Assembly: GCA_020630615.1 (NCBI GenBank)
Contig: JAHDBA010000001.1
Location: 14,838 to 78,837 of the forward strand
Direction: 5' to 3'
Length of the DNA stretch: 64,000 nt
Source: Myxococcota bacterium
GTDB lineage: Bacteria; Myxococcota; UBA727; JAHDBA01
Position 1 is the first letter of the stretch; every line of letters starts with the position of its first letter. Of this stretch, positions 1-64,000 are shown piece by piece. The translations under genes and the position numbers were made by a program. The notes beneath the pieces are model-generated. The model made no database searches. It was given only the letters and a program-made list of their open reading frames with translations, and was not told the origin of the DNA.

Positions 1-1
1 A

Positions 2-736
2 AAATCAAAAAAAATAACAGTACTGGATAACCGTATAACTATTGCGTCAGATGACTACATCTCGCTTACCGATATGTTGAAATCGAAAGATGGTGATTTC
101 TTTATTTCAGATTGGCTTAGAAATAGGAATACGCTTGAGTATGTTGGTATCTGGGAGAAGATACATAACCCTGATTTTAATTGTGGCGAATTCGCCCTAA
201 TTAAGGGTCAAGCAGGCCTAAATAGCTATAAAATAAGCGTGAAAGAGTGGGTTTTAAAGACCAACGCGATTGGTTTAAGGTCAAAGGCCGGGCGTTATGG
301 CGGCACCTATGCCCATAAAGATATTGCCTTTGAGTTTGGCATGTGGATTAGCGCTGAGTTCAAAATATATCTGATTAAAGAATTTCAACGCTTAAAAGAT
401 CTTGAATTGGATCAAGCCGACTGGGACGCTAAGAGGCAGCTTACAAAGATCAATTACCGTATTCATACCGAAGCCATTAAAGACAACTTGATACCGCCCC
501 ATCTTTCTAAGCAGCAAATCAGCTTTGTTTACGCAAGTGAAGCAGATGTACTCAATGTAGCTTTGTTTGGTCAAAGAGCTCAAGAATGGCGAGAGAGTCT
601 GTCGGCGGATTCTGATGCCAAGAAAAAAGGTAATATGAGAGACTATGCAAACGTCAGCCAGCTGGTTTGTCTCGCTAATCTTGAAAGCCTGAATGCCGTC
701 TTCATTGACGAGGGTATACGCAAAGTGAGAGAGTAA
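2..736 (+). CDS. KilA-N domain protein, 5' end outside window, frameshifted 3' end
   Basis: The frame is open from base 2, so the start codon lies left of the window; an internal ATG at 74 is not the natural start. The visible part has the KilA-N pattern (ISLTDML, then a WLRNRNT segment, LIKGQAG, a GRYGGTYAHKDIAFEFGMWIS core and an EFQRLK helix). KilA-N domains are DNA-binding modules found in phages and in bacterial type I restriction loci, often between hsdM and hsdS, which fits the hsdS gene just downstream. The frame stops at 734-736, but the reading frame shifted by one base continues from about 724 to 829-831 with family-like sequence (VKKLNEIAIHQMRILV), so one base seems to be lost near the CAAAGTG at 721-727. 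It may be inactive or a sequencing error. Confidence 0.8.
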   Translation, partial: KSKKITVLDNRITIASDDYISLTDMLKSKDGDFFISDWLRNRNTLEYVGIWEKIHNPDFNCGEFALIKGQAGLNSYKISVKEWVLKTNAIGLRSKAGRYGGTYAHKDIAFEFGMWISAEFKIYLIKEFQRLKDLELDQADWDAKRQLTKINYRIHTEAIKDNLIPPHLSKQQISFVYASEADVLNVALFGQRAQEWRESLSADSDAKKKGNMRDYANVSQLVCLANLESLNAVFIDEGIRKVRE

Positions 737-886
737 AGAAATTAAATGAAATTGCCATTCACCAAATGCGCATACTGGTCAGCAACCCTTCTGTTAAGAG
801 ACTAGAAACCAACAAGAGAGATGAGTCATGATTCGATGTGAACAACTTAAAGGGTTTTGCGATGAGTTAAGGATCGAGGTGGCGTT

Positions 887-2050
887 TTGAGTGGGAAAGT
901 TCCAGCGCTTAGATTTCCAAGATATCAAAATGCGGCGCAGCCTTCAAAGCTTGGAAACGAGGCAAAGATTGAGACCGGCAATCTTGACGCTAATGCTATG
1001 GTATCAAATGGCCGATTCCGTTTTTATACTTGTGCTCGTGACTACTTTCACATTGATAGTTTTGCTTGGGATACAGAGGCTCTACTTATATCGGGTAACG
1101 GAGCGAACGTAGGGTACATCCATTATTATGTCGGGAAATTTAACGCGTATCAGCGAACTTATGTACTTACAAATTTCGGACTTTATGCAAAATGGCTTAA
1201 GTTCCAGCTCGAAAAAGGTCTGAGGCGGCGGCTCTATTCTGAAGTAAAAGAGGGCAATACTCCCTACATTGTTAAGTCAACCTTGTCCGAATATCCGCTT
1301 AAGGTGCCTGCTCTCCCCGAACAAAAAAAAATCGCCGACTTCCTCACCACGGTCGACAAACGCATTGAGCTTTTGAAGAAGAAGAAGGCGAAACTTGAGG
1401 AATATAAGAAGGGGCTTTTGCAGAAGCTTTTCCCCAAGGTTGGGGAGAGTGTGCCGGAGTTGAGGTTTGAGGGGTTTGAGGGAAAGTGGAAATCTTTAAG
1501 ATTAGAAGAATTATGTACTTTTAGATCAGGTAAAACGCCTACAATAAAAAAAGAGGACTTTTGGCATGGTGACATACCTTGGTTTAGTGGTGAAAGTATG
1601 ACGAGCAAGTATTTAACCGTATCTCGACGGAAGATTACAAAAAAAGCAATGCTCTCTGGCGCACCACATTGCGATGATAATCATCTTTTAATTTTAGTTC
1701 GTGGAAACATTCGCAAACAAATCCCTATTGGGTTGCCCATGCTTATCTCTTCATTTAATCAAGATCTGAAATGCCTATTATGTGAAAAGATTGATAGAGA
1801 ATTCCTATATTATACTTTGCAAAGTGTGAATCACTTCCTCGTGAGCAAAACAACCCTAAGTTCACTGGGCATTGGTAAGTTGGATACACCTGTATTAAGA
1901 AGAATAATTATGCAAATACCTATATTGAACGAACGGAATTTAATTTCAGATTTTTTGCAAATGATTGATCATCAACACACATTATTAACAGAACAACTAA
2001 AAATAATTCAAAAATGGAAAAAAGGTCTTTTGCAGAGGATGTTTGTGTGA
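887..2050 (+). CDS. hsdS: Type I restriction-modification specificity subunit HsdS
   Basis: Sequence-recognition subunit of a type I restriction-modification enzyme; it pairs with HsdM and HsdR to choose the bipartite DNA target. The 387 residues show the classical two-part layout: target recognition domain 1 (about residues 15-140), a conserved helical spacer (about 145-185, with PEQKKIADFL and a Lys-rich coiled coil ending KGLLQKLF), domain 2 (about 200-345, opening with LRLEELCTFRSGKTP) and a second spacer ending KGLLQRMFV. The start is TTG at 887, overlapping the end of a 20-codon ORF by four bases; GTG at 891 is out of frame. hsdR lies about 2.8 kb downstream on the same strand and no hsdM is in the window, so hsdM is presumably to the left. 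Domain 1 begins a little abruptly compared with domain 2. Confidence 0.93.
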   Translation: MSGKVPALRFPRYQNAAQPSKLGNEAKIETGNLDANAMVSNGRFRFYTCARDYFHIDSFAWDTEALLISGNGANVGYIHYYVGKFNAYQRTYVLTNFGLYAKWLKFQLEKGLRRRLYSEVKEGNTPYIVKSTLSEYPLKVPALPEQKKIADFLTTVDKRIELLKKKKAKLEEYKKGLLQKLFPKVGESVPELRFEGFEGKWKSLRLEELCTFRSGKTPTIKKEDFWHGDIPWFSGESMTSKYLTVSRRKITKKAMLSGAPHCDDNHLLILVRGNIRKQIPIGLPMLISSFNQDLKCLLCEKIDREFLYYTLQSVNHFLVSKTTLSSLGIGKLDTPVLRRIIMQIPILNERNLISDFLQMIDHQHTLLTEQLKIIQKWKKGLLQRMFV

Positions 2051-2502
2051 TTTTTTGGGATGACCCATTATTTTGGGGACGGCTTAGTGTATTCGTTGCT
2101 TGTTTGGTTCTATTTGTGTCGATCGCGAAAATTTTCTCAGACTGGCTACAAAATCGAGAGCTTCGAAATAGCGCTCTCTTACGATTCAAGTTGGTTCGTG
2201 TCCCATATGGCCGACTGCGTTGTCTCGCTGTTACAAATATGGGCCCAAACGCGGCCAAAGCTTGCTCTTTGAAGGTATTGCATGGCGCTCATCTTTTCCC
2301 AAAAAAAAGACTTCCTCAATGTGAGACATTTGACCTTGCGCCCAACCAAACAATTGAGGTCCCTTTCATTGACCACAATCACCAGCGAAAAAGAATCGTT
2401 GAGTATAATATTGATCTCCTAGAAATTGAGATCGCGTTCGAAGATGGCAACGGACGGAGTACCGCCCCGTTCGCATATCAAATCCATGACTATGGTATTT
2501 AA
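2047..2502 (+). CDS. Small single-pass membrane protein coupled to hsdS
   Basis: No family recognised. I chose GTG 2047 because it overlaps the hsdS stop by three bases (GTGA) and has AGAGGA at 2034-2039 at good spacing; ATG 2014, inside hsdS, has no ribosome site. The product (about 151 residues) has an N-terminal hydrophobic helix (GRLSVFVACLVLFVSIA, roughly residues 10-30), a short basic linker and a roughly 115-residue soluble part with alternating hydrophobic strands that looks beta-rich. Coupling to hsdS suggests synthesis with the restriction system, but a role there is inference. It is not a known hsd subunit. Confidence 0.65.
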   Translation: MIFWDDPLFWGRLSVFVACLVLFVSIAKIFSDWLQNRELRNSALLRFKLVRVPYGRLRCLAVTNMGPNAAKACSLKVLHGAHLFPKKRLPQCETFDLAPNQTIEVPFIDHNHQRKRIVEYNIDLLEIEIAFEDGNGRSTAPFAYQIHDYGI

Positions 2503-2560
2503 CGGCAAGAAACACCAATCGTTTTCCAGGTTGTCCGATGCGTCGAGCGAGAAACTGGAC

Positions 2561-3208
2561 TTATTTCAGAGAATCTAGAATCCGAAAACATCGACTTGTC
2601 GGCCTCAGTTCGCGAGAGGCCCGACCCTCACTTCTAACTTCCAATAACTCACTTCGCAGTAATTCTAAAACGAGTTCTTCAATGGCCTGTTCCTTTCGGA
2701 CGTCACGGCGAGAAGCTGTTCGATACGCGTGTTTGCCAACCTGTAGGGTTCGTTCTTCAAAGTCCCAGTTTTCGATAACATATTGCTCCGGTGATATGTT
2801 TAGAACTCTTAAAAAGTCCCAGGCCTCGTTTGAAAGGCACTTGTTATTGTTTTCATTTGCTGTCGACTCAATTTCACTTCGCGCCTTTTGTTCGGCACTC
2901 TCTTTCCATTCCAAGAGCATTTCCGTTGGATAGCGGCCCGGTTCATGATCAATGAGTTTGTGGCAATTCCTACACAACCATATCCCATTCTCTGTTTCAC
3001 CAATTTTTTCGAAGCCCGCTTCGTACCGTGGGCCATTTTTCGAGTTTGAGCGAATATGTGCAGCCTCTCCGATCGTGACAGATTTAGATGAGTCATCATG
3101 TGGGCCGGTAGTCTGGCGTGTGCACTGTGGTGATGAACATCGACCCCCGACTCGATCGCGAAGAGTCTGCTTCGCCTTCTCCGTAAAATCACCGTCCCGT
3201 CTAGCCAT
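2561..3208 (-). CDS. HNH endonuclease domain protein
   Basis: The start ATG at 3208 is supported by AAAGGAGAAC immediately upstream; an upstream in-frame ATG at 3241 lacks a ribosome site. The first 110 residues carry a treble-clef HNH nuclease: a Cys pair (CSSPQC), EAAHIRS with the catalytic-type His, a polar loop, and NGIWLCRNCHKLID with the second Cys pair and terminal His. The C-terminal half (about residues 115-215) is unassigned and helical in appearance. It sits convergent to the hsdS-linked membrane gene, inside the interrupted type I locus. HNH proteins of this size next to restriction systems are usually DNA-cleaving defence proteins; the specific target here is unknown. Confidence 0.85.
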   Translation of the reverse strand: MARRDGDFTEKAKQTLRDRVGGRCSSPQCTRQTTGPHDDSSKSVTIGEAAHIRSNSKNGPRYEAGFEKIGETENGIWLCRNCHKLIDHEPGRYPTEMLLEWKESAEQKARSEIESTANENNNKCLSNEAWDFLRVLNISPEQYVIENWDFEERTLQVGKHAYRTASRRDVRKEQAIEELVLELLRSELLEVRSEGRASRELRPTSRCFRILDSLK

Positions 3209-3678
3209 TTGTTCTCCTTTAAGCGACGTAGAATGCTGCAATCCGAGCCTTTAGACACTGTTATTACCAAATATAGGCGACCAGTCGAAAGATCGTTCAA
3301 ATTTCTTTGGAGCAACTACTCACATGACCGATTACTGGCGTCGAACAACTGTGCTTTGGAAGAAGATCCTTTATAAGCACCCGCAACGTCGATATGAACG
3401 CTTAAGTCTGCGTAATGGTGTATTTCCAACAGTTTTAGTGTTATGTGGGCTTGAGCTCATTTAATATCACCCCAAAACCAAACACATCCTTCTCGAAAGT
3501 ACCGCCGCAACCTGCACCAGCGTCTCCGAACAGATATCGCCCCCGATTTCTGAGAAGAGTCTTTTCGCAAAGGCTTAAAGCCCGTCGATAAATGTCGCGC
3601 CGATGCCCGAGCGTTCGAGACACCTGCCAACGTACCGCATGAAGCAAACTACGACGCAAAGCCTCGATTGGCTCGAAA
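3209..3678. other. Gene-poor stretch between HNH gene and hicB fragment
   Basis: Apart from the ribosome site and putative promoter area of the HNH gene, I see no convincing gene here. An 84-codon open frame on the minus strand (3441-3695) starts inside the hicB-like fragment in a different frame and has no recognisable protein pattern, so I treat the stretch as non-coding or decayed DNA. Confidence 0.5.
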
Positions 3679-3788
3679 CTAAATCCTACTCTCAATAAAC
3701 TTATTCATACTCACACCACGCCGCGCAGCTTTGATTGCGGAACGCTTGAATTTTTTGGTGAAAGTTGAAGCTGTAACGTATGACTAAA
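3679..3788 (-). pseudogene. Decayed 3' end of a hicB antitoxin gene
   Basis: On the minus strand about 34 codons read as the C-terminal ribbon-helix-helix part of a HicB antitoxin, including KAARRGVSMNKFIESRI and a TAG stop at 3679-3681. The copy matches the intact hicB 450 bases to the right: bases 3681-3724 are nearly identical to 4131-4174, with increasing divergence to about 3776. The frame is closed upstream by a TAG and no start or N-terminal domain remains. It is best explained as a partial duplication or relic of a second HicAB module. Confidence 0.75.
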
Positions 3789-3814
3789 CTCTGTCATAAG
3801 TACCGAGCCTTTTA

Positions 3815-4033
3815 CTATTTAAGGATATCGACCAAAGGATCGTTCACAAAATATACACGGCGTCCGTCTCGTATTTTTCGAAGCAAACCAAGCGTGACGA
3901 TAGCCTCTAAAATTCGCGAGGCCTTTAAGCGATTAACTTGAAGATCGCGCTGCACATATTCAATGGTCGTGTACGGGTGTGTGGACAGTTGTGTGAGTGG
4001 TTTAATGTATAAAAATAGTCCATTTTTGAACAT
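3815..4033 (-). CDS. Fic-like C-terminal winged-helix fragment
   Basis: A 72-residue ORF resembling the extreme C-terminal winged-helix segment of Fic-family proteins: a helix (PLTQL), a recognition-like stretch (VQRDLQVNRLKASRILEAI), then LGLLRKIRDGRRVYFVNDPLVDIL, the beta-wing and final helix. The Fic core motif (HxFxDGNGR) is nowhere on this strand nearby, so it is either a relic of a Fic gene or a small stand-alone winged-helix regulator. It lies between two hicB sequences, in a stretch rich in toxin-antitoxin debris. Confidence 0.45.
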   Translation of the reverse strand: MFKNGLFLYIKPLTQLSTHPYTTIEYVQRDLQVNRLKASRILEAIVTLGLLRKIRDGRRVYFVNDPLVDILK

Positions 4034-4128
4034 ATAATCTCTGTTTTGCTCAAAAAAGTGCGTTTTCTGAACATAAAGGCTTTATATCATCGTCCAACTC
4101 CGCATTAAAATCGGCATTCGACAATATG

Positions 4129-4452
4129 TTAAATCCGACTCTCAATAAACTTATTCATACTCACACCACGCCGGGCAGCTTCGATTGCCGCACGCTTGTG
4201 TTTCTCTGGCGAGAGTCGAAGCCGCACATCACCGCTATAATCCCGAAGCCGCAAAGGCACTGGCGCTTCAACCCCATCGTTCGCCAAATCTTGCAAGACA
4301 TCTTCAATCAACTTCATAATACCTTGCAAGGCACGGACTTCGCTTTTGTCCAAGTGACTTAATAATGGGAATTCTAAGCAACGCCCGACAAACTCTTCGT
4401 CGTCTTCGCTCCAAATCAACTCGAAAGTATAGTCTTTTGTTTTAATCGCCAT
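4129..4452 (-). CDS. hicB: HicB family antitoxin
   Basis: Antitoxin of a type II toxin-antitoxin pair; it neutralises HicA and normally represses the operon. The 107 residues show a HicB partial RNase-H-like fold at the N terminus (YTFELIWSEDDEEFVGRCLEFP) and a C-terminal ribbon-helix-helix DNA-binding part (LRLSPEKHKRAAIEAARRG, then SMNKFIESRI). The start overlaps the end of hicA by 11 bases, the usual toxin-first order. The 3' end is duplicated as a relic 450 bases away. Its likely operator is the inverted repeat at 4709-4724 upstream of hicA. Confidence 0.9.
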   Translation of the reverse strand: MAIKTKDYTFELIWSEDDEEFVGRCLEFPLLSHLDKSEVRALQGIMKLIEDVLQDLANDGVEAPVPLRLRDYSGDVRLRLSPEKHKRAAIEAARRGVSMNKFIESRI

Positions 4453-4699
4453 TACCTTCTCCTAACTCCAACTTTTCAATCGCTTTACGCACTTGTTTCA
4501 CTTGATAACGCTTGGCCTTTCCACCCGTACTTTGAATATTCACCAAAGGCTCGCCGCTCCAAGGCACTCTAAAGTAATGGTGACTGCCCCGTATTCTGGG
4601 TTCACCGAAATAGTGAGTGCAAACATCCAAAAGCTCTTGAAAAGTAATATCTCCCGAGCTTTTACACACTTTTTGTATTTTTTTATCAATCTTACTCAC
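4442..4699 (-). CDS. hicA: HicA family toxin
   Basis: Small mRNA-interferase-type toxin (85 residues) with the dsRBD-like HicA fold: an N-terminal helix, then RIRGSHHYFRVP carrying the catalytic-type His after Gly-Ser, and a C-terminal VKQVRKAIEKLEL helix. It is a little longer than minimal HicA proteins. The start is GTG at 4699, about ten bases from the palindrome at 4709-4724, so transcription probably starts close to or inside the operator. All key residues are present, so the toxin appears functional. Confidence 0.9.
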   Translation of the reverse strand: MSKIDKKIQKVCKSSGDITFQELLDVCTHYFGEPRIRGSHHYFRVPWSGEPLVNIQSTGGKAKRYQVKQVRKAIEKLELGEGNGD

Positions 4700-4708
4700 A
4701 CCTTAAGA

Positions 4709-4724
4709 GTGTCACATATGACAC
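4709..4724. promoter_or_regulatory. Inverted repeat upstream of hicAB, probable HicB operator
   Basis: GTGTCA-CATA-TGACAC is a perfect 6-base inverted repeat with a 4-base spacer, ending ten bases upstream of the hicA start on the minus strand. Autorepression by the ribbon-helix-helix domain of HicB through such repeats is known for the family; binding here is inferred. Confidence 0.55.
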
Positions 4725-4847
4725 CGTGTCGCAACTCTGAAAAAGGGTTCTAATTGTTTGGTTCTTTAACGTGTAAAAATCGTAAAAAAAACAAGATGAT
4801 ACATTTTCAGACAGAAATTTTGGGTTGTAGATTCTTAATACAAGTCT

Positions 4848-7787
4848 GTGCAAACCTTAAGTGTGACTTCTGAAAAACAAATTCAAGATGCTTTGCTCAA
4901 ACAGTTAGCAGCCATGGGTTATGAAATTCTCAGCCATAAAGATGAGAACTTTTTAGAAGAGAATTGGCGGGTTCAAACCCGTAAACGTTTTGACTTTGAA
5001 ATACCCGAGCGCGAACTTGATGACGCGCGCGCACGCATGTCAAAGGCAGGCGCGATTGCCCACGCCCTTCATTTGCGTAACGAAAATCTACGTTTGAATG
5101 TCGCGAATCAACTCCCGATTGATGAGATGTATATCAACCGTAGTGATATCTCAAAGAATACATTTCAAGCGATTGAAGAAGTGACTTTGAAAAGAGCACT
5201 GGGTATTAATGATGATATCAATAAAAATCGCTACGATGTGGTGCTCTTAATTAACGGCATACCCGTCGTTTTGATTGAACTCAAGCGGCCAGGTGTTGAA
5301 GTTCAAAATGCATTCAATCAACTTCGCAGTTACCATGAAAATACACTTTATAAGAACGAAGGGCTGATGGGTTTCACTCAGCTTTTGGTGGGTAGCAACC
5401 AGCACCTGACGCGTTACATGCCGACACCCAATCAGTCGACAAGTGTTCGCATTGATAGTGCGATGCGTTGGCGCGAGGTTGACAACACACGTGTTGATGA
5501 TTTGAGTGACTTTGCTGATGCGCTCTTTGAGCCTACGAAATTAGTGCATTATTTATTTAGCTCGATGCTAATACCGACGGTCACGCAAGATGATTCTGGG
5601 CAGAAAAAAGAACGAAGCCTCTTTGCGTTACGCGCTTATCAAAAACATGCCGTCGATGCTTTGGTTGAGAAAGCAAAAAGCCATGAGGGCAATGCCTATG
5701 TATGGCACACGACGGGCTCAGGTAAGACTCTGACGTCTTTTAAGGCTTCTCAAGAGATTGCGCGCCTTAAAAATGACAAAGGTGACCCTTTAATCAAAAA
5801 AGTTATCTTTTGCGTCGATCGCAAAGATCTCAACACACAAACTCTTGAAGAGTACAAAGCCTTTAATGGGCAGTCAGACCAAGGCGAAAGCATTGGCGAC
5901 ATTATTGGCACCAGCAACTCAAAGCGTCTCGTTGAAAAGTTGAATGACGAAGCTGCGTTGGGGAACATCGTCGTAACCACGATTCAAAAGCTGAACAATG
6001 CTCTGAAAACTTCGCAGAGTCAACTGAAGCATTTACGCGATGAGCGTTTGGTTTTCATTTTTGATGAATGCCATCGCTCGCAATTTGGTGAAGCCCATCA
6101 AGAAATTGTGAAGTTCTTTCGTGAAGCACAGATGTTTGGCTTTACCGGTACACCTATTTTCGGTGCGAATGCCGTAAAAGGCCATGTTGGTGCAATCGAA
6201 AGCGCTGATGGTGTGAATCAAGAAACGCTGAAGATCAAAAAGATGACGCGTGACCTTTTTGGTGATTGTGTTCACAAATACCAGATTACTGATGCCATTG
6301 CCGATGGCTCTGTATTACCTTTTAATATTGACTATTTCGGGCGCTATCAAATACGCGATGAAAGTTCGAAAGAGCTCGACCTTGAAGTGAATGCGATTGA
6401 ACGCAAAGAAATCATGGAGTCACCAGAGCGTATACGCAAAATCGCTGAGCATATTCATGAAAATTTTGATACTTATACTCAAAACCGCAATTTCGGCGCA
6501 ATATTATGTACGAATAGCATTAAAGCATTGCGCCTTTATATGAGTGCCTTTCAAGAGTTGAATCAAAAGAGTGAAAACCCGATAACACTGGCCACGATAT
6601 TTAATTACGCGCCACATGAAGCATCAGATGGTGAAGAGAACGATCGAAATGCGCTCGCTCAATATATTGAAGACTATTCACAGACGTACAAGACCAATCA
6701 TTCGCTTCGTAGTTTTGGTGCCTATTTCGCAGATATTCAACGACGCGTGAAACGCCAGAATGTTGAAGCACCTTACGTCGACCTGCTTATTGTGGTTGAT
6801 ATGTTATTGACGGGTTTTGACGCTAAAGAAGTGAACACGCTCTTTGTCGATAAAAATCTGCGATATCATGGTCTCATTCAAGCCTATAGTCGCACGAATC
6901 GTGTACTTTCAAAATCAAGCTCTGCGAAGAAACCTCATGGTAATATTGTAGTATATCGAAACCTACGAGAGGCAACTGAAAAAGCATTAGCTCTTTTTGC
7001 TGGTGAAGAAGACTCTTCGAGTTTTTACACTCTCAAACTTAGTGAGCTTCTTAAAATATTGCAGTCACATCTCAGCGAAGTACAGCAGATTGCCCCTACA
7101 GCAGATGATGTTCGTGACATTCAAAGCGAAGAAAATATTAAAGCTTTTGTGATGGCGATGCGGCATGTCAAGCGAGCGCTTGCAAATGCAAAAGCCTACC
7201 CAGAGTTCTCTTGGGGTACATTGTCGTGCGATGAGCAAGAGTACATTCATTATTTAAGTCACTATAAAGAGCTTGCACGTAAGACTGCGAGCGACAAACG
7301 TTCGGTTCTACATCTCGTTGACTTTGAGCTTGAGCAGCAAGGTGAAAGTGTGTTGGTCAATTTTGATTTTCTGACTGCGCTTGTCGAAGAATATGGCGAT
7401 CAAAGTATTGAAGTGGTACAAGGCGCTGTGCAAAAGCTGGTAGACCAAGATGAAAGGTTTCATCTAGTTCGAGACCTGATTGAGAGTTTCATTTCACAGC
7501 AGTCATGCGAGATGAGTTTTGTGAATTATGCTCGCGCTAATTTTGATTTAGAGCTCGAAGACCTTGCAAAGCGTTTTAATATACCGGTGGCTAAGCTTGC
7601 CCAGCGTCTCAAGCGAGACATCGAAAAAGATACACTGTCAAGTGCGCCAGCTCTTGATGGGCTGCGTGAGAATGTCAGTGAAAGTTTTCTCGAGCGGCGA
7701 AAGCGATATGAAGAACTCGAACTTGGCTATAAGACCTTGAGAGATCGTCAGGCATTGGTGTTATCGGCTTCGCTAAATGTTGAGTAA
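4848..7787 (+). CDS. hsdR: Type I restriction endonuclease subunit R HsdR
   Basis: Motor and nuclease subunit of the type I restriction enzyme: ATP-driven DNA translocation followed by cleavage. The 979 residues show, in order, a PD-(D/E)xK nuclease (about residues 1-200; NRYDVVLLINGIPVVLIELK gives the Asp and Glu-x-Lys), helicase motif I (WHTTGSGKTLTS near 287), motif II (DECHRSQFG at 406), motif III (GFTGTPIF), the second RecA-like lobe (VDMLLTGFDAKEVN, then YSRTNRVL) and a helical C-terminal region. The start is GTG 4848; a second GTG at 4863 is possible. It is separated from hsdS by the HNH and HicAB insertion but kept on the same strand. Confidence 0.95.
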   Translation: MQTLSVTSEKQIQDALLKQLAAMGYEILSHKDENFLEENWRVQTRKRFDFEIPERELDDARARMSKAGAIAHALHLRNENLRLNVANQLPIDEMYINRSDISKNTFQAIEEVTLKRALGINDDINKNRYDVVLLINGIPVVLIELKRPGVEVQNAFNQLRSYHENTLYKNEGLMGFTQLLVGSNQHLTRYMPTPNQSTSVRIDSAMRWREVDNTRVDDLSDFADALFEPTKLVHYLFSSMLIPTVTQDDSGQKKERSLFALRAYQKHAVDALVEKAKSHEGNAYVWHTTGSGKTLTSFKASQEIARLKNDKGDPLIKKVIFCVDRKDLNTQTLEEYKAFNGQSDQGESIGDIIGTSNSKRLVEKLNDEAALGNIVVTTIQKLNNALKTSQSQLKHLRDERLVFIFDECHRSQFGEAHQEIVKFFREAQMFGFTGTPIFGANAVKGHVGAIESADGVNQETLKIKKMTRDLFGDCVHKYQITDAIADGSVLPFNIDYFGRYQIRDESSKELDLEVNAIERKEIMESPERIRKIAEHIHENFDTYTQNRNFGAILCTNSIKALRLYMSAFQELNQKSENPITLATIFNYAPHEASDGEENDRNALAQYIEDYSQTYKTNHSLRSFGAYFADIQRRVKRQNVEAPYVDLLIVVDMLLTGFDAKEVNTLFVDKNLRYHGLIQAYSRTNRVLSKSSSAKKPHGNIVVYRNLREATEKALALFAGEEDSSSFYTLKLSELLKILQSHLSEVQQIAPTADDVRDIQSEENIKAFVMAMRHVKRALANAKAYPEFSWGTLSCDEQEYIHYLSHYKELARKTASDKRSVLHLVDFELEQQGESVLVNFDFLTALVEEYGDQSIEVVQGAVQKLVDQDERFHLVRDLIESFISQQSCEMSFVNYARANFDLELEDLAKRFNIPVAKLAQRLKRDIEKDTLSSAPALDGLRENVSESFLERRKRYEELELGYKTLRDRQALVLSASLNVE

Positions 7788-7887
7788 ACACTCTACACAT
7801 TGATGGTATCGAGCGTGGCTTTGATACGAGGGAGCTCTTCAAAAGCGTTCATCGAAAAAGGCGATGATGTGAGAGCCCGTGCGTACT

Positions 7888-8169
7888 TCAATCTATAGCT
7901 TTGTCATACACCCCTTTGCGGTGCCCAATTTTGATAACGAGTACGACGACCTCGGTCTTTCTGATTTTATAAATGATTCGGTAAGACCCGATACGAAGTT
8001 TAAAATATTGCTTGAGTGTACCCCGTAAGGGCGTACCGTATTTGAGTGGGTCGCTTCTCAACTTATCTTCAATTACTTTTTTGATAATCGATCTGTCTTG
8101 ATGTGACAGACGCTTAACATCTTTCTTAACAGAAGACTTGTATCGAATCGTCCAGAGCCTGCGTGTCAT
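7888..8169 (-). CDS. RelE/ParE superfamily toxin
   Basis: A 93-residue basic protein with the RelE/ParE fold signature: WTIRYKSSVKKDVKRL at the N terminus, a helical hairpin, then PLRGTLKQYFKLRIGSYRIIY and a final strand with VIKIGHRKGVYD. Members cut ribosome-bound mRNA or poison gyrase; the GSYRIIY and IGHRKGVY motifs fit the RelE side. It follows its antitoxin by 25 bases on the same strand (antitoxin first), opposite in order to hicAB nearby. It appears intact. Confidence 0.88.
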   Translation of the reverse strand: MTRRLWTIRYKSSVKKDVKRLSHQDRSIIKKVIEDKLRSDPLKYGTPLRGTLKQYFKLRIGSYRIIYKIRKTEVVVLVIKIGHRKGVYDKAID

Positions 8170-8194
8170 AGACTATCGCGATTGAATGCAGGGA

Positions 8195-8413
8195 TTAAGA
8201 CCAGACTTCATCATGTGATATTTCATCTTGATTCTCACGTTTGTCGGCAACCTGTGCAAAGTACAAATCTTCTTCAAGTTCTAAACCCTTTTGCGCAAGT
8301 TCGAGAACGAGGGCACTAATCGAAGTAGCTTTACGATATTTGCGCAAACGCTCTAAAGTCTCATAGAAAGTATTGTCGACACTTAGATTAATTCTTTGCT
8401 TTGTTGTTGGCAT
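8195..8413 (-). CDS. Ribbon-helix-helix antitoxin partner of the RelE-like toxin
   Basis: A 72-residue acidic protein with an N-terminal ribbon-helix-helix pattern (RINLSVDNTFYETLERLRKY) and a C-terminal acidic tail (NQDEISHDEVWS) of the kind that wraps the toxin. The gene comes first in a two-gene unit with the RelE-like toxin. A strong inverted repeat at 8434-8453, 21 bases upstream of the start, is the likely autoregulatory operator. Confidence 0.82.
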   Translation of the reverse strand: MPTTKQRINLSVDNTFYETLERLRKYRKATSISALVLELAQKGLELEEDLYFAQVADKRENQDEISHDEVWS

Positions 8414-8433
8414 ACGACCTCAATAAATTTAAT

Positions 8434-8453
8434 GTGTAACACGAGTGTTACAC
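8434..8453. promoter_or_regulatory. Palindromic operator upstream of the RelE-type pair
   Basis: GTGTAACA-CGAG-TGTTACAC is a perfect 8-base inverted repeat with a 4-base spacer. A further half-site-like TGTTACAT follows at about 8455-8462. The position upstream of the antitoxin start fits autorepression by its ribbon-helix-helix domain. Confidence 0.6.
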
Positions 8454-8603
8454 TTGTTACATGTGGTGTCAAGTTTCATGCAAGGTGTCGAATATAATCA
8501 ATAAATTGAGGTTTTATAGGGTTTTATGATTTGTTCGAGAAGAGATTTGGTGACAATGAACTCGAATCTTTGAAATCAGCGACATCGACATATTTTAACA
8601 ACG

Positions 8604-10619
8604 TCAGTGCGAACATAAATCCTTCAAACCTTCAATCAACATCACCATTGCGAGGGTATCAAGCTCGCAATAACGCAAGAGTGCTTGGTTGACGGCGTCG
8701 CGCACATCATCGTCAATCTCTTCAAACTGTAGTCGAGCGTAAGCTGTCATCGCCCCAGCACCATCTTTGAGAAGTGAGTCAAAACCTTCAGCCTTCGCAG
8801 CATGATCTTCGCCAGCAAAAACCTTGGGTAGCGAGCGATAAGGGTTGACGAGTTGGTCATCTTCGTCAAAACGCACCCACGTATGGTTTGTAAAATTGAG
8901 CGAAGAGATTGCGTCTTTCGTATCTGAAGGTGCGCCATAGATGGGTTTTGAGTACTTCTCTTGTAAAAAATGAGAGCGATAAAGTAACGAGGGCAAAATG
9001 GCTTTGATTGAGTTCGAGCCAGCACAACGCGGATCAAAGTAATACTTCTTAATTAGTACCCAGAGATCGACCATGACACGCGGGCCAAGAAGACTGGTGT
9101 TCTGAGTGGGTTCACGTCGTCGTGTGAGTGAGTCAATAAAACCCACCAAGGCCTCGTGGTCAGATTCAGGTGAGCCCGAATCTGAACGCTCACAAAGTTG
9201 CTTGCGAATATGATTGAGAAAGGTGTTTTCATGCGGCGAGTAACAGAAAACTGTTCCATCGTCTTGGTCGAGACCCTTTTTGAGCACTCTAAGAAACTCA
9301 AAATTGGGGAAGCGCCCGGGCCGGGTCTCTAAAAACTGATTGGCGTGCGTCACCTTGCCTGAGGCATCGATGGTGTGATGTGAGAATTGAAATGCCACGC
9401 CTTCGTAAGGGCGCATACCTGCATTAAAGGGTAACGCTGCCATCATCGTCTCGAAATCAATACAATGGTAGGGGTAAGTCCACTCTAGCATTTCTTCCCG
9501 CAGACTTTTTCGGTCCACATAGAGTGCTTCGGAAGACTCTTTGGCTGCCTTGACTTGAAGATACTGACGTTCTTGCGTTGTCAGTGCAGCCATCTCATTC
9601 ACTTGAAGTTCAAAATCGTCTTCAGTAAAATCACTGAGAAAAATTAAGCCTGCTTCAAGCTGTTGATTGATCTTTCGGTTGTTCCAAAGGTTGAGGAGTG
9701 TTGGTTGTCGAATCTGCGAGATACTAAGGCCACGAGCTTCAGAAAAGCATTCTTCAAGACCCGAGCGTTGACCCGTGATGAGCTCTTCTGGCGTGCATCT
9801 AAACTCGCAGTCTTTGCATACCGAAGATATTTTTGCGGGGATCTTAATATCTTTAAAATACGCCTCAGACAAAGCTTTCACTCTTTCAGCAAAACTTGAA
9901 TAGGGTGCAAAAGACCCGTGCTCACCAGCAATAATATCGTCGCAAATTGAATCGACTTTAAAGGTTGATAAAATCGCACGCCCAATGTCACCTTGACTGA
10001 TATTCTCTTTGGCTTGCACACAAGTACGGCCTCTCTCGTCTTTATGTACTTTGAACATTTGATTGAGGCCATCGACATCACACTCTCTCGATGTATCAGC
10101 GAGCATTAAATAAGTTGAGATTCTCGCATCTGGAAAAGCTTTTCGTAGAACCCACTTTTGAAAGGTCACATCGTGTAGATAAGGCGCGATGGACTTGCGT
10201 AGCTTACCCTGTTTTGTGAGAAAGCTTTTATTCGGGTCTTCTGGGTCATGGGATTTTGATTTAACTTCAATCAAGTCAAAGTGTGTGACACCCGATCGGG
10301 TGACACGCTTTTTTAGAATGTCGATACGAATAAAACATTGCTCATAGGCGATTGCTGCTTCAAATAGAGTACATTCATCGTTTTCAAGATGATGTTCGGT
10401 TTCAGCGAGTGCTTCATCGGCATTGAGTGTTGTGATGTCATGCCCCTCAGGGTGCATGACTTTCGCGAGTTCGCCGACTTGAAACCCGCCTTCTGCAAGT
10501 GCGGCAAGAAAAGGGTCGTGTGACTTTGCATTGAAGTAGTCGCGCTTACCTGTGTAGAAGAGTTTGGTGGGGCATTCGAGTGCGAGCTTATAGCGTGACT
10601 TGGTCAATGTTCGTTTCAT
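8604..10619 (-). CDS. DUF2779 protein: Cas4-like nuclease fused to DEDD exonuclease
   Basis: The start at ATG 10619 gives MKRTLTKSRYKLALECPTK, the usual family N terminus; an in-frame ATG 24 codons earlier is less likely. The N-terminal half resembles a Cas4-type PD-(D/E)xK nuclease: an early Cys (LECPTKLFY), catalytic-type FDLIEVKSKS near residue 120, and a three-Cys patch (VCKDCEFRC) that with the early Cys could hold an Fe-S cluster. The C-terminal half has the DUF2779 core with a DnaQ/DEDD-type exonuclease pattern: HCIDFETMMAALP (D388, E390), FCYSPHENTF, and a final YCELDTLAMV with the closing Asp. Both nuclease centres appear complete. It sits between toxin-antitoxin and DUF2130 genes, so a defence or repair role is likely; no partner is known to me. 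Confidence 0.8.
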   Translation of the reverse strand: MKRTLTKSRYKLALECPTKLFYTGKRDYFNAKSHDPFLAALAEGGFQVGELAKVMHPEGHDITTLNADEALAETEHHLENDECTLFEAAIAYEQCFIRIDILKKRVTRSGVTHFDLIEVKSKSHDPEDPNKSFLTKQGKLRKSIAPYLHDVTFQKWVLRKAFPDARISTYLMLADTSRECDVDGLNQMFKVHKDERGRTCVQAKENISQGDIGRAILSTFKVDSICDDIIAGEHGSFAPYSSFAERVKALSEAYFKDIKIPAKISSVCKDCEFRCTPEELITGQRSGLEECFSEARGLSISQIRQPTLLNLWNNRKINQQLEAGLIFLSDFTEDDFELQVNEMAALTTQERQYLQVKAAKESSEALYVDRKSLREEMLEWTYPYHCIDFETMMAALPFNAGMRPYEGVAFQFSHHTIDASGKVTHANQFLETRPGRFPNFEFLRVLKKGLDQDDGTVFCYSPHENTFLNHIRKQLCERSDSGSPESDHEALVGFIDSLTRRREPTQNTSLLGPRVMVDLWVLIKKYYFDPRCAGSNSIKAILPSLLYRSHFLQEKYSKPIYGAPSDTKDAISSLNFTNHTWVRFDEDDQLVNPYRSLPKVFAGEDHAAKAEGFDSLLKDGAGAMTAYARLQFEEIDDDVRDAVNQALLRYCELDTLAMVMLIEGLKDLCSH

Positions 10620-10788
10620 GACTTTGAGTTTAGTCGGTGGTGCAAAGCATTGGGCAGCGATCAATACACTTGTCTCAACTTGCGGAGACAAGGTAATGCT
10701 GAACTTCGTTCAGAACTGTTGCTCAGACCTTCAGGGCAACACTCCAAACATAAATTAGAGGGTTGAGCGTTGCTTCTGAGTTGTGGAT

Positions 10789-11148
10789 TTAAACCACGTA
10801 GTCGATCAGCGCAGCAACACTATGAACGGCAGCATCTGCAGTATTTTTAATACCACTTAAAGTACCATCGATGATCGATTCACGACCCTCAGCAAAGCTC
10901 TTTGAAGCGTACTTCGAGCCATGGGCTAAGCCCATAAATGGCGACGCGATGACAAGTGCAATCCCCATCGGCACTGCAGCAAAACCCAAGTTCTTGTTGC
11001 GCTTACGGTGCTGGTAGAGCGAAATATTTTTGATTGAAAATGCGGCGTTGAAGTTGTTGATCGCAGATGCAAGGTGGTCGACTTCCCTACGATTGCTTTT
11101 TTTCGTTAAAATTTGTCGATCAAACTTACGCAAGGTCGAGATTTTCAT
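10789..11148 (-). CDS. Small protein of unknown function with one hydrophobic segment
   Basis: Not recognised. The 119-residue product has a basic N terminus (about residues 1-50, with a likely helix ending HRKRNKN), a hydrophobic Gly/Ala-rich stretch (LGFAAVPMGIALVIASPFMG, about 54-73) and an amphipathic Ala-rich tail. It lies upstream of the DUF2779 gene on the same strand, about 170 bases away, so co-transcription is possible. It could be a membrane-acting toxin-like or accessory protein; nothing in the sequence settles this. Confidence 0.5.
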   Translation of the reverse strand: MKISTLRKFDRQILTKKSNRREVDHLASAINNFNAAFSIKNISLYQHRKRNKNLGFAAVPMGIALVIASPFMGLAHGSKYASKSFAEGRESIIDGTLSGIKNTADAAVHSVAALIDYVV

Positions 11149-11294
11149 ATAAAAAGTCCTCTCACTCTGAATACTCGAGAGAGGCGAATTTTGGCGTCAA
11201 TTGAGGCACAACGATCTCAGGTACTTTACGAGTTGATGGTCTGAACACCTTAAGATTGCACCAATAAGCCCCCAGCGACACTCGACGCAAGGGT

Positions 11295-11314
11295 TGTCTC
11301 AGAGCCTTGAGACA
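11295..11314. promoter_or_regulatory. Inverted repeat in the divergent intergenic region
   Basis: TGTCTCA-GAGCCT-TGAGACA is a perfect 7-base inverted repeat about 60 bases upstream of the DUF2130 gene and between two divergent genes. It lacks a T-run on either side, so an operator is more plausible than a terminator. No cognate regulator can be named. Confidence 0.35.
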
Positions 11315-11375
11315 TGTTTAGAGATTATGAATCTTGGGTCTCTTGCTAGACTCCACAATCTGCTAACGTCAGCAC

Positions 11376-12608
11376 ATGAGTATGATGTCAAATCTGAAGT
11401 GCCCCCATTGTCATGAACACATCGATCTCGATGAAAGTTTTGCAGCACAGTTTAAAGAGAAACACAAAGCTGAATTTGATGCCGAATATCAAGAGAAGAA
11501 CAGACAAGAAGTCGAAATCCAAGCCTCAAAAATAGCAGAAGAAAAATTCAAGAAAAAGCAATTGGAACTCGAACAAGAAAATGAAGCGATTCGTGAGAAA
11601 CAACGACTTGAAATCGAGAAAGAAGCGAACCGTAATGCCGAACTTGCTCGCGCTGATGCGGCTGCAAAAGCAAAACAAAACGCTGAACTGCATAAAAGTC
11701 TTATCGCGTTAACGGAGAAAATGAATGCGTCAGACATGGAAACCAAGAAGAAAGAATTGGAACATCGCCGTGAGCTCGCAGAAGCGAGGAGTAGTGCGGA
11801 AAGTGAAGCGTTGGCTAAACAAGCGCACGCCAATGATGTGAGGGTTCGTGAGTTGCTCGATACAATCGCACAAATGAAGCAAAATGCGAGCGAGACTCAA
11901 AAGAAAGCTGATCAGGGTCTCAACCGTAATCAAGGTGAAGCACAAGAGCTAACGATTGAAGAGTTTTTGACTCGTCACTGCCCAAGCGATGATATCCAGC
12001 CGATCAAAACCGGCGCTCGTGGAGCCGATATTCTGCAACGTGTGCGGGACCCGCAGGGCAATGAGGCAGGCTCGATCTTATATGAAAGCAAGAATACGAA
12101 AGCATGGTCTGAAGCTTGGGTGACCAAGCTGCGAGATGATATGAAACGTGAGAAGGCACATCTTGGCGTTTTGATCACGAAGGCAATGCCCGCTAGTCAG
12201 AGTTCAGTGTTTGAAATGCGCGGTGTGTGGGTTTGCCCTGCACATTTGTACCCACAGATTATTTCTCTACTCAGAAGTAAACTTTTAAAAATCGCATATC
12301 AAAAGCGTGTTCAACATAATGTCGTTGATAAGAGTACAGCACTCTATCGTTATGTGACCAGTGAAGAGTTTAAGTCGTTGATACAAACAACAATGGAGAC
12401 CTTCGATGGGCTTCAGAATCAGCTGCAGAAAGAGCGCAAACAGATGCAGCTTTCGTGGGGTAAGCGAGAGGCACAATTGAATCGCATGGTGGAACTTGTT
12501 GCAGGCGCCTATGGTAAGGTTCAAGGTTTGGGCGGGGCGGAGATTTTGGATTTGGATGCAGCACTGCCCGAACAAAGCACTCAAGAAAGCGAGCTCAAAC
12601 TTCTTTAG
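11376..12608 (+). CDS. DUF2130 protein with coiled coil and nuclease-like C terminus
   Basis: Three in-frame ATGs cluster at 11376, 11382 and 11385. The 410 residues begin with a zinc-ribbon-like CPHC, followed by a long charged coiled coil (about residues 20-190, rich in Glu, Lys and Ala). The DUF2130 core follows (about 200-330), with AGSILYESKNTKAWSEAWV and DDMKREKAHLGVLITKAM. That core has a PD-(D/E)xK-like pattern (Glu in YESKNTK, Lys two residues on). Another helical region follows. DUF2130 proteins often occur in phage or defence contexts; a DNA-associated role is inferred. It is transcribed towards the paired transglutaminase genes, 78 bases away. Confidence 0.8.
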   Translation: MSMMSNLKCPHCHEHIDLDESFAAQFKEKHKAEFDAEYQEKNRQEVEIQASKIAEEKFKKKQLELEQENEAIREKQRLEIEKEANRNAELARADAAAKAKQNAELHKSLIALTEKMNASDMETKKKELEHRRELAEARSSAESEALAKQAHANDVRVRELLDTIAQMKQNASETQKKADQGLNRNQGEAQELTIEEFLTRHCPSDDIQPIKTGARGADILQRVRDPQGNEAGSILYESKNTKAWSEAWVTKLRDDMKREKAHLGVLITKAMPASQSSVFEMRGVWVCPAHLYPQIISLLRSKLLKIAYQKRVQHNVVDKSTALYRYVTSEEFKSLIQTTMETFDGLQNQLQKERKQMQLSWGKREAQLNRMVELVAGAYGKVQGLGGAEILDLDAALPEQSTQESELKLL

Positions 12609-12686
12609 CATACCTACGCTTACATTGATTGAGTCACTTGATATTCAAGCTTTGCGCTTTGAACCACACTCGCGTTATCTTCGGCT

Positions 12687-14030
12687 ATGGAACTCAAATC
12701 TTTTCTAACCCAGAAGATCACAACTGCGACCCTTGATGGGGAGCTTTCAAGCAATGAGCTTGGTCGAATTGTTGAAGAAGTTGAAACCTTTGCTGCCGAA
12801 AATGGATACTCATTGCGAGAGGTTCATGACGCTTTCATGGAGAATGAAATCCCCATTCTTGAGACGGCCAACTCAACTTCGATTAAGCTTCTCGATCAAA
12901 CTTTGGCAGAGCTTGAACTCGAAATGGGTTCTCTTGCGATGGGGCAACTGCATGCAAGTGTAAATACGACTGAGTTGATTGACGAGTTGAGTCATGCCCC
13001 GACAGAGCATTTAACGTCGATTGCTTATGATGTGTACAGTGATGTCGAGAGTCGTTTTTCGAGTGCTGACGCACGGGCATACTTGGGCTTTCTGATTCAG
13101 AACACACCAGGGTTGCTCGATCGCTTAAATCTGAATGAGCGGGAGTTTTTTGGTGATCTGATGAGTCAAACCAATTCGCATCTCAAAAAGATTGAGGAAA
13201 TTTGGGTTGGCCAGACAGGTGATATTGGACTTATTGATGTGGATCTCAACGGTAAAATTACGTCCGAAGATCTGGCGCTCTATATTGAAAATGGAACTTA
13301 CCAAGTGAAGCCCATTGGCGAGCGTGCAATGGAGTCGCTTAAACTTGCAAAAGCGATCGCAGACGCAGCAGAAACGATGGGCGGTAGTGATGTTGAATTC
13401 ATCGATATTCAATATGTGAGTCGAGATGAATTTTTTTCCGACAAAGCAAGCTATAACTATGGTGGAACAGTACCCAGTGAAGAAGGTGAGAAGCACCTGT
13501 ATTATCGACAACAATTCAATTCCGAGTTTTGGGAGACTCAGGGGGCCTACGCAGGTGTCGTGCGTGAAGATGTTCGACCCTCAGAGGCGATCGATGATAT
13601 CGTCTTAAATGGTTCAGAGTACATGTACGAGTGCGCAACTGCGATGGTTGCGGTGTATTATCTGGCATTAAAAAACCATATGGGAGCTGAAGCTTTTGAT
13701 GAGGCCTTTCAGGGCATGGCATTGTCTGGCTGGTATATGCCGGAGAACATGCGTGAGGTGACGCGAGACGGGGTGCCGAGTGCTCCGGGAGAGCGCGGTT
13801 ACATTGAAAACGATGCAACCTTAGAGGGTGATGCACTTGGCTGGACGGGTGAAAACGTGATTTACGTTGGGAAATCCGATGCGGGTGAGCCGCTCTATTA
13901 TGGTCACCCTTTTGGGCTCTCAACTGAGGAGGAAATTATTTCATTTCTCAAAGAATATTCAGCAGACTCTGGATCGGAACCCCATCTCTTAACAAGGAAG
14001 TACAGACTTGATGGTGCAGCGATTGAGTAG
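12687..14030 (+). CDS. EF-hand / Tgl-type transglutaminase fusion, copy 1
   Basis: The last third (about residues 295-440) matches Bacillus Tgl, the protein-glutamine gamma-glutamyltransferase that crosslinks glutamine to lysine side chains: RPSEAIDDIV, YECATAMVAVYYLAL with the nucleophile at C316 (preceded by E315), GWTGENVIYVG with E389, and YYGHPFGL with H407, matching C116, E187 and H200 of Tgl in order and near-equal spacing. Residues 184-195 (DVDLNGKITSED) are a canonical EF-hand loop (D184, D186, N188, D195). The first 180 residues look helical and begin with a DGELSSNEL segment reminiscent of a TerB or half-EF-hand. No signal peptide is visible, so it is predicted to be cytosolic. Bacillus Tgl is calcium-independent and about 245 residues; this protein nearly doubles that length. 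Calcium control is inference. Confidence 0.8.
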   Translation: MELKSFLTQKITTATLDGELSSNELGRIVEEVETFAAENGYSLREVHDAFMENEIPILETANSTSIKLLDQTLAELELEMGSLAMGQLHASVNTTELIDELSHAPTEHLTSIAYDVYSDVESRFSSADARAYLGFLIQNTPGLLDRLNLNEREFFGDLMSQTNSHLKKIEEIWVGQTGDIGLIDVDLNGKITSEDLALYIENGTYQVKPIGERAMESLKLAKAIADAAETMGGSDVEFIDIQYVSRDEFFSDKASYNYGGTVPSEEGEKHLYYRQQFNSEFWETQGAYAGVVREDVRPSEAIDDIVLNGSEYMYECATAMVAVYYLALKNHMGAEAFDEAFQGMALSGWYMPENMREVTRDGVPSAPGERGYIENDATLEGDALGWTGENVIYVGKSDAGEPLYYGHPFGLSTEEEIISFLKEYSADSGSEPHLLTRKYRLDGAAIE

Positions 14031-14103
14031 TGGTGGCTTCGATCTCAGGTATTTTTTAGTGTCCTCTCACACTTCGTAACATGACAATCGAAAAGGGTTT
14101 TGC

Positions 14104-15447
14104 ATGGACTTAAAATCATTGCTTTCTCAAAAACTTCATCGTGCCACGTTGAATGGTGAGTTGAGCAGTAACGAGCTCGCGAAGATTATGGAAGACGTTG
14201 AGCACGTCGCGGTCGAAGAGGGATATTCAAAACAAGAAGTGTACGATGCCTTCAAGTCGAACACATCAGCTCTACAGAAGTTCGCGAATACCCAATCTCT
14301 TCTTCTATTGGAACAGTTCTTGAGTGAGTTGAATGTAGCGTTGCGGCCTTCGGATACCTACACTTTGAGCGATGGGACAACGCTCGCTGAGTTGGTGACG
14401 ACCATGCGTGAGGTCGACGATGAAAGCATCACGACGCTTCTTTATGATGCCTATGAAGATATGGAAAGCCGCTTTTCGAGTGCTGAAGCGAAAGCATATT
14501 TGAGCTATATCATCTCAAGTTCACCGGACGTTGTCTCTCGGCTGGACCTGGGTGCGCGAGAACTCTTTGGGGATTTAATCCATCAAACAAATGGTCATTT
14601 GCGTAAGATGGAGGAAATCTGGGTTGCCCAAACAGGACATGAAGGTTTGATTGACGTTGATCTCAATGGTGTTATCACTTCTGAAGATCTTGCGCTTTAT
14701 ATTGAAAAGGGGGAAGTGAAAACAGAGTCGATTGGTGAACCTCGCTTGGAGGCCCTGAAGCTTGCAAAAGCGGTTGCTGATGCTGCAGAAACGATGGGTG
14801 GTAGTGATGTGAGTTTTATTGATATCGAATTGATAAAGCGTCGTGAACACCTCCCCGAGATTTGGACCTACCGAAAAATTGGTCGGGTTCGTACCGAAGA
14901 TGGATGGCATCGCGTCTATTCGAGACAAACCTTCAATCGCGATTTTTGGGATGTGAAAGATTCTCATATTGGGCGTGTGCGCGACGGGGTACGACCCTCA
15001 GACGCGATTGACGATATCGTTATCAATGGTGGAGAGTACAAGTACGAGTGTGCGACAGCGATGATGGCGGTCTACTATTTAGCTCTGAAAAACCACATGG
15101 GTGCTGATCGTTTTGATGCTGAGTTTCAAAATTTAGTTCTTGCTGAATGGAGGCGTCCGGCAGAAGTGACAACAGAGCGCTTCGATGAACGCCCAAGCGC
15201 ACCGGGCTCGTATGGATATATTGAGAACGATGCAACTGCGGAAGGCGATGCTTTGGGTTGGACTGGCGAAAACGTGATTTATATTGGCCTGTCCGACCAG
15301 GGAGAACCCTTATACTATGGACATCCTTTTGGGATTTCGACAGCCGATGAGATTATTGATGAGTTGTATCACTACTCCAAACCCAATGCAGATCGCCCCG
15401 ATTTTCTGGAGTTTCATAGCAAGCTCAGTGGGTCAGTCATTCAATGA
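14104..15447 (+). CDS. EF-hand / Tgl-type transglutaminase fusion, copy 2
   Basis: Paralogue of the preceding gene, same length (447 residues) and same domain order. The catalytic residues fall at identical numbers: C316 in YECATAMMAVYY, E389 in GWTGENVIYIG and H407 in YYGHPFGI. The EF-hand loop at 184-195 (DVDLNGVITSED) is also conserved, as are the SRFSSAEAKAYL and GGSDVSFIDIE segments. Divergence is concentrated in the N-terminal 130 residues and the extreme C terminus, suggesting old duplication with retained chemistry and different partners or substrates. The gap of 73 bases between the copies has no terminator, so co-transcription is likely. Both copies seem enzymatically intact. Confidence 0.8.
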   Translation: MDLKSLLSQKLHRATLNGELSSNELAKIMEDVEHVAVEEGYSKQEVYDAFKSNTSALQKFANTQSLLLLEQFLSELNVALRPSDTYTLSDGTTLAELVTTMREVDDESITTLLYDAYEDMESRFSSAEAKAYLSYIISSSPDVVSRLDLGARELFGDLIHQTNGHLRKMEEIWVAQTGHEGLIDVDLNGVITSEDLALYIEKGEVKTESIGEPRLEALKLAKAVADAAETMGGSDVSFIDIELIKRREHLPEIWTYRKIGRVRTEDGWHRVYSRQTFNRDFWDVKDSHIGRVRDGVRPSDAIDDIVINGGEYKYECATAMMAVYYLALKNHMGADRFDAEFQNLVLAEWRRPAEVTTERFDERPSAPGSYGYIENDATAEGDALGWTGENVIYIGLSDQGEPLYYGHPFGISTADEIIDELYHYSKPNADRPDFLEFHSKLSGSVIQ

Positions 15448-15487
15448 GCTTGTTTGACCTATAAAGTGTATCAAAATAAACCACCGC

Positions 15488-15517
15488 TTGACGTTTAATA
15501 AGAATATGTTTTATTCT
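15488..15517 (+). promoter_or_regulatory. Candidate sigma-70 promoter for the structured RNA
   Basis: TTGACG at 15488-15493 and TATTCT at 15512-15517 are spaced 18 bases apart. If this is the promoter, the transcript would start near 15523, inside the proposed closing helix. A weaker alternative upstream (TTGACC at 15454-15459 with TAAACC at 15477-15482) would include it. Confidence 0.4.
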
Positions 15518-15711
15518 GGTTTTGGGTGTTGAGGTGCAAGGAACTTGTACCGCCAGGAGATGAGAGCGGTAGTTGGCGTGATTGCGCTAGGTATCTCAGG
15601 GCCCACTTCTTATAGGCCTGTCCTGTGGCCTGTGGGGTTGACGTAACCAGGAGGAGAGAGTCATGTTGCGTTAATGGAGAGCGTCGCTGAGCGGCGCTTT
15701 TCGCTTTTTTT
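15514..15711 (+). ncRNA. Candidate structured RNA with mini-ORF and terminator
   Basis: No protein is encoded here beyond three codons, yet the sequence folds well by eye. Hairpin 1 is 15533-15551 (8 pairs around GAA). Hairpin 2 is 15557-15597 (GAGAT with ATCTC, inner TGGCG with CGCTA). Hairpin 3 is 15602-15636 (CCCAC with GTGGG, inner AGGCC with GGCCT). A possible closing helix joins 15514-15521 with 15645-15652. Its 3' strand overlaps the strong ribosome site AGGAGGAG (15649-15656), which precedes ATG TTG CGT TAA at 15663-15674. AACC in that strand could instead pair with GGTT at 15636-15639. An intrinsic terminator follows. I do not recognise it as 6S RNA, SRP RNA, tmRNA, RNase P or a known riboswitch. 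It could be an orphan sRNA or a riboswitch-like leader. Confidence 0.55.
15680..15711 (+). terminator. Intrinsic terminator of the structured RNA
   Basis: AGCGTCGC-TGA-GCGGCGCT forms an 8-pair stem with a 3-base loop, followed by a T-rich tract at 15699-15711 interrupted by CGC. It ends transcription about 80 bases before lipB. Confidence 0.8.
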
Positions 15712-15791
15712 GGTATTCGTAGTTGGGTGTCTTACGATTGGTCCCCGGAGAATTTATTTGGTTTCCCACGATCAATCGATCATAAAAACGC

Positions 15792-16496
15792 ATGCAACAC
15801 GATCGAGGATTTCAATGGGAATGGTTGGGCGCTGACGTCGCCTATGAAGAGGGCATGCGGCGAATGCGCGATGCCATGGTTCAAGTTGAGCAAGACAATT
15901 CTCGCACGATTCTTCTTTTGCAAGAGCATTGCCCGGTCATCACAACGACGCGATCTGCGAAGCTTGCTCAAAACCTTTTGAGTACACCACAGCAGATTGA
16001 GAACTCAGGGATCGAGCTTATACAGAGTGATCGCGGTGGTGACATTACCTTTCATGGCCCTGGTCAAATTGTGGGTTACCCGATCATGACCTTAAAACCT
16101 GTTAATACGAAGCGCAGTGAGAAGCCTTATTATGATCTTGTTGCCTATGTTCGGTGGTTGGAGTCAAAGGTGATTGCAGCTTTATCTTCGTTTGAGTTGA
16201 AAGGATTGCATTCAAAAGCGGGTTATACAGGCGTTTGGATCTCTGATCTGAAGAATGCCGCCCAGTGGGAGCACGACATTCACGCGCGCAAACTCGTACA
16301 GATTGGGGTTGGTGTCACTCGCTCAGGCGTCACGCGTCACGGTTTTGCAATCAATCATACTATTGAGCTCGAACGTTATTTCAGTCATATTATTCCATGC
16401 GGGCTGTCGCGTCGACCTGTGACCACGCTCGAACGTGAAGGAATCAAGATTTCACGGCAGCGTCTAATTGATGCCCTTGCTCAGGAGTTTGGATAG
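15792..16496 (+). CDS. lipB: Octanoyltransferase LipB
   Basis: Transfers the octanoyl group from octanoyl-ACP to lipoyl-domain proteins, the first step of endogenous lipoate synthesis in the cytosol. The 234 residues contain the signature DRGGDITFHGPGQIVGYPI, the catalytic Lys (K167 in ARKLVQIGVG), GVTRHGFAINH and the acyl-accepting Cys (C203 in IIPCGLSRRPV). The length is typical. No good ribosome site precedes ATG 15792, and no lipA is adjacent. It follows the terminated structured RNA and precedes a TPR gene with its own promoter, so it is probably monocistronic. Confidence 0.95.
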   Translation: MQHDRGFQWEWLGADVAYEEGMRRMRDAMVQVEQDNSRTILLLQEHCPVITTTRSAKLAQNLLSTPQQIENSGIELIQSDRGGDITFHGPGQIVGYPIMTLKPVNTKRSEKPYYDLVAYVRWLESKVIAALSSFELKGLHSKAGYTGVWISDLKNAAQWEHDIHARKLVQIGVGVTRSGVTRHGFAINHTIELERYFSHIIPCGLSRRPVTTLEREGIKISRQRLIDALAQEFG

Positions 16497-16569
16497 CGTG
16501 TCTCGCCAGACTGCCAAGATTCCCGATCGATTTTCTGAAATCGATCAACAATAACTTGAGAACTCAATT

Positions 16570-16597
16570 TTGACCTTTAGGCATGAGATTCTATGCT
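16570..16597 (+). promoter_or_regulatory. Sigma-70-like promoter of the TPR gene
   Basis: TTGACC at 16570-16575 and TATGCT at 16592-16597 with a 16-base spacer, 24 bases before the ATG at 16621. A GAGG ribosome site lies at 16612-16615. Confidence 0.5.
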
Positions 16598-16620
16598 AGG
16601 GAAGTCACTTCGAGGTTTCT

Positions 16621-17619
16621 ATGTTTCGTATCAAGTTGCTACTGCTGTCCTCATTTCTCTTTACAGCAAGCCTGTGGGCTGCAGGCACGGTTAAAGAAGA
16701 TATCCGTTTGGGTGTCGCTTTAATTGAGCGAGGGCAATTGGATGCGGGTTTGAAACGTATCAACAAAAACCTGAAGCTTGATGTCAAACTCAGTGCAGAA
16801 GTTCTACACAGTGCCCTCGAAGCCAAAGGTCTCGCACTCTTGCAAAAAGAACAAATCAATCTTGCAATTGAAGCGCTCAAGCGAGCGCTAAAATTAAATG
16901 CGGGCAGTGAAAAGTCGTGGCGATTGTTGACGATGGCATACGATATGAAGGGTGATGAAAAGGCACTGCTCGAGGCATTTGAAAGCGCTGTAAAGCATCA
17001 ACCGAACTCGTCTGACTTGAGACGTGATTACGGGATGTCACTGCTTGAAAGTGGTGATGCCAAGAAAGCTGAAGCACAACTTTTACGAGCACTAAAACTT
17101 TCAAATCGTAGACCGGACATCGTGAGCGATGCAGCGTACTTAAAGCTCTATCAGAAAGACTATAAGGCTGCGCAGAGTCTTGTCATTGAAGCGCTGCAGG
17201 ACTTTCCTGGTGATGCGAACCTCTACTATGTGTTGGGCGATGCATTGATGGGTCTTGAACAATCTTCAAAAGCAGCACGTGCGTATCAAAAGGCACTTAA
17301 AGATGACCCGAACTATACGCCGGCACTTTTTAAACTCGCTTTGATTCACTTTAAAAGCGGCGACGTTGCTTCTGCAGAGAGCGCTTTTCGAGCATTGCTA
17401 AAACGAGAGCCTACGCACTTAAAAGCAAAGGCATATTTGGGCGTTGTTCTCGCGGAAGAAAAAAAAGACGCAGAGGCTCAAAAAGTCTTAGAAGAAGTGC
17501 TAAAGCAAGCGCCAAACTTTAAAGACGGGCGCATGGCACTTATTTCAGTCTATGAGCGTCAAGGCATGGTGCTCAAGGCGAGTAGGTTGCGTAAGCAAAT
17601 CCGAAAAGACTCCGAGTAG
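16621..17619 (+). CDS. Secreted or periplasmic TPR-repeat protein
   Basis: The 332-residue product starts with a signal peptide (hydrophobic KLLLLSSFLFTASLWA, cleavage probably after AAG-type residues near 21). Tetratricopeptide repeats follow throughout, recognisable by AxG-type helix pairs such as AIEALKRALKLNAG, YYVLGDALMGLEQSSKAARAY and ALFKLALIHFKSGDVASAE. About seven to eight repeats of roughly 34 residues fill residues 50-315. No catalytic domain is present, so it is likely a periplasmic scaffold or assembly factor; partners are unknown. The SD is GAGG, five bases from ATG. Confidence 0.85.
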   Translation: MFRIKLLLLSSFLFTASLWAAGTVKEDIRLGVALIERGQLDAGLKRINKNLKLDVKLSAEVLHSALEAKGLALLQKEQINLAIEALKRALKLNAGSEKSWRLLTMAYDMKGDEKALLEAFESAVKHQPNSSDLRRDYGMSLLESGDAKKAEAQLLRALKLSNRRPDIVSDAAYLKLYQKDYKAAQSLVIEALQDFPGDANLYYVLGDALMGLEQSSKAARAYQKALKDDPNYTPALFKLALIHFKSGDVASAESAFRALLKREPTHLKAKAYLGVVLAEEKKDAEAQKVLEEVLKQAPNFKDGRMALISVYERQGMVLKASRLRKQIRKDSE

Positions 17620-17687
17620 ATGCGTTCATACGAGTGTCGATATTGGTGTTAATATGAACATTCGATCGCTTTGCTGTGTCGAATCGT

Positions 17688-18359
17688 TTATAACGCAACG
17701 CCCAAGAAATTCGCGAGCATTTCAGTAAGGGTTGGGCCCGCCAAATAGATTGCGACGATCGGAATTGCGACACCTAGAATTGAGCCGAGCGCATAATCTC
17801 TCACGCGCACGCCCATCATAGCAATTGCGATTGAGATCAGTGGACTTGGAAGAAAAAGAGCGCGCAGCGCAATTAATTTGGGAATGGGTTTGCGGTCGAG
17901 ACTTGTTAGAATCTTTGCGACCCAGGGTTTCACCTGAGTGGGCTCAAAGGTGCCGCCGACCACGCGTGTGTAGGCAAAGTGACCCAGCATGGAAAAACTC
18001 GCTCCCAACACGCAAAGTGGGATCCCAATTGCCGGCGGAAATAGACTCGGTGCGATTAGAAAGACAATTGTCGACGACATTGGGACAAACATCGCCTGAC
18101 TTAAAGTATAAATCGCCAAGAAAACCAAAGGGCCCCAGAAACCATAACGTTGAACACGCGAGCGAAGCTCAGTCGGGTGAAGCAAGGTATCGATCTCCAG
18201 TTGAGTTGCGAGAGCACCGACGACCGCGACCCCGATGAGTACACCGGCAATCCCTATAAGTGGTTTGCGATTGTTGAGCACCCAAAACCCAAAGCGCTGA
18301 ACACGCGTCGATTCTACTTGAGGGCGCATCGCCTGATTATAGGTTTCGTTTGCTTTCAT
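17688..18359 (-). CDS. VTT-domain (TVP38/TMEM64 family) membrane protein
   Basis: An integral membrane protein of about 223 residues with a hydrophobic helix near the N terminus (GIAGVLIGVAVVGAL) and a VTT/SNARE-associated domain: RYGFWGPLVFLAIYTLSQAMFVP, an IPLCVLGASFSMLGHFAYTR segment, and ALRALFLPSPLISIAIAMMGV in place of the classical R-x4-P loop. Relatives of this DedA-like superfamily are implicated in lipid scrambling at the inner membrane. I chose ATG 18359; ATG 18401 and 18329 are alternatives. It is divergent from the cysteine desulfurase gene, 45 bases apart, so their promoters overlap. Confidence 0.82.
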   Translation of the reverse strand: MKANETYNQAMRPQVESTRVQRFGFWVLNNRKPLIGIAGVLIGVAVVGALATQLEIDTLLHPTELRSRVQRYGFWGPLVFLAIYTLSQAMFVPMSSTIVFLIAPSLFPPAIGIPLCVLGASFSMLGHFAYTRVVGGTFEPTQVKPWVAKILTSLDRKPIPKLIALRALFLPSPLISIAIAMMGVRVRDYALGSILGVAIPIVAIYLAGPTLTEMLANFLGVAL

Positions 18360-18404
18360 TTGTGCTTCAACCAAGATATACGAAAGTATTGTTTGAAGCA
18401 AAAG

Positions 18405-19532
18405 ATGAGGGAACTCTTGATCTACTTAGACAATATCGCGTCGACGCCCATCAATGATAAAGTCCTTGAGGAGATGGTGTACTGGCTTAAACACCCAGCA
18501 AACCCGGGGAATCGGACCCATCGAATGGGTCTTGAGGCACATGATGCGATTGAGAGGGCCCGGTCGCAAGTTGCAGCATTGGTGGGTACCCAGGCAGAAA
18601 GTGTTATTTTTACATCAGGCGCAACCGAGGGCTGCAATTGGGTTGCGGACTGGTTTTCGCGTTTTGAAAAAGGAAGCGTTTTGCTCCCCAAAACTGAACA
18701 CAAAAGCACATTGAAACCTGTACTGCATCGCTTGCCGAGCGAACGTGTTGAAACGATGGAGGTTGCTCTGAATGGGGATGTCTTAGGTTTGGAAGACGCG
18801 ATTGCGAAACATGATGCTCCCTTGGTGTGCTTATCGCACGGGAACAACGAGAATGGCTTTGTCCACGATCTAAAATATTGGTCCGATCGCACGCATGCGG
18901 TCAATGGATTCTTTTTCGCAGATTGTTCTCAAAGTGCAGCTCGATTGGAACTCGATGTTGATACAATGGGCGTTGATTTTGCGGTTTTGGGTGCACACAA
19001 AATGTACGGGCCCAAAGGTATGGGTGCCTTGGTGGTTCACTCCGAGCGAATCCGTGCTCGATTGAAGCCGATGATTTATGGTGGGACCCAACAACTCGGA
19101 CTTCGTGCCGGGACGATGAATGTTGCGGGGATTGTCGGCATGGGTGCGGCTGCGCAGTTTTTGATCGGCGAAAAAGTGACCTGTCGAGACCGTTTAATTG
19201 AATTGAGTACATTTTTTCAAAAGGAAATGAATCAAGCGATTCCCAATGTGGTTTGGGTCGGCATTCAAGAAGGTCGATTGCCCGGTCATTGGGTATTTCG
19301 AATCCCAGGGGTATCCGGCGCTGAGCTTTTGTCGAAATTGAGCGAGAACCTATGTCTCTCGTTGGGGTCTGCGTGTACGCAATACGATGAAGATGCGAAT
19401 CATGTCAGTCGGGCGATGGGGCTTGATGCAGCGCAAGCGCGTGAAAGTGTGCGCGTTGGAATTGGAACTCAAAACACCCGCGAAGAACTCGTAGAGGCGA
19501 TTCGTCTGATTAAAGAAGCAAGCGGAGTTTGA
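18405..19532 (+). CDS. Cysteine desulfurase, class V aminotransferase
   Basis: PLP enzyme that mobilises sulfur from cysteine. The start ATG 18405 gives a normal 375-residue protein beginning IYLDNIASTP; an upstream extension of the open frame to 18150 lies over the divergent membrane gene and is not credible. Visible motifs are TSGATEGCNW (substrate and cofactor loop), LSHGNNENGF, the PLP Lys K199 in LGAHKMYGPKGMG, and the active-site Cys C324 in SLGSACTQYDEDANH. The SGxAC loop is present but no iscU or suf genes are adjacent, so the sulfur acceptor (Fe-S cluster, tRNA thiolation or other) is unknown. Confidence 0.92.
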   Translation: MRELLIYLDNIASTPINDKVLEEMVYWLKHPANPGNRTHRMGLEAHDAIERARSQVAALVGTQAESVIFTSGATEGCNWVADWFSRFEKGSVLLPKTEHKSTLKPVLHRLPSERVETMEVALNGDVLGLEDAIAKHDAPLVCLSHGNNENGFVHDLKYWSDRTHAVNGFFFADCSQSAARLELDVDTMGVDFAVLGAHKMYGPKGMGALVVHSERIRARLKPMIYGGTQQLGLRAGTMNVAGIVGMGAAAQFLIGEKVTCRDRLIELSTFFQKEMNQAIPNVVWVGIQEGRLPGHWVFRIPGVSGAELLSKLSENLCLSLGSACTQYDEDANHVSRAMGLDAAQARESVRVGIGTQNTREELVEAIRLIKEASGV

Positions 19533-19609
19533 TCGTCGAAGGCGCGCTTGAGCTCAACTCGATATTCCGGGCGAATCGTGGGGGGCAAATGAAACCTTTG
19601 GGTACGAGT

Positions 19610-20131
19610 TTAGTGTGTCGCGTAAATTTGACGCTCGGCTTCTTCAATAAGCCCTTGAAGTGCATTGTGTTCAGTCTTCTTTGCGTTAAGCGCGCGAGTC
19701 GGCACCCTTCGAACTTCAATGGATTCTTGTCCATACTTTTGATCAACGGGAGCATCTGCACGACTTTGAAGCTTCACACGTTGGGCCTTGTTTCGCTGCA
19801 CTGCATTCTGGGCTAGTGGTTCTGAGGCAGGAATATGAAGGACCTTACGAGTAGAGACTTTGGGAGGCTCAGGAACATCGTCATCCAAAAAGCGCGTTTT
19901 CAATGTCTCAAAAGTAGTTTTAAGTCCATCAAAGTGTTTGCTGCCCGATAGATTTTGAAAGAGTAGCGTCCCAAAAAAGCCAAGAGCAATGAGAATACAA
20001 ATCTGCGAAAGTGTACGCACCACCAAAGCTAGAGCCAAGCCAACACGAGAACGACGATGCCGCTTGGAACTACGCCCTTTTCGCGCACGTTTTGCACCAC
20101 CTCTGTTTCTCTGCTGTGATCGCCTTGCCAT
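19610..20131 (-). CDS. Basic single-pass membrane protein of unknown function
   Basis: Not recognised. The N terminus is extremely basic (about 30 residues of Arg, Lys, Gly and Ser), followed by one transmembrane helix (residues about 38-62, LSQICILIALGFFGTLLF) and a 110-residue polar tail with VPEPPKV. The basic cytoplasmic start predicts N-in, C-out topology. It is divergent from the 20176 gene with only about 45 bases between. Confidence 0.6.
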   Translation of the reverse strand: MARRSQQRNRGGAKRARKGRSSKRHRRSRVGLALALVVRTLSQICILIALGFFGTLLFQNLSGSKHFDGLKTTFETLKTRFLDDDVPEPPKVSTRKVLHIPASEPLAQNAVQRNKAQRVKLQSRADAPVDQKYGQESIEVRRVPTRALNAKKTEHNALQGLIEEAERQIYATH

Positions 20132-20175
20132 GCCTTATTCTAGAAAAAAGGAGCAAGGTAAGCTAACTTTTGACT

Positions 20176-20679
20176 ATGTCGATCTTAAAACGAGTAGGGC
20201 GGGTAGTGAAGAGTGAGCTTAATGCTCACTTGGACAATCTCCGGGATCAAATCAGCGACGAAAGCAGTCGAGAGACGCAATCGTCAGGGAATAGAGTTGC
20301 ACCGAAGGTCGAAGCTCAAAGTGACGCACAGATAGACGAAGAGCTTCCGCAAAAGCCTGCAAAAGTCCGCGGCATTAATGAGACCCAAGGTCAAACTGAA
20401 GGGGGGATAACGAATGCACCTTCCATCGTAGAGTTGAAAGCGCTCATTTCTAAGGATCCTGACGAAGAGTGGGCCAGGGCATGTTTGGGGATCGAGATGC
20501 CCTTGAGCGATCCTGCTTTTCTTGAAGGATTAAACGAAGTCTACGAGTTTCGAAGCGAGGGCTTCGACGCCTCGTCACTCGAGACACTTGATTCAACGCA
20601 ACGATGGATCGAACTCACGCAGGCGTATGAGTTTTTGGCTTCACTCTATGCTCAACACGCTGATGTGCATGAGCAGTGA
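20176..20679 (+). CDS. Conserved-looking protein with amphipathic N terminus
   Basis: The start is ATG 20176; TTG 20170 is two codons earlier. The N terminus (SILKRVGRVVKSELNAHLD) resembles the amphipathic membrane-touching start of PspA-like or J-domain-associated proteobacterial proteins. It is followed by a polar disordered stretch (about 30-95) and a compact C-terminal helical domain (about 100-165) with ECLG-like and FLASLYAQ helices. No enzyme motif is visible. It precedes gatB by about 135 bases on the same strand. Confidence 0.6.
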   Translation: MSILKRVGRVVKSELNAHLDNLRDQISDESSRETQSSGNRVAPKVEAQSDAQIDEELPQKPAKVRGINETQGQTEGGITNAPSIVELKALISKDPDEEWARACLGIEMPLSDPAFLEGLNEVYEFRSEGFDASSLETLDSTQRWIELTQAYEFLASLYAQHADVHEQ

Positions 20680-20815
20680 AGATTGGGCCAGCAACGCGAC
20701 ACCTGATGCTCGAGAACCACCATCTCTTTAAGCGCTCACGAAACGCTCGGGTTTTCATGGAAGAAGCTTTGAGTAGGAGGATTGACAGCGCGGGTGTATT
20801 TGTAAGATTTTACCT

Positions 20816-22270
20816 ATGCCTTTTCAAGATTACGAAACCGTTGTCGGCCTCGAATGTCACGTTCAGTTGGACACCGCCACAAAACTTTTCTCACCTGCTA
20901 AAAACAATTATGGTGATGCTCCAAACACGAATGTTGATGTTGTTGACCTTGGGCTCCCTGGCGTTTTACCTGTTTTGAACGAAGAAGCAGTAAACTTTGC
21001 GATTCGACTTGGTCATGCTCTTGGTTGCACGATTCACCCCGTCAGTGAGTTTTCGCGAAAGCACTATTTTTACCCTGACCTGCCGAAAGGCTATCAGATC
21101 TCTCAATTTGATAAGCCGATTTGCACGGGGGGCTCTCTCGATATTGAAGTTGATGGCGTGACAAAAACGATTGGCATTACCCGGATTCATATCGAAGAAG
21201 ACGCAGGCAAGAATATTCATGTTGAAGGCGGTGCGAGTTCCTACTGTGATTACAACCGTGCAGGAACGCCGCTATTGGAAGTGGTTTCAGAGCCTGACTT
21301 TCGTAGTGCGGATGAGGCAGAAGCCTATTATCGAAAGCTGCGCCAAATCTGCATGTATCTCAAAATCTGTGACGGCAACCTTCAAGAAGGCTCCATGCGG
21401 GCCGACGCGAATGTGTCGGTTCGAAAATATGGTGCTCCGGAGTTCGGTCAACGCACTGAAACCAAGAACATTAACTCGCCGAAATACCTGAATCAAGCGA
21501 TTGTTTTTGAGTCCAATCGTCAGGTTTTAGAAGTTGAAGCGGGGAATACCATTCGACAAGAAACACGTCTTTGGGATCCAAACAGAAAAGAAAGCCGTGC
21601 GATGCGAACCAAAGAGGACGCGGACGATTATCGCTATTTCCCTTGTCCGGACTTGCTTCCTCTTCATGTTGAGCAAAAGAAGATTGACCGTATTCGTGAG
21701 GAGCTGCCTGAACTCGCGGATGCAAAACATCATCGCTTCGTTCAAGAGCTTGGTGTGAGCGATGAGGCTGCACATGTTCTTGTGAGCGAAGCTTCAATTG
21801 CAAACTACTTTGAAGCTGCCCTAAAAGTGCATGGCAATGCCAAGGGCGTTTCGAACTGGGTGATCAATGAAGTCTTGCGCGTTGCGAAAGAACGAAGCGA
21901 AGATTCTGCAGACATAAGCAATGTGAATATCCCTGCTGCCATGATTGGCGAACTGGTTCAGCTCATTGATGAGCGAGTGATTTCAGGGAAGATTGCCAAG
22001 AAGGTTTTTGCGGAACTTGAAGCTTCGGTTGAGCTGAGTCCATCACAAATTGTGGAATCAAAGGGTTGGCGTGTCGAGCGTGACGATTCAAAGATTGAGG
22101 CAATTATTGATCAAGTCATGAACGCAAACCCAGATGAAGTCACGCGTTACCAAGAAGGTAAAACAAAGCTCTTCGGCTTTTTCGTTGGGCAGGTCATGAA
22201 AGAGACTCGCGGGCAGGCCGACCCAGCTGATGTGAATCGTTTGTTGAAAACGAAGCTCGATGTCAATTAA
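20816..22270 (+). CDS. gatB: Aspartyl/glutamyl-tRNA amidotransferase subunit B
   Basis: GatB subunit of GatCAB, which converts Glu-tRNA(Gln) or Asp-tRNA(Asn) to the amide form using ammonia from GatA. The 484-residue protein has the standard start (YETVVGLECHVQLDTATKLFS), DLGLPGVLPVLN, the HKHYFYPDLPKGYQ-type motif (here SRKHYFYPDLPKGYQISQ), EDAGK, SMRADANVSVR and a C-terminal tRNA-binding YqeY-like tail (GKTKLFGFFVGQVMK). gatA and gatC are not adjacent. A TTGACA at 20782-20787 with TAAGAT at 20803-20808 would put the transcript start almost on the ATG. Confidence 0.96.
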   Translation: MPFQDYETVVGLECHVQLDTATKLFSPAKNNYGDAPNTNVDVVDLGLPGVLPVLNEEAVNFAIRLGHALGCTIHPVSEFSRKHYFYPDLPKGYQISQFDKPICTGGSLDIEVDGVTKTIGITRIHIEEDAGKNIHVEGGASSYCDYNRAGTPLLEVVSEPDFRSADEAEAYYRKLRQICMYLKICDGNLQEGSMRADANVSVRKYGAPEFGQRTETKNINSPKYLNQAIVFESNRQVLEVEAGNTIRQETRLWDPNRKESRAMRTKEDADDYRYFPCPDLLPLHVEQKKIDRIREELPELADAKHHRFVQELGVSDEAAHVLVSEASIANYFEAALKVHGNAKGVSNWVINEVLRVAKERSEDSADISNVNIPAAMIGELVQLIDERVISGKIAKKVFAELEASVELSPSQIVESKGWRVERDDSKIEAIIDQVMNANPDEVTRYQEGKTKLFGFFVGQVMKETRGQADPADVNRLLKTKLDVN

Positions 22271-22370
22271 TCCGGTGCTTCGACATAAGTACGTTTGAGT
22301 ACATCAACATCTTAGTTTTTTATTATTTGAGGACACGTTTTAAAAAATACGAGGAATCAAGATACAAAAA

Positions 22371-22390
22371 AGGGAGCAGCAATGCTCCCT
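22371..22390 (-). terminator. Intrinsic terminator for the 22415-24970 gene
   Basis: AGGGAGCA-GCAA-TGCTCCCT forms an 8-pair stem; on the minus strand it is followed by a run of T residues (complement of the A-run at 22366-22370). On the plus strand a TTTCTC tract gives weaker termination for gatB. Confidence 0.7.
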
Positions 22391-22414
22391 TTCTCGTATT
22401 CGTGTTCAGCTTAA

Positions 22415-24970
22415 TTATTGTATGGGCTCGCTAAGATCTTCGCCTGCTTCCTTGGCCAACGTCACTTCCGTTGAAAGAGCCTCACGCGACAGGAGAGTTG
22501 TTTCAGTCTCTTGATGTGAGATCGTCTCGAACTTCAAGAACTTGGCTTCTTGTAAAAGAACTGTCTCTTGAGTGAGGGTTCCACAATCACCATTGATCAC
22601 GAGTGTTTCAGTACTATTCGTATCGGTGGTTCCCGAGATCGATTTTTCGGGACTTAGACATGTGGAGCCGGTCGGTATCCCGGATTCACAAATCATATCC
22701 ACCACACTGAAACCATCTGTGTTGCATGCTTGTCCGCCAGGTAAGGTCCCATTGTGGCTGGTGCTCATTACGCGGAAGGTCGCAAATCGCTCGTTCTTTG
22801 ACAGCGTTTCAATATCTTCGCTTGGTACACCATCAATAAAAGACGAACCGATAAAGATACCACCATCAACACCGTCACAAAGATCTTGAGTTGCAAGTCG
22901 ACTCTCGACACAACCAAACTCGTTAAATATTTTTAAAGTATCTGTAGCATCGCTTAGTAAATCAGCTCCAATCCAAGAGTAAGGGCTTGCACCTTCTTCA
23001 ACCACAGGAACATTACCGTCCAAAGGTCGGGCCTGCGCCAGGCCGTCAATCAAAGGCTTAATACAGTTCCAGTCTGCACCTGCGGCGATATTTTGTGAAG
23101 TCGCAATCATCTGTCGAATTAACTCCGCTTGATCGCTACTATCACTGGTAGTGCCACACAAACGATCATTTGCGTCTGATGCGGAGAGTGCTACGAAGTC
23201 GACTGGTACGATCCCAGTAAGAACTTTATCGCTCGCGTCACACCACTCTTCTGCGCTTCTATTTCGAACAATAAGGTCGCATGAGTTTTGTTGATTGGTC
23301 TCAACATGCTCACATACAAAGTTCATACATGCCTCAGGATTTGAAGCGAGGTCATCTGCGCCGCAGAAACTTTCTAGGCAGGCTGCACCGCTCGCAAAAC
23401 CGAAGGCACCACATTTCCGAGCAGCGCAAGTACGGGTCTCACCAAAACATGTCCCACATTCAAGAAGATGCTTCGCACGTTTCGGGAGGAAGGTTTCAGT
23501 AAGCGCTGGAGCAAAGGCAACATCAGGCCCGATCTTTTGAGTATAAATAAATCCGAGAGTCTGTGGAGTTTCAATCCCCACACCTAAATCTGAAGCCACA
23601 TCGGGTTGATGACACCCGATACAAGAGCCCGTGTATTCAATAGCAGAAAGAACTTGATGCACTGTTTTATCGCCCAGGTCTTGACCCGCAAAGAGTCCAC
23701 CTTGCTCGATATCCGATGCTGCAGAGATGTAGCGCGAATCATTAATAAATGATCCAAAGTTGTCCGTACTTTGCGCAGACCACCACATTTCATTTTCACC
23801 AAAACCTGGGTCAATATCCCAAAGAGTTTGGGCATTGACTGCATTCGGCAGCGAGACGTTATGGAAATGGTCCCGAAACTCGTTGACGTCGATGAGTGTT
23901 GGGTCACGTGGGCTACCTGTACCGATGAGCATGTCCGTGTGTGCATTGCCTGCAACTGGAACCCTTTCCGCTACGACAGCACAAGCGATATCACCAATCT
24001 CACAGTCATTGAGAGTATTGAGTTTAAAGTCCATGAGGCTCCAGAAGGAGTTACGGTTACTTTCGATCGCATTGGATCGAATTTGGCCCATGCCGCGAGC
24101 ATAGTTCTGCCACGTGAACACCGGTGTAAAGTCTGCTTTATCGTCGTCATTAGTATCGAGTCCGTCGAAAAAGAACTCACGTAAGGACTCGATGCGTTCG
24201 ATATCGCTGTCAACCGAACTCAAGTTTGCCCAAAACTCGGCAATGGGTTTACACCCCTCAAGACCCGAATTGATTGAGGGGTTTGGAAGGGCAGCTTCAA
24301 AGATTAGAAACTTTTCGTCGTTTTGCTGAAAAACGATTCGGTACTCACCGCAATGCGAGCCATCTGCAGGGGCAAGATCAAAGCGATTGACAAGAACAAC
24401 TGGAATCATTGTTTCCGTCCATTCACCATTGCTTTGTTTTTCAAGATCAAAGGCAATCGCCGCATCTTCGTCTCGGTTGCATGCATTGGGCCAACCATTA
24501 AGTTCTTCCGGGCATTCTACACTGTCAGACGTACCAGGAATGTTCGCAGTGCCATCCGCCATGCTCCCGAAGATTGAATGATGGAAACGAAGAATATTTT
24601 CATCAATCGAGTCGGGGTCACCACCATGAATACTATCGGTAATCGCTTCGACCACGTCGGTATACTTAAAGTATAGGTCGAGTGCTTGAACACCATCAAA
24701 ACTTTCACCCGGAGCAGAGATCGGCTCATTGGGAACCATCAGCGAGCGCGTGATAAAGTTTTCACCAAAGAAGATAGCGGACTCACCAGGGTGACTCGCT
24801 CTTTTCACCTTAACATCTGCAACTTGCGCATTGCTATCGCACTCAAACTCCGCATCGAAATCGAGTGAATACCCTACAAACTGCCCCCCCACCAAATCTT
24901 CAGATTCATCGACACACCCTGTGCCGATGAGGCCAAGAACCAATAAAATTTTCGCGTAACTTCTTTTCAT
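22415..24970 (-). CDS. Large lipoprotein with one CxxCH motif
   Basis: ATG 24970 is preceded by GAGGTG and starts a lipoprotein signal (KILLVLGLIGTGC, lipidated Cys near residue 19); an upstream in-frame ATG is ignored. The 851-residue mature-type protein has an N-terminal half rich in Asp and aromatic residues, a single haem-binding-type motif C450-I-G-C453-H454, then a Cys-rich region (about 490-560, with CGTCFGETRTCAARKCG) and an acidic C-terminal part. One CxxCH with no clear distal ligand fits a monohaem or degenerate cytochrome-like surface protein, but the CxxCH may be coincidental in so Cys-rich a protein. It is divergent from the giant Cys-rich gene and may be functionally linked. 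Confidence 0.75.
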   Translation of the reverse strand: MKRSYAKILLVLGLIGTGCVDESEDLVGGQFVGYSLDFDAEFECDSNAQVADVKVKRASHPGESAIFFGENFITRSLMVPNEPISAPGESFDGVQALDLYFKYTDVVEAITDSIHGGDPDSIDENILRFHHSIFGSMADGTANIPGTSDSVECPEELNGWPNACNRDEDAAIAFDLEKQSNGEWTETMIPVVLVNRFDLAPADGSHCGEYRIVFQQNDEKFLIFEAALPNPSINSGLEGCKPIAEFWANLSSVDSDIERIESLREFFFDGLDTNDDDKADFTPVFTWQNYARGMGQIRSNAIESNRNSFWSLMDFKLNTLNDCEIGDIACAVVAERVPVAGNAHTDMLIGTGSPRDPTLIDVNEFRDHFHNVSLPNAVNAQTLWDIDPGFGENEMWWSAQSTDNFGSFINDSRYISAASDIEQGGLFAGQDLGDKTVHQVLSAIEYTGSCIGCHQPDVASDLGVGIETPQTLGFIYTQKIGPDVAFAPALTETFLPKRAKHLLECGTCFGETRTCAARKCGAFGFASGAACLESFCGADDLASNPEACMNFVCEHVETNQQNSCDLIVRNRSAEEWCDASDKVLTGIVPVDFVALSASDANDRLCGTTSDSSDQAELIRQMIATSQNIAAGADWNCIKPLIDGLAQARPLDGNVPVVEEGASPYSWIGADLLSDATDTLKIFNEFGCVESRLATQDLCDGVDGGIFIGSSFIDGVPSEDIETLSKNERFATFRVMSTSHNGTLPGGQACNTDGFSVVDMICESGIPTGSTCLSPEKSISGTTDTNSTETLVINGDCGTLTQETVLLQEAKFLKFETISHQETETTLLSREALSTEVTLAKEAGEDLSEPIQ

Positions 24971-25265
24971 GCCTGAGCACCTCTTAAAAAAAATGTAAAT
25001 ACCGACCACTTTCAAACGATCGATCTGCACACAATTCAGATTAAACAATCGCTAGCGCAAATGTCACGTTCTCGACCGAAAGTTGTCTTAAAGTGAGATG
25101 ACACGAACCAGACCGTGTAGGTGTGCTCCTACCTTTCATGACAGTTTTTCCGTATTTGATCTTTTTGAGACACTTTTCGGTCAACAACTTGCCGAATGGA
25201 CATTCACTTCAATAAGGTGAGAGAGTCTTATTGTTTTCCGCTTTAAGGATCATGGAGGCTTGCGA

Positions 25266-28200
25266 ATGCAGCACAATAAAATGAACAAAAAAAGTATTTT
25301 CTCGACGAGGAATGCACTATTTCCACTCTCGATAATGGCGATCGCATCGCTTGGGTTTTCGGGTTGTAACGTCGAAGAGATCACATCGACTCTCGGACTT
25401 GATGACTGGCGAAGTACAGCTTCAAGTGAAAGTGCGCTCGCCAACATTTCGCCAGACTCGGGTGATTTTGAAGGTGGTACGTGCCCGCAAAGCCCGGGGC
25501 AAATCTCAACCGTCGGATCATGGCAAGGTGAACCCGGTCGATTAAATTACCCGACTGTCGATCTTTATACGACCGACTCGTGTGGCACCAATCCTTACGA
25601 ATTGTCCGATAACGCATATTTGACGACACCGCCTGCGGGGTTTGGAGCTTCCAGCGGAGATCGTTTTGCGGGTGGCCAGGCAACATTTGAAGCCGGTGAG
25701 TGGCGTTTAACGGAAGCCGTTTATGCCCCATTTGACCAACCGATGACAGAGGGATCAAAATATTCTTGTTCTTTTGATCATGCCTCGCTTCAAATTGCAT
25801 CTCCTGCGACGAATTTTAGAAGCGACGCCCTTGATGCGTCGGCATGTCTTTATGCATCGACCGGCCCAATCGATCTCGATGGCACCGAAGTGTGTAGTCT
25901 TGTTGAGGCCGGCACATTAACGCCGATCGTATGCTCGCCGCACGCCGCTTCAGCATCGTACCCATTTTTCTCATGGTCAAGCTTTGATGCTGTATTCGTT
26001 GCGGACCAGAACTACAGTCATCTCGTGGCCTCAGCGAACTGCGCACGTGGTGGTGGGAACCAAGACTTCATGGGTTATTGGGCAGTTGATAATATTCAAT
26101 GTGTTGAAAGCACAGACGAGCCATGTTCTCAAGACCCGGTCAATGGGTCTCTCAATTGCCCCCCGGGGCCGACGTGTAACGACGGCATCTTTAACGGTGA
26201 CGAAAGTAACGTCGACTGCGGCGGCTCATGCGGTGCGTGTGGTGGTGGCACTTGCAATATGGATGCAGACTGCAACGGGACAACATGTAAAGAAGAAACA
26301 TGCACGGGTCATGTTTCTACTTTATGCGAGTCAGACCAAGACTGCACCAGCACAACATACTCACGTTGCGATAATTCTGTTGGTAAGTGTACTCGACCTA
26401 CAAGCTGTAACCCTGGTATCTGTGATGTTTCGTGTCTCGCAGACGATGACTGCGGTGTTGGAGAAATCTGTGCAGGGCAAGAAAGTTGTACACGTAATGT
26501 GTCACAACAGTGTTCAACGGATGCCGAGTGCGAGAGCGCAGGTTCTTATAATATTTGTGACAATGGGTCGGGACATTGTGGCTTGGGCTGCGGCGGTGGA
26601 ACTTGTGTAAATGTTGCCAACGCTGACGGTGAAGGTTGTACTTTTGATTCGGAATGTGCGAGTGGTTTTTGCGCACAGAATGATTGTTCGAATGTTTATG
26701 GTAACGTGTCATGTTCTTTTGATAGCGACTGTAGTACCTTCCGCCCAGTTTGCTCGGAGGCTGACGGTGGTAAATGTGGTTCAAGTTGTACTGCGGGGAT
26801 TTGTGCACCCAACCCGAACGCGCACTGCACGAACGGTGTGCAAGACGAAGACGAAACAGGTGTTGATTGTGGCGGTGCTGATTGTACGGGTTGTGACGAG
26901 TGTCAAGTTGACAGTGAGTGTTCTGCAGGGCAATCATGCAATACAATCTTAAACCCGAACCAGTGCGTAGGGTGTTTTACGAACAGTGACTGTTTTGATG
27001 GCTTGGTTTGTACTTCTGATATTTGCATCGATAACCAGTGCCAAAACCCAACATTGCCGGTAGGGGCCCATTGTATCGATGGCGTTTGTGATGGCGACGG
27101 TTCGTGCCAAGGATGTCTGGTTGACTCAGATTGTGGTGCGGGAGAACTTTGTAGTGGCAATGAATGTGTTGAGTGTACGATAGATTCTCAGTGCCCGGAT
27201 GATGGTAACGAGTGTACCGCCTCGGTATGCATCGCAAACACATGTGAGAATAAACCTGTTGATAATGGACAGGTCTGTGCGGCGGGTGTCTGTGGCGATG
27301 GCCAATGTGTCGGTTGCAACACTCCAGCCGATTGTGGTGTGAACCCAACGTGTGGCGAGTTCACGTGTAACGCTGATCAAGAATGTGAGCTCATCTTTGC
27401 GAACCCGGGTTTGACAGGCACAGCTTGTGTGACACCGAATATGTGCGATGCGAGTCAGAACTGTGTTGAGTGTATCAGTGACGCAAACTGTCCAGGTTCT
27501 GAGGTTTGCGATGCGGGCGTTTGTGTTGAGTGTTCAGCAAACGACCAATGCGGCTCGGTGACCGAATGTGCAGCGCCATTTTGCACAGCAACAAATACCT
27601 GTGATGCCGGCCTATTGCCTGCTGGAACAACATGTACCGGTGGCGTATGCGACGGTGCGAATAACTGTGTTGGTTGTCTCGATAACTTCGATTGTGCAGG
27701 CAACCCAAATGGTGAGATGTGCGACCCAAGTACACGGCAATGTGTTGCATGTTTGAATGCTTCAGACTGTAGCGACGACTTTGAATGTACAACGGATCAA
27801 TGCATTGCAGGATCATGTGTGAACACAACCCAAACCATTAATACACCGTGTGCTGCAGGTGCGGGCGTATGCAATGGCAACACATGTCAAGAATGTAACG
27901 AAGACTCACATTGTATCGGCAACGCCAATGGTGAAGTCTGCGACACGACATCTGGAACATGTGTTGGATGTGTTGATGATGGGCAATGTGAAGATGGCGA
28001 CCCATGTACAACAAATACATGCAATGCAGGAACATGTGCAAGCGTGACAGAAACGGGCGGCTTATGTGAGTGTTTAAGCGCATCAGATTGTCAAGCGGCA
28101 GATGTATGTTCAGACGTGGCATGTGTTGCGAATAGCTGTCAATATTCGAATGTTGCTGCCGGTAGCAACGACGCTGGGGAATGCCCGAATGTTTGTGATG

Positions 28201-31200
28201 GCAGCGGTGAATGTGTCGAATGTCTAAGCAACAGTGAGTGTGCTGCCAATGGTGAGGTTTGCGACACGATTAACAATGTATGTGTAGCCTGTAACTCGGT
28301 GGCAGACTGCGGTGCGGCCGATACATGTCACGTGATGACGTGTAGCGCGAACGAATGTGTTCAAGTGCCAGAGCAAGAGGGCGAAACCTGTACAGGTGGA
28401 GTGTGTAGTGATGTTCAAACCTGTGTTGAGTGTGTAGACGACACGCAATGTGCTTCAGGTTTGTTCTGTGGTGCAATGAACACTTGTGTCGCTTGTGAAA
28501 GTAATGCTCAGTGCGACGACGGGATTTCATGTACCAGCGATGTTTGTAACGAAGCGGGCGTTTGTTCGAATATCGTAAACACTGCTGGAACTCAATGTAT
28601 TGATGGAGCCGGAGAAGCTGGCGTTTGTTTGGGTGATGATTGTGTAGAATGCGGCAGTGATTCAGACTGTTCGAATGGAGAACTCTGCAATCTTAGCAAC
28701 AATACCTGCCAAGAATGCCTTTCGGATGTCAACTGTGAAGACGGTAACGAATGTACCGAAGACGTCTGTAATGGTGGAACATGTTCGAATCTACCTACAA
28801 CGGGTGACACATGTAGTGGTAGCGGGGTGTGTAATAGTGCCGCGCAATGTGTTGGTTGTTTAACTGCTGCGGATTGTGGCTCTGGTGATTCATGCGAGGC
28901 TGTGAGTTGTGTGAATAGCGTCTGTGAAACCAATAATATTCCAGTAGGCGGTTCGGATATTCGCTGTGATACATCGACTCCACTTTGTGACGGCTCTGGT
29001 ATTTGTGTTGAATGCAATGTCGGAAGTGATTGTGCTTCTGGGCTATGTGTTGAAAACGCTTGTGTTGAATGTGTCGCTGCTTCGGACTGTGGAGAAAATC
29101 CAAACGATTGTTTCCGTAACGAGTGTCAGCTGAACACCTGTATTGCGGTACATGAAGGTGCGGGTGCTCAGTGTGATTTTGCGCAAGGCGAGATCTGTGC
29201 CAATGACAGCGATTCAACTTGTGTCGAATGTTTAGAAGATGCACATTGTTTGAACGCAGAACAACCTTTATGTTCACCAAGCAATACGTGTGTAGCCTGT
29301 TTGACTGACTCGCAATGCAATGATGCCAATGCGTGTACCACTGATTTGTGCTCAAATAACGTATGCGTGAACGATGCGACGGCTATTGGTAGTGATTGTT
29401 CAGGTGGTGTTTGTAACGGTGCAGGCACATGCGAAATCTGTAACGTCGATCAAGACTGTGTTGACCTCAACCCTTCAAATCCAGTGTGTCTTATCGATGC
29501 GGTTAATGGTAACTCATGCGTTGAATGCAACGAAGACACAATCTGCGATGATGGTAACGACTGTACGATTAATGCATGCAATAGAGCATCAAATACGTGT
29601 GATGTCGCACCGGTTGCCGCGGGTACAGATACGCCTTCAGGTGTTGCGAACGGTGACGGTCAGTGTGTTCAGTGCCTTGGTAATGAGGATTGTGCGACAG
29701 GGTTCTGTGATATCGCGAACAACGTCTGTACGGGTTGTCTGGCAGACACGGATTGCCCCGTAGCAAACCAATGCCAAACCTCTTCATGTATCGGTAGCGG
29801 TGCTTCACAAGCGTGTGCTCCGGTTAGCAATCTTCCAAATGGAAGCCTTTGCACGGATGGCGGCAATGCTTGTGTTGAAGGGCAATGTGAAGAGTGTTTC
29901 GTGGACAACGATTGTGGCGTCGGTGAAGTTTGTAACCCAAGTACCTTCACATGTATGGGTTGCTTTGAGGACACACATTGTGGCGGCAGCACCCCATTCT
30001 GCGATGTTGTAAACAACGTTTGTGCATCGTGCCTTGCGGACTCCGATTGTAGCGACAGCAACGAATGTACTGCCGACCAGTGTGTGAACGGGACTTGCAC
30101 TTTTGAAAGTCTCAATGCGGGTGATGCGTGTTCAGCAGGTGTATGTGACGGCGCCGAAAGTGCACCAACATGCATTGAATGTCTCGGAAACACACATTGC
30201 GGTGGTAGTGAACCCTTCTGTGTCAATGACGAATGTGTGGCATGTCAAGGCGATGAGGATTGCCCGGCTAGCCTCGAGTGCTTCGAAAAACTTTGTCAAG
30301 ATGGTGGCTGCAGTGCAGATGTACCCATGGTGCAGGGAGAATCATGTGTGATGTCGACCGGCCAAATCGGTTTTTGTGATGGTGCAGGAACATGTAACCC
30401 ATGTAATGTCGACGCCGATTGTCAGAACGGACAGTTCTGTTCGGGGCAAAACATATGCGTGGGATGCTTAAACGATACGCACTGCCCTGACGATGGAAAT
30501 GCATGTACAAGTGAAAGCTGCGTCAATGGTTCGTGCGAAAATGCAAATCTTCCTGCAGGTACACAAAGTGCAGAAGGATTTGCAGATGGCAACGGTCAAT
30601 GTGTGAGCTGCCTTTCCGATGCGAATTGCAATGGCGCCTCAGTATGTAACCCAGCAAACAATGAGTGTACGGGCTGTGTTGACGATAGCGACTGCGGTGG
30701 TTTGAGCCCAATTTGTTCAAGCGGTACCTGTGTTGCATGTGACGCAGACAGCGATTGCAATGATGGCAACGATTGTACGGACGATACGTGTGTTTCAAAC
30801 ACGTGTTCGTTCACCAATACTCCTTCCGGAACATCTGTCCCTGGGGGCCTCGTTGCGGACGGTGATGGACATTGTGTCGTATGTGCATCAAGCAGTGACT
30901 GCAACGCGGGAGCGCCAATCTGCGATCTGGCAACCAACCAATGCGTCGGTTGTTTGAGCAACTCAGATTGTAATGACGACGGGAACGAATGTACGATTGC
31001 TGTCTGTAGCGAAGCAGGTGTTTGTACTCAAAATGATGTTGTCGTTGCAAGCCCATGTGGAGACGGAAACCTCTGCGACGGGACAGGCGGATGTGTTGAA
31101 TGTCTGGGCGCATCCGATTGCGATAGCGATATCTGTGATGCGGTATCCAATACATGTTCTCAGGCGACGTGTAGCGACGGTGTTCAGAATGGTGCAGAGA

Positions 31201-34200
31201 GCGGCGTCGATTGTGGCGGTCCGCTTTGCCCACAATGCCCTGTGAACCCGAGTTGTAATGCTTCGAACTCTGACTGTAACGTGGGTAGCGACTGTACCAG
31301 TGGTGTTTGTGAGACGAATGCTGGCTGTTGCGTTGCACCAACATGTAGCGATGGTGTTCAAAATCAAGACGAGACCGATATTGATTGTGGTGGCGTTTGC
31401 GGTGCGACCTGTCAAGTTGACGAAGGTTGTGATGATGCGAACGATTGCTTGACTCAAAGCTGTGATGCTACGAGTGGACTCTGCGTTCCATCGGCATGCA
31501 ATGACGGTGTGATGAACGGTCAAGAGACCGACATCGATTGCGGTGGCCCAACATGTGACAGTTGTGATGATGGCAAAGATTGCTTGGAAAACAGCGATTG
31601 TGATTCGCTTTCATGCCCGGCTTCAAACACGTGCGTTACAGAAACATGTACGGACGGCATAATGAATGGTGACGAGACCGATACGGATTGTGGTGGAGGA
31701 ACATGCCCAGATTGTATTATCGGTGAGGTCTGTGCTGATAACTCAGATTGCGTCACAAACCTTTGTGTTGAAAATGAGTGTGTTTCACCGACCTGTGATG
31801 ATGGTAATCAAAACGGTCTTGAAACCGACGTGGATTGTGGTGGGCCCGACTGTCAAGGTTGTGAGGTTGATGAACAATGCGACGTTGCTTCCGACTGTCT
31901 TTCATACCAGTGCGGTAGTGATGGACTTTGTGATGAGCCGAACTGCAACGATGGCTTCATGAACGGTAACGAGACGGATGTCGATTGTGGTGGTGAAGAT
32001 TGTGCACCTTGTAATGTGGACCAAGGCTGTGTTGTCGCGAGGGATTGTCAGACAGAAATCTGTACGAATGATACCTGTGCTGCTCCAAGTTGTTTTGATG
32101 GTATGGAGAATGGTGATGAAACAGGAGTGGATTGCGGTGGGGCAGACTGTTCTGCGTGTCCTAGTGATTCAACGTGCCATAGTGGTGCTCCAAACTGTTC
32201 CGTTGATAGCGACTGCGTATCTGGCAACTGTGATGCAGGCTGTTGTGTGGATTCATCCTGTAGTGATGGAATACAAAATGGCGGTGAAAGCGATGTCGAC
32301 TGTGGAAACGAATGTGGAAGCACATGTGAGCCGACCGAAGGTTGTGATTCCGACGATGACTGTACGACTCTACTATGTCACGAGCCAAGCGGTCGCTGCG
32401 TTGCACCGAGTTGTAGTGACGGTCAGAAAAACCAGGGTGAGTTTGAGGTTGATTGCGGTGGGCCGAACTGTGATGCATGTCCGGGAGGTAGCGGGCCGAC
32501 CGGTTGCACTGAGGCGCCTGTGATGACTGCAGATTGTGTGAGCTTCCTTGCTCAATGTGATGAGTGTCTTGCACCAACGTGTTCGGACGGAATTCAGAAT
32601 CAAGACGAGACGGACGAAGATTGTGGTGGGGTGTGTGGAAACACCTGTGAAATCGGCGAAATGTGTGATGCAAATGCTGACTGCACAAGCAACGATTGTG
32701 ACGCGGAAACCGGAGTATGTACTCAGGCTACATGTACAGATACGCTGTTAAACAACAGTGAGACAGGCGTTGATTGTGGCGGTGGCGACTGCCCACGTTG
32801 TGACAACTACATCCCATGTGAAGACGGGGTACGAGACTGTATTAGTGGCATCTGTAGAAACCTTGAAGGCTTTGGTGGTCGTGTTTGTGTACCACCGACC
32901 TGTACGGACGGTGTACGCAATCAAGGTGAGACTGATGTTATGGCAACTGGTGGAGAATGCGGCGGACCCAATTGTCAACCGTGCCCAACAGGCGACAGCT
33001 GTCTTCTTGATAGAGATTGTGTCTCAGAAATCTGTGATGTTGCAAATGGTTTTGTGTGTATTGATCCTGTCGAACCTCCGCCACCAGCAGGAAACTGCTT
33101 TGACGGTATCCAGAACAACGATGAAGAAGGCGTCGACTGCGGTGGGTCTTGTGGAGATATCGCAGAATGTTGTGAAAACGGTATTCTCGATGGCGATGAA
33201 AGTGCGATTGACCGAGGCGGACGTTGTGGCTCAACCTGTCAGTTGAATGACCCATGTGTTGGAAACGCCGACTGTCGCGGTGACCTCTTCTGTTACCGTT
33301 CGGATACGAACATGCTCCTTGGAACATGTACGCCGCTTTGTCCTGGTGCACCGAACCCATTTGACTGCGATAGTGATGGATTCTGCAACAACGATGAGTG
33401 GATGGATGGTACGAACGCCTGTATGGGCGGTGGTGAAGAAGGTTCGAATGACGATTCGTGGCCAGATCTTGATGGCGATGATTTGCCAAACTGGAACGAC
33501 CCCGATGATGACGGCGATACGATCCCAACTTCACAAGAGCATGAAGAAGGTAGCGAGCATGGGCTTGACCAAGATAACGATGGCGACAACTGCTACTATG
33601 ATCTTGAGTCCGACGGAGATGGGATCCCAGATGCAGATGAACCCAATGACGAGAACAACGATGGCGTCCCGGACTATCTACAGAGTAATGGTGGGTGCGA
33701 CCAGTTGATTGAGTTTGTTGATTGCCCAGCAACGCTCTATTGTGGCGGAAACTACCGATGTGGTGTTCGCGTCAGAAACGTGGGTAATGGACAATGCTAC
33801 TCCAATGTTTCGATTTCGGTGACTCTACCCAATGGTGTCATATTCGATGAGTTCACGGGTGCAGGTTGGACATGCTCTGAGACGGGTGGTGTAGTCAGTT
33901 GTGACAACGCGGCAAATCTCAACCCTGCTGGTGATGTGAGTGGTGAAATTGTGTTCACGGTGGACCCTCAATCCGACGTCTGTCCGAATGAGAGTCCGAC
34001 ACAAGGGTCCTTTGGCGGAGACATCACGCCAGTTGCGCCAGACTCGAATCCAAACAACGACAATGCAGGGCATACTTGTGAGATCCCTGTAACCGTTGAT
34101 GGGGACAACGATGGTGTCGATGACAATGCAGACAACTGCCCAGAAGTCGAAAACCCAGGTCAAGAAGATGCGAATGGTTACACGGATGGTGATGGTGCAG

Positions 34201-34364
34201 GTGATGCCTGTGAAGATGTCAACAGTTATCGAAATGGTAATGAAGAGGATATCCAAGTCATCGGTGGTCGCCTCTTTGGGTGTAGTGCAACGAGTGCATC
34301 AGACTTTGGGATGATCGCTGGCCTCTTGGGACTGGCTCTGCTTCGAAGGCGCCGCCGCTCCTAA
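25266..34364 (+). CDS. Giant Cys-rich lipoprotein with MYXO-CTERM-like tail
   Basis: About 3,032 residues from ATG 25266 (GGAGG at 25254-25258). Order: lipoprotein signal (IASLGFSGC, Cys near residue 34); a roughly 250-residue N-terminal domain with few Cys; a first CxDGxxNGxE repeat (about residue 302); a very long array of Cys-rich units of about 60-70 residues (CVxCxxDxxC...GxxC...CVxC pattern, about 540-1960); 14 more CxDGxxNGxEtdvDCGG repeats (about 1970-2660); Asp-rich thrombospondin-type-3-like segments (about 2700-2800); a DUF11-like beta domain (about 2820-2940); another Asp-rich repeat (DGDNDGVDDNADNC); and a C-terminal Gly-Cys, hydrophobic helix and five Arg residues. Probably a disulfide-rigid, calcium-binding cell-surface filament or adhesin. 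Two anchoring signals in one chain are unusual. Confidence 0.88.
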   Translation: MQHNKMNKKSIFSTRNALFPLSIMAIASLGFSGCNVEEITSTLGLDDWRSTASSESALANISPDSGDFEGGTCPQSPGQISTVGSWQGEPGRLNYPTVDLYTTDSCGTNPYELSDNAYLTTPPAGFGASSGDRFAGGQATFEAGEWRLTEAVYAPFDQPMTEGSKYSCSFDHASLQIASPATNFRSDALDASACLYASTGPIDLDGTEVCSLVEAGTLTPIVCSPHAASASYPFFSWSSFDAVFVADQNYSHLVASANCARGGGNQDFMGYWAVDNIQCVESTDEPCSQDPVNGSLNCPPGPTCNDGIFNGDESNVDCGGSCGACGGGTCNMDADCNGTTCKEETCTGHVSTLCESDQDCTSTTYSRCDNSVGKCTRPTSCNPGICDVSCLADDDCGVGEICAGQESCTRNVSQQCSTDAECESAGSYNICDNGSGHCGLGCGGGTCVNVANADGEGCTFDSECASGFCAQNDCSNVYGNVSCSFDSDCSTFRPVCSEADGGKCGSSCTAGICAPNPNAHCTNGVQDEDETGVDCGGADCTGCDECQVDSECSAGQSCNTILNPNQCVGCFTNSDCFDGLVCTSDICIDNQCQNPTLPVGAHCIDGVCDGDGSCQGCLVDSDCGAGELCSGNECVECTIDSQCPDDGNECTASVCIANTCENKPVDNGQVCAAGVCGDGQCVGCNTPADCGVNPTCGEFTCNADQECELIFANPGLTGTACVTPNMCDASQNCVECISDANCPGSEVCDAGVCVECSANDQCGSVTECAAPFCTATNTCDAGLLPAGTTCTGGVCDGANNCVGCLDNFDCAGNPNGEMCDPSTRQCVACLNASDCSDDFECTTDQCIAGSCVNTTQTINTPCAAGAGVCNGNTCQECNEDSHCIGNANGEVCDTTSGTCVGCVDDGQCEDGDPCTTNTCNAGTCASVTETGGLCECLSASDCQAADVCSDVACVANSCQYSNVAAGSNDAGECPNVCDGSGECVECLSNSECAANGEVCDTINNVCVACNSVADCGAADTCHVMTCSANECVQVPEQEGETCTGGVCSDVQTCVECVDDTQCASGLFCGAMNTCVACESNAQCDDGISCTSDVCNEAGVCSNIVNTAGTQCIDGAGEAGVCLGDDCVECGSDSDCSNGELCNLSNNTCQECLSDVNCEDGNECTEDVCNGGTCSNLPTTGDTCSGSGVCNSAAQCVGCLTAADCGSGDSCEAVSCVNSVCETNNIPVGGSDIRCDTSTPLCDGSGICVECNVGSDCASGLCVENACVECVAASDCGENPNDCFRNECQLNTCIAVHEGAGAQCDFAQGEICANDSDSTCVECLEDAHCLNAEQPLCSPSNTCVACLTDSQCNDANACTTDLCSNNVCVNDATAIGSDCSGGVCNGAGTCEICNVDQDCVDLNPSNPVCLIDAVNGNSCVECNEDTICDDGNDCTINACNRASNTCDVAPVAAGTDTPSGVANGDGQCVQCLGNEDCATGFCDIANNVCTGCLADTDCPVANQCQTSSCIGSGASQACAPVSNLPNGSLCTDGGNACVEGQCEECFVDNDCGVGEVCNPSTFTCMGCFEDTHCGGSTPFCDVVNNVCASCLADSDCSDSNECTADQCVNGTCTFESLNAGDACSAGVCDGAESAPTCIECLGNTHCGGSEPFCVNDECVACQGDEDCPASLECFEKLCQDGGCSADVPMVQGESCVMSTGQIGFCDGAGTCNPCNVDADCQNGQFCSGQNICVGCLNDTHCPDDGNACTSESCVNGSCENANLPAGTQSAEGFADGNGQCVSCLSDANCNGASVCNPANNECTGCVDDSDCGGLSPICSSGTCVACDADSDCNDGNDCTDDTCVSNTCSFTNTPSGTSVPGGLVADGDGHCVVCASSSDCNAGAPICDLATNQCVGCLSNSDCNDDGNECTIAVCSEAGVCTQNDVVVASPCGDGNLCDGTGGCVECLGASDCDSDICDAVSNTCSQATCSDGVQNGAESGVDCGGPLCPQCPVNPSCNASNSDCNVGSDCTSGVCETNAGCCVAPTCSDGVQNQDETDIDCGGVCGATCQVDEGCDDANDCLTQSCDATSGLCVPSACNDGVMNGQETDIDCGGPTCDSCDDGKDCLENSDCDSLSCPASNTCVTETCTDGIMNGDETDTDCGGGTCPDCIIGEVCADNSDCVTNLCVENECVSPTCDDGNQNGLETDVDCGGPDCQGCEVDEQCDVASDCLSYQCGSDGLCDEPNCNDGFMNGNETDVDCGGEDCAPCNVDQGCVVARDCQTEICTNDTCAAPSCFDGMENGDETGVDCGGADCSACPSDSTCHSGAPNCSVDSDCVSGNCDAGCCVDSSCSDGIQNGGESDVDCGNECGSTCEPTEGCDSDDDCTTLLCHEPSGRCVAPSCSDGQKNQGEFEVDCGGPNCDACPGGSGPTGCTEAPVMTADCVSFLAQCDECLAPTCSDGIQNQDETDEDCGGVCGNTCEIGEMCDANADCTSNDCDAETGVCTQATCTDTLLNNSETGVDCGGGDCPRCDNYIPCEDGVRDCISGICRNLEGFGGRVCVPPTCTDGVRNQGETDVMATGGECGGPNCQPCPTGDSCLLDRDCVSEICDVANGFVCIDPVEPPPPAGNCFDGIQNNDEEGVDCGGSCGDIAECCENGILDGDESAIDRGGRCGSTCQLNDPCVGNADCRGDLFCYRSDTNMLLGTCTPLCPGAPNPFDCDSDGFCNNDEWMDGTNACMGGGEEGSNDDSWPDLDGDDLPNWNDPDDDGDTIPTSQEHEEGSEHGLDQDNDGDNCYYDLESDGDGIPDADEPNDENNDGVPDYLQSNGGCDQLIEFVDCPATLYCGGNYRCGVRVRNVGNGQCYSNVSISVTLPNGVIFDEFTGAGWTCSETGGVVSCDNAANLNPAGDVSGEIVFTVDPQSDVCPNESPTQGSFGGDITPVAPDSNPNNDNAGHTCEIPVTVDGDNDGVDDNADNCPEVENPGQEDANGYTDGDGAGDACEDVNSYRNGNEEDIQVIGGRLFGCSATSASDFGMIAGLLGLALLRRRRRS
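26900..31150 (+). repeat. Coding repeats: long array of Cys-rich units
   Basis: Within the giant gene, roughly twenty units of about 200 bases recur. Each encodes a CVECxxDxxC start, a GxxC step, a DxNxCTxDxC step and a GxxCxGGVCDGxGxC end. Units vary in length and in one or two Cys positions, so they look like old internal duplications rather than recent tandem copies. Confidence 0.75.
31168..33240 (+). repeat. Coding repeats: 14 copies of a CxDGxxNGxE / DCGG unit
   Basis: Copies start near 31168, 31348, 31495, 31648, 31792, 31945, 32089, 32257, 32410, 32578, 32731, 32905, 33097 and 33175, spaced about 80-190 bases and mostly near 150. Two more copies lie at about 26173 and 26824. The copy at 32905 has a short insertion before CGG, and the last copy has Cys replaced by Arg (IDRGG). 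Confidence 0.8.
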
Positions 34365-34380
34365 GAACTGACCTAATAGA

Positions 34381-34414
34381 AAAAAACGCTCCGAGGTTTC
34401 GGAGCGTTTTTTTT
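34381..34414 (+). terminator. Strong intrinsic terminator after the giant gene
   Basis: ACGCTCCGA pairs with TCGGAGCGT around GGTT, preceded by an A-run and followed by eight T residues, so it can act in both directions. It ends 17 bases after the stop of the giant gene and lies downstream of the convergent methyltransferase gene. Confidence 0.9.
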
Positions 34415-34484
34415 GCGTATGACTTTGCTGTTATGAGCATAGGCGCTCTGTCTATCAATTCACTTGAGCAGAGGAAAAATCGAC

Positions 34485-35651
34485 TTAACGTGACCAGCGA
34501 TACAAAAAGCTGCGAATCTTTCCAGAGGGAATCGGCCAGCGTTTTTCAGGCTTACCCAAACCCATCAACGTATCGGTTTTTGGGTGTGCTGAAAATATTA
34601 ATACTCGATGCCACTTTGTTTGTTGTAATCTTTCACCAAAAGTACGGTAAAGACCATCAAGTTGCAATCGATTCGTCGCGAGACGTTCTCCGAAAGGCAG
34701 ATTAGAGACAATCGTTTGAGAATCGTCATCCAAAATACTCTTACGAGCGTCCAAACGCTTGGCTTCAATATATTTACGAAGCCCTGCGTTCTCGATACAT
34801 TGTGTGGCTGCTTCAATCGCGTTGTCATGCCAATCGCTTAAACGAATTTCCGATTCTAAAGAGCTCAGCACTTTGGCTTTTGCTTCAGCTTTCGCTTCAC
34901 CAAACCCTTGTTTTAAACCCCATGCATCTCCGGGCCAATACTCCGCATCGAATTTTCGCGATGCCCCGGGAAAGATATTCAAAGCCTTTAAAGTCTGCTC
35001 AATTGCAATTGTTCCGCTACCACAAAAAGGGTCATGAAATGCAAAGCGTGCGCTGGCATTCCCCATGCTTAAGAGACCTGCAGCAACACTTTCACGCATT
35101 GGCGCATTGACTTTTACTCCACGCCTGAAGCCACGCATATGCAAGGGGCGTCCTGAGCTACTCAATAACACTTCAACGCCGTCACGGCTCCAAACAACCA
35201 AAAAGCGATATTGGGGCTGGAACTTTGAGCGTGTCGGTCGAGGTCTTTTGGCCTTTACCAAGGAATCTCGGAGTGCGTCAGAGAAGACAAAGTTAAGACT
35301 TCGAGCGTTGATTGGTGCGTCTTTATGCGCAATGGCATCTGCCTCAAAGCGAATTTCTTCCCGTTCGCAGATCCAAGTGTGCGCCCTGTCGTGCACCCAA
35401 TCAACGAATGCTTTCTCACTTTCCACTTTAACACGAGCGATCGGCAGCATGATAGTGTGCGCGATTCGCGAGCACACGTTCAACTTTCCGATGAGCGAGC
35501 GTTCCACACTCCCTTTGACACAGCCTCGTTCGACCTGCAGCGATGCGGCCCCCAACGATTTGAGTTCGTATTTTAGAGCTTTCTCGAGACCGAGTGGGCA
35601 GGATGCCACAAAATCGATATCATTACCGGATTCAAAAAGAGTCGATGACAT
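34485..35651 (-). CDS. THUMP-domain class I rRNA methyltransferase, RlmL-type
   Basis: 388 residues with an N-terminal THUMP RNA-binding region (DFVASCPLGLEKALKYELKS, then RIAHTIMLPIARV) and a UPF0020-type methylase: RGFRRGVKVNAPMRESVAAG, the SAM loop DPFCGSGTIAIEQ, an acidic motif (LSDWHDNAIEAA), and SNLPFGERL in the place of the usual NPPYG catalytic loop. The family methylates guanine N2 in 23S rRNA. It is the single-domain short form, without the RlmK half. The Leu in SNLPFG instead of the usual first Pro is a small deviation worth noting. Confidence 0.88.
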   Translation of the reverse strand: MSSTLFESGNDIDFVASCPLGLEKALKYELKSLGAASLQVERGCVKGSVERSLIGKLNVCSRIAHTIMLPIARVKVESEKAFVDWVHDRAHTWICEREEIRFEADAIAHKDAPINARSLNFVFSDALRDSLVKAKRPRPTRSKFQPQYRFLVVWSRDGVEVLLSSSGRPLHMRGFRRGVKVNAPMRESVAAGLLSMGNASARFAFHDPFCGSGTIAIEQTLKALNIFPGASRKFDAEYWPGDAWGLKQGFGEAKAEAKAKVLSSLESEIRLSDWHDNAIEAATQCIENAGLRKYIEAKRLDARKSILDDDSQTIVSNLPFGERLATNRLQLDGLYRTFGERLQQTKWHRVLIFSAHPKTDTLMGLGKPEKRWPIPSGKIRSFLYRWSR

Positions 35652-35734
35652 AGTTCACCCATTTGGCCATCGAAAAATGAGCCCGGATAAGAAAGAGTAC
35701 TGAGGAGCGCTGATAAAAGTATGCGGGTGGTGCT

Positions 35735-35926
35735 TTAAAACTTCATTCCATTTTTGGCTCTGAATTTGATCCAGTCCCAGCCTGCATATGCGCTTCCGAC
35801 AAGGACAACACCGCCAACCCACGGGGCTAAGAGTGCACCCGCTCCCAAGCCAATCGCAGCTGAACCTAGGAAGGTATAGCGTTTCTTTTTCTCTTCCCGT
35901 TCACGGCGTTGGATAAGGTTTCCCAT
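35735..35926 (-). CDS. Small Gly-rich membrane protein
   Basis: ATG 35926 is preceded by GGAGG five bases away; the in-frame upstream extension to 35971 is ignored. The 63 residues have a very basic N terminus (RREREEKKKR) and two closely spaced Gly-rich hydrophobic segments (FLGSAAIGLGAGALLAP and VGGVVLVGSAYAG), a glycine-zipper-like hairpin. Function unknown. Confidence 0.65.
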   Translation of the reverse strand: MGNLIQRREREEKKKRYTFLGSAAIGLGAGALLAPWVGGVVLVGSAYAGWDWIKFRAKNGMKF

Positions 35927-36019
35927 AGTAGCCTCCAAAATCATCTTAGAGCAAGAGCTCTTTCGTGTCATGAATTTGAAGAAAGAATTATATTCAATGC
36001 GTGAAAAGAAAAAGCATTT

Positions 36020-36047
36020 TTGACATCCCGGCTCGACCGGCTAACCT
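36020..36047 (+). promoter_or_regulatory. Candidate promoter of the smaller Cys-rich lipoprotein gene
   Basis: TTGACA at 36020-36025 and TAACCT at 36042-36047 with a 16-base spacer, about 40 bases before ATG 36087. The spacer contains the small palindrome CCGGCTCGACCGG. Confidence 0.4.
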
Positions 36048-36086
36048 AAAATGAAGCTTCAGTTTGTCCTATAAGGCGGAATTTCT

Positions 36087-37382
36087 ATGAACAACATCAA
36101 ACATATCCTTTTCACATTGGGGTCCGGCCTCGTGCTGTTCACACTTTTTACAGCTTCGTGTAGCCAAGACTCCTCAACTGAACTTAGTGGTGAGGGCATC
36201 AATCAACCTTGCGTAAGCAGCCAAGATTGTATCGATGCCTTTGGTCACGCGGCCTATGTGTGTGCGTCCGGTTTTTGTCAGTTTAATTGTGTCAATGCGA
36301 GTGAATGTCCAGACGGGTACGAATGTAACGGCGGCTATTGTGCAGCCGGTGCCACTGGCGAGCCTGATAATGGTGCGACCTGTCAAAGCAGATGCGATTG
36401 TGGGCCAGGGCAGTTGTGCACCAATTCGTCCTGTGTGGCCTCCAATGCAGGCCCAGGAGATACTTGTTTAACCAATGAAGACTGTCCGACAGGTCAAGAC
36501 TCTTGTGGCGCTCTCCTCTGCGTTGATGATGGTTCACAAAAAACATGCAAGGTTGCTGTCTGTCAAAACGATTCGGATTGCGCCGGTCAGTTTGGCTGTA
36601 CGAATCCGGCAGAGCCATGTGTTTGTGACGCGAACCTTCAATGCGTGCAAGGTAACGCGGCTAGCGGTTGTGTCTCCAACAGTGATTGCGAGAACGATGA
36701 GTATTGTGACTTTAGTGCGGGCTCACCCGGCGTGTGTTTGTCTAATGCATCATCATGTACAAGCAGTGCGCAGTGCCCCGGGGACCAAGTTTGTAATCTG
36801 ACAACAAATACTTGCGTTCCCCCAGGCGGTGATACCCAAACAGGGCCTAGCGGCGGTTCATGTTCAACAGACTTTGATTGCAACCGTGGTGATTGTGCAA
36901 CGGGCCAATGCGAGTATTGTGATAATCCAACGAGTGAGCAAGATGCGGGAACATGTCGTAGCGGATGCGCTTCCAACACCCAGTGTGACGTAAGCGCAAA
37001 CCTTTTATGTGACAGTGCTTCAAATACCTGTGTGCAAAGTGACACACCAATCGATCAGAACACGGGTGTGTGCGACACCAACTCTGGCACAATGGGTATC
37101 GGTGACACATGTTTTACCTGTGAAGATTGTCAGGCGGGTCTTGGTTGCGACGTGTTAGGTGGCTCAGTTTGTAAGCAGAAATGTGATTTGTTAACATGCG
37201 GGCTACTGGGTGACACCGGTGGCGTGCCCCTTCCAATTCCAGGTTTAGGTGGGGGTGGTGAATGTTGTCCTGCGGGTCAAACATGCGGATTTGGTACCGA
37301 TATTGGTGACATCGGTGGCGGCGGCGGGTTCGAAGATCTATTGGTTGGATTCTGCAATGATGCCGCTGCAGGCGCTCCCTAG
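36087..37382 (+). CDS. Cys-rich lipoprotein related to the giant protein
   Basis: 431 residues with a lipoprotein signal (hydrophobic LFTLFTASC, Cys near residue 26) and a body of Cys-rich steps (CVSSQDC, ECPDGYECNGGYC, CSTDFDCNRGDC, CASNTQCDVS) like those of the giant protein, but without the NGxE repeats or the C-terminal sorting tail. The C-terminal 90 residues are Gly-rich (IPGLGGGGECC, GGGGFEDLL). Likely an outer-surface, disulfide-stabilised lipoprotein. A terminator follows 77 bases later. Confidence 0.8.
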   Translation: MNNIKHILFTLGSGLVLFTLFTASCSQDSSTELSGEGINQPCVSSQDCIDAFGHAAYVCASGFCQFNCVNASECPDGYECNGGYCAAGATGEPDNGATCQSRCDCGPGQLCTNSSCVASNAGPGDTCLTNEDCPTGQDSCGALLCVDDGSQKTCKVAVCQNDSDCAGQFGCTNPAEPCVCDANLQCVQGNAASGCVSNSDCENDEYCDFSAGSPGVCLSNASSCTSSAQCPGDQVCNLTTNTCVPPGGDTQTGPSGGSCSTDFDCNRGDCATGQCEYCDNPTSEQDAGTCRSGCASNTQCDVSANLLCDSASNTCVQSDTPIDQNTGVCDTNSGTMGIGDTCFTCEDCQAGLGCDVLGGSVCKQKCDLLTCGLLGDTGGVPLPIPGLGGGGECCPAGQTCGFGTDIGDIGGGGGFEDLLVGFCNDAAAGAP

Positions 37383-37458
37383 TTTATGAGTTCAAGTTTC
37401 TGTGCGCTGAGAAATGCCTCAGAAACGAATTTATAATGGTGTACGTGAACGATAAGTG

Positions 37459-37484
37459 ACCGACCCATGTCGGTTATTTTTATT
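37459..37484 (+). terminator. Intrinsic terminator after the Cys-rich lipoprotein gene
   Basis: ACCGAC-CCAT-GTCGGT is a 6-pair stem followed by TATTTTTATT. It lies between two convergent genes. Confidence 0.65.
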
Positions 37485-37512
37485 GGGATCGGCATTCGGT
37501 ACGAAAGAGAGC

Positions 37513-39126
37513 TTAGAAAGTCAGGCCACCGACAAGTGAAAGTTTAAAGCCTTCAGAATGAGCACTGCGATAAGCACTAATTGAACGAAGGCCGGGCCCT
37601 AAGATCCAGATCCGCTTCATGGTAAAGCGTGGGCCAAAAGAAAATGTAAGACGATCTCCAATCGCTTTTGATACGAGAAGTTCAATATTCACCAAAAGTT
37701 GAGGATGAATATTGAGTGCGTAACCCTTCAAAACATCGCCTTCGGATGTGTTTGAATTACCGTCAGCGGTTTGCACATCGTCACGCACCGGGGTAACAGG
37801 GCCAATCTCTGAGGCGTCACTGTCATATTTCAAACCCGGGTTTGGCAAGAGCCCGGCTGCACCAAGGTAGAGACCACCACGAAATCTGAGGTTCAGTTTC
37901 TGCTTTCGAAACGAGCGCAGATGAAAAACAGGTCCAATAGCTCCACCTACATTTAAAGGATAGCGTTCATAAGGGCTGCTCTCGACAATGGGAATTTGTG
38001 CATTTATTTTTAGGCCGATACCCAAACCAGCACTTAGTTGAGGCGCGTGTTGTTGTAAGAGCAACATATGAAGACGTAGCACTGTAGTCGCGACAAGGTC
38101 ACTGCCGGTCTGCGAGTTGTGTGCGTTAAAACTGAATGCAAGGTCACTAAAGAGTGTGAGTTTCGCGGCAAAACGCTCCGACCAAAGCTGCAATAGGCCC
38201 CCGCTTAAGCTTTGGCTTTGAAATCCTGGTTCCGGATGCCCCTGAGCGTCGCTCGAGAAACTCGAGGACTCAAGTTCAGGGCCAAGGTGAAACCCCAGTT
38301 CACTTCCAACTTTAAGTTTAGAGTCAGAAGTGAATCTTGGTTGGCCACTCTCAACCTTTCCATCTTGTGTATCTTCGCCAGATAAAGGCAGTGGTTTTTT
38401 TGAAGAGTCTTCTTCACTGACACTTCGTCTTCTCCACGGTTTGGAAGCACCATCGAGTGCCGAGAGATCTGAAGCAGAAATCCAGCCTTTTCTCATACCA
38501 ATTTGGACATAAAAATGTGAACGCGTGTCGTTGGATGCCTGAACATAACACTCTGTTCCTGAAACGATCGCTATGCCTTCCGCTGCTCGTGCTTCATTGG
38601 ACTCAACTTGCATCGCAGTCGATCGGGTAATTACGCCTTTGAAAGGCTTGATATAGTTGAGCTTAAGTTTTCCCGCCCGCGCCAACTCTTCGGAATCATC
38701 AACTTGTGATTCGAAGTGGCCACTGGAGTCCCCACGTGAAACCCATGCAAGTGTCTCAAAACTGTCCTCAATAAGAAAGGTAGATTTATCCAATGTATCA
38801 ATCACGGGATAACACCCCGAACGTGTCAAGCTTCTATCCAGTTCGTGCAGGATGGATGGTGTTTTATAGATTTGGGTTCCTTCTTCAAACCATAGTTGCC
38901 CGGCTGTACAACTTTCATCTTCAGGATACGCCTTCAGGTCTGGTCCCAGACTTCGATCGGATTCATCTTTAGGATCTTCGAAGTCAACAGTATCTCCCGA
39001 TTGTGATTCTGCAACGAGAGGGTGACAACAGAGAAGAATACACCAGATGAAGTACTTCGAGCTTGGGCGCAACAAAACCCTTAACTTTAACCAGCAAAAA
39101 TCAAAGGAAGAGCTCTTTTGTATCAT
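37513..39126 (-). CDS. Secreted protein with SH3-like part and beta-barrel-like end
   Basis: 537 residues with an N-terminal membrane or signal helix (YFIWCILLCCHPLVAES). Residues about 65-235 look like two SH3b-type modules (CTAGQLWFEEGTQIYKTPS; VQASNDTRSHFYVQIGMRKGWIS), then a low-complexity linker (about 240-290). The C-terminal 230 residues have alternating beta-strands ending in Phe (LSLVGGLTF), as in outer-membrane barrel proteins. An envelope role such as peptidoglycan-binding barrel protein is plausible; no family name can be given. Confidence 0.65.
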   Translation of the reverse strand: MIQKSSSFDFCWLKLRVLLRPSSKYFIWCILLCCHPLVAESQSGDTVDFEDPKDESDRSLGPDLKAYPEDESCTAGQLWFEEGTQIYKTPSILHELDRSLTRSGCYPVIDTLDKSTFLIEDSFETLAWVSRGDSSGHFESQVDDSEELARAGKLKLNYIKPFKGVITRSTAMQVESNEARAAEGIAIVSGTECYVQASNDTRSHFYVQIGMRKGWISASDLSALDGASKPWRRRSVSEEDSSKKPLPLSGEDTQDGKVESGQPRFTSDSKLKVGSELGFHLGPELESSSFSSDAQGHPEPGFQSQSLSGGLLQLWSERFAAKLTLFSDLAFSFNAHNSQTGSDLVATTVLRLHMLLLQQHAPQLSAGLGIGLKINAQIPIVESSPYERYPLNVGGAIGPVFHLRSFRKQKLNLRFRGGLYLGAAGLLPNPGLKYDSDASEIGPVTPVRDDVQTADGNSNTSEGDVLKGYALNIHPQLLVNIELLVSKAIGDRLTFSFGPRFTMKRIWILGPGLRSISAYRSAHSEGFKLSLVGGLTF

Positions 39127-39138
39127 GAGTTCAACTTA

Positions 39139-39969
39139 TCAGAGATTCTCACGAAGAGCAGATTCTAGAGCAGTTTTTCCATCGGTTTTCGAGTCGCGAT
39201 ATTTGATGATGACGGGCGTGGAAATTTGGAGCCCGAGCGATTGTGCGTACTCACTTCGGTGGGGCCTGCTTCCAGGGATGACAACAGCGCCTTCGGGAAC
39301 AGTCAAAGGCTCATTCTCAGAACTCAAAACCCTCTCATGAACCAAATCCACGACACGGGTACTTTGGGTTATGATGACACCTGCGCCGATTACAGCGCGT
39401 TTTGATACTCGGCATCCTTCCAATACAGCGGAGTTTGCACCCAAAAGCACGTCATCTTCAACGATGACGGGTAGTGCACCCACAGGTTCAAGAACGCCAC
39501 CCAACTGGGCACCCGCCGAAATGTGGACCTTCTCCCCCACCTGAGCACAACTACCAACCAATGCATTGGAGTCAACCATTGAGCTTTGACCCACAAATGC
39601 GCCAACATTAACATAGCTCGGAGGCATCATGACAACACCTTGACCTAGATGCGCGCCTCTTCTGACACTTGTACCACCAGGCACGATACGAACTTGATCT
39701 CCAAGAGTCCATTGACGTGCCGGATAGGTGTCTTTGTCGATGAATGACAGTGAGCCCGCAGCACTCATGTCTCGGAGTATCCCCATTCGAAAACCCACCA
39801 GAATCGCTTGTTTAACTTTTGCGTTGGCCTCCCAACCCTTTTTCGTCGGGCTTGCTGCACGAATTTCACCTTCTTCCAGCCCGCTTAGGAAAGTTTCGAA
39901 AAGACTGGCAAAATCACATTGCGATAGTTCGGGGTCAAGCAGGCTGTTGAGGGTTGAATCGTAGTTCAC
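39139..39969 (-). CDS. dapD: Tetrahydrodipicolinate N-succinyltransferase DapD
   Basis: Acylates tetrahydrodipicolinate in the succinylase branch of lysine/diaminopimelate synthesis, a cytosolic trimer. GTG 39969 is the best start (AAAGGAGAGC upstream), giving 276 residues; the open frame runs 12 codons further and would overlap dapE. The left-handed beta-helix hexapeptide repeats are clear ([38 protein letters not shown]). Conserved VGSCAQVG and GVLEP motifs are present. It follows dapE by 22 bases, forming an operon. Confidence 0.93.
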
Positions 39970-39991
39970 AAAGCTCTCCTTTTGAGTGAGC

Positions 39992-41032
39992 CTAGGCTGT
40001 ATCACCTTTCATAAGGCGTCTACACAGTTCTGCGTAGGTTTGTACACTTTCTTCAAGGTCGTGGATTCGAATCACTTCGTGAGAGGTATGTGCATCAAGG
40101 ATTGAGCCCGGCCCGTACAACAAGGGTTCGCCAATCGATGCGAGATGCGGGATGTCACAGCCAAAAGAAACCGTACACGTTTCAAAACCGGAAACCTCAG
40201 TGAGTCGCATGGGTGACGAAGCACTATGCACGACGAGCTCACTCCCATCTTGGCATGCCCCTTCAATCTCATGAATCAATTCGTTATGATCTTTAGAGGT
40301 GCGCATCACAAGCTTTGCGCTGGCACTTGGAGCAATGACATTCCCTGCAAGGCCTCCTTCTAAGGTTCCAACATTGAGTGTGGTCTCGCCAAAAAGAGGG
40401 TCTTGATGCCAATCGCGATCCAAGAGTCGGTTCAACGTATCGATCAAGCGATGTGTCGCAGAGGGCCCCAACTCTGGATATGCAGAATGCCCTGCTTGAC
40501 CTTGGGTCTTGAGCTCAAACGCAAGTGCACCTTTGGTCGCAATACAAAGTTTTGAATCTGTGGGTTCACCGTTGATGAAGTAATCCACTTTGGGCGCGAA
40601 ACCTTGAGCTGCCTTTTTTGCGCCGTCTGAATTTGTTTCCTCCCCAACCACAAAAAGAAGAGCGACCTTTTCACGGGTTGCTGCATCCAACGACTCCGCA
40701 GCACAGATCATCGATGCAACAAGACCCTTTGCATCACAAACACCTCGCCCAAAAAGGTGATCTTCTCGATGTTCAGCAGGGTAAAAGGGGGGAACAGTGT
40801 CGATATGACTGGTCAAAAGTATCTTAAGACCCTCTTTTGAATCTGGACTTTGGGTCGCTAAAATATTCTTGCGTTCAGAAGAACCCACTTCTTGTGTCTC
40901 AACATGCCAACCAAGAGCCTCAAGGTAGTGCTTCAACCAAACACCAACCTCACCCTCAATACCTGTCGTAGATTCTATCGAGCAAAGTTTTAGAGTTAGA
41001 TCAACAACAGAGAGGGGTGTTTGTGCAGTCAT
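39992..41032 (-). CDS. dapE: M20 peptidase, probable succinyl-diaminopimelate desuccinylase
   Basis: 346 residues of the M20 di-zinc family: [11 protein letters not shown] (first zinc His and the catalytic-base region Asp), [13 protein letters not shown] (bridging Asp), [10 protein letters not shown] (catalytic Glu and zinc Glu), and a dimerisation lid (about 175-285). It is first in a two-gene operon with dapD, so the substrate is most likely N-succinyl-LL-diaminopimelate. Acetylornithine deacetylase (argE type) is the alternative by sequence alone. No other dap genes are adjacent. Confidence 0.85.
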
Positions 41033-41090
41033 ATAAGCTTCTTAACCACTACAACTGCCTTTGTTAACCCGTGCTCTACCAGCCCCGAAA

Positions 41091-41891
41091 TTAAGATTCG
41101 CTGCGCAAGCGAAGACCAATATATGCGGGTGCGCATTCACCGCGCTGTATCATTTGCAAAATTTCACAGACGTCTTCTTCGAGGTCGTGAAACGATACCC
41201 CAAAGGATGCATAACGTGAAGGTAGATTAACATTGTTGGCCTTCACCCAGGCCACCTGGCCGCCGAGCTGATACTCTTGGTCGTTCACACGAAGTGCAAT
41301 ATCCACTTCACTTTTTTGTTTTAGGGCCAAATCAAAGTTGTCCAAGGCACGAATTTGCATGCCACCGTCTGAAAGGTCGCTAATTTGAAGCTTTTGCTCC
41401 GGGTCATCTTCTTGCGCAATCGAGAGCGAAACACGAACCCGCTCATGTTGTCGTGATGCTTCTACATTGTTTAAAGCGAAAAGATGGGCAAGGGCTGAAG
41501 CGAGTCGTCCTCGTTCATTGTGAAACCACGACTCATCCAAGTGAAGCCCTGCTTCGTAGATCTCATTCCCATGAAAATCCTTGCGGCTTCGTACCCATGT
41601 AACTCTTGCTTCATTGTGTAGCGCACCATCCTCTTCGTCACCAGAGTCAACGAAGAGTTTTAAAACTTCACCGTCTTGAATTGGCGAAGAACTCTCAACG
41701 CGCAAACCCCGTGGTGAAATATCAACAGCAAGTGCTTCGCCTTCTAAAGTGGGATTGTCCTTGGATTGAAAACGGATTCGAAGCTGCATATCAACCCGGG
41801 GATCATCATTACGCTTGTTCGTTTGCGCGTTTAATGCACCGGGTATCTCATTGTTCATACCAGTCTTTGATTCAACACTTTGTGGGTTCAT
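41091..41891 (-). CDS. Protein with two PilZ-type domains
   Basis: 266 residues from ATG 41891 (GAGGTG upstream). Domain 1 (about 28-130) has DPRVDMQLRIRF and DISPRGLRVESSSP; domain 2 (about 143-255) has QHERVRVSLS and DLSDGGMQIRAL. These match the PilZ pattern of an RxxxR-like start and D/N-x-S-xx-G. In each domain the second Arg of the RxxxR motif is not clearly in place, so c-di-GMP binding may be weak. PilZ proteins link c-di-GMP to motility or secretion; a gliding or pilus link is inference. Confidence 0.75.
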   Translation of the reverse strand: MNPQSVESKTGMNNEIPGALNAQTNKRNDDPRVDMQLRIRFQSKDNPTLEGEALAVDISPRGLRVESSSPIQDGEVLKLFVDSGDEEDGALHNEARVTWVRSRKDFHGNEIYEAGLHLDESWFHNERGRLASALAHLFALNNVEASRQHERVRVSLSIAQEDDPEQKLQISDLSDGGMQIRALDNFDLALKQKSEVDIALRVNDQEYQLGGQVAWVKANNVNLPSRYASFGVSFHDLEEDVCEILQMIQRGECAPAYIGLRLRSES

Positions 41892-42019
41892 GACTACACC
41901 TCATCGATCATTTCAGGTTTAGCATGAAGGCAAAGAAAAATGCCAAGGTGCTTTTGAAAAAACAGTTTGAAAGTCACATCGAAGTGTTCAGAAGTCTGGC
42001 ACGCTTTCTATTAAAACCG

Positions 42020-42649
42020 TTAATCTTCTTCGAAAGTGAGAAGCATTTCAAAGTCACCCGGGTAACTCACACCCGAGGCATCACTCCATGAGTCTGCAAC
42101 CAAGTAGTATGTTCCTGCGTCTAGAAAAGAACCAACGTTGAGGTGTCCACGATCAAGACAGGATTCATAGTCAAGGTTGCTTAAAATATGAAGATCAACA
42201 TCGACACTTTGATCCTCTTCCGTGTTTAGAAGTTCGGCTTGGAAAAGACCGGGTTCTTTGAGCGCAATCGCATAAACTCGTTCGGGGCCATATTCACCAA
42301 TACCGGGGCCACACCCATATTCATCAAAGACCTCCAGTCCTTCAACTGTCGTGTCCTCCACCAAAACCGGGAAGCGGTCAAAGCATGCAGAAACCAGCGC
42401 GTTGGATTCGCTTGTGTGACCCATTTGCTCACAGGGGCTCATCTCTCGAGTACGCTGCTCAATCTCCCACTCGCTTCCCTCTTGTTCATCCTTCGCGTCA
42501 ACAAGACTTGAGACTTCAAGTGTCCTCGCCGACTGTGCGTTTGTGTGCGAATCGTCAATCGCATCAATCTCGAAACTATAAGCGTCATTCGCGCTACCAC
42601 ATCCAACCACACTACTTAGAAGTGCAAACCTCAAACCAGCGCTAAGCAT
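42020..42649 (-). CDS. Lipoprotein with PPC-like beta domain
   Basis: I prefer ATG 42649 (lipoprotein signal LLSSVVGC, Cys near residue 16); the open frame extends to 42748 but that start lacks a signal sequence. The C-terminal 115 residues (GPERVYAIALKEPGLF, VDVDLHILSNLDYESC, LDAGTYYLVADSW) match the bacterial pre-peptidase C-terminal type beta-sandwich common in secreted myxobacterial proteins. The middle is acidic and Ser-rich. No enzymatic domain is attached. Confidence 0.7.
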   Translation of the reverse strand: MLSAGLRFALLSSVVGCGSANDAYSFEIDAIDDSHTNAQSARTLEVSSLVDAKDEQEGSEWEIEQRTREMSPCEQMGHTSESNALVSACFDRFPVLVEDTTVEGLEVFDEYGCGPGIGEYGPERVYAIALKEPGLFQAELLNTEEDQSVDVDLHILSNLDYESCLDRGHLNVGSFLDAGTYYLVADSWSDASGVSYPGDFEMLLTFEED

Positions 42650-42866
42650 GAAGTGAGTTTTACCAAAAGCTTTCGCGGATCTTCGCCCCAGCAACGCAAT
42701 CAAAGCTGCGTGTGAAAGTGATCGAGAATGGTAAAAACGATGCCCCATATAAATTGAGTAGCATCAAGTCAAAGTGGAGATCCAACTCCTGACCAAGTGT
42801 GTTGTATAATGAAACACTTCGTTTCGTTGAGTTGCAGGTTTGACCTTTAAGTAAGCTTACCTGGAG

Positions 42867-44081
42867 TCACTCTTCGCGAATACGTCGATAAAAAGAGCTG
42901 TACGCATTTTCTCTATCTTTACGCGCGAAATGTTCAGGAACTTCTTTCACCAAGCCGTAAGACAAAAGCGAGATTCCACCAAGGGTCACCGCTGCCCCAC
43001 CCGCAACATAAGGGATATCGTCTTTGTCTGCACCTTCAATGAGAAGTGGTACGGCAACAAAAGAAGCTCCAAGTACTGTTAAAGACCCACCAAGAACGCT
43101 CTTCCACGGGAACCAAGCTCTCACTTCGCTCGGCGGACTTCGCATCGCGAGCGCTTTCTTTTCGATCACACTTCCAAGCTTACTCTTCAATTGGATCGAG
43201 ATTCCTAAATCTGTTCCAGAGAAGCTTTGTATGGGTATTCGAAGCTCATTCGCCCTTGATTCATTTTCTGTCGATTCAATTGTTGTGCTTGAAAAAAAAC
43301 ATTGATGCTCGTCTGCTACTAAGATGACACTCGCACCACTCCCGCTAGGGAGGTTGAGATTTTCGAGTATTGAGCGTTGACCTTCTTTCTCTTCCTTGCG
43401 AAATGCACGCACACTGCGAGCGTGGCCGTGTTCATTCCAGGTCATGTGTTTCCAATCGATTTGCATGCCGTCTTGAACTTCGATGTCGAGTTGAACTTTG
43501 TTTACACATTGCACGTTTGAAGCACTTTGCTCCTTTTGGGTTCTGTTTGATTCAGAGGCTGCAGGGAGACGCCACTGGAGCTTGCTTTCAATGGATGTTG
43601 GTGCGCGAACCTCCGCAATTTCGATACGATGAAAAGAATCCAAAAAGGTGCGTTCACAACGCCAATCGCGCAGACTGTCGTAATACCGACACGCATCGTT
43701 AATCTCACTTTGCGCCGGCGAGACTTCATTTTGAAAGGTACGTGTCAAATACGTTACTATGTTCAATGGGCCTGCAGTTTGAGCCTCAAGATGATCATCG
43801 TCGGGTGTGTTTTCAAAGCCAATACTGTTGAGTTTTTCCATCGCTTCTTGCGCTTTCTCGGCGCGATTGGCATCCATACCTAAAAAATGCCCCGATTCAC
43901 CATCGGGCAACTCAGAATCGGGTGTGTTCTGATGGCTATCACCCTCTTTCGAGTCGTGATCTTGTAGGCTTTCGACAGGACTCTCAATACCCCTATCGTC
44001 CCCGGAATGTTGTGCACCTAAACTTGAAGCGCTGAGCACTGTCGTTAATGCAAGAATCGCAATATGGGTCTCATGAAACAC
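42867..44081 (-). CDS. Exported protein with C-terminal membrane hairpin
   Basis: 404 residues with an N-terminal signal peptide (ILALTTVLSASSLGA), an acidic Asp/Ser-rich stretch to about residue 100, a roughly 200-residue unassigned central part with scattered Cys, and two C-terminal transmembrane helices (VLGGSLTVLGASFVAVPLLI and VAGGAAVTLGGISLLSYGL) before a basic tail. The arrangement resembles myxobacterial PEGA-type envelope proteins, but I see no PEGA motif. Function unknown. Confidence 0.6.
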   Translation of the reverse strand: MFHETHIAILALTTVLSASSLGAQHSGDDRGIESPVESLQDHDSKEGDSHQNTPDSELPDGESGHFLGMDANRAEKAQEAMEKLNSIGFENTPDDDHLEAQTAGPLNIVTYLTRTFQNEVSPAQSEINDACRYYDSLRDWRCERTFLDSFHRIEIAEVRAPTSIESKLQWRLPAASESNRTQKEQSASNVQCVNKVQLDIEVQDGMQIDWKHMTWNEHGHARSVRAFRKEEKEGQRSILENLNLPSGSGASVILVADEHQCFFSSTTIESTENESRANELRIPIQSFSGTDLGISIQLKSKLGSVIEKKALAMRSPPSEVRAWFPWKSVLGGSLTVLGASFVAVPLLIEGADKDDIPYVAGGAAVTLGGISLLSYGLVKEVPEHFARKDRENAYSSFYRRIREE

Positions 44082-44250
44082 ATGGCCAACATAGAGTTTT
44101 TTCTTCCAAAAAGTAAATTCGGTGTGCGAGAAAGAATCTATATTCTTGAAATAGGGCTTTCATGCCAATGGTATGAACAACCTCGGATCAGTATGTTCTT
44201 AGGAGAGAGTGAACTTGGCCCGCCTACCTTCATCCAGTTACCCTCATTGA

Positions 44251-44637
44251 ATGAATAGAAACATTGATGAAGGCAAAGCACGACGACGAAAGTTGGGCCT
44301 CATTCTGAGGGCAGTTCTTGTCCTCTGTTTTGGCATGATTGTTATGGGCATAAAAACTCGAAGCATAAAAGTCGCGGTAGGTGAAGACGCCCAACACGAA
44401 AAACCTAAAACAAACTTTGGGTCTCAGAAAAGAGAGCACACTTCTCACGATCAAAGAGCAGGTAAAAATGTTCACCCACAAGAGCTGGCTCTGAAGAAAA
44501 GTGCAAAAGCAATTCGAATATGCTCAAACGCGCTGTTGTCTTACATTACTGGGACGGCGTTCCCGACGACGAAGTCGATGAAGAAGTTGTCTTATCGTTG
44601 GGATGTCCTGCGCTCAGTATCAACTTCTTTGAGGTGA
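44251..44637 (+). CDS. Possible small membrane protein, perhaps frameshifted
   Basis: 128 residues with a basic N terminus, one transmembrane helix (LGLILRAVLVLCFGMIVMG, about 15-33) and a polar Lys/His-rich tail. The last 45 residues lack a protein-like pattern, whereas the frame two bases on, from ATG 44520 to TGA 44685-44687, encodes a plausible 55-residue continuation (VVLHYWDGVPDDEVDEEVVL, then INFFEVIEGYIDS). A frameshift near 44490-44520, or two separate short genes, are the options. No ribosome site is evident for ATG 44251. Confidence 0.35.
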   Translation: MNRNIDEGKARRRKLGLILRAVLVLCFGMIVMGIKTRSIKVAVGEDAQHEKPKTNFGSQKREHTSHDQRAGKNVHPQELALKKSAKAIRICSNALLSYITGTAFPTTKSMKKLSYRWDVLRSVSTSLR

Positions 44638-44778
44638 TTGAGGGATATATTGATTCAAAGCAGTTAACGCATTTGTTTATTCATTGAGTACTAATTTTCC
44701 CAGAGCTTTGTTTCTCATATGCGAACACTCATTGTTTTGAGACTTTATCGATCGAAGTTTCGCTGATACGCTACTTTC

Positions 44779-45792
44779 ATGCTGAAGCTTACAGCAAATA
44801 TAATTCTAATCGTGGGCCTTTGTACCCATGCATCTCAAGTGGGTGCACAAGGTCAATGCTGGGAGAATACTCAGGTTTTCCCGAATGCGATTTCTTTAGA
44901 TTATCCTGTGGTTTTGGTGCCAGGCTTTATGGGTTTCGAGGCAGGTCTTGGCGTCGACTATTTTTATGGTGTTCGGGATGCTCTAGAAAGCAAGGGCGTT
45001 CAAGTCTTTGAAGTAGTACTGTCACCCGTTGCTTCATCGGAGCATCGAGCATTGGAGCTTGGTTCCTATCTTCATCGAATCGTTGAGGAACAAGGAATTC
45101 AGAAATTCCATTTGATTGTCCACTCGCAAGGTGGGCTTGATGCACGTGTATTGCTTTCGTATGAATACTTCTCGAGTTTGGTCGTTGATGTCATCACGGT
45201 TGCCACGCCACATCGCGGTACCCCGGTGACTGATGCATTGCTTGAAGAGGGTGATGCGACATTGATATCGCGTACGGTCGAATGGTTGGGTGAAGGTGCA
45301 GCGCAAGTGTTGGACTCGAACCTCGAGTCACCTGAAGGAAGCATGCGTGAAGCCCTTGAGGCAGTCTCAGAAGCCGGGAGCGAAAAGATTGAACACAGGT
45401 ACGCGAATGTGAATACTTTGCCAATCTATTCAGTAGCGGGACACTCAAGTTCAGGCATCGAACACGGTATTTGCGAGAATGGCACATATTTTTCGAACTT
45501 CAGTCGGAGCGACACACTCAACTTTGCATTGAGGGCTACGGGAGCCTATTTGGAAAGTTCCTTCTCGACACAAGATGTGCGTTATCATGATGGTTTAATA
45601 CCCTTAAGCTCGCAGGTTTATGGGGAGTTTTTAGGCTGTATTCCTGCAGATCATTGGGATCAAGTCGGACAGCCACTTGGCCCGTCGCACTGGTGGACAG
45701 GCTTCGATCACATCAATCTCTATCTCGCTCTTGTCGATTATCTTGCACAAAAAGAAAGAGGAGCCGAAGCCCCTCAATGCTACGAGCAATAA
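44779..45792 (+). CDS. Secreted triacylglycerol lipase, alpha/beta hydrolase
   Basis: 337 residues with a signal peptide (IILIVGLCTHASQVGA). The alpha/beta-hydrolase core starts at YPVVLVPGFMGF (oxyanion region). The nucleophile elbow is LIVHSQGGLDAR (catalytic Ser), followed by TVATPHRGTPVTD, an Asp in YHDGLIPLSS and the His in FDHINLYLALVDYL. The pattern fits bacterial family I lipases such as Pseudomonas LipA, including the AxPHRGTP segment. A folding chaperone (lif) gene is not nearby. Cys residues near the ends (C27; C331-like) could form a disulfide. Confidence 0.85.
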   Translation: MLKLTANIILIVGLCTHASQVGAQGQCWENTQVFPNAISLDYPVVLVPGFMGFEAGLGVDYFYGVRDALESKGVQVFEVVLSPVASSEHRALELGSYLHRIVEEQGIQKFHLIVHSQGGLDARVLLSYEYFSSLVVDVITVATPHRGTPVTDALLEEGDATLISRTVEWLGEGAAQVLDSNLESPEGSMREALEAVSEAGSEKIEHRYANVNTLPIYSVAGHSSSGIEHGICENGTYFSNFSRSDTLNFALRATGAYLESSFSTQDVRYHDGLIPLSSQVYGEFLGCIPADHWDQVGQPLGPSHWWTGFDHINLYLALVDYLAQKERGAEAPQCYEQ

Positions 45793-45825
45793 ACCTGAAG
45801 TCTATCGCTCCAATGTAATCAAAAC

Positions 45826-45993
45826 TTACTTGAGTTTTGTTTCTTTAAATTCAACATGCTTGCGAATCTTTGGATCGTATTTTTTCAAGACAAGCTTCTC
45901 TTTCATCGTTTTACGATTCTTGCTTGTGACGTAAAAATAGCCTGTTCCCGCGGTTGATTCGAGCTTAATTAGTTCTCGTGCACTTTTTGCCAT
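45826..45993 (-). CDS. rpmG: 50S ribosomal protein L33
   Basis: A 55-residue ORF: starts [13 protein letters not shown], then [15 protein letters not shown], a Lys-rich body, [15 protein letters not shown]. It is a zinc-free (Cys-less) form of L33; the CxxC pairs are absent. ATG 45993 has GGTGAG upstream. It is convergent with the lipase gene, and no rpmB or other ribosomal gene is adjacent. Confidence 0.93.
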
Positions 45994-46130
45994 GATCTCA
46001 CCTTTTCACTTAGAACCTGTGATTAACCCCATTTAGGCAGGTTGGCAAGATAGTGTGAAATCTGTTTAGAGCATTCTCCTAGCCAAAATCCACGGCAAAG
46101 CAATAGTAGTGTTGTTTTTAGGAGAGAGAA

Positions 46131-46991
46131 ATGACAAGTTCACAACTGAGTCTGCTGATTTTACCGCAAGAGCACCGAAAAACCTTTATAAAACTTGATG
46201 TTAACGAAGATTTTCAACTGAATAACGCAGACCGTGAAGCACTTGGCATTTCTGAACCCGAGTTTGAGGGGATCATAGCTGCTGCCCGCCTTTGCATGGA
46301 TGAGCCGAGGGTATTGCCAAGATTAAATGAAAAGAAAGTCGTTATTTCTGGCGCTGGACGAGAAACTCTAGCTTTGAAAAGGGCTGCAGAAGAGCTCGGT
46401 GCAATCTTACAGAATAACGTCAATTCGAAAACGGACTTGGTATTTATTGGCGATGAGAATCGAACACGGCAGGATGAGAAAGCACATCTGCTCAAGGCAC
46501 TTCAAAAGGCAGATTTAGAGGTTTTTTCAGTCACCAAATTTAAAGAGTACGCAATTCTCAATAACGTACTACCAAAAGATGAGAGTGTTGTTTCAAAGAG
46601 ATCGATTGAAAAGCGTCTTATGAAAACTACAACACCATGGTTTCAGATGACCATGAAGCCTCGATTAAACGCCTTGCTTAAAAAGGCTGTTGAAGAATGT
46701 GATAGTGCCCGGGCCACCCACTTAAAGAATTATGCCAACAGCTTAGAACACACTCCTGAATTTCTATATCAAATATCAGAGTCAAATAACTTTGATGATA
46801 CGCTAAGGTTAGAACATCAATATACAAGCCTGTTTCCTTTCCAGAATGAAGACGGTTTTGATGTTGACTATAAGAATGTCGGTATTGCACGGATATCTTG
46901 GATGTTTGAAAAAATTGAAACTGCGACAATCTTTTTTGACAAGCGTAACGGGGAACATCTGGATGTTCTCATACATGAAGATTTTGATTGA
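46131..46991 (+). CDS. Stand-alone BRCT-like domain protein
   Basis: 286 residues; AGGAGAG precedes ATG 46131. Residues about 68-145 read as a BRCT domain: KKVVISGAGRETLALKRAAE (first strand, phosphate-binding region and helix), ELGAILQNNVNSKTDLVFIG, then the final helix VFSVTKFKEYAIL. Such domains occur in NAD-dependent DNA ligase and in a few phage or defence proteins. The N-terminal part (EHRKTFIKLDVNEDFQLN) and the C-terminal 140 residues are unassigned and not ligase-like. The AT-rich sequence and lack of conserved neighbours suggest an accessory gene. Confidence 0.65.
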   Translation: MTSSQLSLLILPQEHRKTFIKLDVNEDFQLNNADREALGISEPEFEGIIAAARLCMDEPRVLPRLNEKKVVISGAGRETLALKRAAEELGAILQNNVNSKTDLVFIGDENRTRQDEKAHLLKALQKADLEVFSVTKFKEYAILNNVLPKDESVVSKRSIEKRLMKTTTPWFQMTMKPRLNALLKKAVEECDSARATHLKNYANSLEHTPEFLYQISESNNFDDTLRLEHQYTSLFPFQNEDGFDVDYKNVGIARISWMFEKIETATIFFDKRNGEHLDVLIHEDFD

Positions 46992-47068
46992 TAGGTGTAT
47001 GTTGGAAACGTTTGAAACTAATGGCTGTGTCTATTGAATTTCGTGAATGATTATTCCACTCTCAGTCC

Positions 47069-47521
47069 ATGTTTGAGCCCACTACACTTTTGTACGTGAA
47101 AGCATTTCATGTCGTTGCCGTAATTACCTGGATGTGCGGTATTTTTTACCTCCCACGTCTCTTCGTATACCACGCAATGTGCCCCAAAGATGACGAGTTG
47201 GGACAAACGCGGTTTTTAACGCAGGAGCGTAAGCTTTTGCGAGGCATCATGAACCCAAGTGCAGTGGTGGCAATCGTTTTGGGGCTTTGGTTGATTTCAG
47301 GCTATGGGGGCATGGCCTATTTGCGGCAATCCCATTGGCTGCACGGAAAACTACTTCTCGTTTTGGGAATGATAATCCATCACGCTTTATCGGCCCGCTT
47401 CTACCGGCGCTTTGCGCAAGGCTTGGTTGAGCGAGGGCATGTCTTCTTCCGAATTTTTAATGAAGTCCCAGTGTTATTGCTCATTGGAATTGTAATTCTT
47501 GTTGTCGTGAAGCCTTTTTGA
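47069..47521 (+). CDS. hemJ: Protoporphyrinogen IX oxidase HemJ-like
   Basis: 150-residue membrane protein with four hydrophobic helices. Diagnostic features are the first-helix motif KAFHVVAVITWMCGIFYLPRLFVYH (His and the FYLPRLFVYH signature), MNPSAVVAIVLGLWLI, SHWLHGKLLLVLGMIIHH, and a final helix after FNEVPVLLLIG. HemJ oxidises protoporphyrinogen IX to protoporphyrin IX in haem synthesis. The position is upstream of glnA, not in a hem cluster. A poorly supported ribosome site precedes ATG 47069. Confidence 0.85.
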   Translation: MFEPTTLLYVKAFHVVAVITWMCGIFYLPRLFVYHAMCPKDDELGQTRFLTQERKLLRGIMNPSAVVAIVLGLWLISGYGGMAYLRQSHWLHGKLLLVLGMIIHHALSARFYRRFAQGLVERGHVFFRIFNEVPVLLLIGIVILVVVKPF

Positions 47522-47745
47522 TCGCTCCTTTTTTCACCTTCAATACATCAAATCAAAGTGTTGTCTTTATGTGTCCGCTTGGCTTACGCCAAAGCGTCCC
47601 CAAGTATCCCCAAGCGTAATGGTTGTCCGTGAAAAGTCCTGTCATTTTCCCATTGAGACGTTGACAAGAAGGCCCTAAAACGTGAAACACGAGTGTCATG
47701 TTTTGCCTATTTCTACGACGAGAAAAGAGGCTTTAGGAGTCCACT

Positions 47746-49173
47746 ATGTCCGCTACCAAGCAAGATACCTCAAAACTCTTTGGCTTGATCAAACACGCTG
47801 AAGTCGAAATGGTTGATTTCAAGTTTGTTGACCTTTTGGGGACTTGGCAACGCTTCTCTGCACCTGTATCTCAGGTGACAGAAAGCACTATCGAAGAAGG
47901 CTTAGGCTTTGATGGCTCGAGTTGTCGTGGATGGAAGTCGATTCACAACAGTGATATGCTCTTGATCCCCGATGCGAGCAGCGCAAAAATCGATCCTTTC
48001 TTTCATGCGCCAACGGTTTCGATTCTTTGTGATGTTGTGGACCCAATTACGCGCGAACGCTATGAGCGTGACCCGCGTCAAGTCGCCAAACGTGCAGAGG
48101 CGTACCTCAAGTCAACCGGTGTCGCGGACACATGCTATTTTGGCCCTGAGCCAGAGTTCTTTTTGCTTGATGATGTGCGCTTCCATACCGCAAAGAATGA
48201 GTCTTTTTATCGTATCAACTCGGTTTCGGGTGCTTGGAACACCGGTGCGGACGAAGGACCAAACCTTGCCTATAAGCCGCGTCACAAGGGTGGTTATTTT
48301 GCTGTTCCGCCCATTGATGCGACTGCAAACATGCGACACGAGATGGTTGCGATCATGAATGAGCTTGGTTTGGATGTCGAACGTGAGCATCATGAAGTTG
48401 CCTCGGCCGCACAAGCAGAGATCGATTTTCGTTTTGATACGTTGACTTCGTGTGCGGACAAAACGTTGTGGCTTAAGTATGTGGTGCGCAATGTTGCTCA
48501 TGTCTATGGCAAGGCAGCAACCTTTATGCCCAAACCGATGGCGGGTGATAACGGCTCGGGAATGCACTGTCACCAATCGTTATGGAAAGATGGCGCACCT
48601 CTTTTTGCCGGGGATGGCTATGGTGGGTTGTCGCAACTCGCACTTCACTACATTGGTGGTATTTTGAAGCATGCGCCTGCATTGGCTGCATTCACAAACC
48701 CAAGTGTGAATTCGTACCGACGATTGGTACCCGGCTTTGAAGCTCCAACAAGTCTCGCCTATTCTGCGCGTAACCGCTCCGCGTCGATTCGCATTCCTGT
48801 TGGACAAGAAAGCCCGAAAGCGAAGCGTATTGAAGCGCGATTCCCGGATGCCGTAGCAAACCCTTATCTTGCGTTCTCAGCATTAATGATGGCGGGGCTT
48901 GATGGGGTGATCAATGAGATCGATCCGGGAGAACCCCTCGATAAAGACATTTACGGAATGAGCCCAGAGGAGTTGAAAGATGTACCTCAGATCCCGGCGA
49001 GTTTGGATGCAGCGCTTGAGGCATTGAATCAAGACCGAACATTCTTGACACAAGGCGATGTCTTTAGTGACGACCTTATCTCCGCTTGGATTGATTATAA
49101 GCGAGAAAATGAAGTCGCACCTGTACAGCAACAGCCAACACCACTTGAGTACGATCTCTATTTTGAGGCTTAG
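47746..49173 (+). CDS. glnA: Type I glutamine synthetase
   Basis: 475-residue GlnA, which makes glutamine from glutamate, ammonia and ATP. Motifs: [51 protein letters not shown]-type (here [13 protein letters not shown]), [10 protein letters not shown] and the conserved C-terminal EYDLYFEA where Tyr is the adenylylation site in class I-beta enzymes. GGAG precedes ATG 47746. No glnB, glnE or ntrBC is adjacent in the window; a sigma-54-like -24/-12 site is not convincing in the 224-base upstream region. Confidence 0.97.
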
Positions 49174-49265
49174 AGATTAAAAGATCCTTTCGTTATGGAT
49201 TGACTTGGTTGTAGTCCGTACTCGAAGGGAGAAGGTTTTGTTATTTATTCGATGGGGAGTCCGAT

Positions 49266-50513
49266 TTGTTGAATCAAAGTGTAGGTTTTCACAGAGGCAT
49301 TGCCACTTTTCTCAAGAGCATATTGATGCTCTCAACCCTCGCACTCTTTGCCTGCTCAAAGACGGGGGACTTGGATGCGACGAACTCGATTTCGAAAGAC
49401 GCAAAACGTGCAAATCAAGAGAACGAAGACCAAATTGCATCTGTTAACGGTCAGCGCATTGCACGGAGCCTTTTCAATGAAGATCTCGAGACTCGACTTA
49501 AAAGTTTTGAAGCCAAAGGGCGTAAAGCAGAGGGGCGTTTTCTAAAAGACATCCGCAACAATATTTTACGCAAACTCGTAGACGAAGCCCTCTTAGAGCA
49601 ACATGCTCGTGCGCTTCAAGTAGGGGTGAGCTCGAAAGAACTTGACGATGCTTTGATTGCTGAACGAGGTAAGTTTGCATCGGAAAAAGCGTTTGATGAT
49701 TATATGGCACGCACCCATCAAGACATTCATCGGGTCAAGCGAGAGCTCAAGCAAAAGTTATTATGGGAAGCGTTGCTCGAGCAAAGTGGAGCAAATAGGG
49801 TCGGCCCAGAAAAAGTGCGCTCCTACTATGATACGCACCAAAGTCGCTACAGTGATCGAGAGCAGTATGAAGCGAGGCATATCTTATTCAAAGTTCCACG
49901 CAATGCTGACAGTGAAGTGCGCTCGCAGATCGAAGCCCGTGCAAAGGATGTTCTCAAAAAAGCCAAACGTTCCCCGAGTAATTTTGCTCAACTGGCTCAA
50001 GAGTTTTCGGAAGGCACAACACGAAATGCCGGTGGCAGTTTGGGATACTTTTCAAGGGGCCGAATGGTGAAGGCATTTGAAGATGCGGTATTTGCCTCGA
50101 AAGTTGGCCAGGTCATTGGGCCGATCGAAACGAAGTTCGGCCTTCATGTGATTCAAGTAACCGGTCATAAAGATGAGCGTGTCAAACCTTTTGAAGAAGT
50201 GCGCGAGTCGATTCAAAAGACGCTGAATGCAATGGAAAAATCGACAGCAAAGCGTACATTGATTCGAAAGCTTCGATCGGAATCTGACGTTCAAATATTT
50301 GACGACGACCTGAAACTGGGTTCACCACGAGCGTTACAACCACAGGTCATGGGTGGAATTGCTGCAGGTGGGTCCACCACGGGCAAACCTTCCGCTTTGC
50401 CGAATACACGGAAACGCGTGAATAAAAGCAAGCTGCTCGATGCCAAGGCGAAGATTGAAGCGGGCACGATTCGAAAAGAGAAGCCGAGTCCGGCTCCTGC
50501 TTCAGCGCCATAA
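49266..50513 (+). CDS. PpiC-type peptidyl-prolyl isomerase lipoprotein
   Basis: 415 residues. TTG 49266 (or TTG 49263) follows GGGGAG; the signal is lipoprotein-like (LKSILMLSTLALFAC). Residues 55-200 form a SurA/PrsA-like chaperone region (NGQRIARSLFNEDLETRL, RKLVDEALLEQHAR), 205-300 a parvulin PpiC domain (YEARHILFKVPRNAD, FAQLAQEFSEGTTRNAGGSL, GYFSRGRMVKAFEDAVF, FGLHVIQVTGH), and the last 90 residues are a low-complexity Lys/Ala/Pro tail. It probably folds outer-membrane or periplasmic proteins. It precedes gyrA by 40 bases; co-transcription is possible but functionally odd. Confidence 0.88.
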   Translation: MLNQSVGFHRGIATFLKSILMLSTLALFACSKTGDLDATNSISKDAKRANQENEDQIASVNGQRIARSLFNEDLETRLKSFEAKGRKAEGRFLKDIRNNILRKLVDEALLEQHARALQVGVSSKELDDALIAERGKFASEKAFDDYMARTHQDIHRVKRELKQKLLWEALLEQSGANRVGPEKVRSYYDTHQSRYSDREQYEARHILFKVPRNADSEVRSQIEARAKDVLKKAKRSPSNFAQLAQEFSEGTTRNAGGSLGYFSRGRMVKAFEDAVFASKVGQVIGPIETKFGLHVIQVTGHKDERVKPFEEVRESIQKTLNAMEKSTAKRTLIRKLRSESDVQIFDDDLKLGSPRALQPQVMGGIAAGGSTTGKPSALPNTRKRVNKSKLLDAKAKIEAGTIRKEKPSPAPASAP

Positions 50514-50553
50514 AGGCGAAACCCTAAGATGATCTTAAAGCTTCGAGGACAAC

Positions 50554-53259
50554 ATGGCGAACGAAAATCCTGAAACAAGTTCCATTGACGCTGAAATTCT
50601 AGACACGGGAAATCCGCCACAAGCACCCACAGGCTCGGATAGTGGCATGTTTCCGAACGGCGTCTCTATTGTTAAAGAAATGCGCGAAGCATACCGCGAT
50701 TATTCGATGAGCGTTATTGTGGGGCGTGCGCTCCCCGATATTCGCGATGGTCTGAAGCCGGTGCATCGCAGGATTTTATACGCAATGCATTCCGAGGGTC
50801 TGCTTTCCGATAAGAAATATTCGAAATGCGCAGGCGTCGTTGGTGAAGTTCTTAAGAAATATCACCCCCATGGCGATAGTGCGGTTTACGATGCGCTCGT
50901 TCGTATGGCACAACCTTGGAATATGGGTGTACCGCTCATCAATGGGCAAGGTAACTTTGGTTCGGTGGATGGTGATCCTGCTGCTGCCTATCGTTATACG
51001 GAAGCCCGTCTTCATAAGGTTGCGGAAGAACTTCTCGCAGACATCGGGAAAAACACTGTGGATTTTATCCCGAACTTTGACGGTTCGGCCGAAGAACCTG
51101 CGGTGCTTCCGACTCGCGTGCCGAATCTCTTGGTCAACGGTTCTGAAGGTATCGCTGTGGCGATGGCAACCCGATGCCCACCTCATAATTTAGGCGAAGT
51201 GATTGATGCACTGCTCGCAATCATCCAAGAGCAATATTTTGAAGGTGAAAAGGTCGATCTCTTAAAACTTCTGACCTTAATGCCGGGACCTGACTTTCCA
51301 ACGGGCGGGATGATTTGTGGACAAAACGGAATCCGCAAAGCCTATGAGACCGGAAAAGGTTCAATTCGCATTCGCGGCCGTGCCGAACTCACTGAAAATA
51401 AAAAGGGGCGTGCTCAAATTGTAATTGATCAGATCCCCTATCAAGTGAACAAGTCGCGTTTGATTGAAAAGATTGCGGATCTTGTTCGCGACAAAAAGAT
51501 TGATGGGATCTCAGAAATACGTGATGAATCCGATCGTGATGGAATGCGCATTGCAATTGATTTGAAACGTGACGCGGTGGGTGAAATTGTTCTCAATCGG
51601 TTGTACAAACACACTGCACTTGAAAGCTCTTTCCCGATCAACATGCTTGCCATTGTGGGTGGTCGACCTAAAACGCTATCGATGCGTGAGGTTTTGGAGT
51701 CCTTTGTGGACTTTCGCCGCGAAGTAGTGACGCGTCGTTCACGCTATGAACTGAGTCAACTGGAGAAACGCTTTCATATTATTGCAGGACTTTTGGTCGC
51801 ACTCGATGATATTGATCGTATCATCACCATCATTCGGACTTCGAAGACAAGTGAAGAAGCAAAACGTCGATTGCAGGAAGAACAATTTCAACGAGTCGAT
51901 CAGATTGCCTTGTTTGTATCTGCACCGACAAAGCAAATTGCGGGCTGGCAAGAGAGCGGGCATGCGACTTTGGATGCAGCGCAAGCGCAGGCGATTTTGG
52001 ATATGCGTCTTGCACGTCTTGTAGGTCTCGAACGCGACAAACTTGAAAAAGAAGGCGAAGAGATTCTGGCTTCAATGGCACGTTTGCACAAAATACTTGG
52101 TGACCTGAGTACATTGATGGGGGTCATTTCAGATGAGTTGCGTGAGATCAAAGAGCAATATGCGATACCCAGGCGGACCAAGCTCAGTTCAGCGATTGAA
52201 GACCTTGATTTGGAGGATCTCATCGCGGAAGAGCGTGTTGTCGTAACCGTTTCGCATCGCGGGTATGTGAAGCGCGGTAAACTTACGACCTATAAGGCAC
52301 AGAAGCGGGGTGGTAAGGGCCGTGCTGCAGCAAAAACACGTGACGAGGACTTTATTGAACGTGCTTTTGTGGCATCAACGCATGCTTATATTTTGGTCTT
52401 TAGTGACCGAGGACGCGTCTTTTGGCTGAAGGTCCATGCAATCCCTGAGGCAGGACCAACATCAAAAGGGCGCCCGATCGTTAACCTTTTGAAACTGGAC
52501 AAAGACGAGTCCATTAAAGCGATTGTGCCGGTTCGCGAGTTTCCAAAGGCAGAAGGCGAAGCCTATATCATGACCTGCACTCGATTGGGCCAGGTCAAGA
52601 AAACCGATTTAATCGCCTATTCTCGTCCACGTGCATCTGGGCTTCTGGCATGCGGCATCAAAGAAGGCGATGAGCTTTTAACTGCTAGGGTGATGGGGGC
52701 GAAAGACGAAGTGCTTCTGACGACAGCGCATGGTCAAGCGGTACGCTTCAAGGAAGACGACGTCCGTGAGATGGGGCGTACTGCGGCTGGCGTTAAAGGT
52801 GTGACGCTTGTTGACGACGATCGTGTTGTTGCAATGAATCGTATCGAGCCCGATCTTCCCTTGCTCACGATCTCTCAACTTGGGTACGGTAAACGAACCC
52901 CGCTCTCGGAGTACCCAACACAAAAACGGGGTGGGAAAGGCGTTATTACACTTAAAACGACCTCAAGAAACGGTCACGTCGCGAGTGCACTACAAGTCGA
53001 TGAACGTGATGACGTGATGGTGGTCACCAATGGGGGCAAAGCCATTCGCCTTCGCGCATCGGAGGTTTCAGTGATTGGGCGCAATACGCAAGGCGTGCGA
53101 ATTCTCAATGTGAATGACGATGAGCACGTTATCGCTGTAGCTCGCATAAGGCATGAAGACGAGAGCAATGACGAAGTCACCGAGCCCGGCGTGAAGAATC
53201 TTGATGCTCAAGTGGCGGCAAAAGAGCCAAGCCCGGAGGGTAGCGACAAGAATGCATGA
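50554..53259 (+). CDS. gyrA: DNA gyrase subunit A
   Basis: 901 residues; GAGGACAAC precedes ATG 50554. It has a roughly 25-residue N-terminal extension, then the breakage-reunion domain: [41 protein letters not shown] with S109 and D113 at the quinolone-resistance positions (wild-type-like), and the DNA-linking Tyr Y148 in [10 protein letters not shown]. The C-terminal pinwheel has two QKRGGKG boxes (near residues 583 and 790). The GyrA box identifies gyrase rather than ParC. gyrB is not in the window. Confidence 0.97.
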
Positions 53260-53300
53260 CTCGACTCGTTGGTATGCCCCCTTAGCGTTTATGAGTATGT

Positions 53301-53933
53301 ATGAGTGTTGAGCTTGTGCTTCAGAAAGGTCCTCGAATCCCGAGACTGGCTTGGCTCATGTTGTGTCTTGTCTGCACTGGGGCCATCGCTTCACTTGTAG
53401 CGCGCCGTGTTGAGTATAAAGAGCACGGAAGCGATACGAGTATTGGGAAGGAAGATACACCCTCTCTATTGGTGCGCTCCGCCGATTTGAAAGAAGGCGA
53501 CGGACATGTTCACGTTGATCCCGGTGAAGAAAATACTCAAAAGAGATCTCAGCGCATATCGCGTGTTAGTTTTCGGCAGAGCGATAGAAGTTTAGTTGTA
53601 CTCGAGAGGCTTTCGAAAGACGGCCTGAATTCATGGGGACGGTTAAGTCCAAAACCTGAGCTGCGAATCAGTGATCAAGTGGATGACTGGCTCAAGGTTT
53701 TTACCGAAAGGAAGACCCACACGCTTGATCCCGAAGACGATCGTTTTGTCTTACAGGTGCTCTCAAAGTCTGACCTTCACGGTCAATTAATTGTTAAGTT
53801 GACCACCGATACTCACAGCAATGATTTTTCTTTCACGCGCTTTGAAGGTGACGATCAATGGTATGAGAAACAAGGCGATCATTGGATGCGGGTGAATACT
53901 TTGGATATGGCTCGAATATTGAATATTCCTTAA
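53301..53933 (+). CDS. Putative single-pass membrane protein
   Basis: 210 residues, not recognised. One N-terminal transmembrane helix (LAWLMLCLVCTGAIASLVA, about 16-35), a polar linker to about 80, then a compact domain rich in charged residues and Trp (GLNSWGRLS, DQVDDWLKVF, FEGDDQWYEKQGDHWMRV). It ends three bases past the end of the convergent NFACT gene, sharing four bases. Function unknown. Confidence 0.6.
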   Translation: MSVELVLQKGPRIPRLAWLMLCLVCTGAIASLVARRVEYKEHGSDTSIGKEDTPSLLVRSADLKEGDGHVHVDPGEENTQKRSQRISRVSFRQSDRSLVVLERLSKDGLNSWGRLSPKPELRISDQVDDWLKVFTERKTHTLDPEDDRFVLQVLSKSDLHGQLIVKLTTDTHSNDFSFTRFEGDDQWYEKQGDHWMRVNTLDMARILNIP

Positions 53934-55450
53934 AGTTCTCGAAAGATTCTGTCACGCTGTCGCAGAAGTCGCTCGATTCGATCCTGATCGTAGCGATAAA
54001 CAATCGTTTGAAACTTTGAGGAAATCACCTTGCCAGGTTGCCCTTTCACGGGGCGTAAAAGTCTACGCTCACACCAGCGAAACACCAACCTCTCTTCCTC
54101 TTTCTGAGAAGAGTAGTGCTGGCAGAGCGCACAGGCATCTAAGAGTGCTTCTTGATGTTCTTTGAGGCCATGTGCCCGAATGATCACATGGGGACTTGGA
54201 CCATCGTGCCAATGCAGCCACAGGTCTTTTCCTTTCGCAAAACGGAAAGTCAGCGCATGATTACTTTTTGAATGTGATCCAACGTAAATTCCGATACCAC
54301 CTCGACTCTTAAATGCGCGAACACCCTTGATACCGCTCGAGTTTCGATCCTTTTGACGCTTCGTTGATATCGACTCACTCGGATTCGCTTGTTTCTTTTG
54401 GCCTTTCGCAAGAGACATATTCGTATTGGCGAACACGCCACCATCGTTCGTTGCTGGCTGCTCTGCTCGAGTTCTCTCGAAGCGTTCAAGTTTATCTTGA
54501 ACACGCTTCAGGCGTTCTTGGGCTCTCTTTTGTCCGCGCTTTGAACGTCGCCTTCGATTGAAGACGAGATCCAGGCACTCCTGCCACGATTGACCCTTCG
54601 GGCGTGCAAAACTTGAAAGGGAGTCTCGAAAGTGAAATTGAAGGTTGTTTAAACGTTGTGCCCCACTTTGAACTTCAGCGAGGTGCATTTGAATTGCCTC
54701 GCCACACGCTTGCCAGTACTCAGGCGTGTTGAGCCTTTCAATGTCTTGAAGGATATTCTGTTTCAAGCGTTGAAGCCGTTTGGCTTCTTTCTTATTTTCG
54801 AACGCCAAACCCGTTGCATCCCTCTGCATTGATGGGGGGGAGTTGCGAGTCTTCGGCACGCTTGGAATCTTGCAAGCCTTGTGAGCGATACGCTTCGTCT
54901 TGTGATCATTCGACGAGAGCTGTGCTCGGTTGCCATCTTCCGGTTTTGGCTCAATGTAGACCTGGTTTTTTCGAAGGTCCCGAGTTTCCCACGATGCTTT
55001 TGATGCACCGAGCCGAGTGACGATTTGTTCACGACCTTTCGTATTGAGTGTCACAATCACTCTTCGTGCATCGCTGTCTTCGCACCTCAAGCGAAGCTCT
55101 CCTTCCCGGATATGAAAGAGAAGAGTGTGTCCCCACTTCTCTGGTGTATAACCCTCGAAAGGCCATTGTACACAATTCATTTCTCTTGCTTGCTCGCCTT
55201 CATTGCAAGGACTTTGCTTTAGGTTGTTGCGTTGCAGTGGGAGCGGGGCACCAACGAGTAAGCCTCGAAGAACTTTTTGTTTGCCGGAAAGAGTCGTGCG
55301 GTCCCGGTCTTGGTTCTCATCGAAAAGCGTCCACCTGCTAAACTCTGTAAAAGTGAGAAACCAACTCGCTTTATGACCTTCTCCATACGTCTCTAAGACA
55401 AGTCCTCTGTCGAAGACTTTAACTTTTTGAACGCGATAGATCGAAGTCAT
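53930..55450 (-). CDS. NFACT family protein, RqcH-like
   Basis: 506 residues from ATG 55450, which overlaps the stop of the upstream kinase gene (ATGA), so translation is probably coupled; the longer open frame to 55477 is not needed. The N-terminal region (VFDRGLVLETYGEGHKASWF) is the NFACT-N-like part. A coiled coil (about 255-345) with a Lys/Arg-rich segment follows. The C terminus has the NFACT-R domain: GGIGIYVGSHSKSNHALTFR, KDLWLHWHDGPSPHVIIRAH. Bacterial relatives (RqcH) bind stalled 50S subunits and add Ala tails. Core fold is present; activity is inferred. Confidence 0.8.
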   Translation of the reverse strand: MTSIYRVQKVKVFDRGLVLETYGEGHKASWFLTFTEFSRWTLFDENQDRDRTTLSGKQKVLRGLLVGAPLPLQRNNLKQSPCNEGEQAREMNCVQWPFEGYTPEKWGHTLLFHIREGELRLRCEDSDARRVIVTLNTKGREQIVTRLGASKASWETRDLRKNQVYIEPKPEDGNRAQLSSNDHKTKRIAHKACKIPSVPKTRNSPPSMQRDATGLAFENKKEAKRLQRLKQNILQDIERLNTPEYWQACGEAIQMHLAEVQSGAQRLNNLQFHFRDSLSSFARPKGQSWQECLDLVFNRRRRSKRGQKRAQERLKRVQDKLERFERTRAEQPATNDGGVFANTNMSLAKGQKKQANPSESISTKRQKDRNSSGIKGVRAFKSRGGIGIYVGSHSKSNHALTFRFAKGKDLWLHWHDGPSPHVIIRAHGLKEHQEALLDACALCQHYSSQKEEERLVFRWCERRLLRPVKGQPGKVISSKFQTIVYRYDQDRIERLLRQRDRIFREL

Positions 55451-56469
55451 CTTTTTGCTGCTTCGACAAAGAGACACCCGAGTTGATACATCGATTGTGC
55501 ACGCATGGAGTTGTGCTCGGATCGGGACTTAAATCTTGAGGGGTCCCAACCGAAGTAGTTTTCATTGAGTGCGTCCGTGGCAAAACGTAAACTGAGTTCA
55601 AATGAAATTGTGGCAGCACCAAAGAGAGCTTGGTCCCACCAGGATTCAGCATGCGGTAACACTCCCAGATAGCCCGAACGTGCATCTTCGAAAGTCTGCA
55701 TGTTGAGTCGAGGGCTTTCGTCTTCACTCGCTTCGTTGCACCACGAACGAAGCGCATCCCCCATTTCATAGATCCAAGGCATGGGTGCAACGGTATCCCA
55801 ATCGATGATCACCTGGGCTTCGCCTTGCGTATCGAACATAATGTTTGAGATTTTGAGATCCCCGTGCGCGATGACCTTGGGCTCTAAGTTTAGTTTTGGG
55901 AGCTCTTCCAGTGCGTTGCAAACATGCTCAACGATTTGAGTGACTCTTCTAAAATTGTCGTGGTCTTGGTGAGCATCTCTTGCAGACTCCCAGGACCCTA
56001 AGTAGGCAGGAAGGTCATGCGCTGACCGAGGCTTGCGCTGAAAGGGTTTCGTATAATCGAGCAGTGCTTCATGTGTGCGAGCAACCAACGCACCCATCGA
56101 AGCGACCGAGATAGAGGCGTTCACAGCATCAAAAGAATGAAGATCGAGATATCTCCAAACCCGATAGGTACCCTCTGATGTCACAACGTGATATTCACGG
56201 TGGGTCGTAGGAAATAACTCCGGGACCCTCATCGCCTTGGACTTCAGGTGACCTAGCACGTCTTCCAAGTCCTGATGTGCACCCGGGTCAAAAATTGGGT
56301 TTACCTTTTGTAGTACAAAGCCTCTGCCATCCAAATCTCGCACATGAAATGTATCGTTGATGAGCCCCGATGCGATAGGCCTCAGGGTGGCGTCTTTGAT
56401 ATTCCAATGGCGCTCAAGAATATCTTCAGGTGAAAAAACGGGGGTATTGATGTCTTTCAATAGACTCAT
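55447..56469 (-). CDS. APH-family phosphotransferase, N-acetylhexosamine-kinase-like
   Basis: 340 residues with the aminoglycoside/choline-kinase fold: PIASGLINDTFHVR (ATP loop region), FVLQKVN (Lys), the catalytic loop VIAHGDLKISNIMFD (Asp, Asn) and the magnesium motif VIIDWDTVAPMPWIYEMGDALR. The WDTV-x-P and MGDAlR segments resemble N-acetylhexosamine 1-kinases. It overlaps the NFACT start by four bases. No aminoglycoside resistance should be assumed; a sugar substrate is more likely. Confidence 0.78.
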   Translation of the reverse strand: MSLLKDINTPVFSPEDILERHWNIKDATLRPIASGLINDTFHVRDLDGRGFVLQKVNPIFDPGAHQDLEDVLGHLKSKAMRVPELFPTTHREYHVVTSEGTYRVWRYLDLHSFDAVNASISVASMGALVARTHEALLDYTKPFQRKPRSAHDLPAYLGSWESARDAHQDHDNFRRVTQIVEHVCNALEELPKLNLEPKVIAHGDLKISNIMFDTQGEAQVIIDWDTVAPMPWIYEMGDALRSWCNEASEDESPRLNMQTFEDARSGYLGVLPHAESWWDQALFGAATISFELSLRFATDALNENYFGWDPSRFKSRSEHNSMRAQSMYQLGCLFVEAAKR

Positions 56470-56495
56470 ACTCGAACCTTCAGCACCATTGGCAA

Positions 56496-57608
56496 CTAAG
56501 CTCTGGCTTCTCGCAATGAGGTATAGGTCATTTGGTGTGCGTCGGCGACAGCTTTATAGGTGAGCGCGCCGCCATATGTGTTGACACCAAGACGGATTGC
56601 TTCATCGGAATCAATTGCGCTATCGAGGCCTTGGTTTGCAATCTTCATCAAGTAAGGAAGGGTCGCATGATTGAGTGCATAGGTTGATGTGCGTGCAACT
56701 GCGCCAGGCATGTTCGCGACACCATAATGCACCACACCATGTTTAATGACCGTAGGTTGATCATGCGTGGTGACTTCACTGGTTTCAACAGAGCCGCCTT
56801 GATCAACAGACACATCAACAATGACTGAGCCTGGCTCCATCGCTTTAACGTGTTGTTCCGAAACCAAGCGAGGTGCACGTGCACCAGTGACCAGTACCGC
56901 AGCGACAACAAGGTCTGCCTTTTGAACATAATCATTAATATGGCTCGGGGTCGAATAAAGTGTGCGTACACGTCCTAGGAAAACATCATCAAGATATGCG
57001 AGTCGGTCGACATTCAGGTCAAGAATCGTGACTTCTGCCCCCATCCCCACAGCGATTTTCGCAGCATTCAGGCCAACCACGCCTCCACCGATCACGACGA
57101 CATGACCTCGGGGTACTCCAGGGACTCCCCCCAAAAGAACGCCTTTACCGCCTTGATGTTTATCAAGGCTCATCGCTCCGACTTGTGTTGCCATCTTGCC
57201 TGCGATCTCACTCATTGGCTTCAGAAGGGGCAGGCGTCCATCAACTTCAATCGTTTCATATGCAACCCCATGAACCTTTTGTTTGACCATTGCTTCAGTC
57301 AGATCTTTATCCGCCGCCAAATGAAGATAGGTGTATAAAATCTGATCTTCTCGCATGAGTTTGTACTCACTTCGTAAAGGCTCCTTGACTTTCACGATGA
57401 GATCACTTCGCTCCCACACTTCGTCGGCACGATCCACGATCTTTGCCCCAGCGGCAGTATACGCGGCATCGCTAATGCCGGCCCCAAGCCCAGCACCTTT
57501 CTCAATCAGTACCTGATGCTCTGTACGTACAAGTTCGGCAACCGATGCAGGAATAAGACCAATACGGTGCTCTTTGGATTTGATTTCTTTGGGACATCCG
57601 ACAATCAT
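56496..57608 (-). CDS. ald: Alanine dehydrogenase
   Basis: 370 residues, full length, NAD-dependent L-alanine to pyruvate and ammonia. Motifs: VGCPKEIKSKEHRIGLIP (substrate Arg and Lys region), KVKEPLRSEY, the YTYLHLAAD His region, MSEIAGKMATQVGA, the NAD-binding VVVIGGGVVGLNAAKIA, and NMPGAVARTST. It is divergent from the lipoprotein gene at 57710, about 100 bases away. Catalytic residues are in place. Confidence 0.95.
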   Translation of the reverse strand: MIVGCPKEIKSKEHRIGLIPASVAELVRTEHQVLIEKGAGLGAGISDAAYTAAGAKIVDRADEVWERSDLIVKVKEPLRSEYKLMREDQILYTYLHLAADKDLTEAMVKQKVHGVAYETIEVDGRLPLLKPMSEIAGKMATQVGAMSLDKHQGGKGVLLGGVPGVPRGHVVVIGGGVVGLNAAKIAVGMGAEVTILDLNVDRLAYLDDVFLGRVRTLYSTPSHINDYVQKADLVVAAVLVTGARAPRLVSEQHVKAMEPGSVIVDVSVDQGGSVETSEVTTHDQPTVIKHGVVHYGVANMPGAVARTSTYALNHATLPYLMKIANQGLDSAIDSDEAIRLGVNTYGGALTYKAVADAHQMTYTSLREARA

Positions 57609-57709
57609 CTTGAAACTCCACTATGAAGACACGCTCACAATATAAGCGCAAAAAGAATCGATTGGCGAACCACGAATGCCAAAAAAAATGTTTGAGGCAT
57701 CAAGCACGA

Positions 57710-59167
57710 ATGAACGGATTGATCGGTGTTATGCTATTGCAAATGCTTATTCTAGGCAGTGCATGCGGACATTCTTCTACATCGAAGCATACAAGCTGGA
57801 ATCGACATTTGGGGAAGGGCGAGGACTCTGGCGTATCGGAGATGGACACTTTGGAAGATGGCGATGCGAGTCTGTTGACACAAAAATCAAACAAAGTGCG
57901 GGACTCCGTTATTGCAGGTTGGCTCCACGAACATCAAGGTGTACCCGGTAGTGCGCTTGTTTGGCAGGCACGACAAGAGCTTGGAATTCGTGCGGGATCT
58001 TTCAGATGGTTTTTAGGCCCTCAAGAAAATATCAAGGTTGTCTTGCGCAAGGAGCCTGAACACATTGTCTTGGTTGAAGGAAAAAGCGAAAATCAACTTT
58101 CTCGACAAAAGGTTTTTGTAGAGATTCGTCTTAGGCAAGCACAGCAAGGAGCTGTCTATGATTTTTACTGGGTACAAAGCGATGGCGCGACGCATGTGAT
58201 ACGCAACATTAAAAATACGGTGCGTCTACCAAGTCAAAGTGCGCATTCGATACAAAGCTGGCAACTTGTACGTACGTTTCTCCCCAAGCAAAAGAAACCC
58301 CCCGTAGTGAAAACGCGTGTTGGAGAGAAGGGTGATGGTTGGGCGAAGCAACCGAATGACGATGAGGGCCTTGGACTACCGAAGATCATTCAATGGAGCG
58401 TGTTGAATGCGCATGAAAATGACTATGGATCTCAGTGCCTAGCAATCTCAAACCAGGTTGATTTCGAAGATTCTGTTGGTTTCACCTTGCCGAAACACAG
58501 AAATTTGGACGCCTTGCATGTTCTTGCGAAGCAACGCATTTTAGAGCTTTCTCAGGAAAACTCGATTCGACATCACCCAGGGATATTTGCGCGAAGAAAA
58601 TCAGAGTCGATGGAGCTTGAAAAGGGTTGGGTTGAGCTCTTGGCGCGAAGTTCCAGTCTCGAAGAGGCTTATCGTTTGTGGTGTTTGTCACCCTTTCACC
58701 GATTCATTCTACGACAGACACCCATGCGCGAATACACTTTAGTTACGGGAAAGCACAGCCCAGAGTTTGGTGTCGCAGAGGACACCTTCAACGTGGTGCT
58801 ATTGGGCCGTCGCGATGCGTCAAAAGTCAGCAGTTCAACTCTTGTAGAGACCCTTGACAACATTGAATCTGAACTTCGACTTTCACAACAAAAACTCGAA
58901 CCGAGAAAAAAGCTTCGTCGATTGCGCCAGCTCGAGCGTGAGTGTCAACGCACGACCCGACAACCGGGTTCGCAAGACCTTTGGGAGAAATGCATTGTTA
59001 AACAAAAGCGTGATAATTTAAATGGGCGTATTCGCTTTGAAATGTCCGCAGAGCAAAACGTGAACTTTGATCTTCAGAAGCTTCTAGGGAGCTCCGGGGC
59101 TATAGCTCTCCGCGCGGAACAAAGTGGTCCGGGTTTATTGGAGATAAGGATCCTTTTCTTCAACTAA
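57710..59167 (+). CDS. Lipoprotein with CAP-like C-terminal segment
   Basis: The open frame starts at 57623 only 14 bases from the divergent ald start, so I favour ATG 57710, which opens a lipoprotein signal (LLQMLILGSAC, Cys near residue 19). The 485-residue product is unassigned for most of its length. Residues near 245-400 carry a weak CAP/SCP-like pattern: ALHVLAKQRILELSQEN, EEAYRLWCLSPFHRFIL (compare the usual W-x-x-SPGHR), then FNVVLLGR. A Cys-poor, charged C-terminal coiled segment follows. Function unknown. Confidence 0.55.
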   Translation: MNGLIGVMLLQMLILGSACGHSSTSKHTSWNRHLGKGEDSGVSEMDTLEDGDASLLTQKSNKVRDSVIAGWLHEHQGVPGSALVWQARQELGIRAGSFRWFLGPQENIKVVLRKEPEHIVLVEGKSENQLSRQKVFVEIRLRQAQQGAVYDFYWVQSDGATHVIRNIKNTVRLPSQSAHSIQSWQLVRTFLPKQKKPPVVKTRVGEKGDGWAKQPNDDEGLGLPKIIQWSVLNAHENDYGSQCLAISNQVDFEDSVGFTLPKHRNLDALHVLAKQRILELSQENSIRHHPGIFARRKSESMELEKGWVELLARSSSLEEAYRLWCLSPFHRFILRQTPMREYTLVTGKHSPEFGVAEDTFNVVLLGRRDASKVSSSTLVETLDNIESELRLSQQKLEPRKKLRRLRQLERECQRTTRQPGSQDLWEKCIVKQKRDNLNGRIRFEMSAEQNVNFDLQKLLGSSGAIALRAEQSGPGLLEIRILFFN

Positions 59168-59202
59168 GATTGGGGTTAGGCTCGGACCATCTGAGGAAAG
59201 CC

Positions 59203-60150
59203 ATGGTGATGAGTACAGCGGCCAAAGTAGAACACATTCGTGAGCAGATCCGCGCCCAAGGCGATCGTTGGAGCCAGCAACAAGCCACGATCATCCGTGC
59301 CTTTCTTGAGTGCGATGGACACGTCGGTGCACAAGACTTGCATGCCAATTTGCTCGCCCAAGGACATAAAATAGGCTTGGCGACGGTCTATCGAATGCTA
59401 CGGAAGCTTGAGACGCTCGGTTTTGCACTTGTTCACTATTTTGACGAGGTCCAGCAACATTTCGAAGCGACAGGTTTTGATGAGGAGCACCACGATCACT
59501 TGATCTGTACGCATAGTGGCGAAATCATAGAGTTCCATCATGAAGAGATTGAGGAACGACAACGAAAAATTGCGATGGATCTCGGGTTCACGCTCGAAGG
59601 CCATGTCATGATGCTTTACGGGTTATCGCCGGAGGCACAAAAATCGAAAGAGATTGATTTTGACAGCCACATGTCGCGAGGCCATGGGCCCCAGAACAAT
59701 CGTGTCGAGCATGCAAGCCCGATCGAGCGTTTCGAAGCGACGAAAACAAAAATTCAAGAACGTGGTGAAAAGCTCTCCAAGACACGCGAAAAGATATTGC
59801 ACTTTATTTGCCATCATCAGCCGCATTGGACTCCGCAATCGTTGATGATTTCAATGCGAAAAGACTCGCTCGAATTTGGGCAAGCTACGTTGTACCGTGC
59901 TCTTTCATGGTTCGAGGAGCACTCCGTTTTGGTGAAACAAAATTTTACAAAAGGGCGGGTCGTTTATGAACTCGCAGAAAGTGCTGGGGAGCATCACGAC
60001 CATTTGATCTGCAAAGAAACAGGGGAAATAATTGAATTTTTCGATGCAGAACTCGAGAAGTTGCAAGACGATGTTGCTCGGTCGTATGGCTATATTTTGC
60101 AGCACCATCGAATGGAACTCTACGGAAAGCGATTCGGCTCCAAGAATTAA
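59203..60150 (+). CDS. Two Fur domains in a single chain
   Basis: GAGGAAAG precedes ATG 59203; upstream TTG 59170 is less likely. The protein has two full Fur/Zur-type units joined by a roughly 40-residue linker. Unit 1 (about residues 5-135): winged helix with IGLATVYRMLRKLETLGF, then the metal region EEHHDHLICTHSGEIIEFH. Unit 2 (about 175-315): FGQATLYRALSWFEEHSV, then GEHHDHLICKETGEIIEFF. Both keep the HHDHLIC and GxIIEF signatures but neither has a CxxC structural-zinc pair. A Fur protein is normally a homodimer of 135-150-residue chains, so this looks like a covalent dimer. The metal and target genes are unknown. Confidence 0.85.
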   Translation: MVMSTAAKVEHIREQIRAQGDRWSQQQATIIRAFLECDGHVGAQDLHANLLAQGHKIGLATVYRMLRKLETLGFALVHYFDEVQQHFEATGFDEEHHDHLICTHSGEIIEFHHEEIEERQRKIAMDLGFTLEGHVMMLYGLSPEAQKSKEIDFDSHMSRGHGPQNNRVEHASPIERFEATKTKIQERGEKLSKTREKILHFICHHQPHWTPQSLMISMRKDSLEFGQATLYRALSWFEEHSVLVKQNFTKGRVVYELAESAGEHHDHLICKETGEIIEFFDAELEKLQDDVARSYGYILQHHRMELYGKRFGSKN

Positions 60151-60164
60151 AAAACTTCTTTGAC

Positions 60165-60626
60165 TCAGTCGAGTGCAATTGTCTGATCCACTTCAGCGTA
60201 ATCAACATCTTGGTGTTCGCTTAAAGTCTTCACCAAAGCCGCTGCATCCTTCGAAGAGCCAAGCTTAACCACGAAGGTTTGATCGTACATAAAGTGAACA
60301 TCGGAAACGTTAAACTTTAAATTGCTTTCAAACCATGTTGATACCGCATCGTTTTCGTTGTTCCCGATCGATTTAAAACGTACAATAATGGCATTGTTGG
60401 ATCTCGCGTTCATTGTTGTATCCTTTTTTTGAAACTTAAGGGGCTCCCGGGATCGATGACTTCGTCTCGATGCGCTCTTCGCGTTGTCCAGAGTCGTATC
60501 TTGAGAACTTTTTAGAGTGGATGGTGCCCCACTTTGAGAACGCGTACAGGAAAGGTTCTGAAAACCCACAAGAATTATCGCGGGAAGCGTTGCGGTGCAT
60601 AAGGCGTGTTTAAGAACGAAAGACAT
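60165..60626 (-). CDS. Stand-alone I9-like propeptide lipoprotein
   Basis: 153 residues from ATG 60626 (ATG 60662 is possible). The N-terminal signal (TLPAIILVGFQNLSC) is lipoprotein-like, followed by a Ser-rich polar stretch. Residues about 75-150 (NAIIVRFKSIGNNENDAV, TFVVKLGSSKDAAALVKTL, YAEVDQTI) read as the inhibitor-I9 or subtilase-prodomain fold. There is no protease domain and no subtilase gene in the window. It could be a free-standing protease inhibitor or chaperone on the envelope. Confidence 0.6.
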   Translation of the reverse strand: MSFVLKHALCTATLPAIILVGFQNLSCTRSQSGAPSTLKSSQDTTLDNAKSASRRSHRSREPLKFQKKDTTMNARSNNAIIVRFKSIGNNENDAVSTWFESNLKFNVSDVHFMYDQTFVVKLGSSKDAAALVKTLSEHQDVDYAEVDQTIALD

Positions 60627-60732
60627 ATACGAAGTATAGGCAAATTCAGGACTAAAGTTCAAACCGAGCTTTGCTTTTCAAGCATGCATGTTTTGAGTTA
60701 GCTTCAACAGGCTTGTTCGAGTTGGAGTTACG

Positions 60733-62118
60733 ATGGGGCAAATACGCAGCGAAACGATTGTTGTTCGACAAGGGAATCACATCTTCTTAGAGGCGCCCAC
60801 CTATTGGTTGACCTTCCCAGATGGGCGTCGAGAGCATTTTGATATGTCACGGGTGTTGATCGGCTCAGGGTCAGGTTGTGATATCCAGCTACGAGATGTT
60901 GGTGTTTCCACTGTACACTGCGAGCTCGAGGTTTCACCACGTGGCATACGACTGCGTGACTTGGGTAGTACGAATGGTACATGGGTTAAGGGCCTCCGTG
61001 TCCAAGACCTTTGGCTACCACAGAGCGCAGAACTGCAAGTCGGAACAACACGAATTGGATACGCCCTTGCCGAAGAACGTACTCAGGAAGTCATGAGTAT
61101 AGAAGAAAACCTTGGTCAAGCAGTCGGGCGAAGTCCAGCGATGCGTTCTATTTTTGCCAAAGTGAAACGAGTGGCACCCAGTGATGTCAGTGTACTTTTA
61201 CGTGGTGAGACGGGCACAGGTAAAGAAGTCATTGCACATGAAATTTACTCATATTCAAAGCGCGACTCCAAACCCTTTGTCGTGATCGATTGCGGTGCGA
61301 TTTCACGGAATCTAATTGAGTCAGAACTTTTTGGTCACGAGAAAGGTGCTTTTACGGGTGCGGAGAAGCAGCGAATAGGAGCCTTTGAACGTGCGCAAGG
61401 TGGCACGATATTTTTAGATGAGATTGGCGAGCTTCCATTGGAGCTTCAGCCCAAATTACTTCGTGTATTGGAAAGCAAAACGATCCAACGCCTTGGTGGG
61501 GCTGGTCAGATACCGGTTGATGTTCGGGTTATTTCCGCAACACATCGTGATTTGAAATCTGAGGTGGCCAAAGGGAACTTCCGTGAAGATCTTTTTTACC
61601 GACTATCGGTTATCGAACTCGAACTTCCCCCTTTGCGGGATCGTGCCGAAGATATTCCAGCCTTGATTGAACACTTTGTGCAGCGCCAAAACGCAACGCT
61701 ACAGATGCTGCCAGACTCATGTGTTGAGGATTTCAAAGCACGACCTTGGCCGGGTAACTGTCGAGAGCTTCGCAATGCTGTTGAGCGAGCGTTAATATTG
61801 GGTGAAGTTGGAATCCGCGACGAAAGCGCCAGCCCTTTAAAAAGTGAGACGCAAGCCAGAGAAAGTACAATCGATGTAAGTCGTGTGGGTGAAATGGCAG
61901 CGTCGTTTATTGCATTGAACAAACCCTATAAGACTCAGAAAAACGAATGGAATGCCCATTTTGAAAGAAAGTATGTGAGTGAGGTGTTGGCGTTCACACA
62001 CGGAAACGTTTCGAAAGCTGCGAAGATTGCGGGCATTGATCGGATGAGCGTGCATAAAATTCTATCGCGGCATGAATTGAGTGTTGAAGATGTTTTGAGA
62101 GAGAAGGGTATGGGGTGA
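60733..62118 (+). CDS. FHA-domain sigma-54-dependent activator
   Basis: 461 residues: an FHA domain (about 40-110: [42 protein letters not shown]), the sigma-54 AAA+ domain (about 128-360: [15 protein letters not shown] Walker [15 protein letters not shown] loop contacting sigma-54, [13 protein letters not shown] Walker [23 protein letters not shown]), and a Fis-type helix-turn-helix at the C terminus ([21 protein letters not shown]). Such activators respond to Ser/Thr-kinase phospho-signals and are abundant in myxobacteria. No kinase is adjacent. The GAFTGA motif is intact, so it should activate transcription. Confidence 0.93.
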
Positions 62119-62134
62119 TTTTCCCCTTCTCAAA

Positions 62135-62692
62135 CTAACTCATTCGCGAAGTCAAAATCACAGAATCAAAGTTGATACTTTCATTCAGTGAATCGACGCC
62201 AACTTCTGGGTCTGCATCCAGGTGATTGAGTGAGAGTCGTAGTGAGGTGAGTGGATCAATTTCGAGTGGCGGGTTTTCGTTTTTTGGGGCGAGTGTGACC
62301 ATGAGATTTTCCCAAGCCACGAGTGAACGTGGATTGGACTCATCCCACTCGCGTGAGATTTCCAATGCGGGGAACGTTTGCTCAAGCGCATTGGGTTTGA
62401 TGATTTGAACTTGGCAGGCTATTTTCAAGCGTTTGGCTTGTGCAATGGCTTGCGTCACACATTGGGTAAAGTCCAAGAGCGCTTTGCACGCATCTTCAAG
62501 TAGACGGAACTTCCCGCGTTCCAAAATAAAGATAAAGGCGCGTTCAAGCAGCGCATAGTCGATGACATAGTCCTTCGGATAGGTCTCGCAAAGAATGTTT
62601 AAATTCAAATGCAAGGGTTGCTCAATCTGACGCTCCTCTGTGTATGCACCGATCAAAGCATGGACCTTCAGATCGTGCATTGTGACACGCAT
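62135..62692 (-). CDS. Dihydroneopterin aldolase-like (FolB) protein
   Basis: I chose ATG 62692, which begins the FolB-like start (RVTMHDLKVHALIGAY); ATG 62767 and 62812 would overlap the upstream gene. The first 110 residues match FolB: ALIGAYTEERQIEQPLHLNL, DYALLERAFIFILERGKFRLLEDAC, and a later strand with VQIIKPNALE. The C-terminal 60 or so residues extend beyond a normal 120-residue FolB and are unassigned. It could be folate-pathway aldolase, or a FolB-fold relative. No folK or folP is adjacent. Confidence 0.65.
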   Translation of the reverse strand: MRVTMHDLKVHALIGAYTEERQIEQPLHLNLNILCETYPKDYVIDYALLERAFIFILERGKFRLLEDACKALLDFTQCVTQAIAQAKRLKIACQVQIIKPNALEQTFPALEISREWDESNPRSLVAWENLMVTLAPKNENPPLEIDPLTSLRLSLNHLDADPEVGVDSLNESINFDSVILTSRMS

Positions 62693-62738
62693 CTTATCTT
62701 GTTTGGGTTCCAAGCAGGGTTGAGGGCGTGATTGCGGG

Positions 62739-64000
62739 TTAAGTGTTATGATGCGTTGATCGTCCATAACGACGAAGTCTAGAACGCCCTTCATTCCGTG
62801 CAAGCACCCCACAGGCTAAGAACAACCCGAGCACGAGAAGCCCAGGGGGTGAACTTGTGGCCTGGCACCCACCCTGACTATCGGGCTGAGCAAGGATCCG
62901 GATACGCTCAACATCGTTGTCGTTCACTTCTGTAGGCACCCAATTCTGACCCGCACTTTCATCGACAACTTGAACAAGGGGCGCATCGATAAGATAGCTT
63001 TGCCCGCCTTCAATCGGCAGGCGTTCATCGCTTTCTTCGTATCCCGCTGCACGGATCGAGATGTCCCACTCATTGGCAGGGAGTTCAAGCTCTGCGTAAC
63101 CTGTGGTGTCGGTAACGATCGTGAAATCTACAAAGTTTTGGTTGGCACTCTTAAACTCAATCGAGGCTGAATGAATCCCTGCTCGTGTCTCACGGTCTAC
63201 CACGGTAAAGGCAACAAAGCCAGGGTCCGTGGTATTCCCAAGCTCTTCAAGACCAATATCAAGTCTTGAAGAAGTACCCGCTGAGCCCGTATGAAATATA
63301 AATTGAGTGTCCGAGAGAAAACCATTGGCACTGGTGCTGATATAATACTCACCTTCTTGCAGCGACAGACTGTAGTTCCCTTCGGAGTCGGTCGCAACTT
63401 CAGTGCCGTTCGAAAAAAGGATCCTCGCATTTGGAATGCCGCTGCTCAGGATGTTCCTATTAAAGACGCGACCGTTGAGCACTCGAGAATTCACACCCAC
63501 AACAGGTTCGGAATCGATCACGACATTGGTATCAAAAACGATCGAATCCATTAACGCCATCGTTTCGGAGCCAGGGCAGGCTGTTGTTGCACCACTATGT
63601 TCGCGATGACCTTTGACGGTGGAACGATCCAAGTTGATTCCATAAAATGCAGCCGCATCACGAAGTGTATTTTGTAAGGTCGAGAGCATCGAAGACGTTG
63701 GGCTTGTGGGTTCGGTATAATTGGGAGCTTGGCACGCAGTATCCGCCGGGTCGAAACAACCGATTAAGGCAACACCAAGGTTGTTCGTGTTGTTGCCGCC
63801 CACATGTGAACCCAAGAGTGACTCGGGGCGCCCTTCATAAAGCGTTCCGCTTTGACCGATCAAATAGTGATACCCAACATCACACCACCCACGTCCATCG
63901 ATATGAAACGATTGAATCGCGCGAAGGCGACCAGCTTCATCACCCTGGTAGGTGTTTGGCGTGACGGTGTGGTGGATTGCAATCTTCTTTTTGACAACAT
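62739..64000 (-). CDS. PGRP-type N-acetylmuramoyl-L-alanine amidase, 5' end outside window
   Basis: The frame is open to the right edge, so the start and any signal peptide lie outside the window. The visible N-terminal part is a peptidoglycan-recognition/T7-lysozyme-like amidase: KIAIHHTVTPN (first zinc His), GWCDVGYHYLIG, LYEGRPE, GVALIGCFD and VKGHREHSGATTACPG (second His and the Cys ligand). Two Ig-like or CarboxypepD_reg-type beta domains follow (about 150-330). The C terminus (GGCQATSSPPG, a hydrophobic helix, then Arg-rich residues) looks like a MYXO-CTERM sorting tail. Surface-anchored cell-wall hydrolase is the likely role. Confidence 0.88.
   Translation of the reverse strand, partial: VVKKKIAIHHTVTPNTYQGDEAGRLRAIQSFHIDGRGWCDVGYHYLIGQSGTLYEGRPESLLGSHVGGNNTNNLGVALIGCFDPADTACQAPNYTEPTSPTSSMLSTLQNTLRDAAAFYGINLDRSTVKGHREHSGATTACPGSETMALMDSIVFDTNVVIDSEPVVGVNSRVLNGRVFNRNILSSGIPNARILFSNGTEVATDSEGNYSLSLQEGEYYISTSANGFLSDTQFIFHTGSAGTSSRLDIGLEELGNTTDPGFVAFTVVDRETRAGIHSASIEFKSANQNFVDFTIVTDTTGYAELELPANEWDISIRAAGYEESDERLPIEGGQSYLIDAPLVQVVDESAGQNWVPTEVNDNDVERIRILAQPDSQGGCQATSSPPGLLVLGLFLACGVLARNEGRSRLRRYGRSTHHNT

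Follow-up and report, generated by a model that had tools for sequence, protein, structure and literature searches.

Two adjacent genes in a 64,000-nucleotide stretch of Myxococcota DNA (contig JAHDBA010000001.1, positions 14,838 to 78,837, here termed the window) encode proteins which, on our best reading, are Tgl-type enzymes of a Myxococcota subfamily in which a calcium site was either gained or retained, the site most likely serving to stabilise or switch the enzyme. The overall explanation, to which we assign a probability of about 0.55, is that these are Tgl-type enzymes equipped with a calcium loop, which would most likely require available calcium to be stable or active. The features of the gene pair are collected in Table 1.

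Table 1. Features of the transglutaminase gene pair, with positions counted in the window.
Feature	Position	Strand	Remarks
TGL-type transglutaminase 1 (P0001, 447 aa)	12687..14030	+	helical N-terminal region, Ca-type loop (predicted), TGL catalytic domain
TGL-type transglutaminase 2 (P0002, 447 aa)	14104..15447	+	tandem paralogue of P0001
Dx[DN]xDG loop of P0001, residues 184-195, DVDLNGKITSED	13236..13271	+	
Dx[DN]xDG loop of P0002, residues 184-195, DVDLNGVITSED	14653..14688	+	
TGL catalytic domain of P0001, residues 217-435 (C316, E389, H407)	13335..13991	+	
TGL catalytic domain of P0002, residues 218-436	14755..15411	+	
Terminator-like hairpin, 13 pairs and T tail, downstream of the pair	15675..15703	+	consensus match only

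Assignment to the Tgl type

In both proteins the Pfam profile of the TGL family (PF20085) scores far above its cut-off of 23.7 bits (128.3 and 128.8 bits, E about 1e-37), and a sequence search of the PDB with P0001 yielded only two relatives, 7c9j (E 5.7e-21) and the B. subtilis Tgl structure 4p8i (E 9.6e-17). The same two entries were matched in Foldseek searches by the predicted model of P0001 (4p8i: E 1e-13, TMt 0.74; 7c9j: E 8e-13, TMt 0.84) and likewise by that of the homologue L035. Scores against the NCBIfam equivalog of the spore-coat Tgl (NF002869) stay below its cut-off (116.6 and 120.3 bits vs 307). In B. subtilis Tgl, the catalytic dyad is formed by Cys116 and Glu187, with Glu115 as stand-in and His200 on the substrate side (PMC6490927). 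In the alignment with 4p8i, Cys116, Glu115, Glu187 and His200 correspond to C316, E315, E389 and H407 of P0001, of which C316, E389 and H407 do not vary among the 22 TGLs that were aligned. We consider it nearly certain that P0001 and P0002 share TGL chemistry, with the crosslinking of Gln to Lys as their predicted activity. Outside bacteria, the structure search with P0001 also returned a Tgl-like protein of the giant virus Terrestrivirus (E 8e-5) and a weaker match in Yasminevirus.

The products of the two tandem genes are 55% identical, and their divergence (NG86) amounts to a dN of 0.41 with a dS saturated at 4.6, which, judged from the coding sequences, marks the pair as old and retained. 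No hydrophobic signal segment was found in either protein (max KD19 within the first 40 residues ≤0.18), and a signal peptide or membrane segment was not apparent in a hydropathy check of the loop-bearing subfamily described below. The hairpin downstream of the pair is one of five terminator-like sites in the region, where 3.9 would be expected by chance, and a promoter scan returned no more than chance. The Bacillus Tgl-type assignment and core fold, the catalytic Cys, Glu and His, the duplication and the absence of a signal peptide had all been proposed in an earlier, sequence-only reading of this DNA, with which the profile, model, alignment and hydropathy results agree.

A conserved loop ahead of the catalytic core

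Residues 184-195, at the same numbers in both proteins, read D-V-D-L-N-G-x-I-T-S-E-D and thus present the ligands at positions 1, 3, 5 and 12 and the glycine at position 6 of a 12-residue EF-type loop (DVDLNGKITSED and DVDLNGVITSED). The pattern exceeds what chance would give: it appeared anywhere in the sequence in 73 of 20,000 shuffles of P0001, and of the 42 frames of at least 200 residues in the window, none besides the pair contains it. Its conservation provides the stronger evidence, with the loop present in 11 Myxococcota proteins, comprising the pair, two paralogues from the same genome and seven relatives. The paralogues are encoded by two further TGL genes, one on another contig (L001, loop DFDLSGDLSDGD) and one a broken copy near a contig end (L004, loop DINLDGQITEDD). 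Among the relatives, the loop reads DSNFDGKIDAKD in L027/L005, DANFDGKLDEND in L035 and L044, DSDKNKQLNGGD in L042/L009, DIDGDGAPNEAD in L008 and, in the more divergent L013 and L014, DSNNNGKLDDDD and DVNHDGDLNDSD, respectively.

The distance from the start of the loop to the invariant core residue A227 was measured in nine proteins; it is 39 residues in L008 and 43-45 in the other eight. Only four of the 78 fully occupied columns that precede the core in six divergent members are conserved, and these are columns 184, 186, 188 and 195, which represent ligand positions 1, 3, 5 and 12 and are either identical or restricted to D, N and S, in an N-terminal region that is overall about 16% identical. 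Position 12 is an Asp in every member; at this position of the loop, Asp usually confers weaker calcium binding than Glu. For the loop-bearing subfamily the sequences strongly suggest a calcium site, and we regard calcium binding by this predicted site as likely.

Two genes near the broken paralogue in the same genome are recorded here as separate observations. About 4.5 kb away lies a gene for a 1043-residue surface-type protein rich in DxDxDG repeats (L047:9345-12476), and beside the broken copy, L047:15124-16185 encodes a protein that matches DUF4347 only weakly, short of the cut-off, and in which a caspase-like GHG...DGC pattern can be made out by eye.

Structural setting of the loop

In the AlphaFold2 model of P0001 (mean pLDDT 85.6), a strand comprising residues 181-183 leads into the loop, which is followed by the hairpin strands 196-201 and 204-209, and the same order is found in the model of the L035 homologue (mean pLDDT 79.0; strand 244-246, loop, strands 259-263 and 269-273), which is 23% identical to P0001. 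In both models, in which AlphaFold cannot place metals, the loop hairpin precedes the first core helix, and the loop sits where the helical region meets the core. The Pfam profile EF-hand_1 scores 10.8 bits in P0001 at a cut-off of 25.4, and the best loop match among the other members scanned is to Dockerin_1 in L027 (17.7 bits vs 22.9). The strand-loop-strand arrangement in two models together with the unreached EF-hand cut-offs leads us to reject an EF-hand fold as improbable. As modelled, the loop is probably a non-EF calcium loop of the Dx[DN]xDG type, whose motif and later acidic ligand are both kept among the relatives. Rigden et al. 2011 describe such loops outside EF-hands as recurrent and probably convergent, with immaterial flanking secondary structure and a later acidic residue that completes the ligands (PMC3123361).

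The sequence-only reading had described a canonical EF-hand loop and a helical N-terminal region ahead of the catalytic domain. The 12-residue ligand pattern at 184-195 stands, as does the helical character of the N-terminal region in the P0001 model, whereas the designation as canonical EF-hand is not confirmed in view of the Asp at position 12, the lack of a helix-loop-helix in both models and the Pfam scores. The helical region matches no Pfam family and, in searches with the two models, no PDB fold with confidence. At its beginning, residues 13-24 of P0001 (12723-12758, TATLDGELSSNE) are part of a helix-loop-helix that resembles a half-degenerate EF-hand without ligands 1 and 3.

Phylogeny and distribution

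In a tree built from the catalytic core only, a single branch sets the loop-bearing proteins apart (89/90; 92/91 once the longest branches are removed). Their nearest relatives are the short Myxococcota TGLs of the sister clade (L018-L021, L006 and L007). All six have the homologous loop, which is longer by two residues in L006 and unchanged in length in the other five. These loops keep D1 and D12 and, in most rows, carry Gly at position 3 and Pro or Lys at position 5 (e.g. DAGMPGKVDPAD). No such loop was seen in the Bacillota TGLs. The ligands may either have been gained once or been lost in the sister clade, as judged from the core tree, and upon addition of the very divergent L010 and L022, which have no ligands, the count on the tree rises to two changes. 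The residue after His407 is a Pro in loop-bearing proteins and a Gly in the sister clade and Bacillota; since the ligand-less L010 and L022 contain a Pro as well, this residue follows the clade and not the loop.

A TGL domain is found in 20 of the 195 Myxococcota genomes examined. One Myxococcota genome (G052) encodes three TGL proteins with long N-terminal regions in frames of about 1,560-1,750 residues (L012, L015 and L017), and in a myxobacterial protein (L023) the TGL domain follows a region resembling, by eye, the toxin-associated DUF4157 type. The phage records contained no match to the proteins, IMG/VR returned none with this query, and we find no support for a phage origin. A single plasmid match, in Niallia, covers the TGL core only.

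Proposed role of calcium

By homology, Cys316 would accept the acyl group of a glutamine and hand it from this side chain to a lysine amine, with assistance by Glu389 (or Glu315) and His407. The loop, which is part of a beta hairpin and lies about 43 residues ahead of A227 in the first core helix, would bind one calcium via the side chains at positions 1, 3, 5 and 12, and the bound ion would order the hairpin at its junction with the core. Most likely, the enzyme would then be stable or active only with calcium, which it might encounter when the envelope is damaged, on lysis or once released into surroundings rich in calcium, and the crosslinker would be harmless in the low-calcium cytosol. 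Since the Bacillus enzyme is made in active form (PMC6490927), a calcium switch would solve what Bacillus solves by localisation. Taken separately, a requirement of calcium for activity and a purely structural calcium each appear to us somewhat short of an even chance, and the choice between a switch and a structural pin is about even. It is doubtful that the Myxococcota Tgl lineage has, independently of animal transglutaminases, evolved its own calcium switch, in the form of a calcium-triggered crosslinker kept ready in the cytosol. TGL enzymes that carry an EF-hand or a calcium loop did not turn up in a literature search reaching few subscription papers.

Genomic neighbourhood and alternative explanations

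Upstream of the pair, at a distance of about 5 kb, we find a type I restriction system accompanied by a KilA-N/PDC-S22 protein. A ParE-like toxin is encoded upstream as well, and genes for DUF2779 and DUF2130 proteins are located between the restriction system and the pair. The downstream side contains a gene of the lipoyl ligase family and, for the most part, housekeeping genes. The segment 74-7787 of the window contains the specificity and R subunits of the restriction system, and its KilA-N protein matches PADLOC PDC-S22 with an E of 2.6e-104. Further downstream, at 25260-34364, a 3034-residue protein shows weak matches to TraA outer-membrane exchange, Cys-rich repeat and MYXO-CTERM families. 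The last of these fit the assignment to Myxococcota, which is also indicated by where related records come from.

Calcium might be bound by the loop permanently, as a structural pin that holds the helical N-terminal part to the core, with a cellular activity that is not regulated by calcium. We would give this possibility clearly less than even odds, although it fits the location of the loop at the junction in both models, the lack of a secretion or signal sequence and the view in Rigden et al. 2011 that several non-EF Dx[DN]xDG loops are structural (PMC3123361). The sister clade has the loop without the ligands, which implies that the fold does not depend on the metal. Permanent filling in the cytosol would also demand high affinity at submicromolar calcium, against which the Asp at position 12 argues. 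That the turn is possible metal-free is shown by the ligand-poor loop of the same clade, and the loop of the pair could be an ordinary acidic turn without metal; this is unlikely in light of the conservation of exactly the four side-chain ligand positions, as D, N or S only, within an N-terminal region of such low identity.

As an exported or injected effector, the crosslinker would be activated outside the producer, where calcium is high, and fusions of TGL domains to long exported-looking or DUF4157-like regions, identified by eye, exist in L012, L015 and L023. The loop-bearing subfamily, however, has neither a signal peptide nor linked secretion genes, which makes such a function quite improbable, and an injected effector was rejected as no T6SS VipA or phage-sheath family was found in the genome (93% complete). 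The cytosolic defence against phage or damage by a calcium-gated enzyme, favoured in the earlier reading, is consistent with the missing signal peptide and takes its basis from the restriction system upstream, from which the pair is, however, separated by the DUF2779 and DUF2130 genes. With neighbours typed by Pfam and PADLOC and the neighbourhoods of relatives checked, nothing beyond this proximity connects the pair to defence: the pair is unmatched in PADLOC, no match turned up in phage records or, with this query, in IMG/VR, and the relatives reside next to FA_hydroxylase/APH/P450, AAA_33/NHL/OmpA/M48, FMN oxidoreductase or GST genes, in examined neighbourhoods that are unrelated and of which none is a defence locus. 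We thus abandon this role as very unlikely and retain the Tgl-type enzyme with a predicted calcium loop as preferred reading.

Comparison with known systems

The pair resembles B. subtilis Tgl and the Geobacillus transglutaminase (PF20085; 4p8i, 7c9j) in its catalytic fold, the Cys, Glu and His residues and the preceding Glu115, and it shares with Bacillus Tgl a tryptophan (Trp149, W349 in the pair) and the lack of a signal peptide. Unlike the pair, Bacillus Tgl is short, without loop and helical N-terminal region, has a Gly instead of a Pro after the catalytic-site His, and is already active when made (PMC6490927), as opposed to the possible support or switching by calcium in the pair. The short Myxococcota TGLs share with the pair the core and the homologous loop before it, but lack ligands 3 and 5 and the long helical N-terminal region.

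In its linear motif and later acidic ligand, the loop is similar to the non-EF Dx[DN]xDG loops of Rigden et al. 2011, where, in the available part, varied flanking secondary structure and homologues with and without the motif are described, as in the TGL loop, and a transglutaminase context is not seen (PMC3123361). In LysGH15, a papain-like CHAP lysin, a 12-residue loop binds calcium through D45, D47 and D56 and switches activity, which is abolished by mutation of Asp to Ala (PMC4022735). As in the pair, this D-x-D ... D loop with Asp at position 12 belongs to a papain-like protein and lies outside a true EF-hand (PMC4022735), although LysGH15 is a peptidoglycan hydrolase whose loop lies within the catalytic domain, around its catalytic Cys, whereas the loop of the pair precedes the core. 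By analogy, LysGH15 serves as precedent that such a 12-residue loop can bind calcium and switch an enzyme.

A calcium-switchable bacterial crosslinker, if present in this subfamily, would be a possible source for biotechnology. The well-studied bacterial transglutaminases are calcium-independent and the animal ones calcium-controlled. Animal transglutaminases differ from the Tgl type in fold, domains and calcium sites. Their members TG2 and factor XIII catalyse the same reaction that is predicted for the pair, in a manner that is calcium-dependent there (PMC6265872) and possibly also in the pair. The loop-bearing subfamily and a sister clade that is short of two ligands offer a ready comparison for the origin of calcium control in crosslinking enzymes.

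Follow-up and report, generated by a model that had tools for sequence, protein, structure and literature searches.

Two Fur domains in a single gene

The window, by which we mean the whole 64-kb stretch of Myxococcota DNA analysed here, carries on its forward strand a single uninterrupted open frame, with no stop or frame break, encoding a protein of 315 aa in which two complete Fur domains (D1 and D2) are joined. Ordinary Fur, an iron-sensing repressor, acts as a pair of separate copies. Each half of the fusion, scored alone, was matched by the PF01475 profile (cut-off 23.1 bits), and an HHDHLIC...GEIIEF metal region was found in both. The original prediction of two complete Fur-type units in one polypeptide, each with its own metal region, was therefore borne out in frame, coordinates and domain content. 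D1 and D2 share 30-36% identity inside one protein. The NCBIfam Fur model NF006999 gave 161.5 bits against a cut-off of 146, a score that sums both domains. By profile, both domains belong to the Fur family (PF01475), while the chain departs from the family's single domain per chain; judged on sequence, the fusion is a variant architecture to which the Fur sequence family still applies.

An orthologous Fur-Fur protein of 295 aa was identified at locus L055 of a second genome (G001), on contig JAHDGS010000041.1 of a Myxococcota MAG from the same family and another genus; the window's own genome is referred to as G000. The two proteins are 38% identical across residues 7-310 of the window fusion and agree in the order of D1 and D2. 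The features considered in the window are as follows.

56496..57608, - strand: alanine dehydrogenase, syntenic and 74% identical in G001
57623..59167, + strand: probable lipoprotein gene, 35 bp upstream of the fusion; likely start near 57713; no Pfam match
59193..59196, + strand: Shine-Dalgarno-like GAGG, 6 nt before ATG 59203, read from the sequence
59203..60150, + strand: Fur-Fur fusion gene, 315 aa, two PF01475 domains; ATG at 59203, alternative ATG at 59209
59260..59619, + strand: Fur domain 1 (D1), residues 20-139, PF01475 102.2 bits
59377..59415, + strand: D1 recognition helix, residues 59-71, with Y63 and R64 as counterparts of the base readers Tyr56/Arg57
59626..59718, + strand: interdomain linker, residues 142-172, model confidence lowest at 161-168 (the linker of the G001 ortholog has 21 residues)
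59761..60123, + strand: Fur domain 2 (D2), residues 187-307, PF01475 102.0 bits
59881..59919, + strand: D2 recognition helix, residues 227-239, with Y231 and R232
60733..62118, + strand: FHA-sigma54 activator, syntenic and 57% identical in G001
62135..62812, - strand: FolB-like gene, syntenic and 32% identical in G001

Further neighbours shared with G001 include a phosphotransferase-like gene (37%) and a peptidoglycan-recognition-type gene (32%). At the place of the upstream lipoprotein gene, G001 has a gene of similar size, with no significant sequence similarity between the two; because this place is occupied by a similar-sized gene in both genomes, the lipoprotein gene and the fusion probably form one operon. 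Downstream, window positions 60165-60662 (- strand) encode another probable lipoprotein, which has a weak, below-cut-off match to a Fervidolysin_NPro-like protease prodomain and is conserved beside the FHA-sigma54 gene in G001. The otherwise shared neighbourhood of G001 also holds, between the fusion and the FHA gene, a mevalonate-pathway-like run at L055:11290-15238 (HMG-CoA reductase, kinase, IPP isomerase and decarboxylase, assigned by eye).

Both genomes are draft assemblies, and an assembly or sequencing error joining two neighbouring fur genes was accordingly considered. This concern, already raised with the original prediction, is answered by the ortholog: an independent second assembly has the same architecture in the same neighbourhood, with identity extending over the full length. 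The window's contig is moreover 267 kb long and its frame is unbroken. We reject this explanation and give it practically no credence.

Metal ligands, DNA readers and predicted fold

An alignment of D1 and D2 of both fusions to Fur from E. coli and from P. aeruginosa was read in E. coli numbering. The regulatory metal site (H33, E81, H88, H90, E101) and the second metal site (H87, D89, E108, H125) are complete in D1 and D2 of both genera. Tyr56 and Arg57, which read DNA in solved Fur-DNA complexes (residue roles and numbering from PMC4506495), correspond to Y63/R64 and Y231/R232 in the window protein and are the same in G001. Collectively, the nine metal ligands and the Tyr/Arg pair are kept in four out of four domains, and for this reason neither half looks dead and both look able to work. 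The original prediction had also pointed out that the two recognition helices differ; their sequences do differ as read, but they share the Tyr and Arg that read DNA. The minor-groove Lys position is occupied by Arg in both D1s and by Lys in both D2s.

A single Cys of the CxxC motif is retained in each half of the window protein (C102 and C270), the second being replaced by S105 and T273; in both genera D1 has Ser and D2 has Thr at this position. The C-terminal Cys pair is absent as well, and the two CxxC pairs that make up the structural Cys4 zinc site are thus missing. The earlier observation that neither unit has a CxxC pair was confirmed, but not as a special trait, as C-x-x-T likewise occurs in P. 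aeruginosa Fur (1mzb; C-x-x-T/S in the fusion), which demonstrates that a Fur is viable without CxxC. This protein is also the best solved relative of D2; unlike the fusion, it has a single domain and forms a dimer or tetramer of separate chains. Single-domain relatives in the same order retain CxxC, so the motif was probably lost at the time of the fusion or later.

AlphaFold models of one chain reached a pLDDT of 88 and a pTM of 0.74 for the window protein, and 92 and 0.79 for the G001 ortholog. These pTM values, judged from the score rather than from coordinates or PAE, exceed the value of ~ 0.5 that we estimate for two halves lacking a fixed arrangement, and some packing between the halves is therefore predicted, with the proviso that between-chain pairing could not compete in a single-chain input. 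The Fur fold itself was recovered: the window model gave Z 12-14 to solved Furs in a search mostly covering D1, and the G001 model a TM-score of up to 0.88 of the solved chain. An intramolecular dimer is a credible arrangement that fits these predictions, the pTM values giving it indirect support, and pairing of D1 with D2 within the chain is our preferred reading.

Compared with Fur as known from E. coli (8j6w) and M. gryphiswaldense (4rb1-4rb3), each half of the fusion shares the fold, the two metal sites and the residues that read DNA; the fusion differs by its two units per chain, the lack of a Cys4 zinc site and Arg for the minor-groove Lys in D1. A comparable arrangement is described for double histone fold proteins (PMC13088155), in which one chain holds two units of a DNA-binding fold that is otherwise dimeric and makes an intramolecular pseudodimer of them; their fold and function are unrelated to those of Fur.

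Distribution and history of the fusion

A search for other tandem Fur proteins, suggested along with the original prediction and run with the whole protein over related genomes, returned one, the G001 ortholog. No other match spanning both domains was seen among the matches listed, in E-value order, for 195 genomes of the phylum. No tandem Fur was found in the plasmids searched, or at a strict threshold in 398 genomes of another phylum (that of G195, a Perlucidibaca record), a search whose sole positive control was the G001 ortholog. A scan of the genome collection covering 80 loci likewise yielded the G001 ortholog only, and domain counts over 134 loci gave two Fur domains in just these two proteins. 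In the open-access literature searched, no description of a tandem or fused Fur was found.

A PF01475 search of both genomes returned the two fused domains and one further short gene each. The fusion is thus the sole canonical Fur in the two assemblies, from which another fur could be missing at 93% (G000) and about 70% (G001) completeness; the absence of a separate canonical Fur is firmer for the window's genome than for G001. The lone extra gene in each genome appears from its sequence to be a short, diverged, Zur/PerR-like member of the family. In the window's genome this gene (L003:1402-1821, - strand) encodes 139 aa with CxxC pairs, is divergent from an adjoining TonB receptor and is probably Zur- or PerR-like.

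Elsewhere in the order Fur is a single-domain protein, and the Furs of G002, G003, G006 and G008 are among the nearest tree relatives of the fused domains; unlike the fusion, they have one domain and keep CxxC. In a tree of the phylum's Furs the two D1s group together (99/93), as do the two D2s (98/85), for which reason the fusion is most likely older than the divergence of the two known genera. Placing all four fused domains in a single clade was neither supported nor rejected (AU p = 0.25), and branches are long for both domains, longest in the window's protein; this tree is compatible both with an internal duplication in the lineage and with the joining of two older paralogs.

Branches of this length would fit a history in which one half drifted to another job, such as binding a different metal or serving purely as a structural partner, with a graded or dual-metal response as the outcome, and a graded Zur (3mwm) offers a precedent in principle for unequal sites. 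However, all nine ligands are kept per half in both genera, and we consider such drift quite improbable.

Candidate operators and proposed mode of action

The canonical 7-1-7 Fur box TGATAATNATTATCA was searched with up to two mismatches, using the same pattern read backwards as a control. G001 contained 40 matches versus 7 in the control and the window's genome 9 versus 3, counts that reflect enrichment and from which the use of each single site does not follow. Matches in G000 lie mostly outside promoters of iron genes, and many of the further G001 matches fall inside coding sequence. The best individual examples are three G001 sites, all in promoters. A perfect palindrome precedes a gene for a solute-binding protein, after which comes an ABC permease gene. 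The sequence GATAACGATTATCGTTATC lies immediately ahead of a TonB receptor. The third, a 25-bp operator with the sequence GATAATGATAATCATTCTCATTATC, precedes a DUF4856 lipoprotein, the first gene of a four-gene run (DUF4856 lipoprotein, two unknown genes, TonB receptor) that ends in that TonB receptor. No relative of the G001 solute-binding protein was found in G000. The orthologous four-gene operon of G000, with proteins 33-46% identical, carries AATAACGATAACCATTCTCATTATC at the same place, identical in 22/25 bases; in 20,000 shuffles of that upstream region at most 19/25 were matched.

L199:8154-8178, - strand, and L200:1256-1280, + strand: 25-bp candidate Fur operators before the four-gene operon in the two genomes

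This pair of operators is the strongest evidence for the fused Fur acting on a classical Fur operator. The candidate operators are classical Fur boxes, either perfect 7-1-7 palindromes or the 25-bp inverted repeat, and the usual symmetric Fur site before iron-uptake genes is probably still what the fusion recognises. The DUF4856/TonB-receptor operon is itself a candidate iron-uptake system of this Myxococcota family.

No Fur box was found near the fusion or elsewhere in the 64-kb window, and autoregulation of the fusion was rejected on this ground. FeoB was rejected as a target, G000 having only a divergent FeoB-like gene; this encodes a 610-aa FeoB_N-type protein (L159:1468-3300, + strand) scoring 88 bits versus about 160 for the FeoB of relatives. 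A perfect palindrome in G000, TGATAACCGTTATCA at G000:C46:200507, overlaps the start of a 76-aa frame (L154:1286-1516, - strand) whose Lys/Cys-rich product (CCKKY...CKRCPK) had no Pfam match above cut-off and is possibly a Fur-controlled small protein.

It had been proposed from the unequal helices that the two halves read different half-sites within a non-palindromic operator. The modest identity of D1 and D2, the Arg/Lys difference at the minor-groove position in both genera and the differing flanks of the recognition helices would suit such an asymmetric regulator. Against this stand the identical base-reading residues of the two halves and the palindromic symmetry of the clearest candidate sites (11/12, 9/9 and 7/7 pairs), the G000 copy of the 25-bp operator being less symmetric (8/12). 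The proposal was not borne out, and we regard it as very unlikely; the 25-bp operator pair itself appears to count against a special asymmetric operator, mild asymmetry being compatible with it.

The explanation we favour, with a probability of roughly 60%, is that a housekeeping Fur has become a single-chain pseudodimer, with one chain per 7-1-7 box, repressing iron-uptake operons. This chain would have arisen, by tandem duplication or fusion of fur, in an ancestor of the two known genera. Within a chain, D1 and D2 would pair via their dimerisation domains, each half would bind Fe(II), the likely ligand, at the usual His/Glu sites, and the whole chain would read one palindromic Fur box. Iron-uptake operons such as that of the DUF4856 lipoprotein and TonB receptor would thereby be repressed. 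The 25-bp operator may take two chains next to each other, in the manner of two ordinary Fur dimers.

The same operator lends itself to another arrangement, in which two chains form a tetramer-like assembly, with D1 pairing with D1 and D2 with D2 across chains, hard-wiring the neighbouring dimers of a double Fur box. The best conserved operator is indeed a double site, which reads GATAAT-GATAAT-C-ATTCTC-ATTATC in one genome and agrees with this at 22/25 positions in the other. On such a site ordinary Fur places two dimers, bound to almost opposite sides of the DNA (PMC4506495). Tetramers are known for some Furs (PMC11353095), and both dimerisation domains of the fusion look intact. Several G001 sites (L184, L169) are however simple palindromes for which one dimer is enough, a linker of 21-31 residues would need to bridge two dimers on opposite faces, and the models of one chain are confident, in agreement with packed domains. 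We therefore judge the cross-chain assembly rather unlikely.

A broader view, possible but less likely than not, is of a single-chain Fur with unequal roles for D1 and D2, as either a heterologous pseudodimer or a two-chain clamp over the double Fur box. Metal sensing or operator choice would then be asymmetric, and ordinary Fur would be fully replaced in this lineage.

A survey has called the Fur family monolithic in architecture (PMC5882156), and whether Fur acts as a dimer, a tetramer or two dimers per box continues to be debated (PMC11353095). Tandem Fur has so far been found in one family of Myxococcota, in two genomes. With both halves of Fur in one natural chain, each half can be altered separately, which is impossible in a homodimer, and separate changes would show which metal site, DNA reader and half-site matters. 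A single-chain Fur would also show whether Fur must come apart to switch off.
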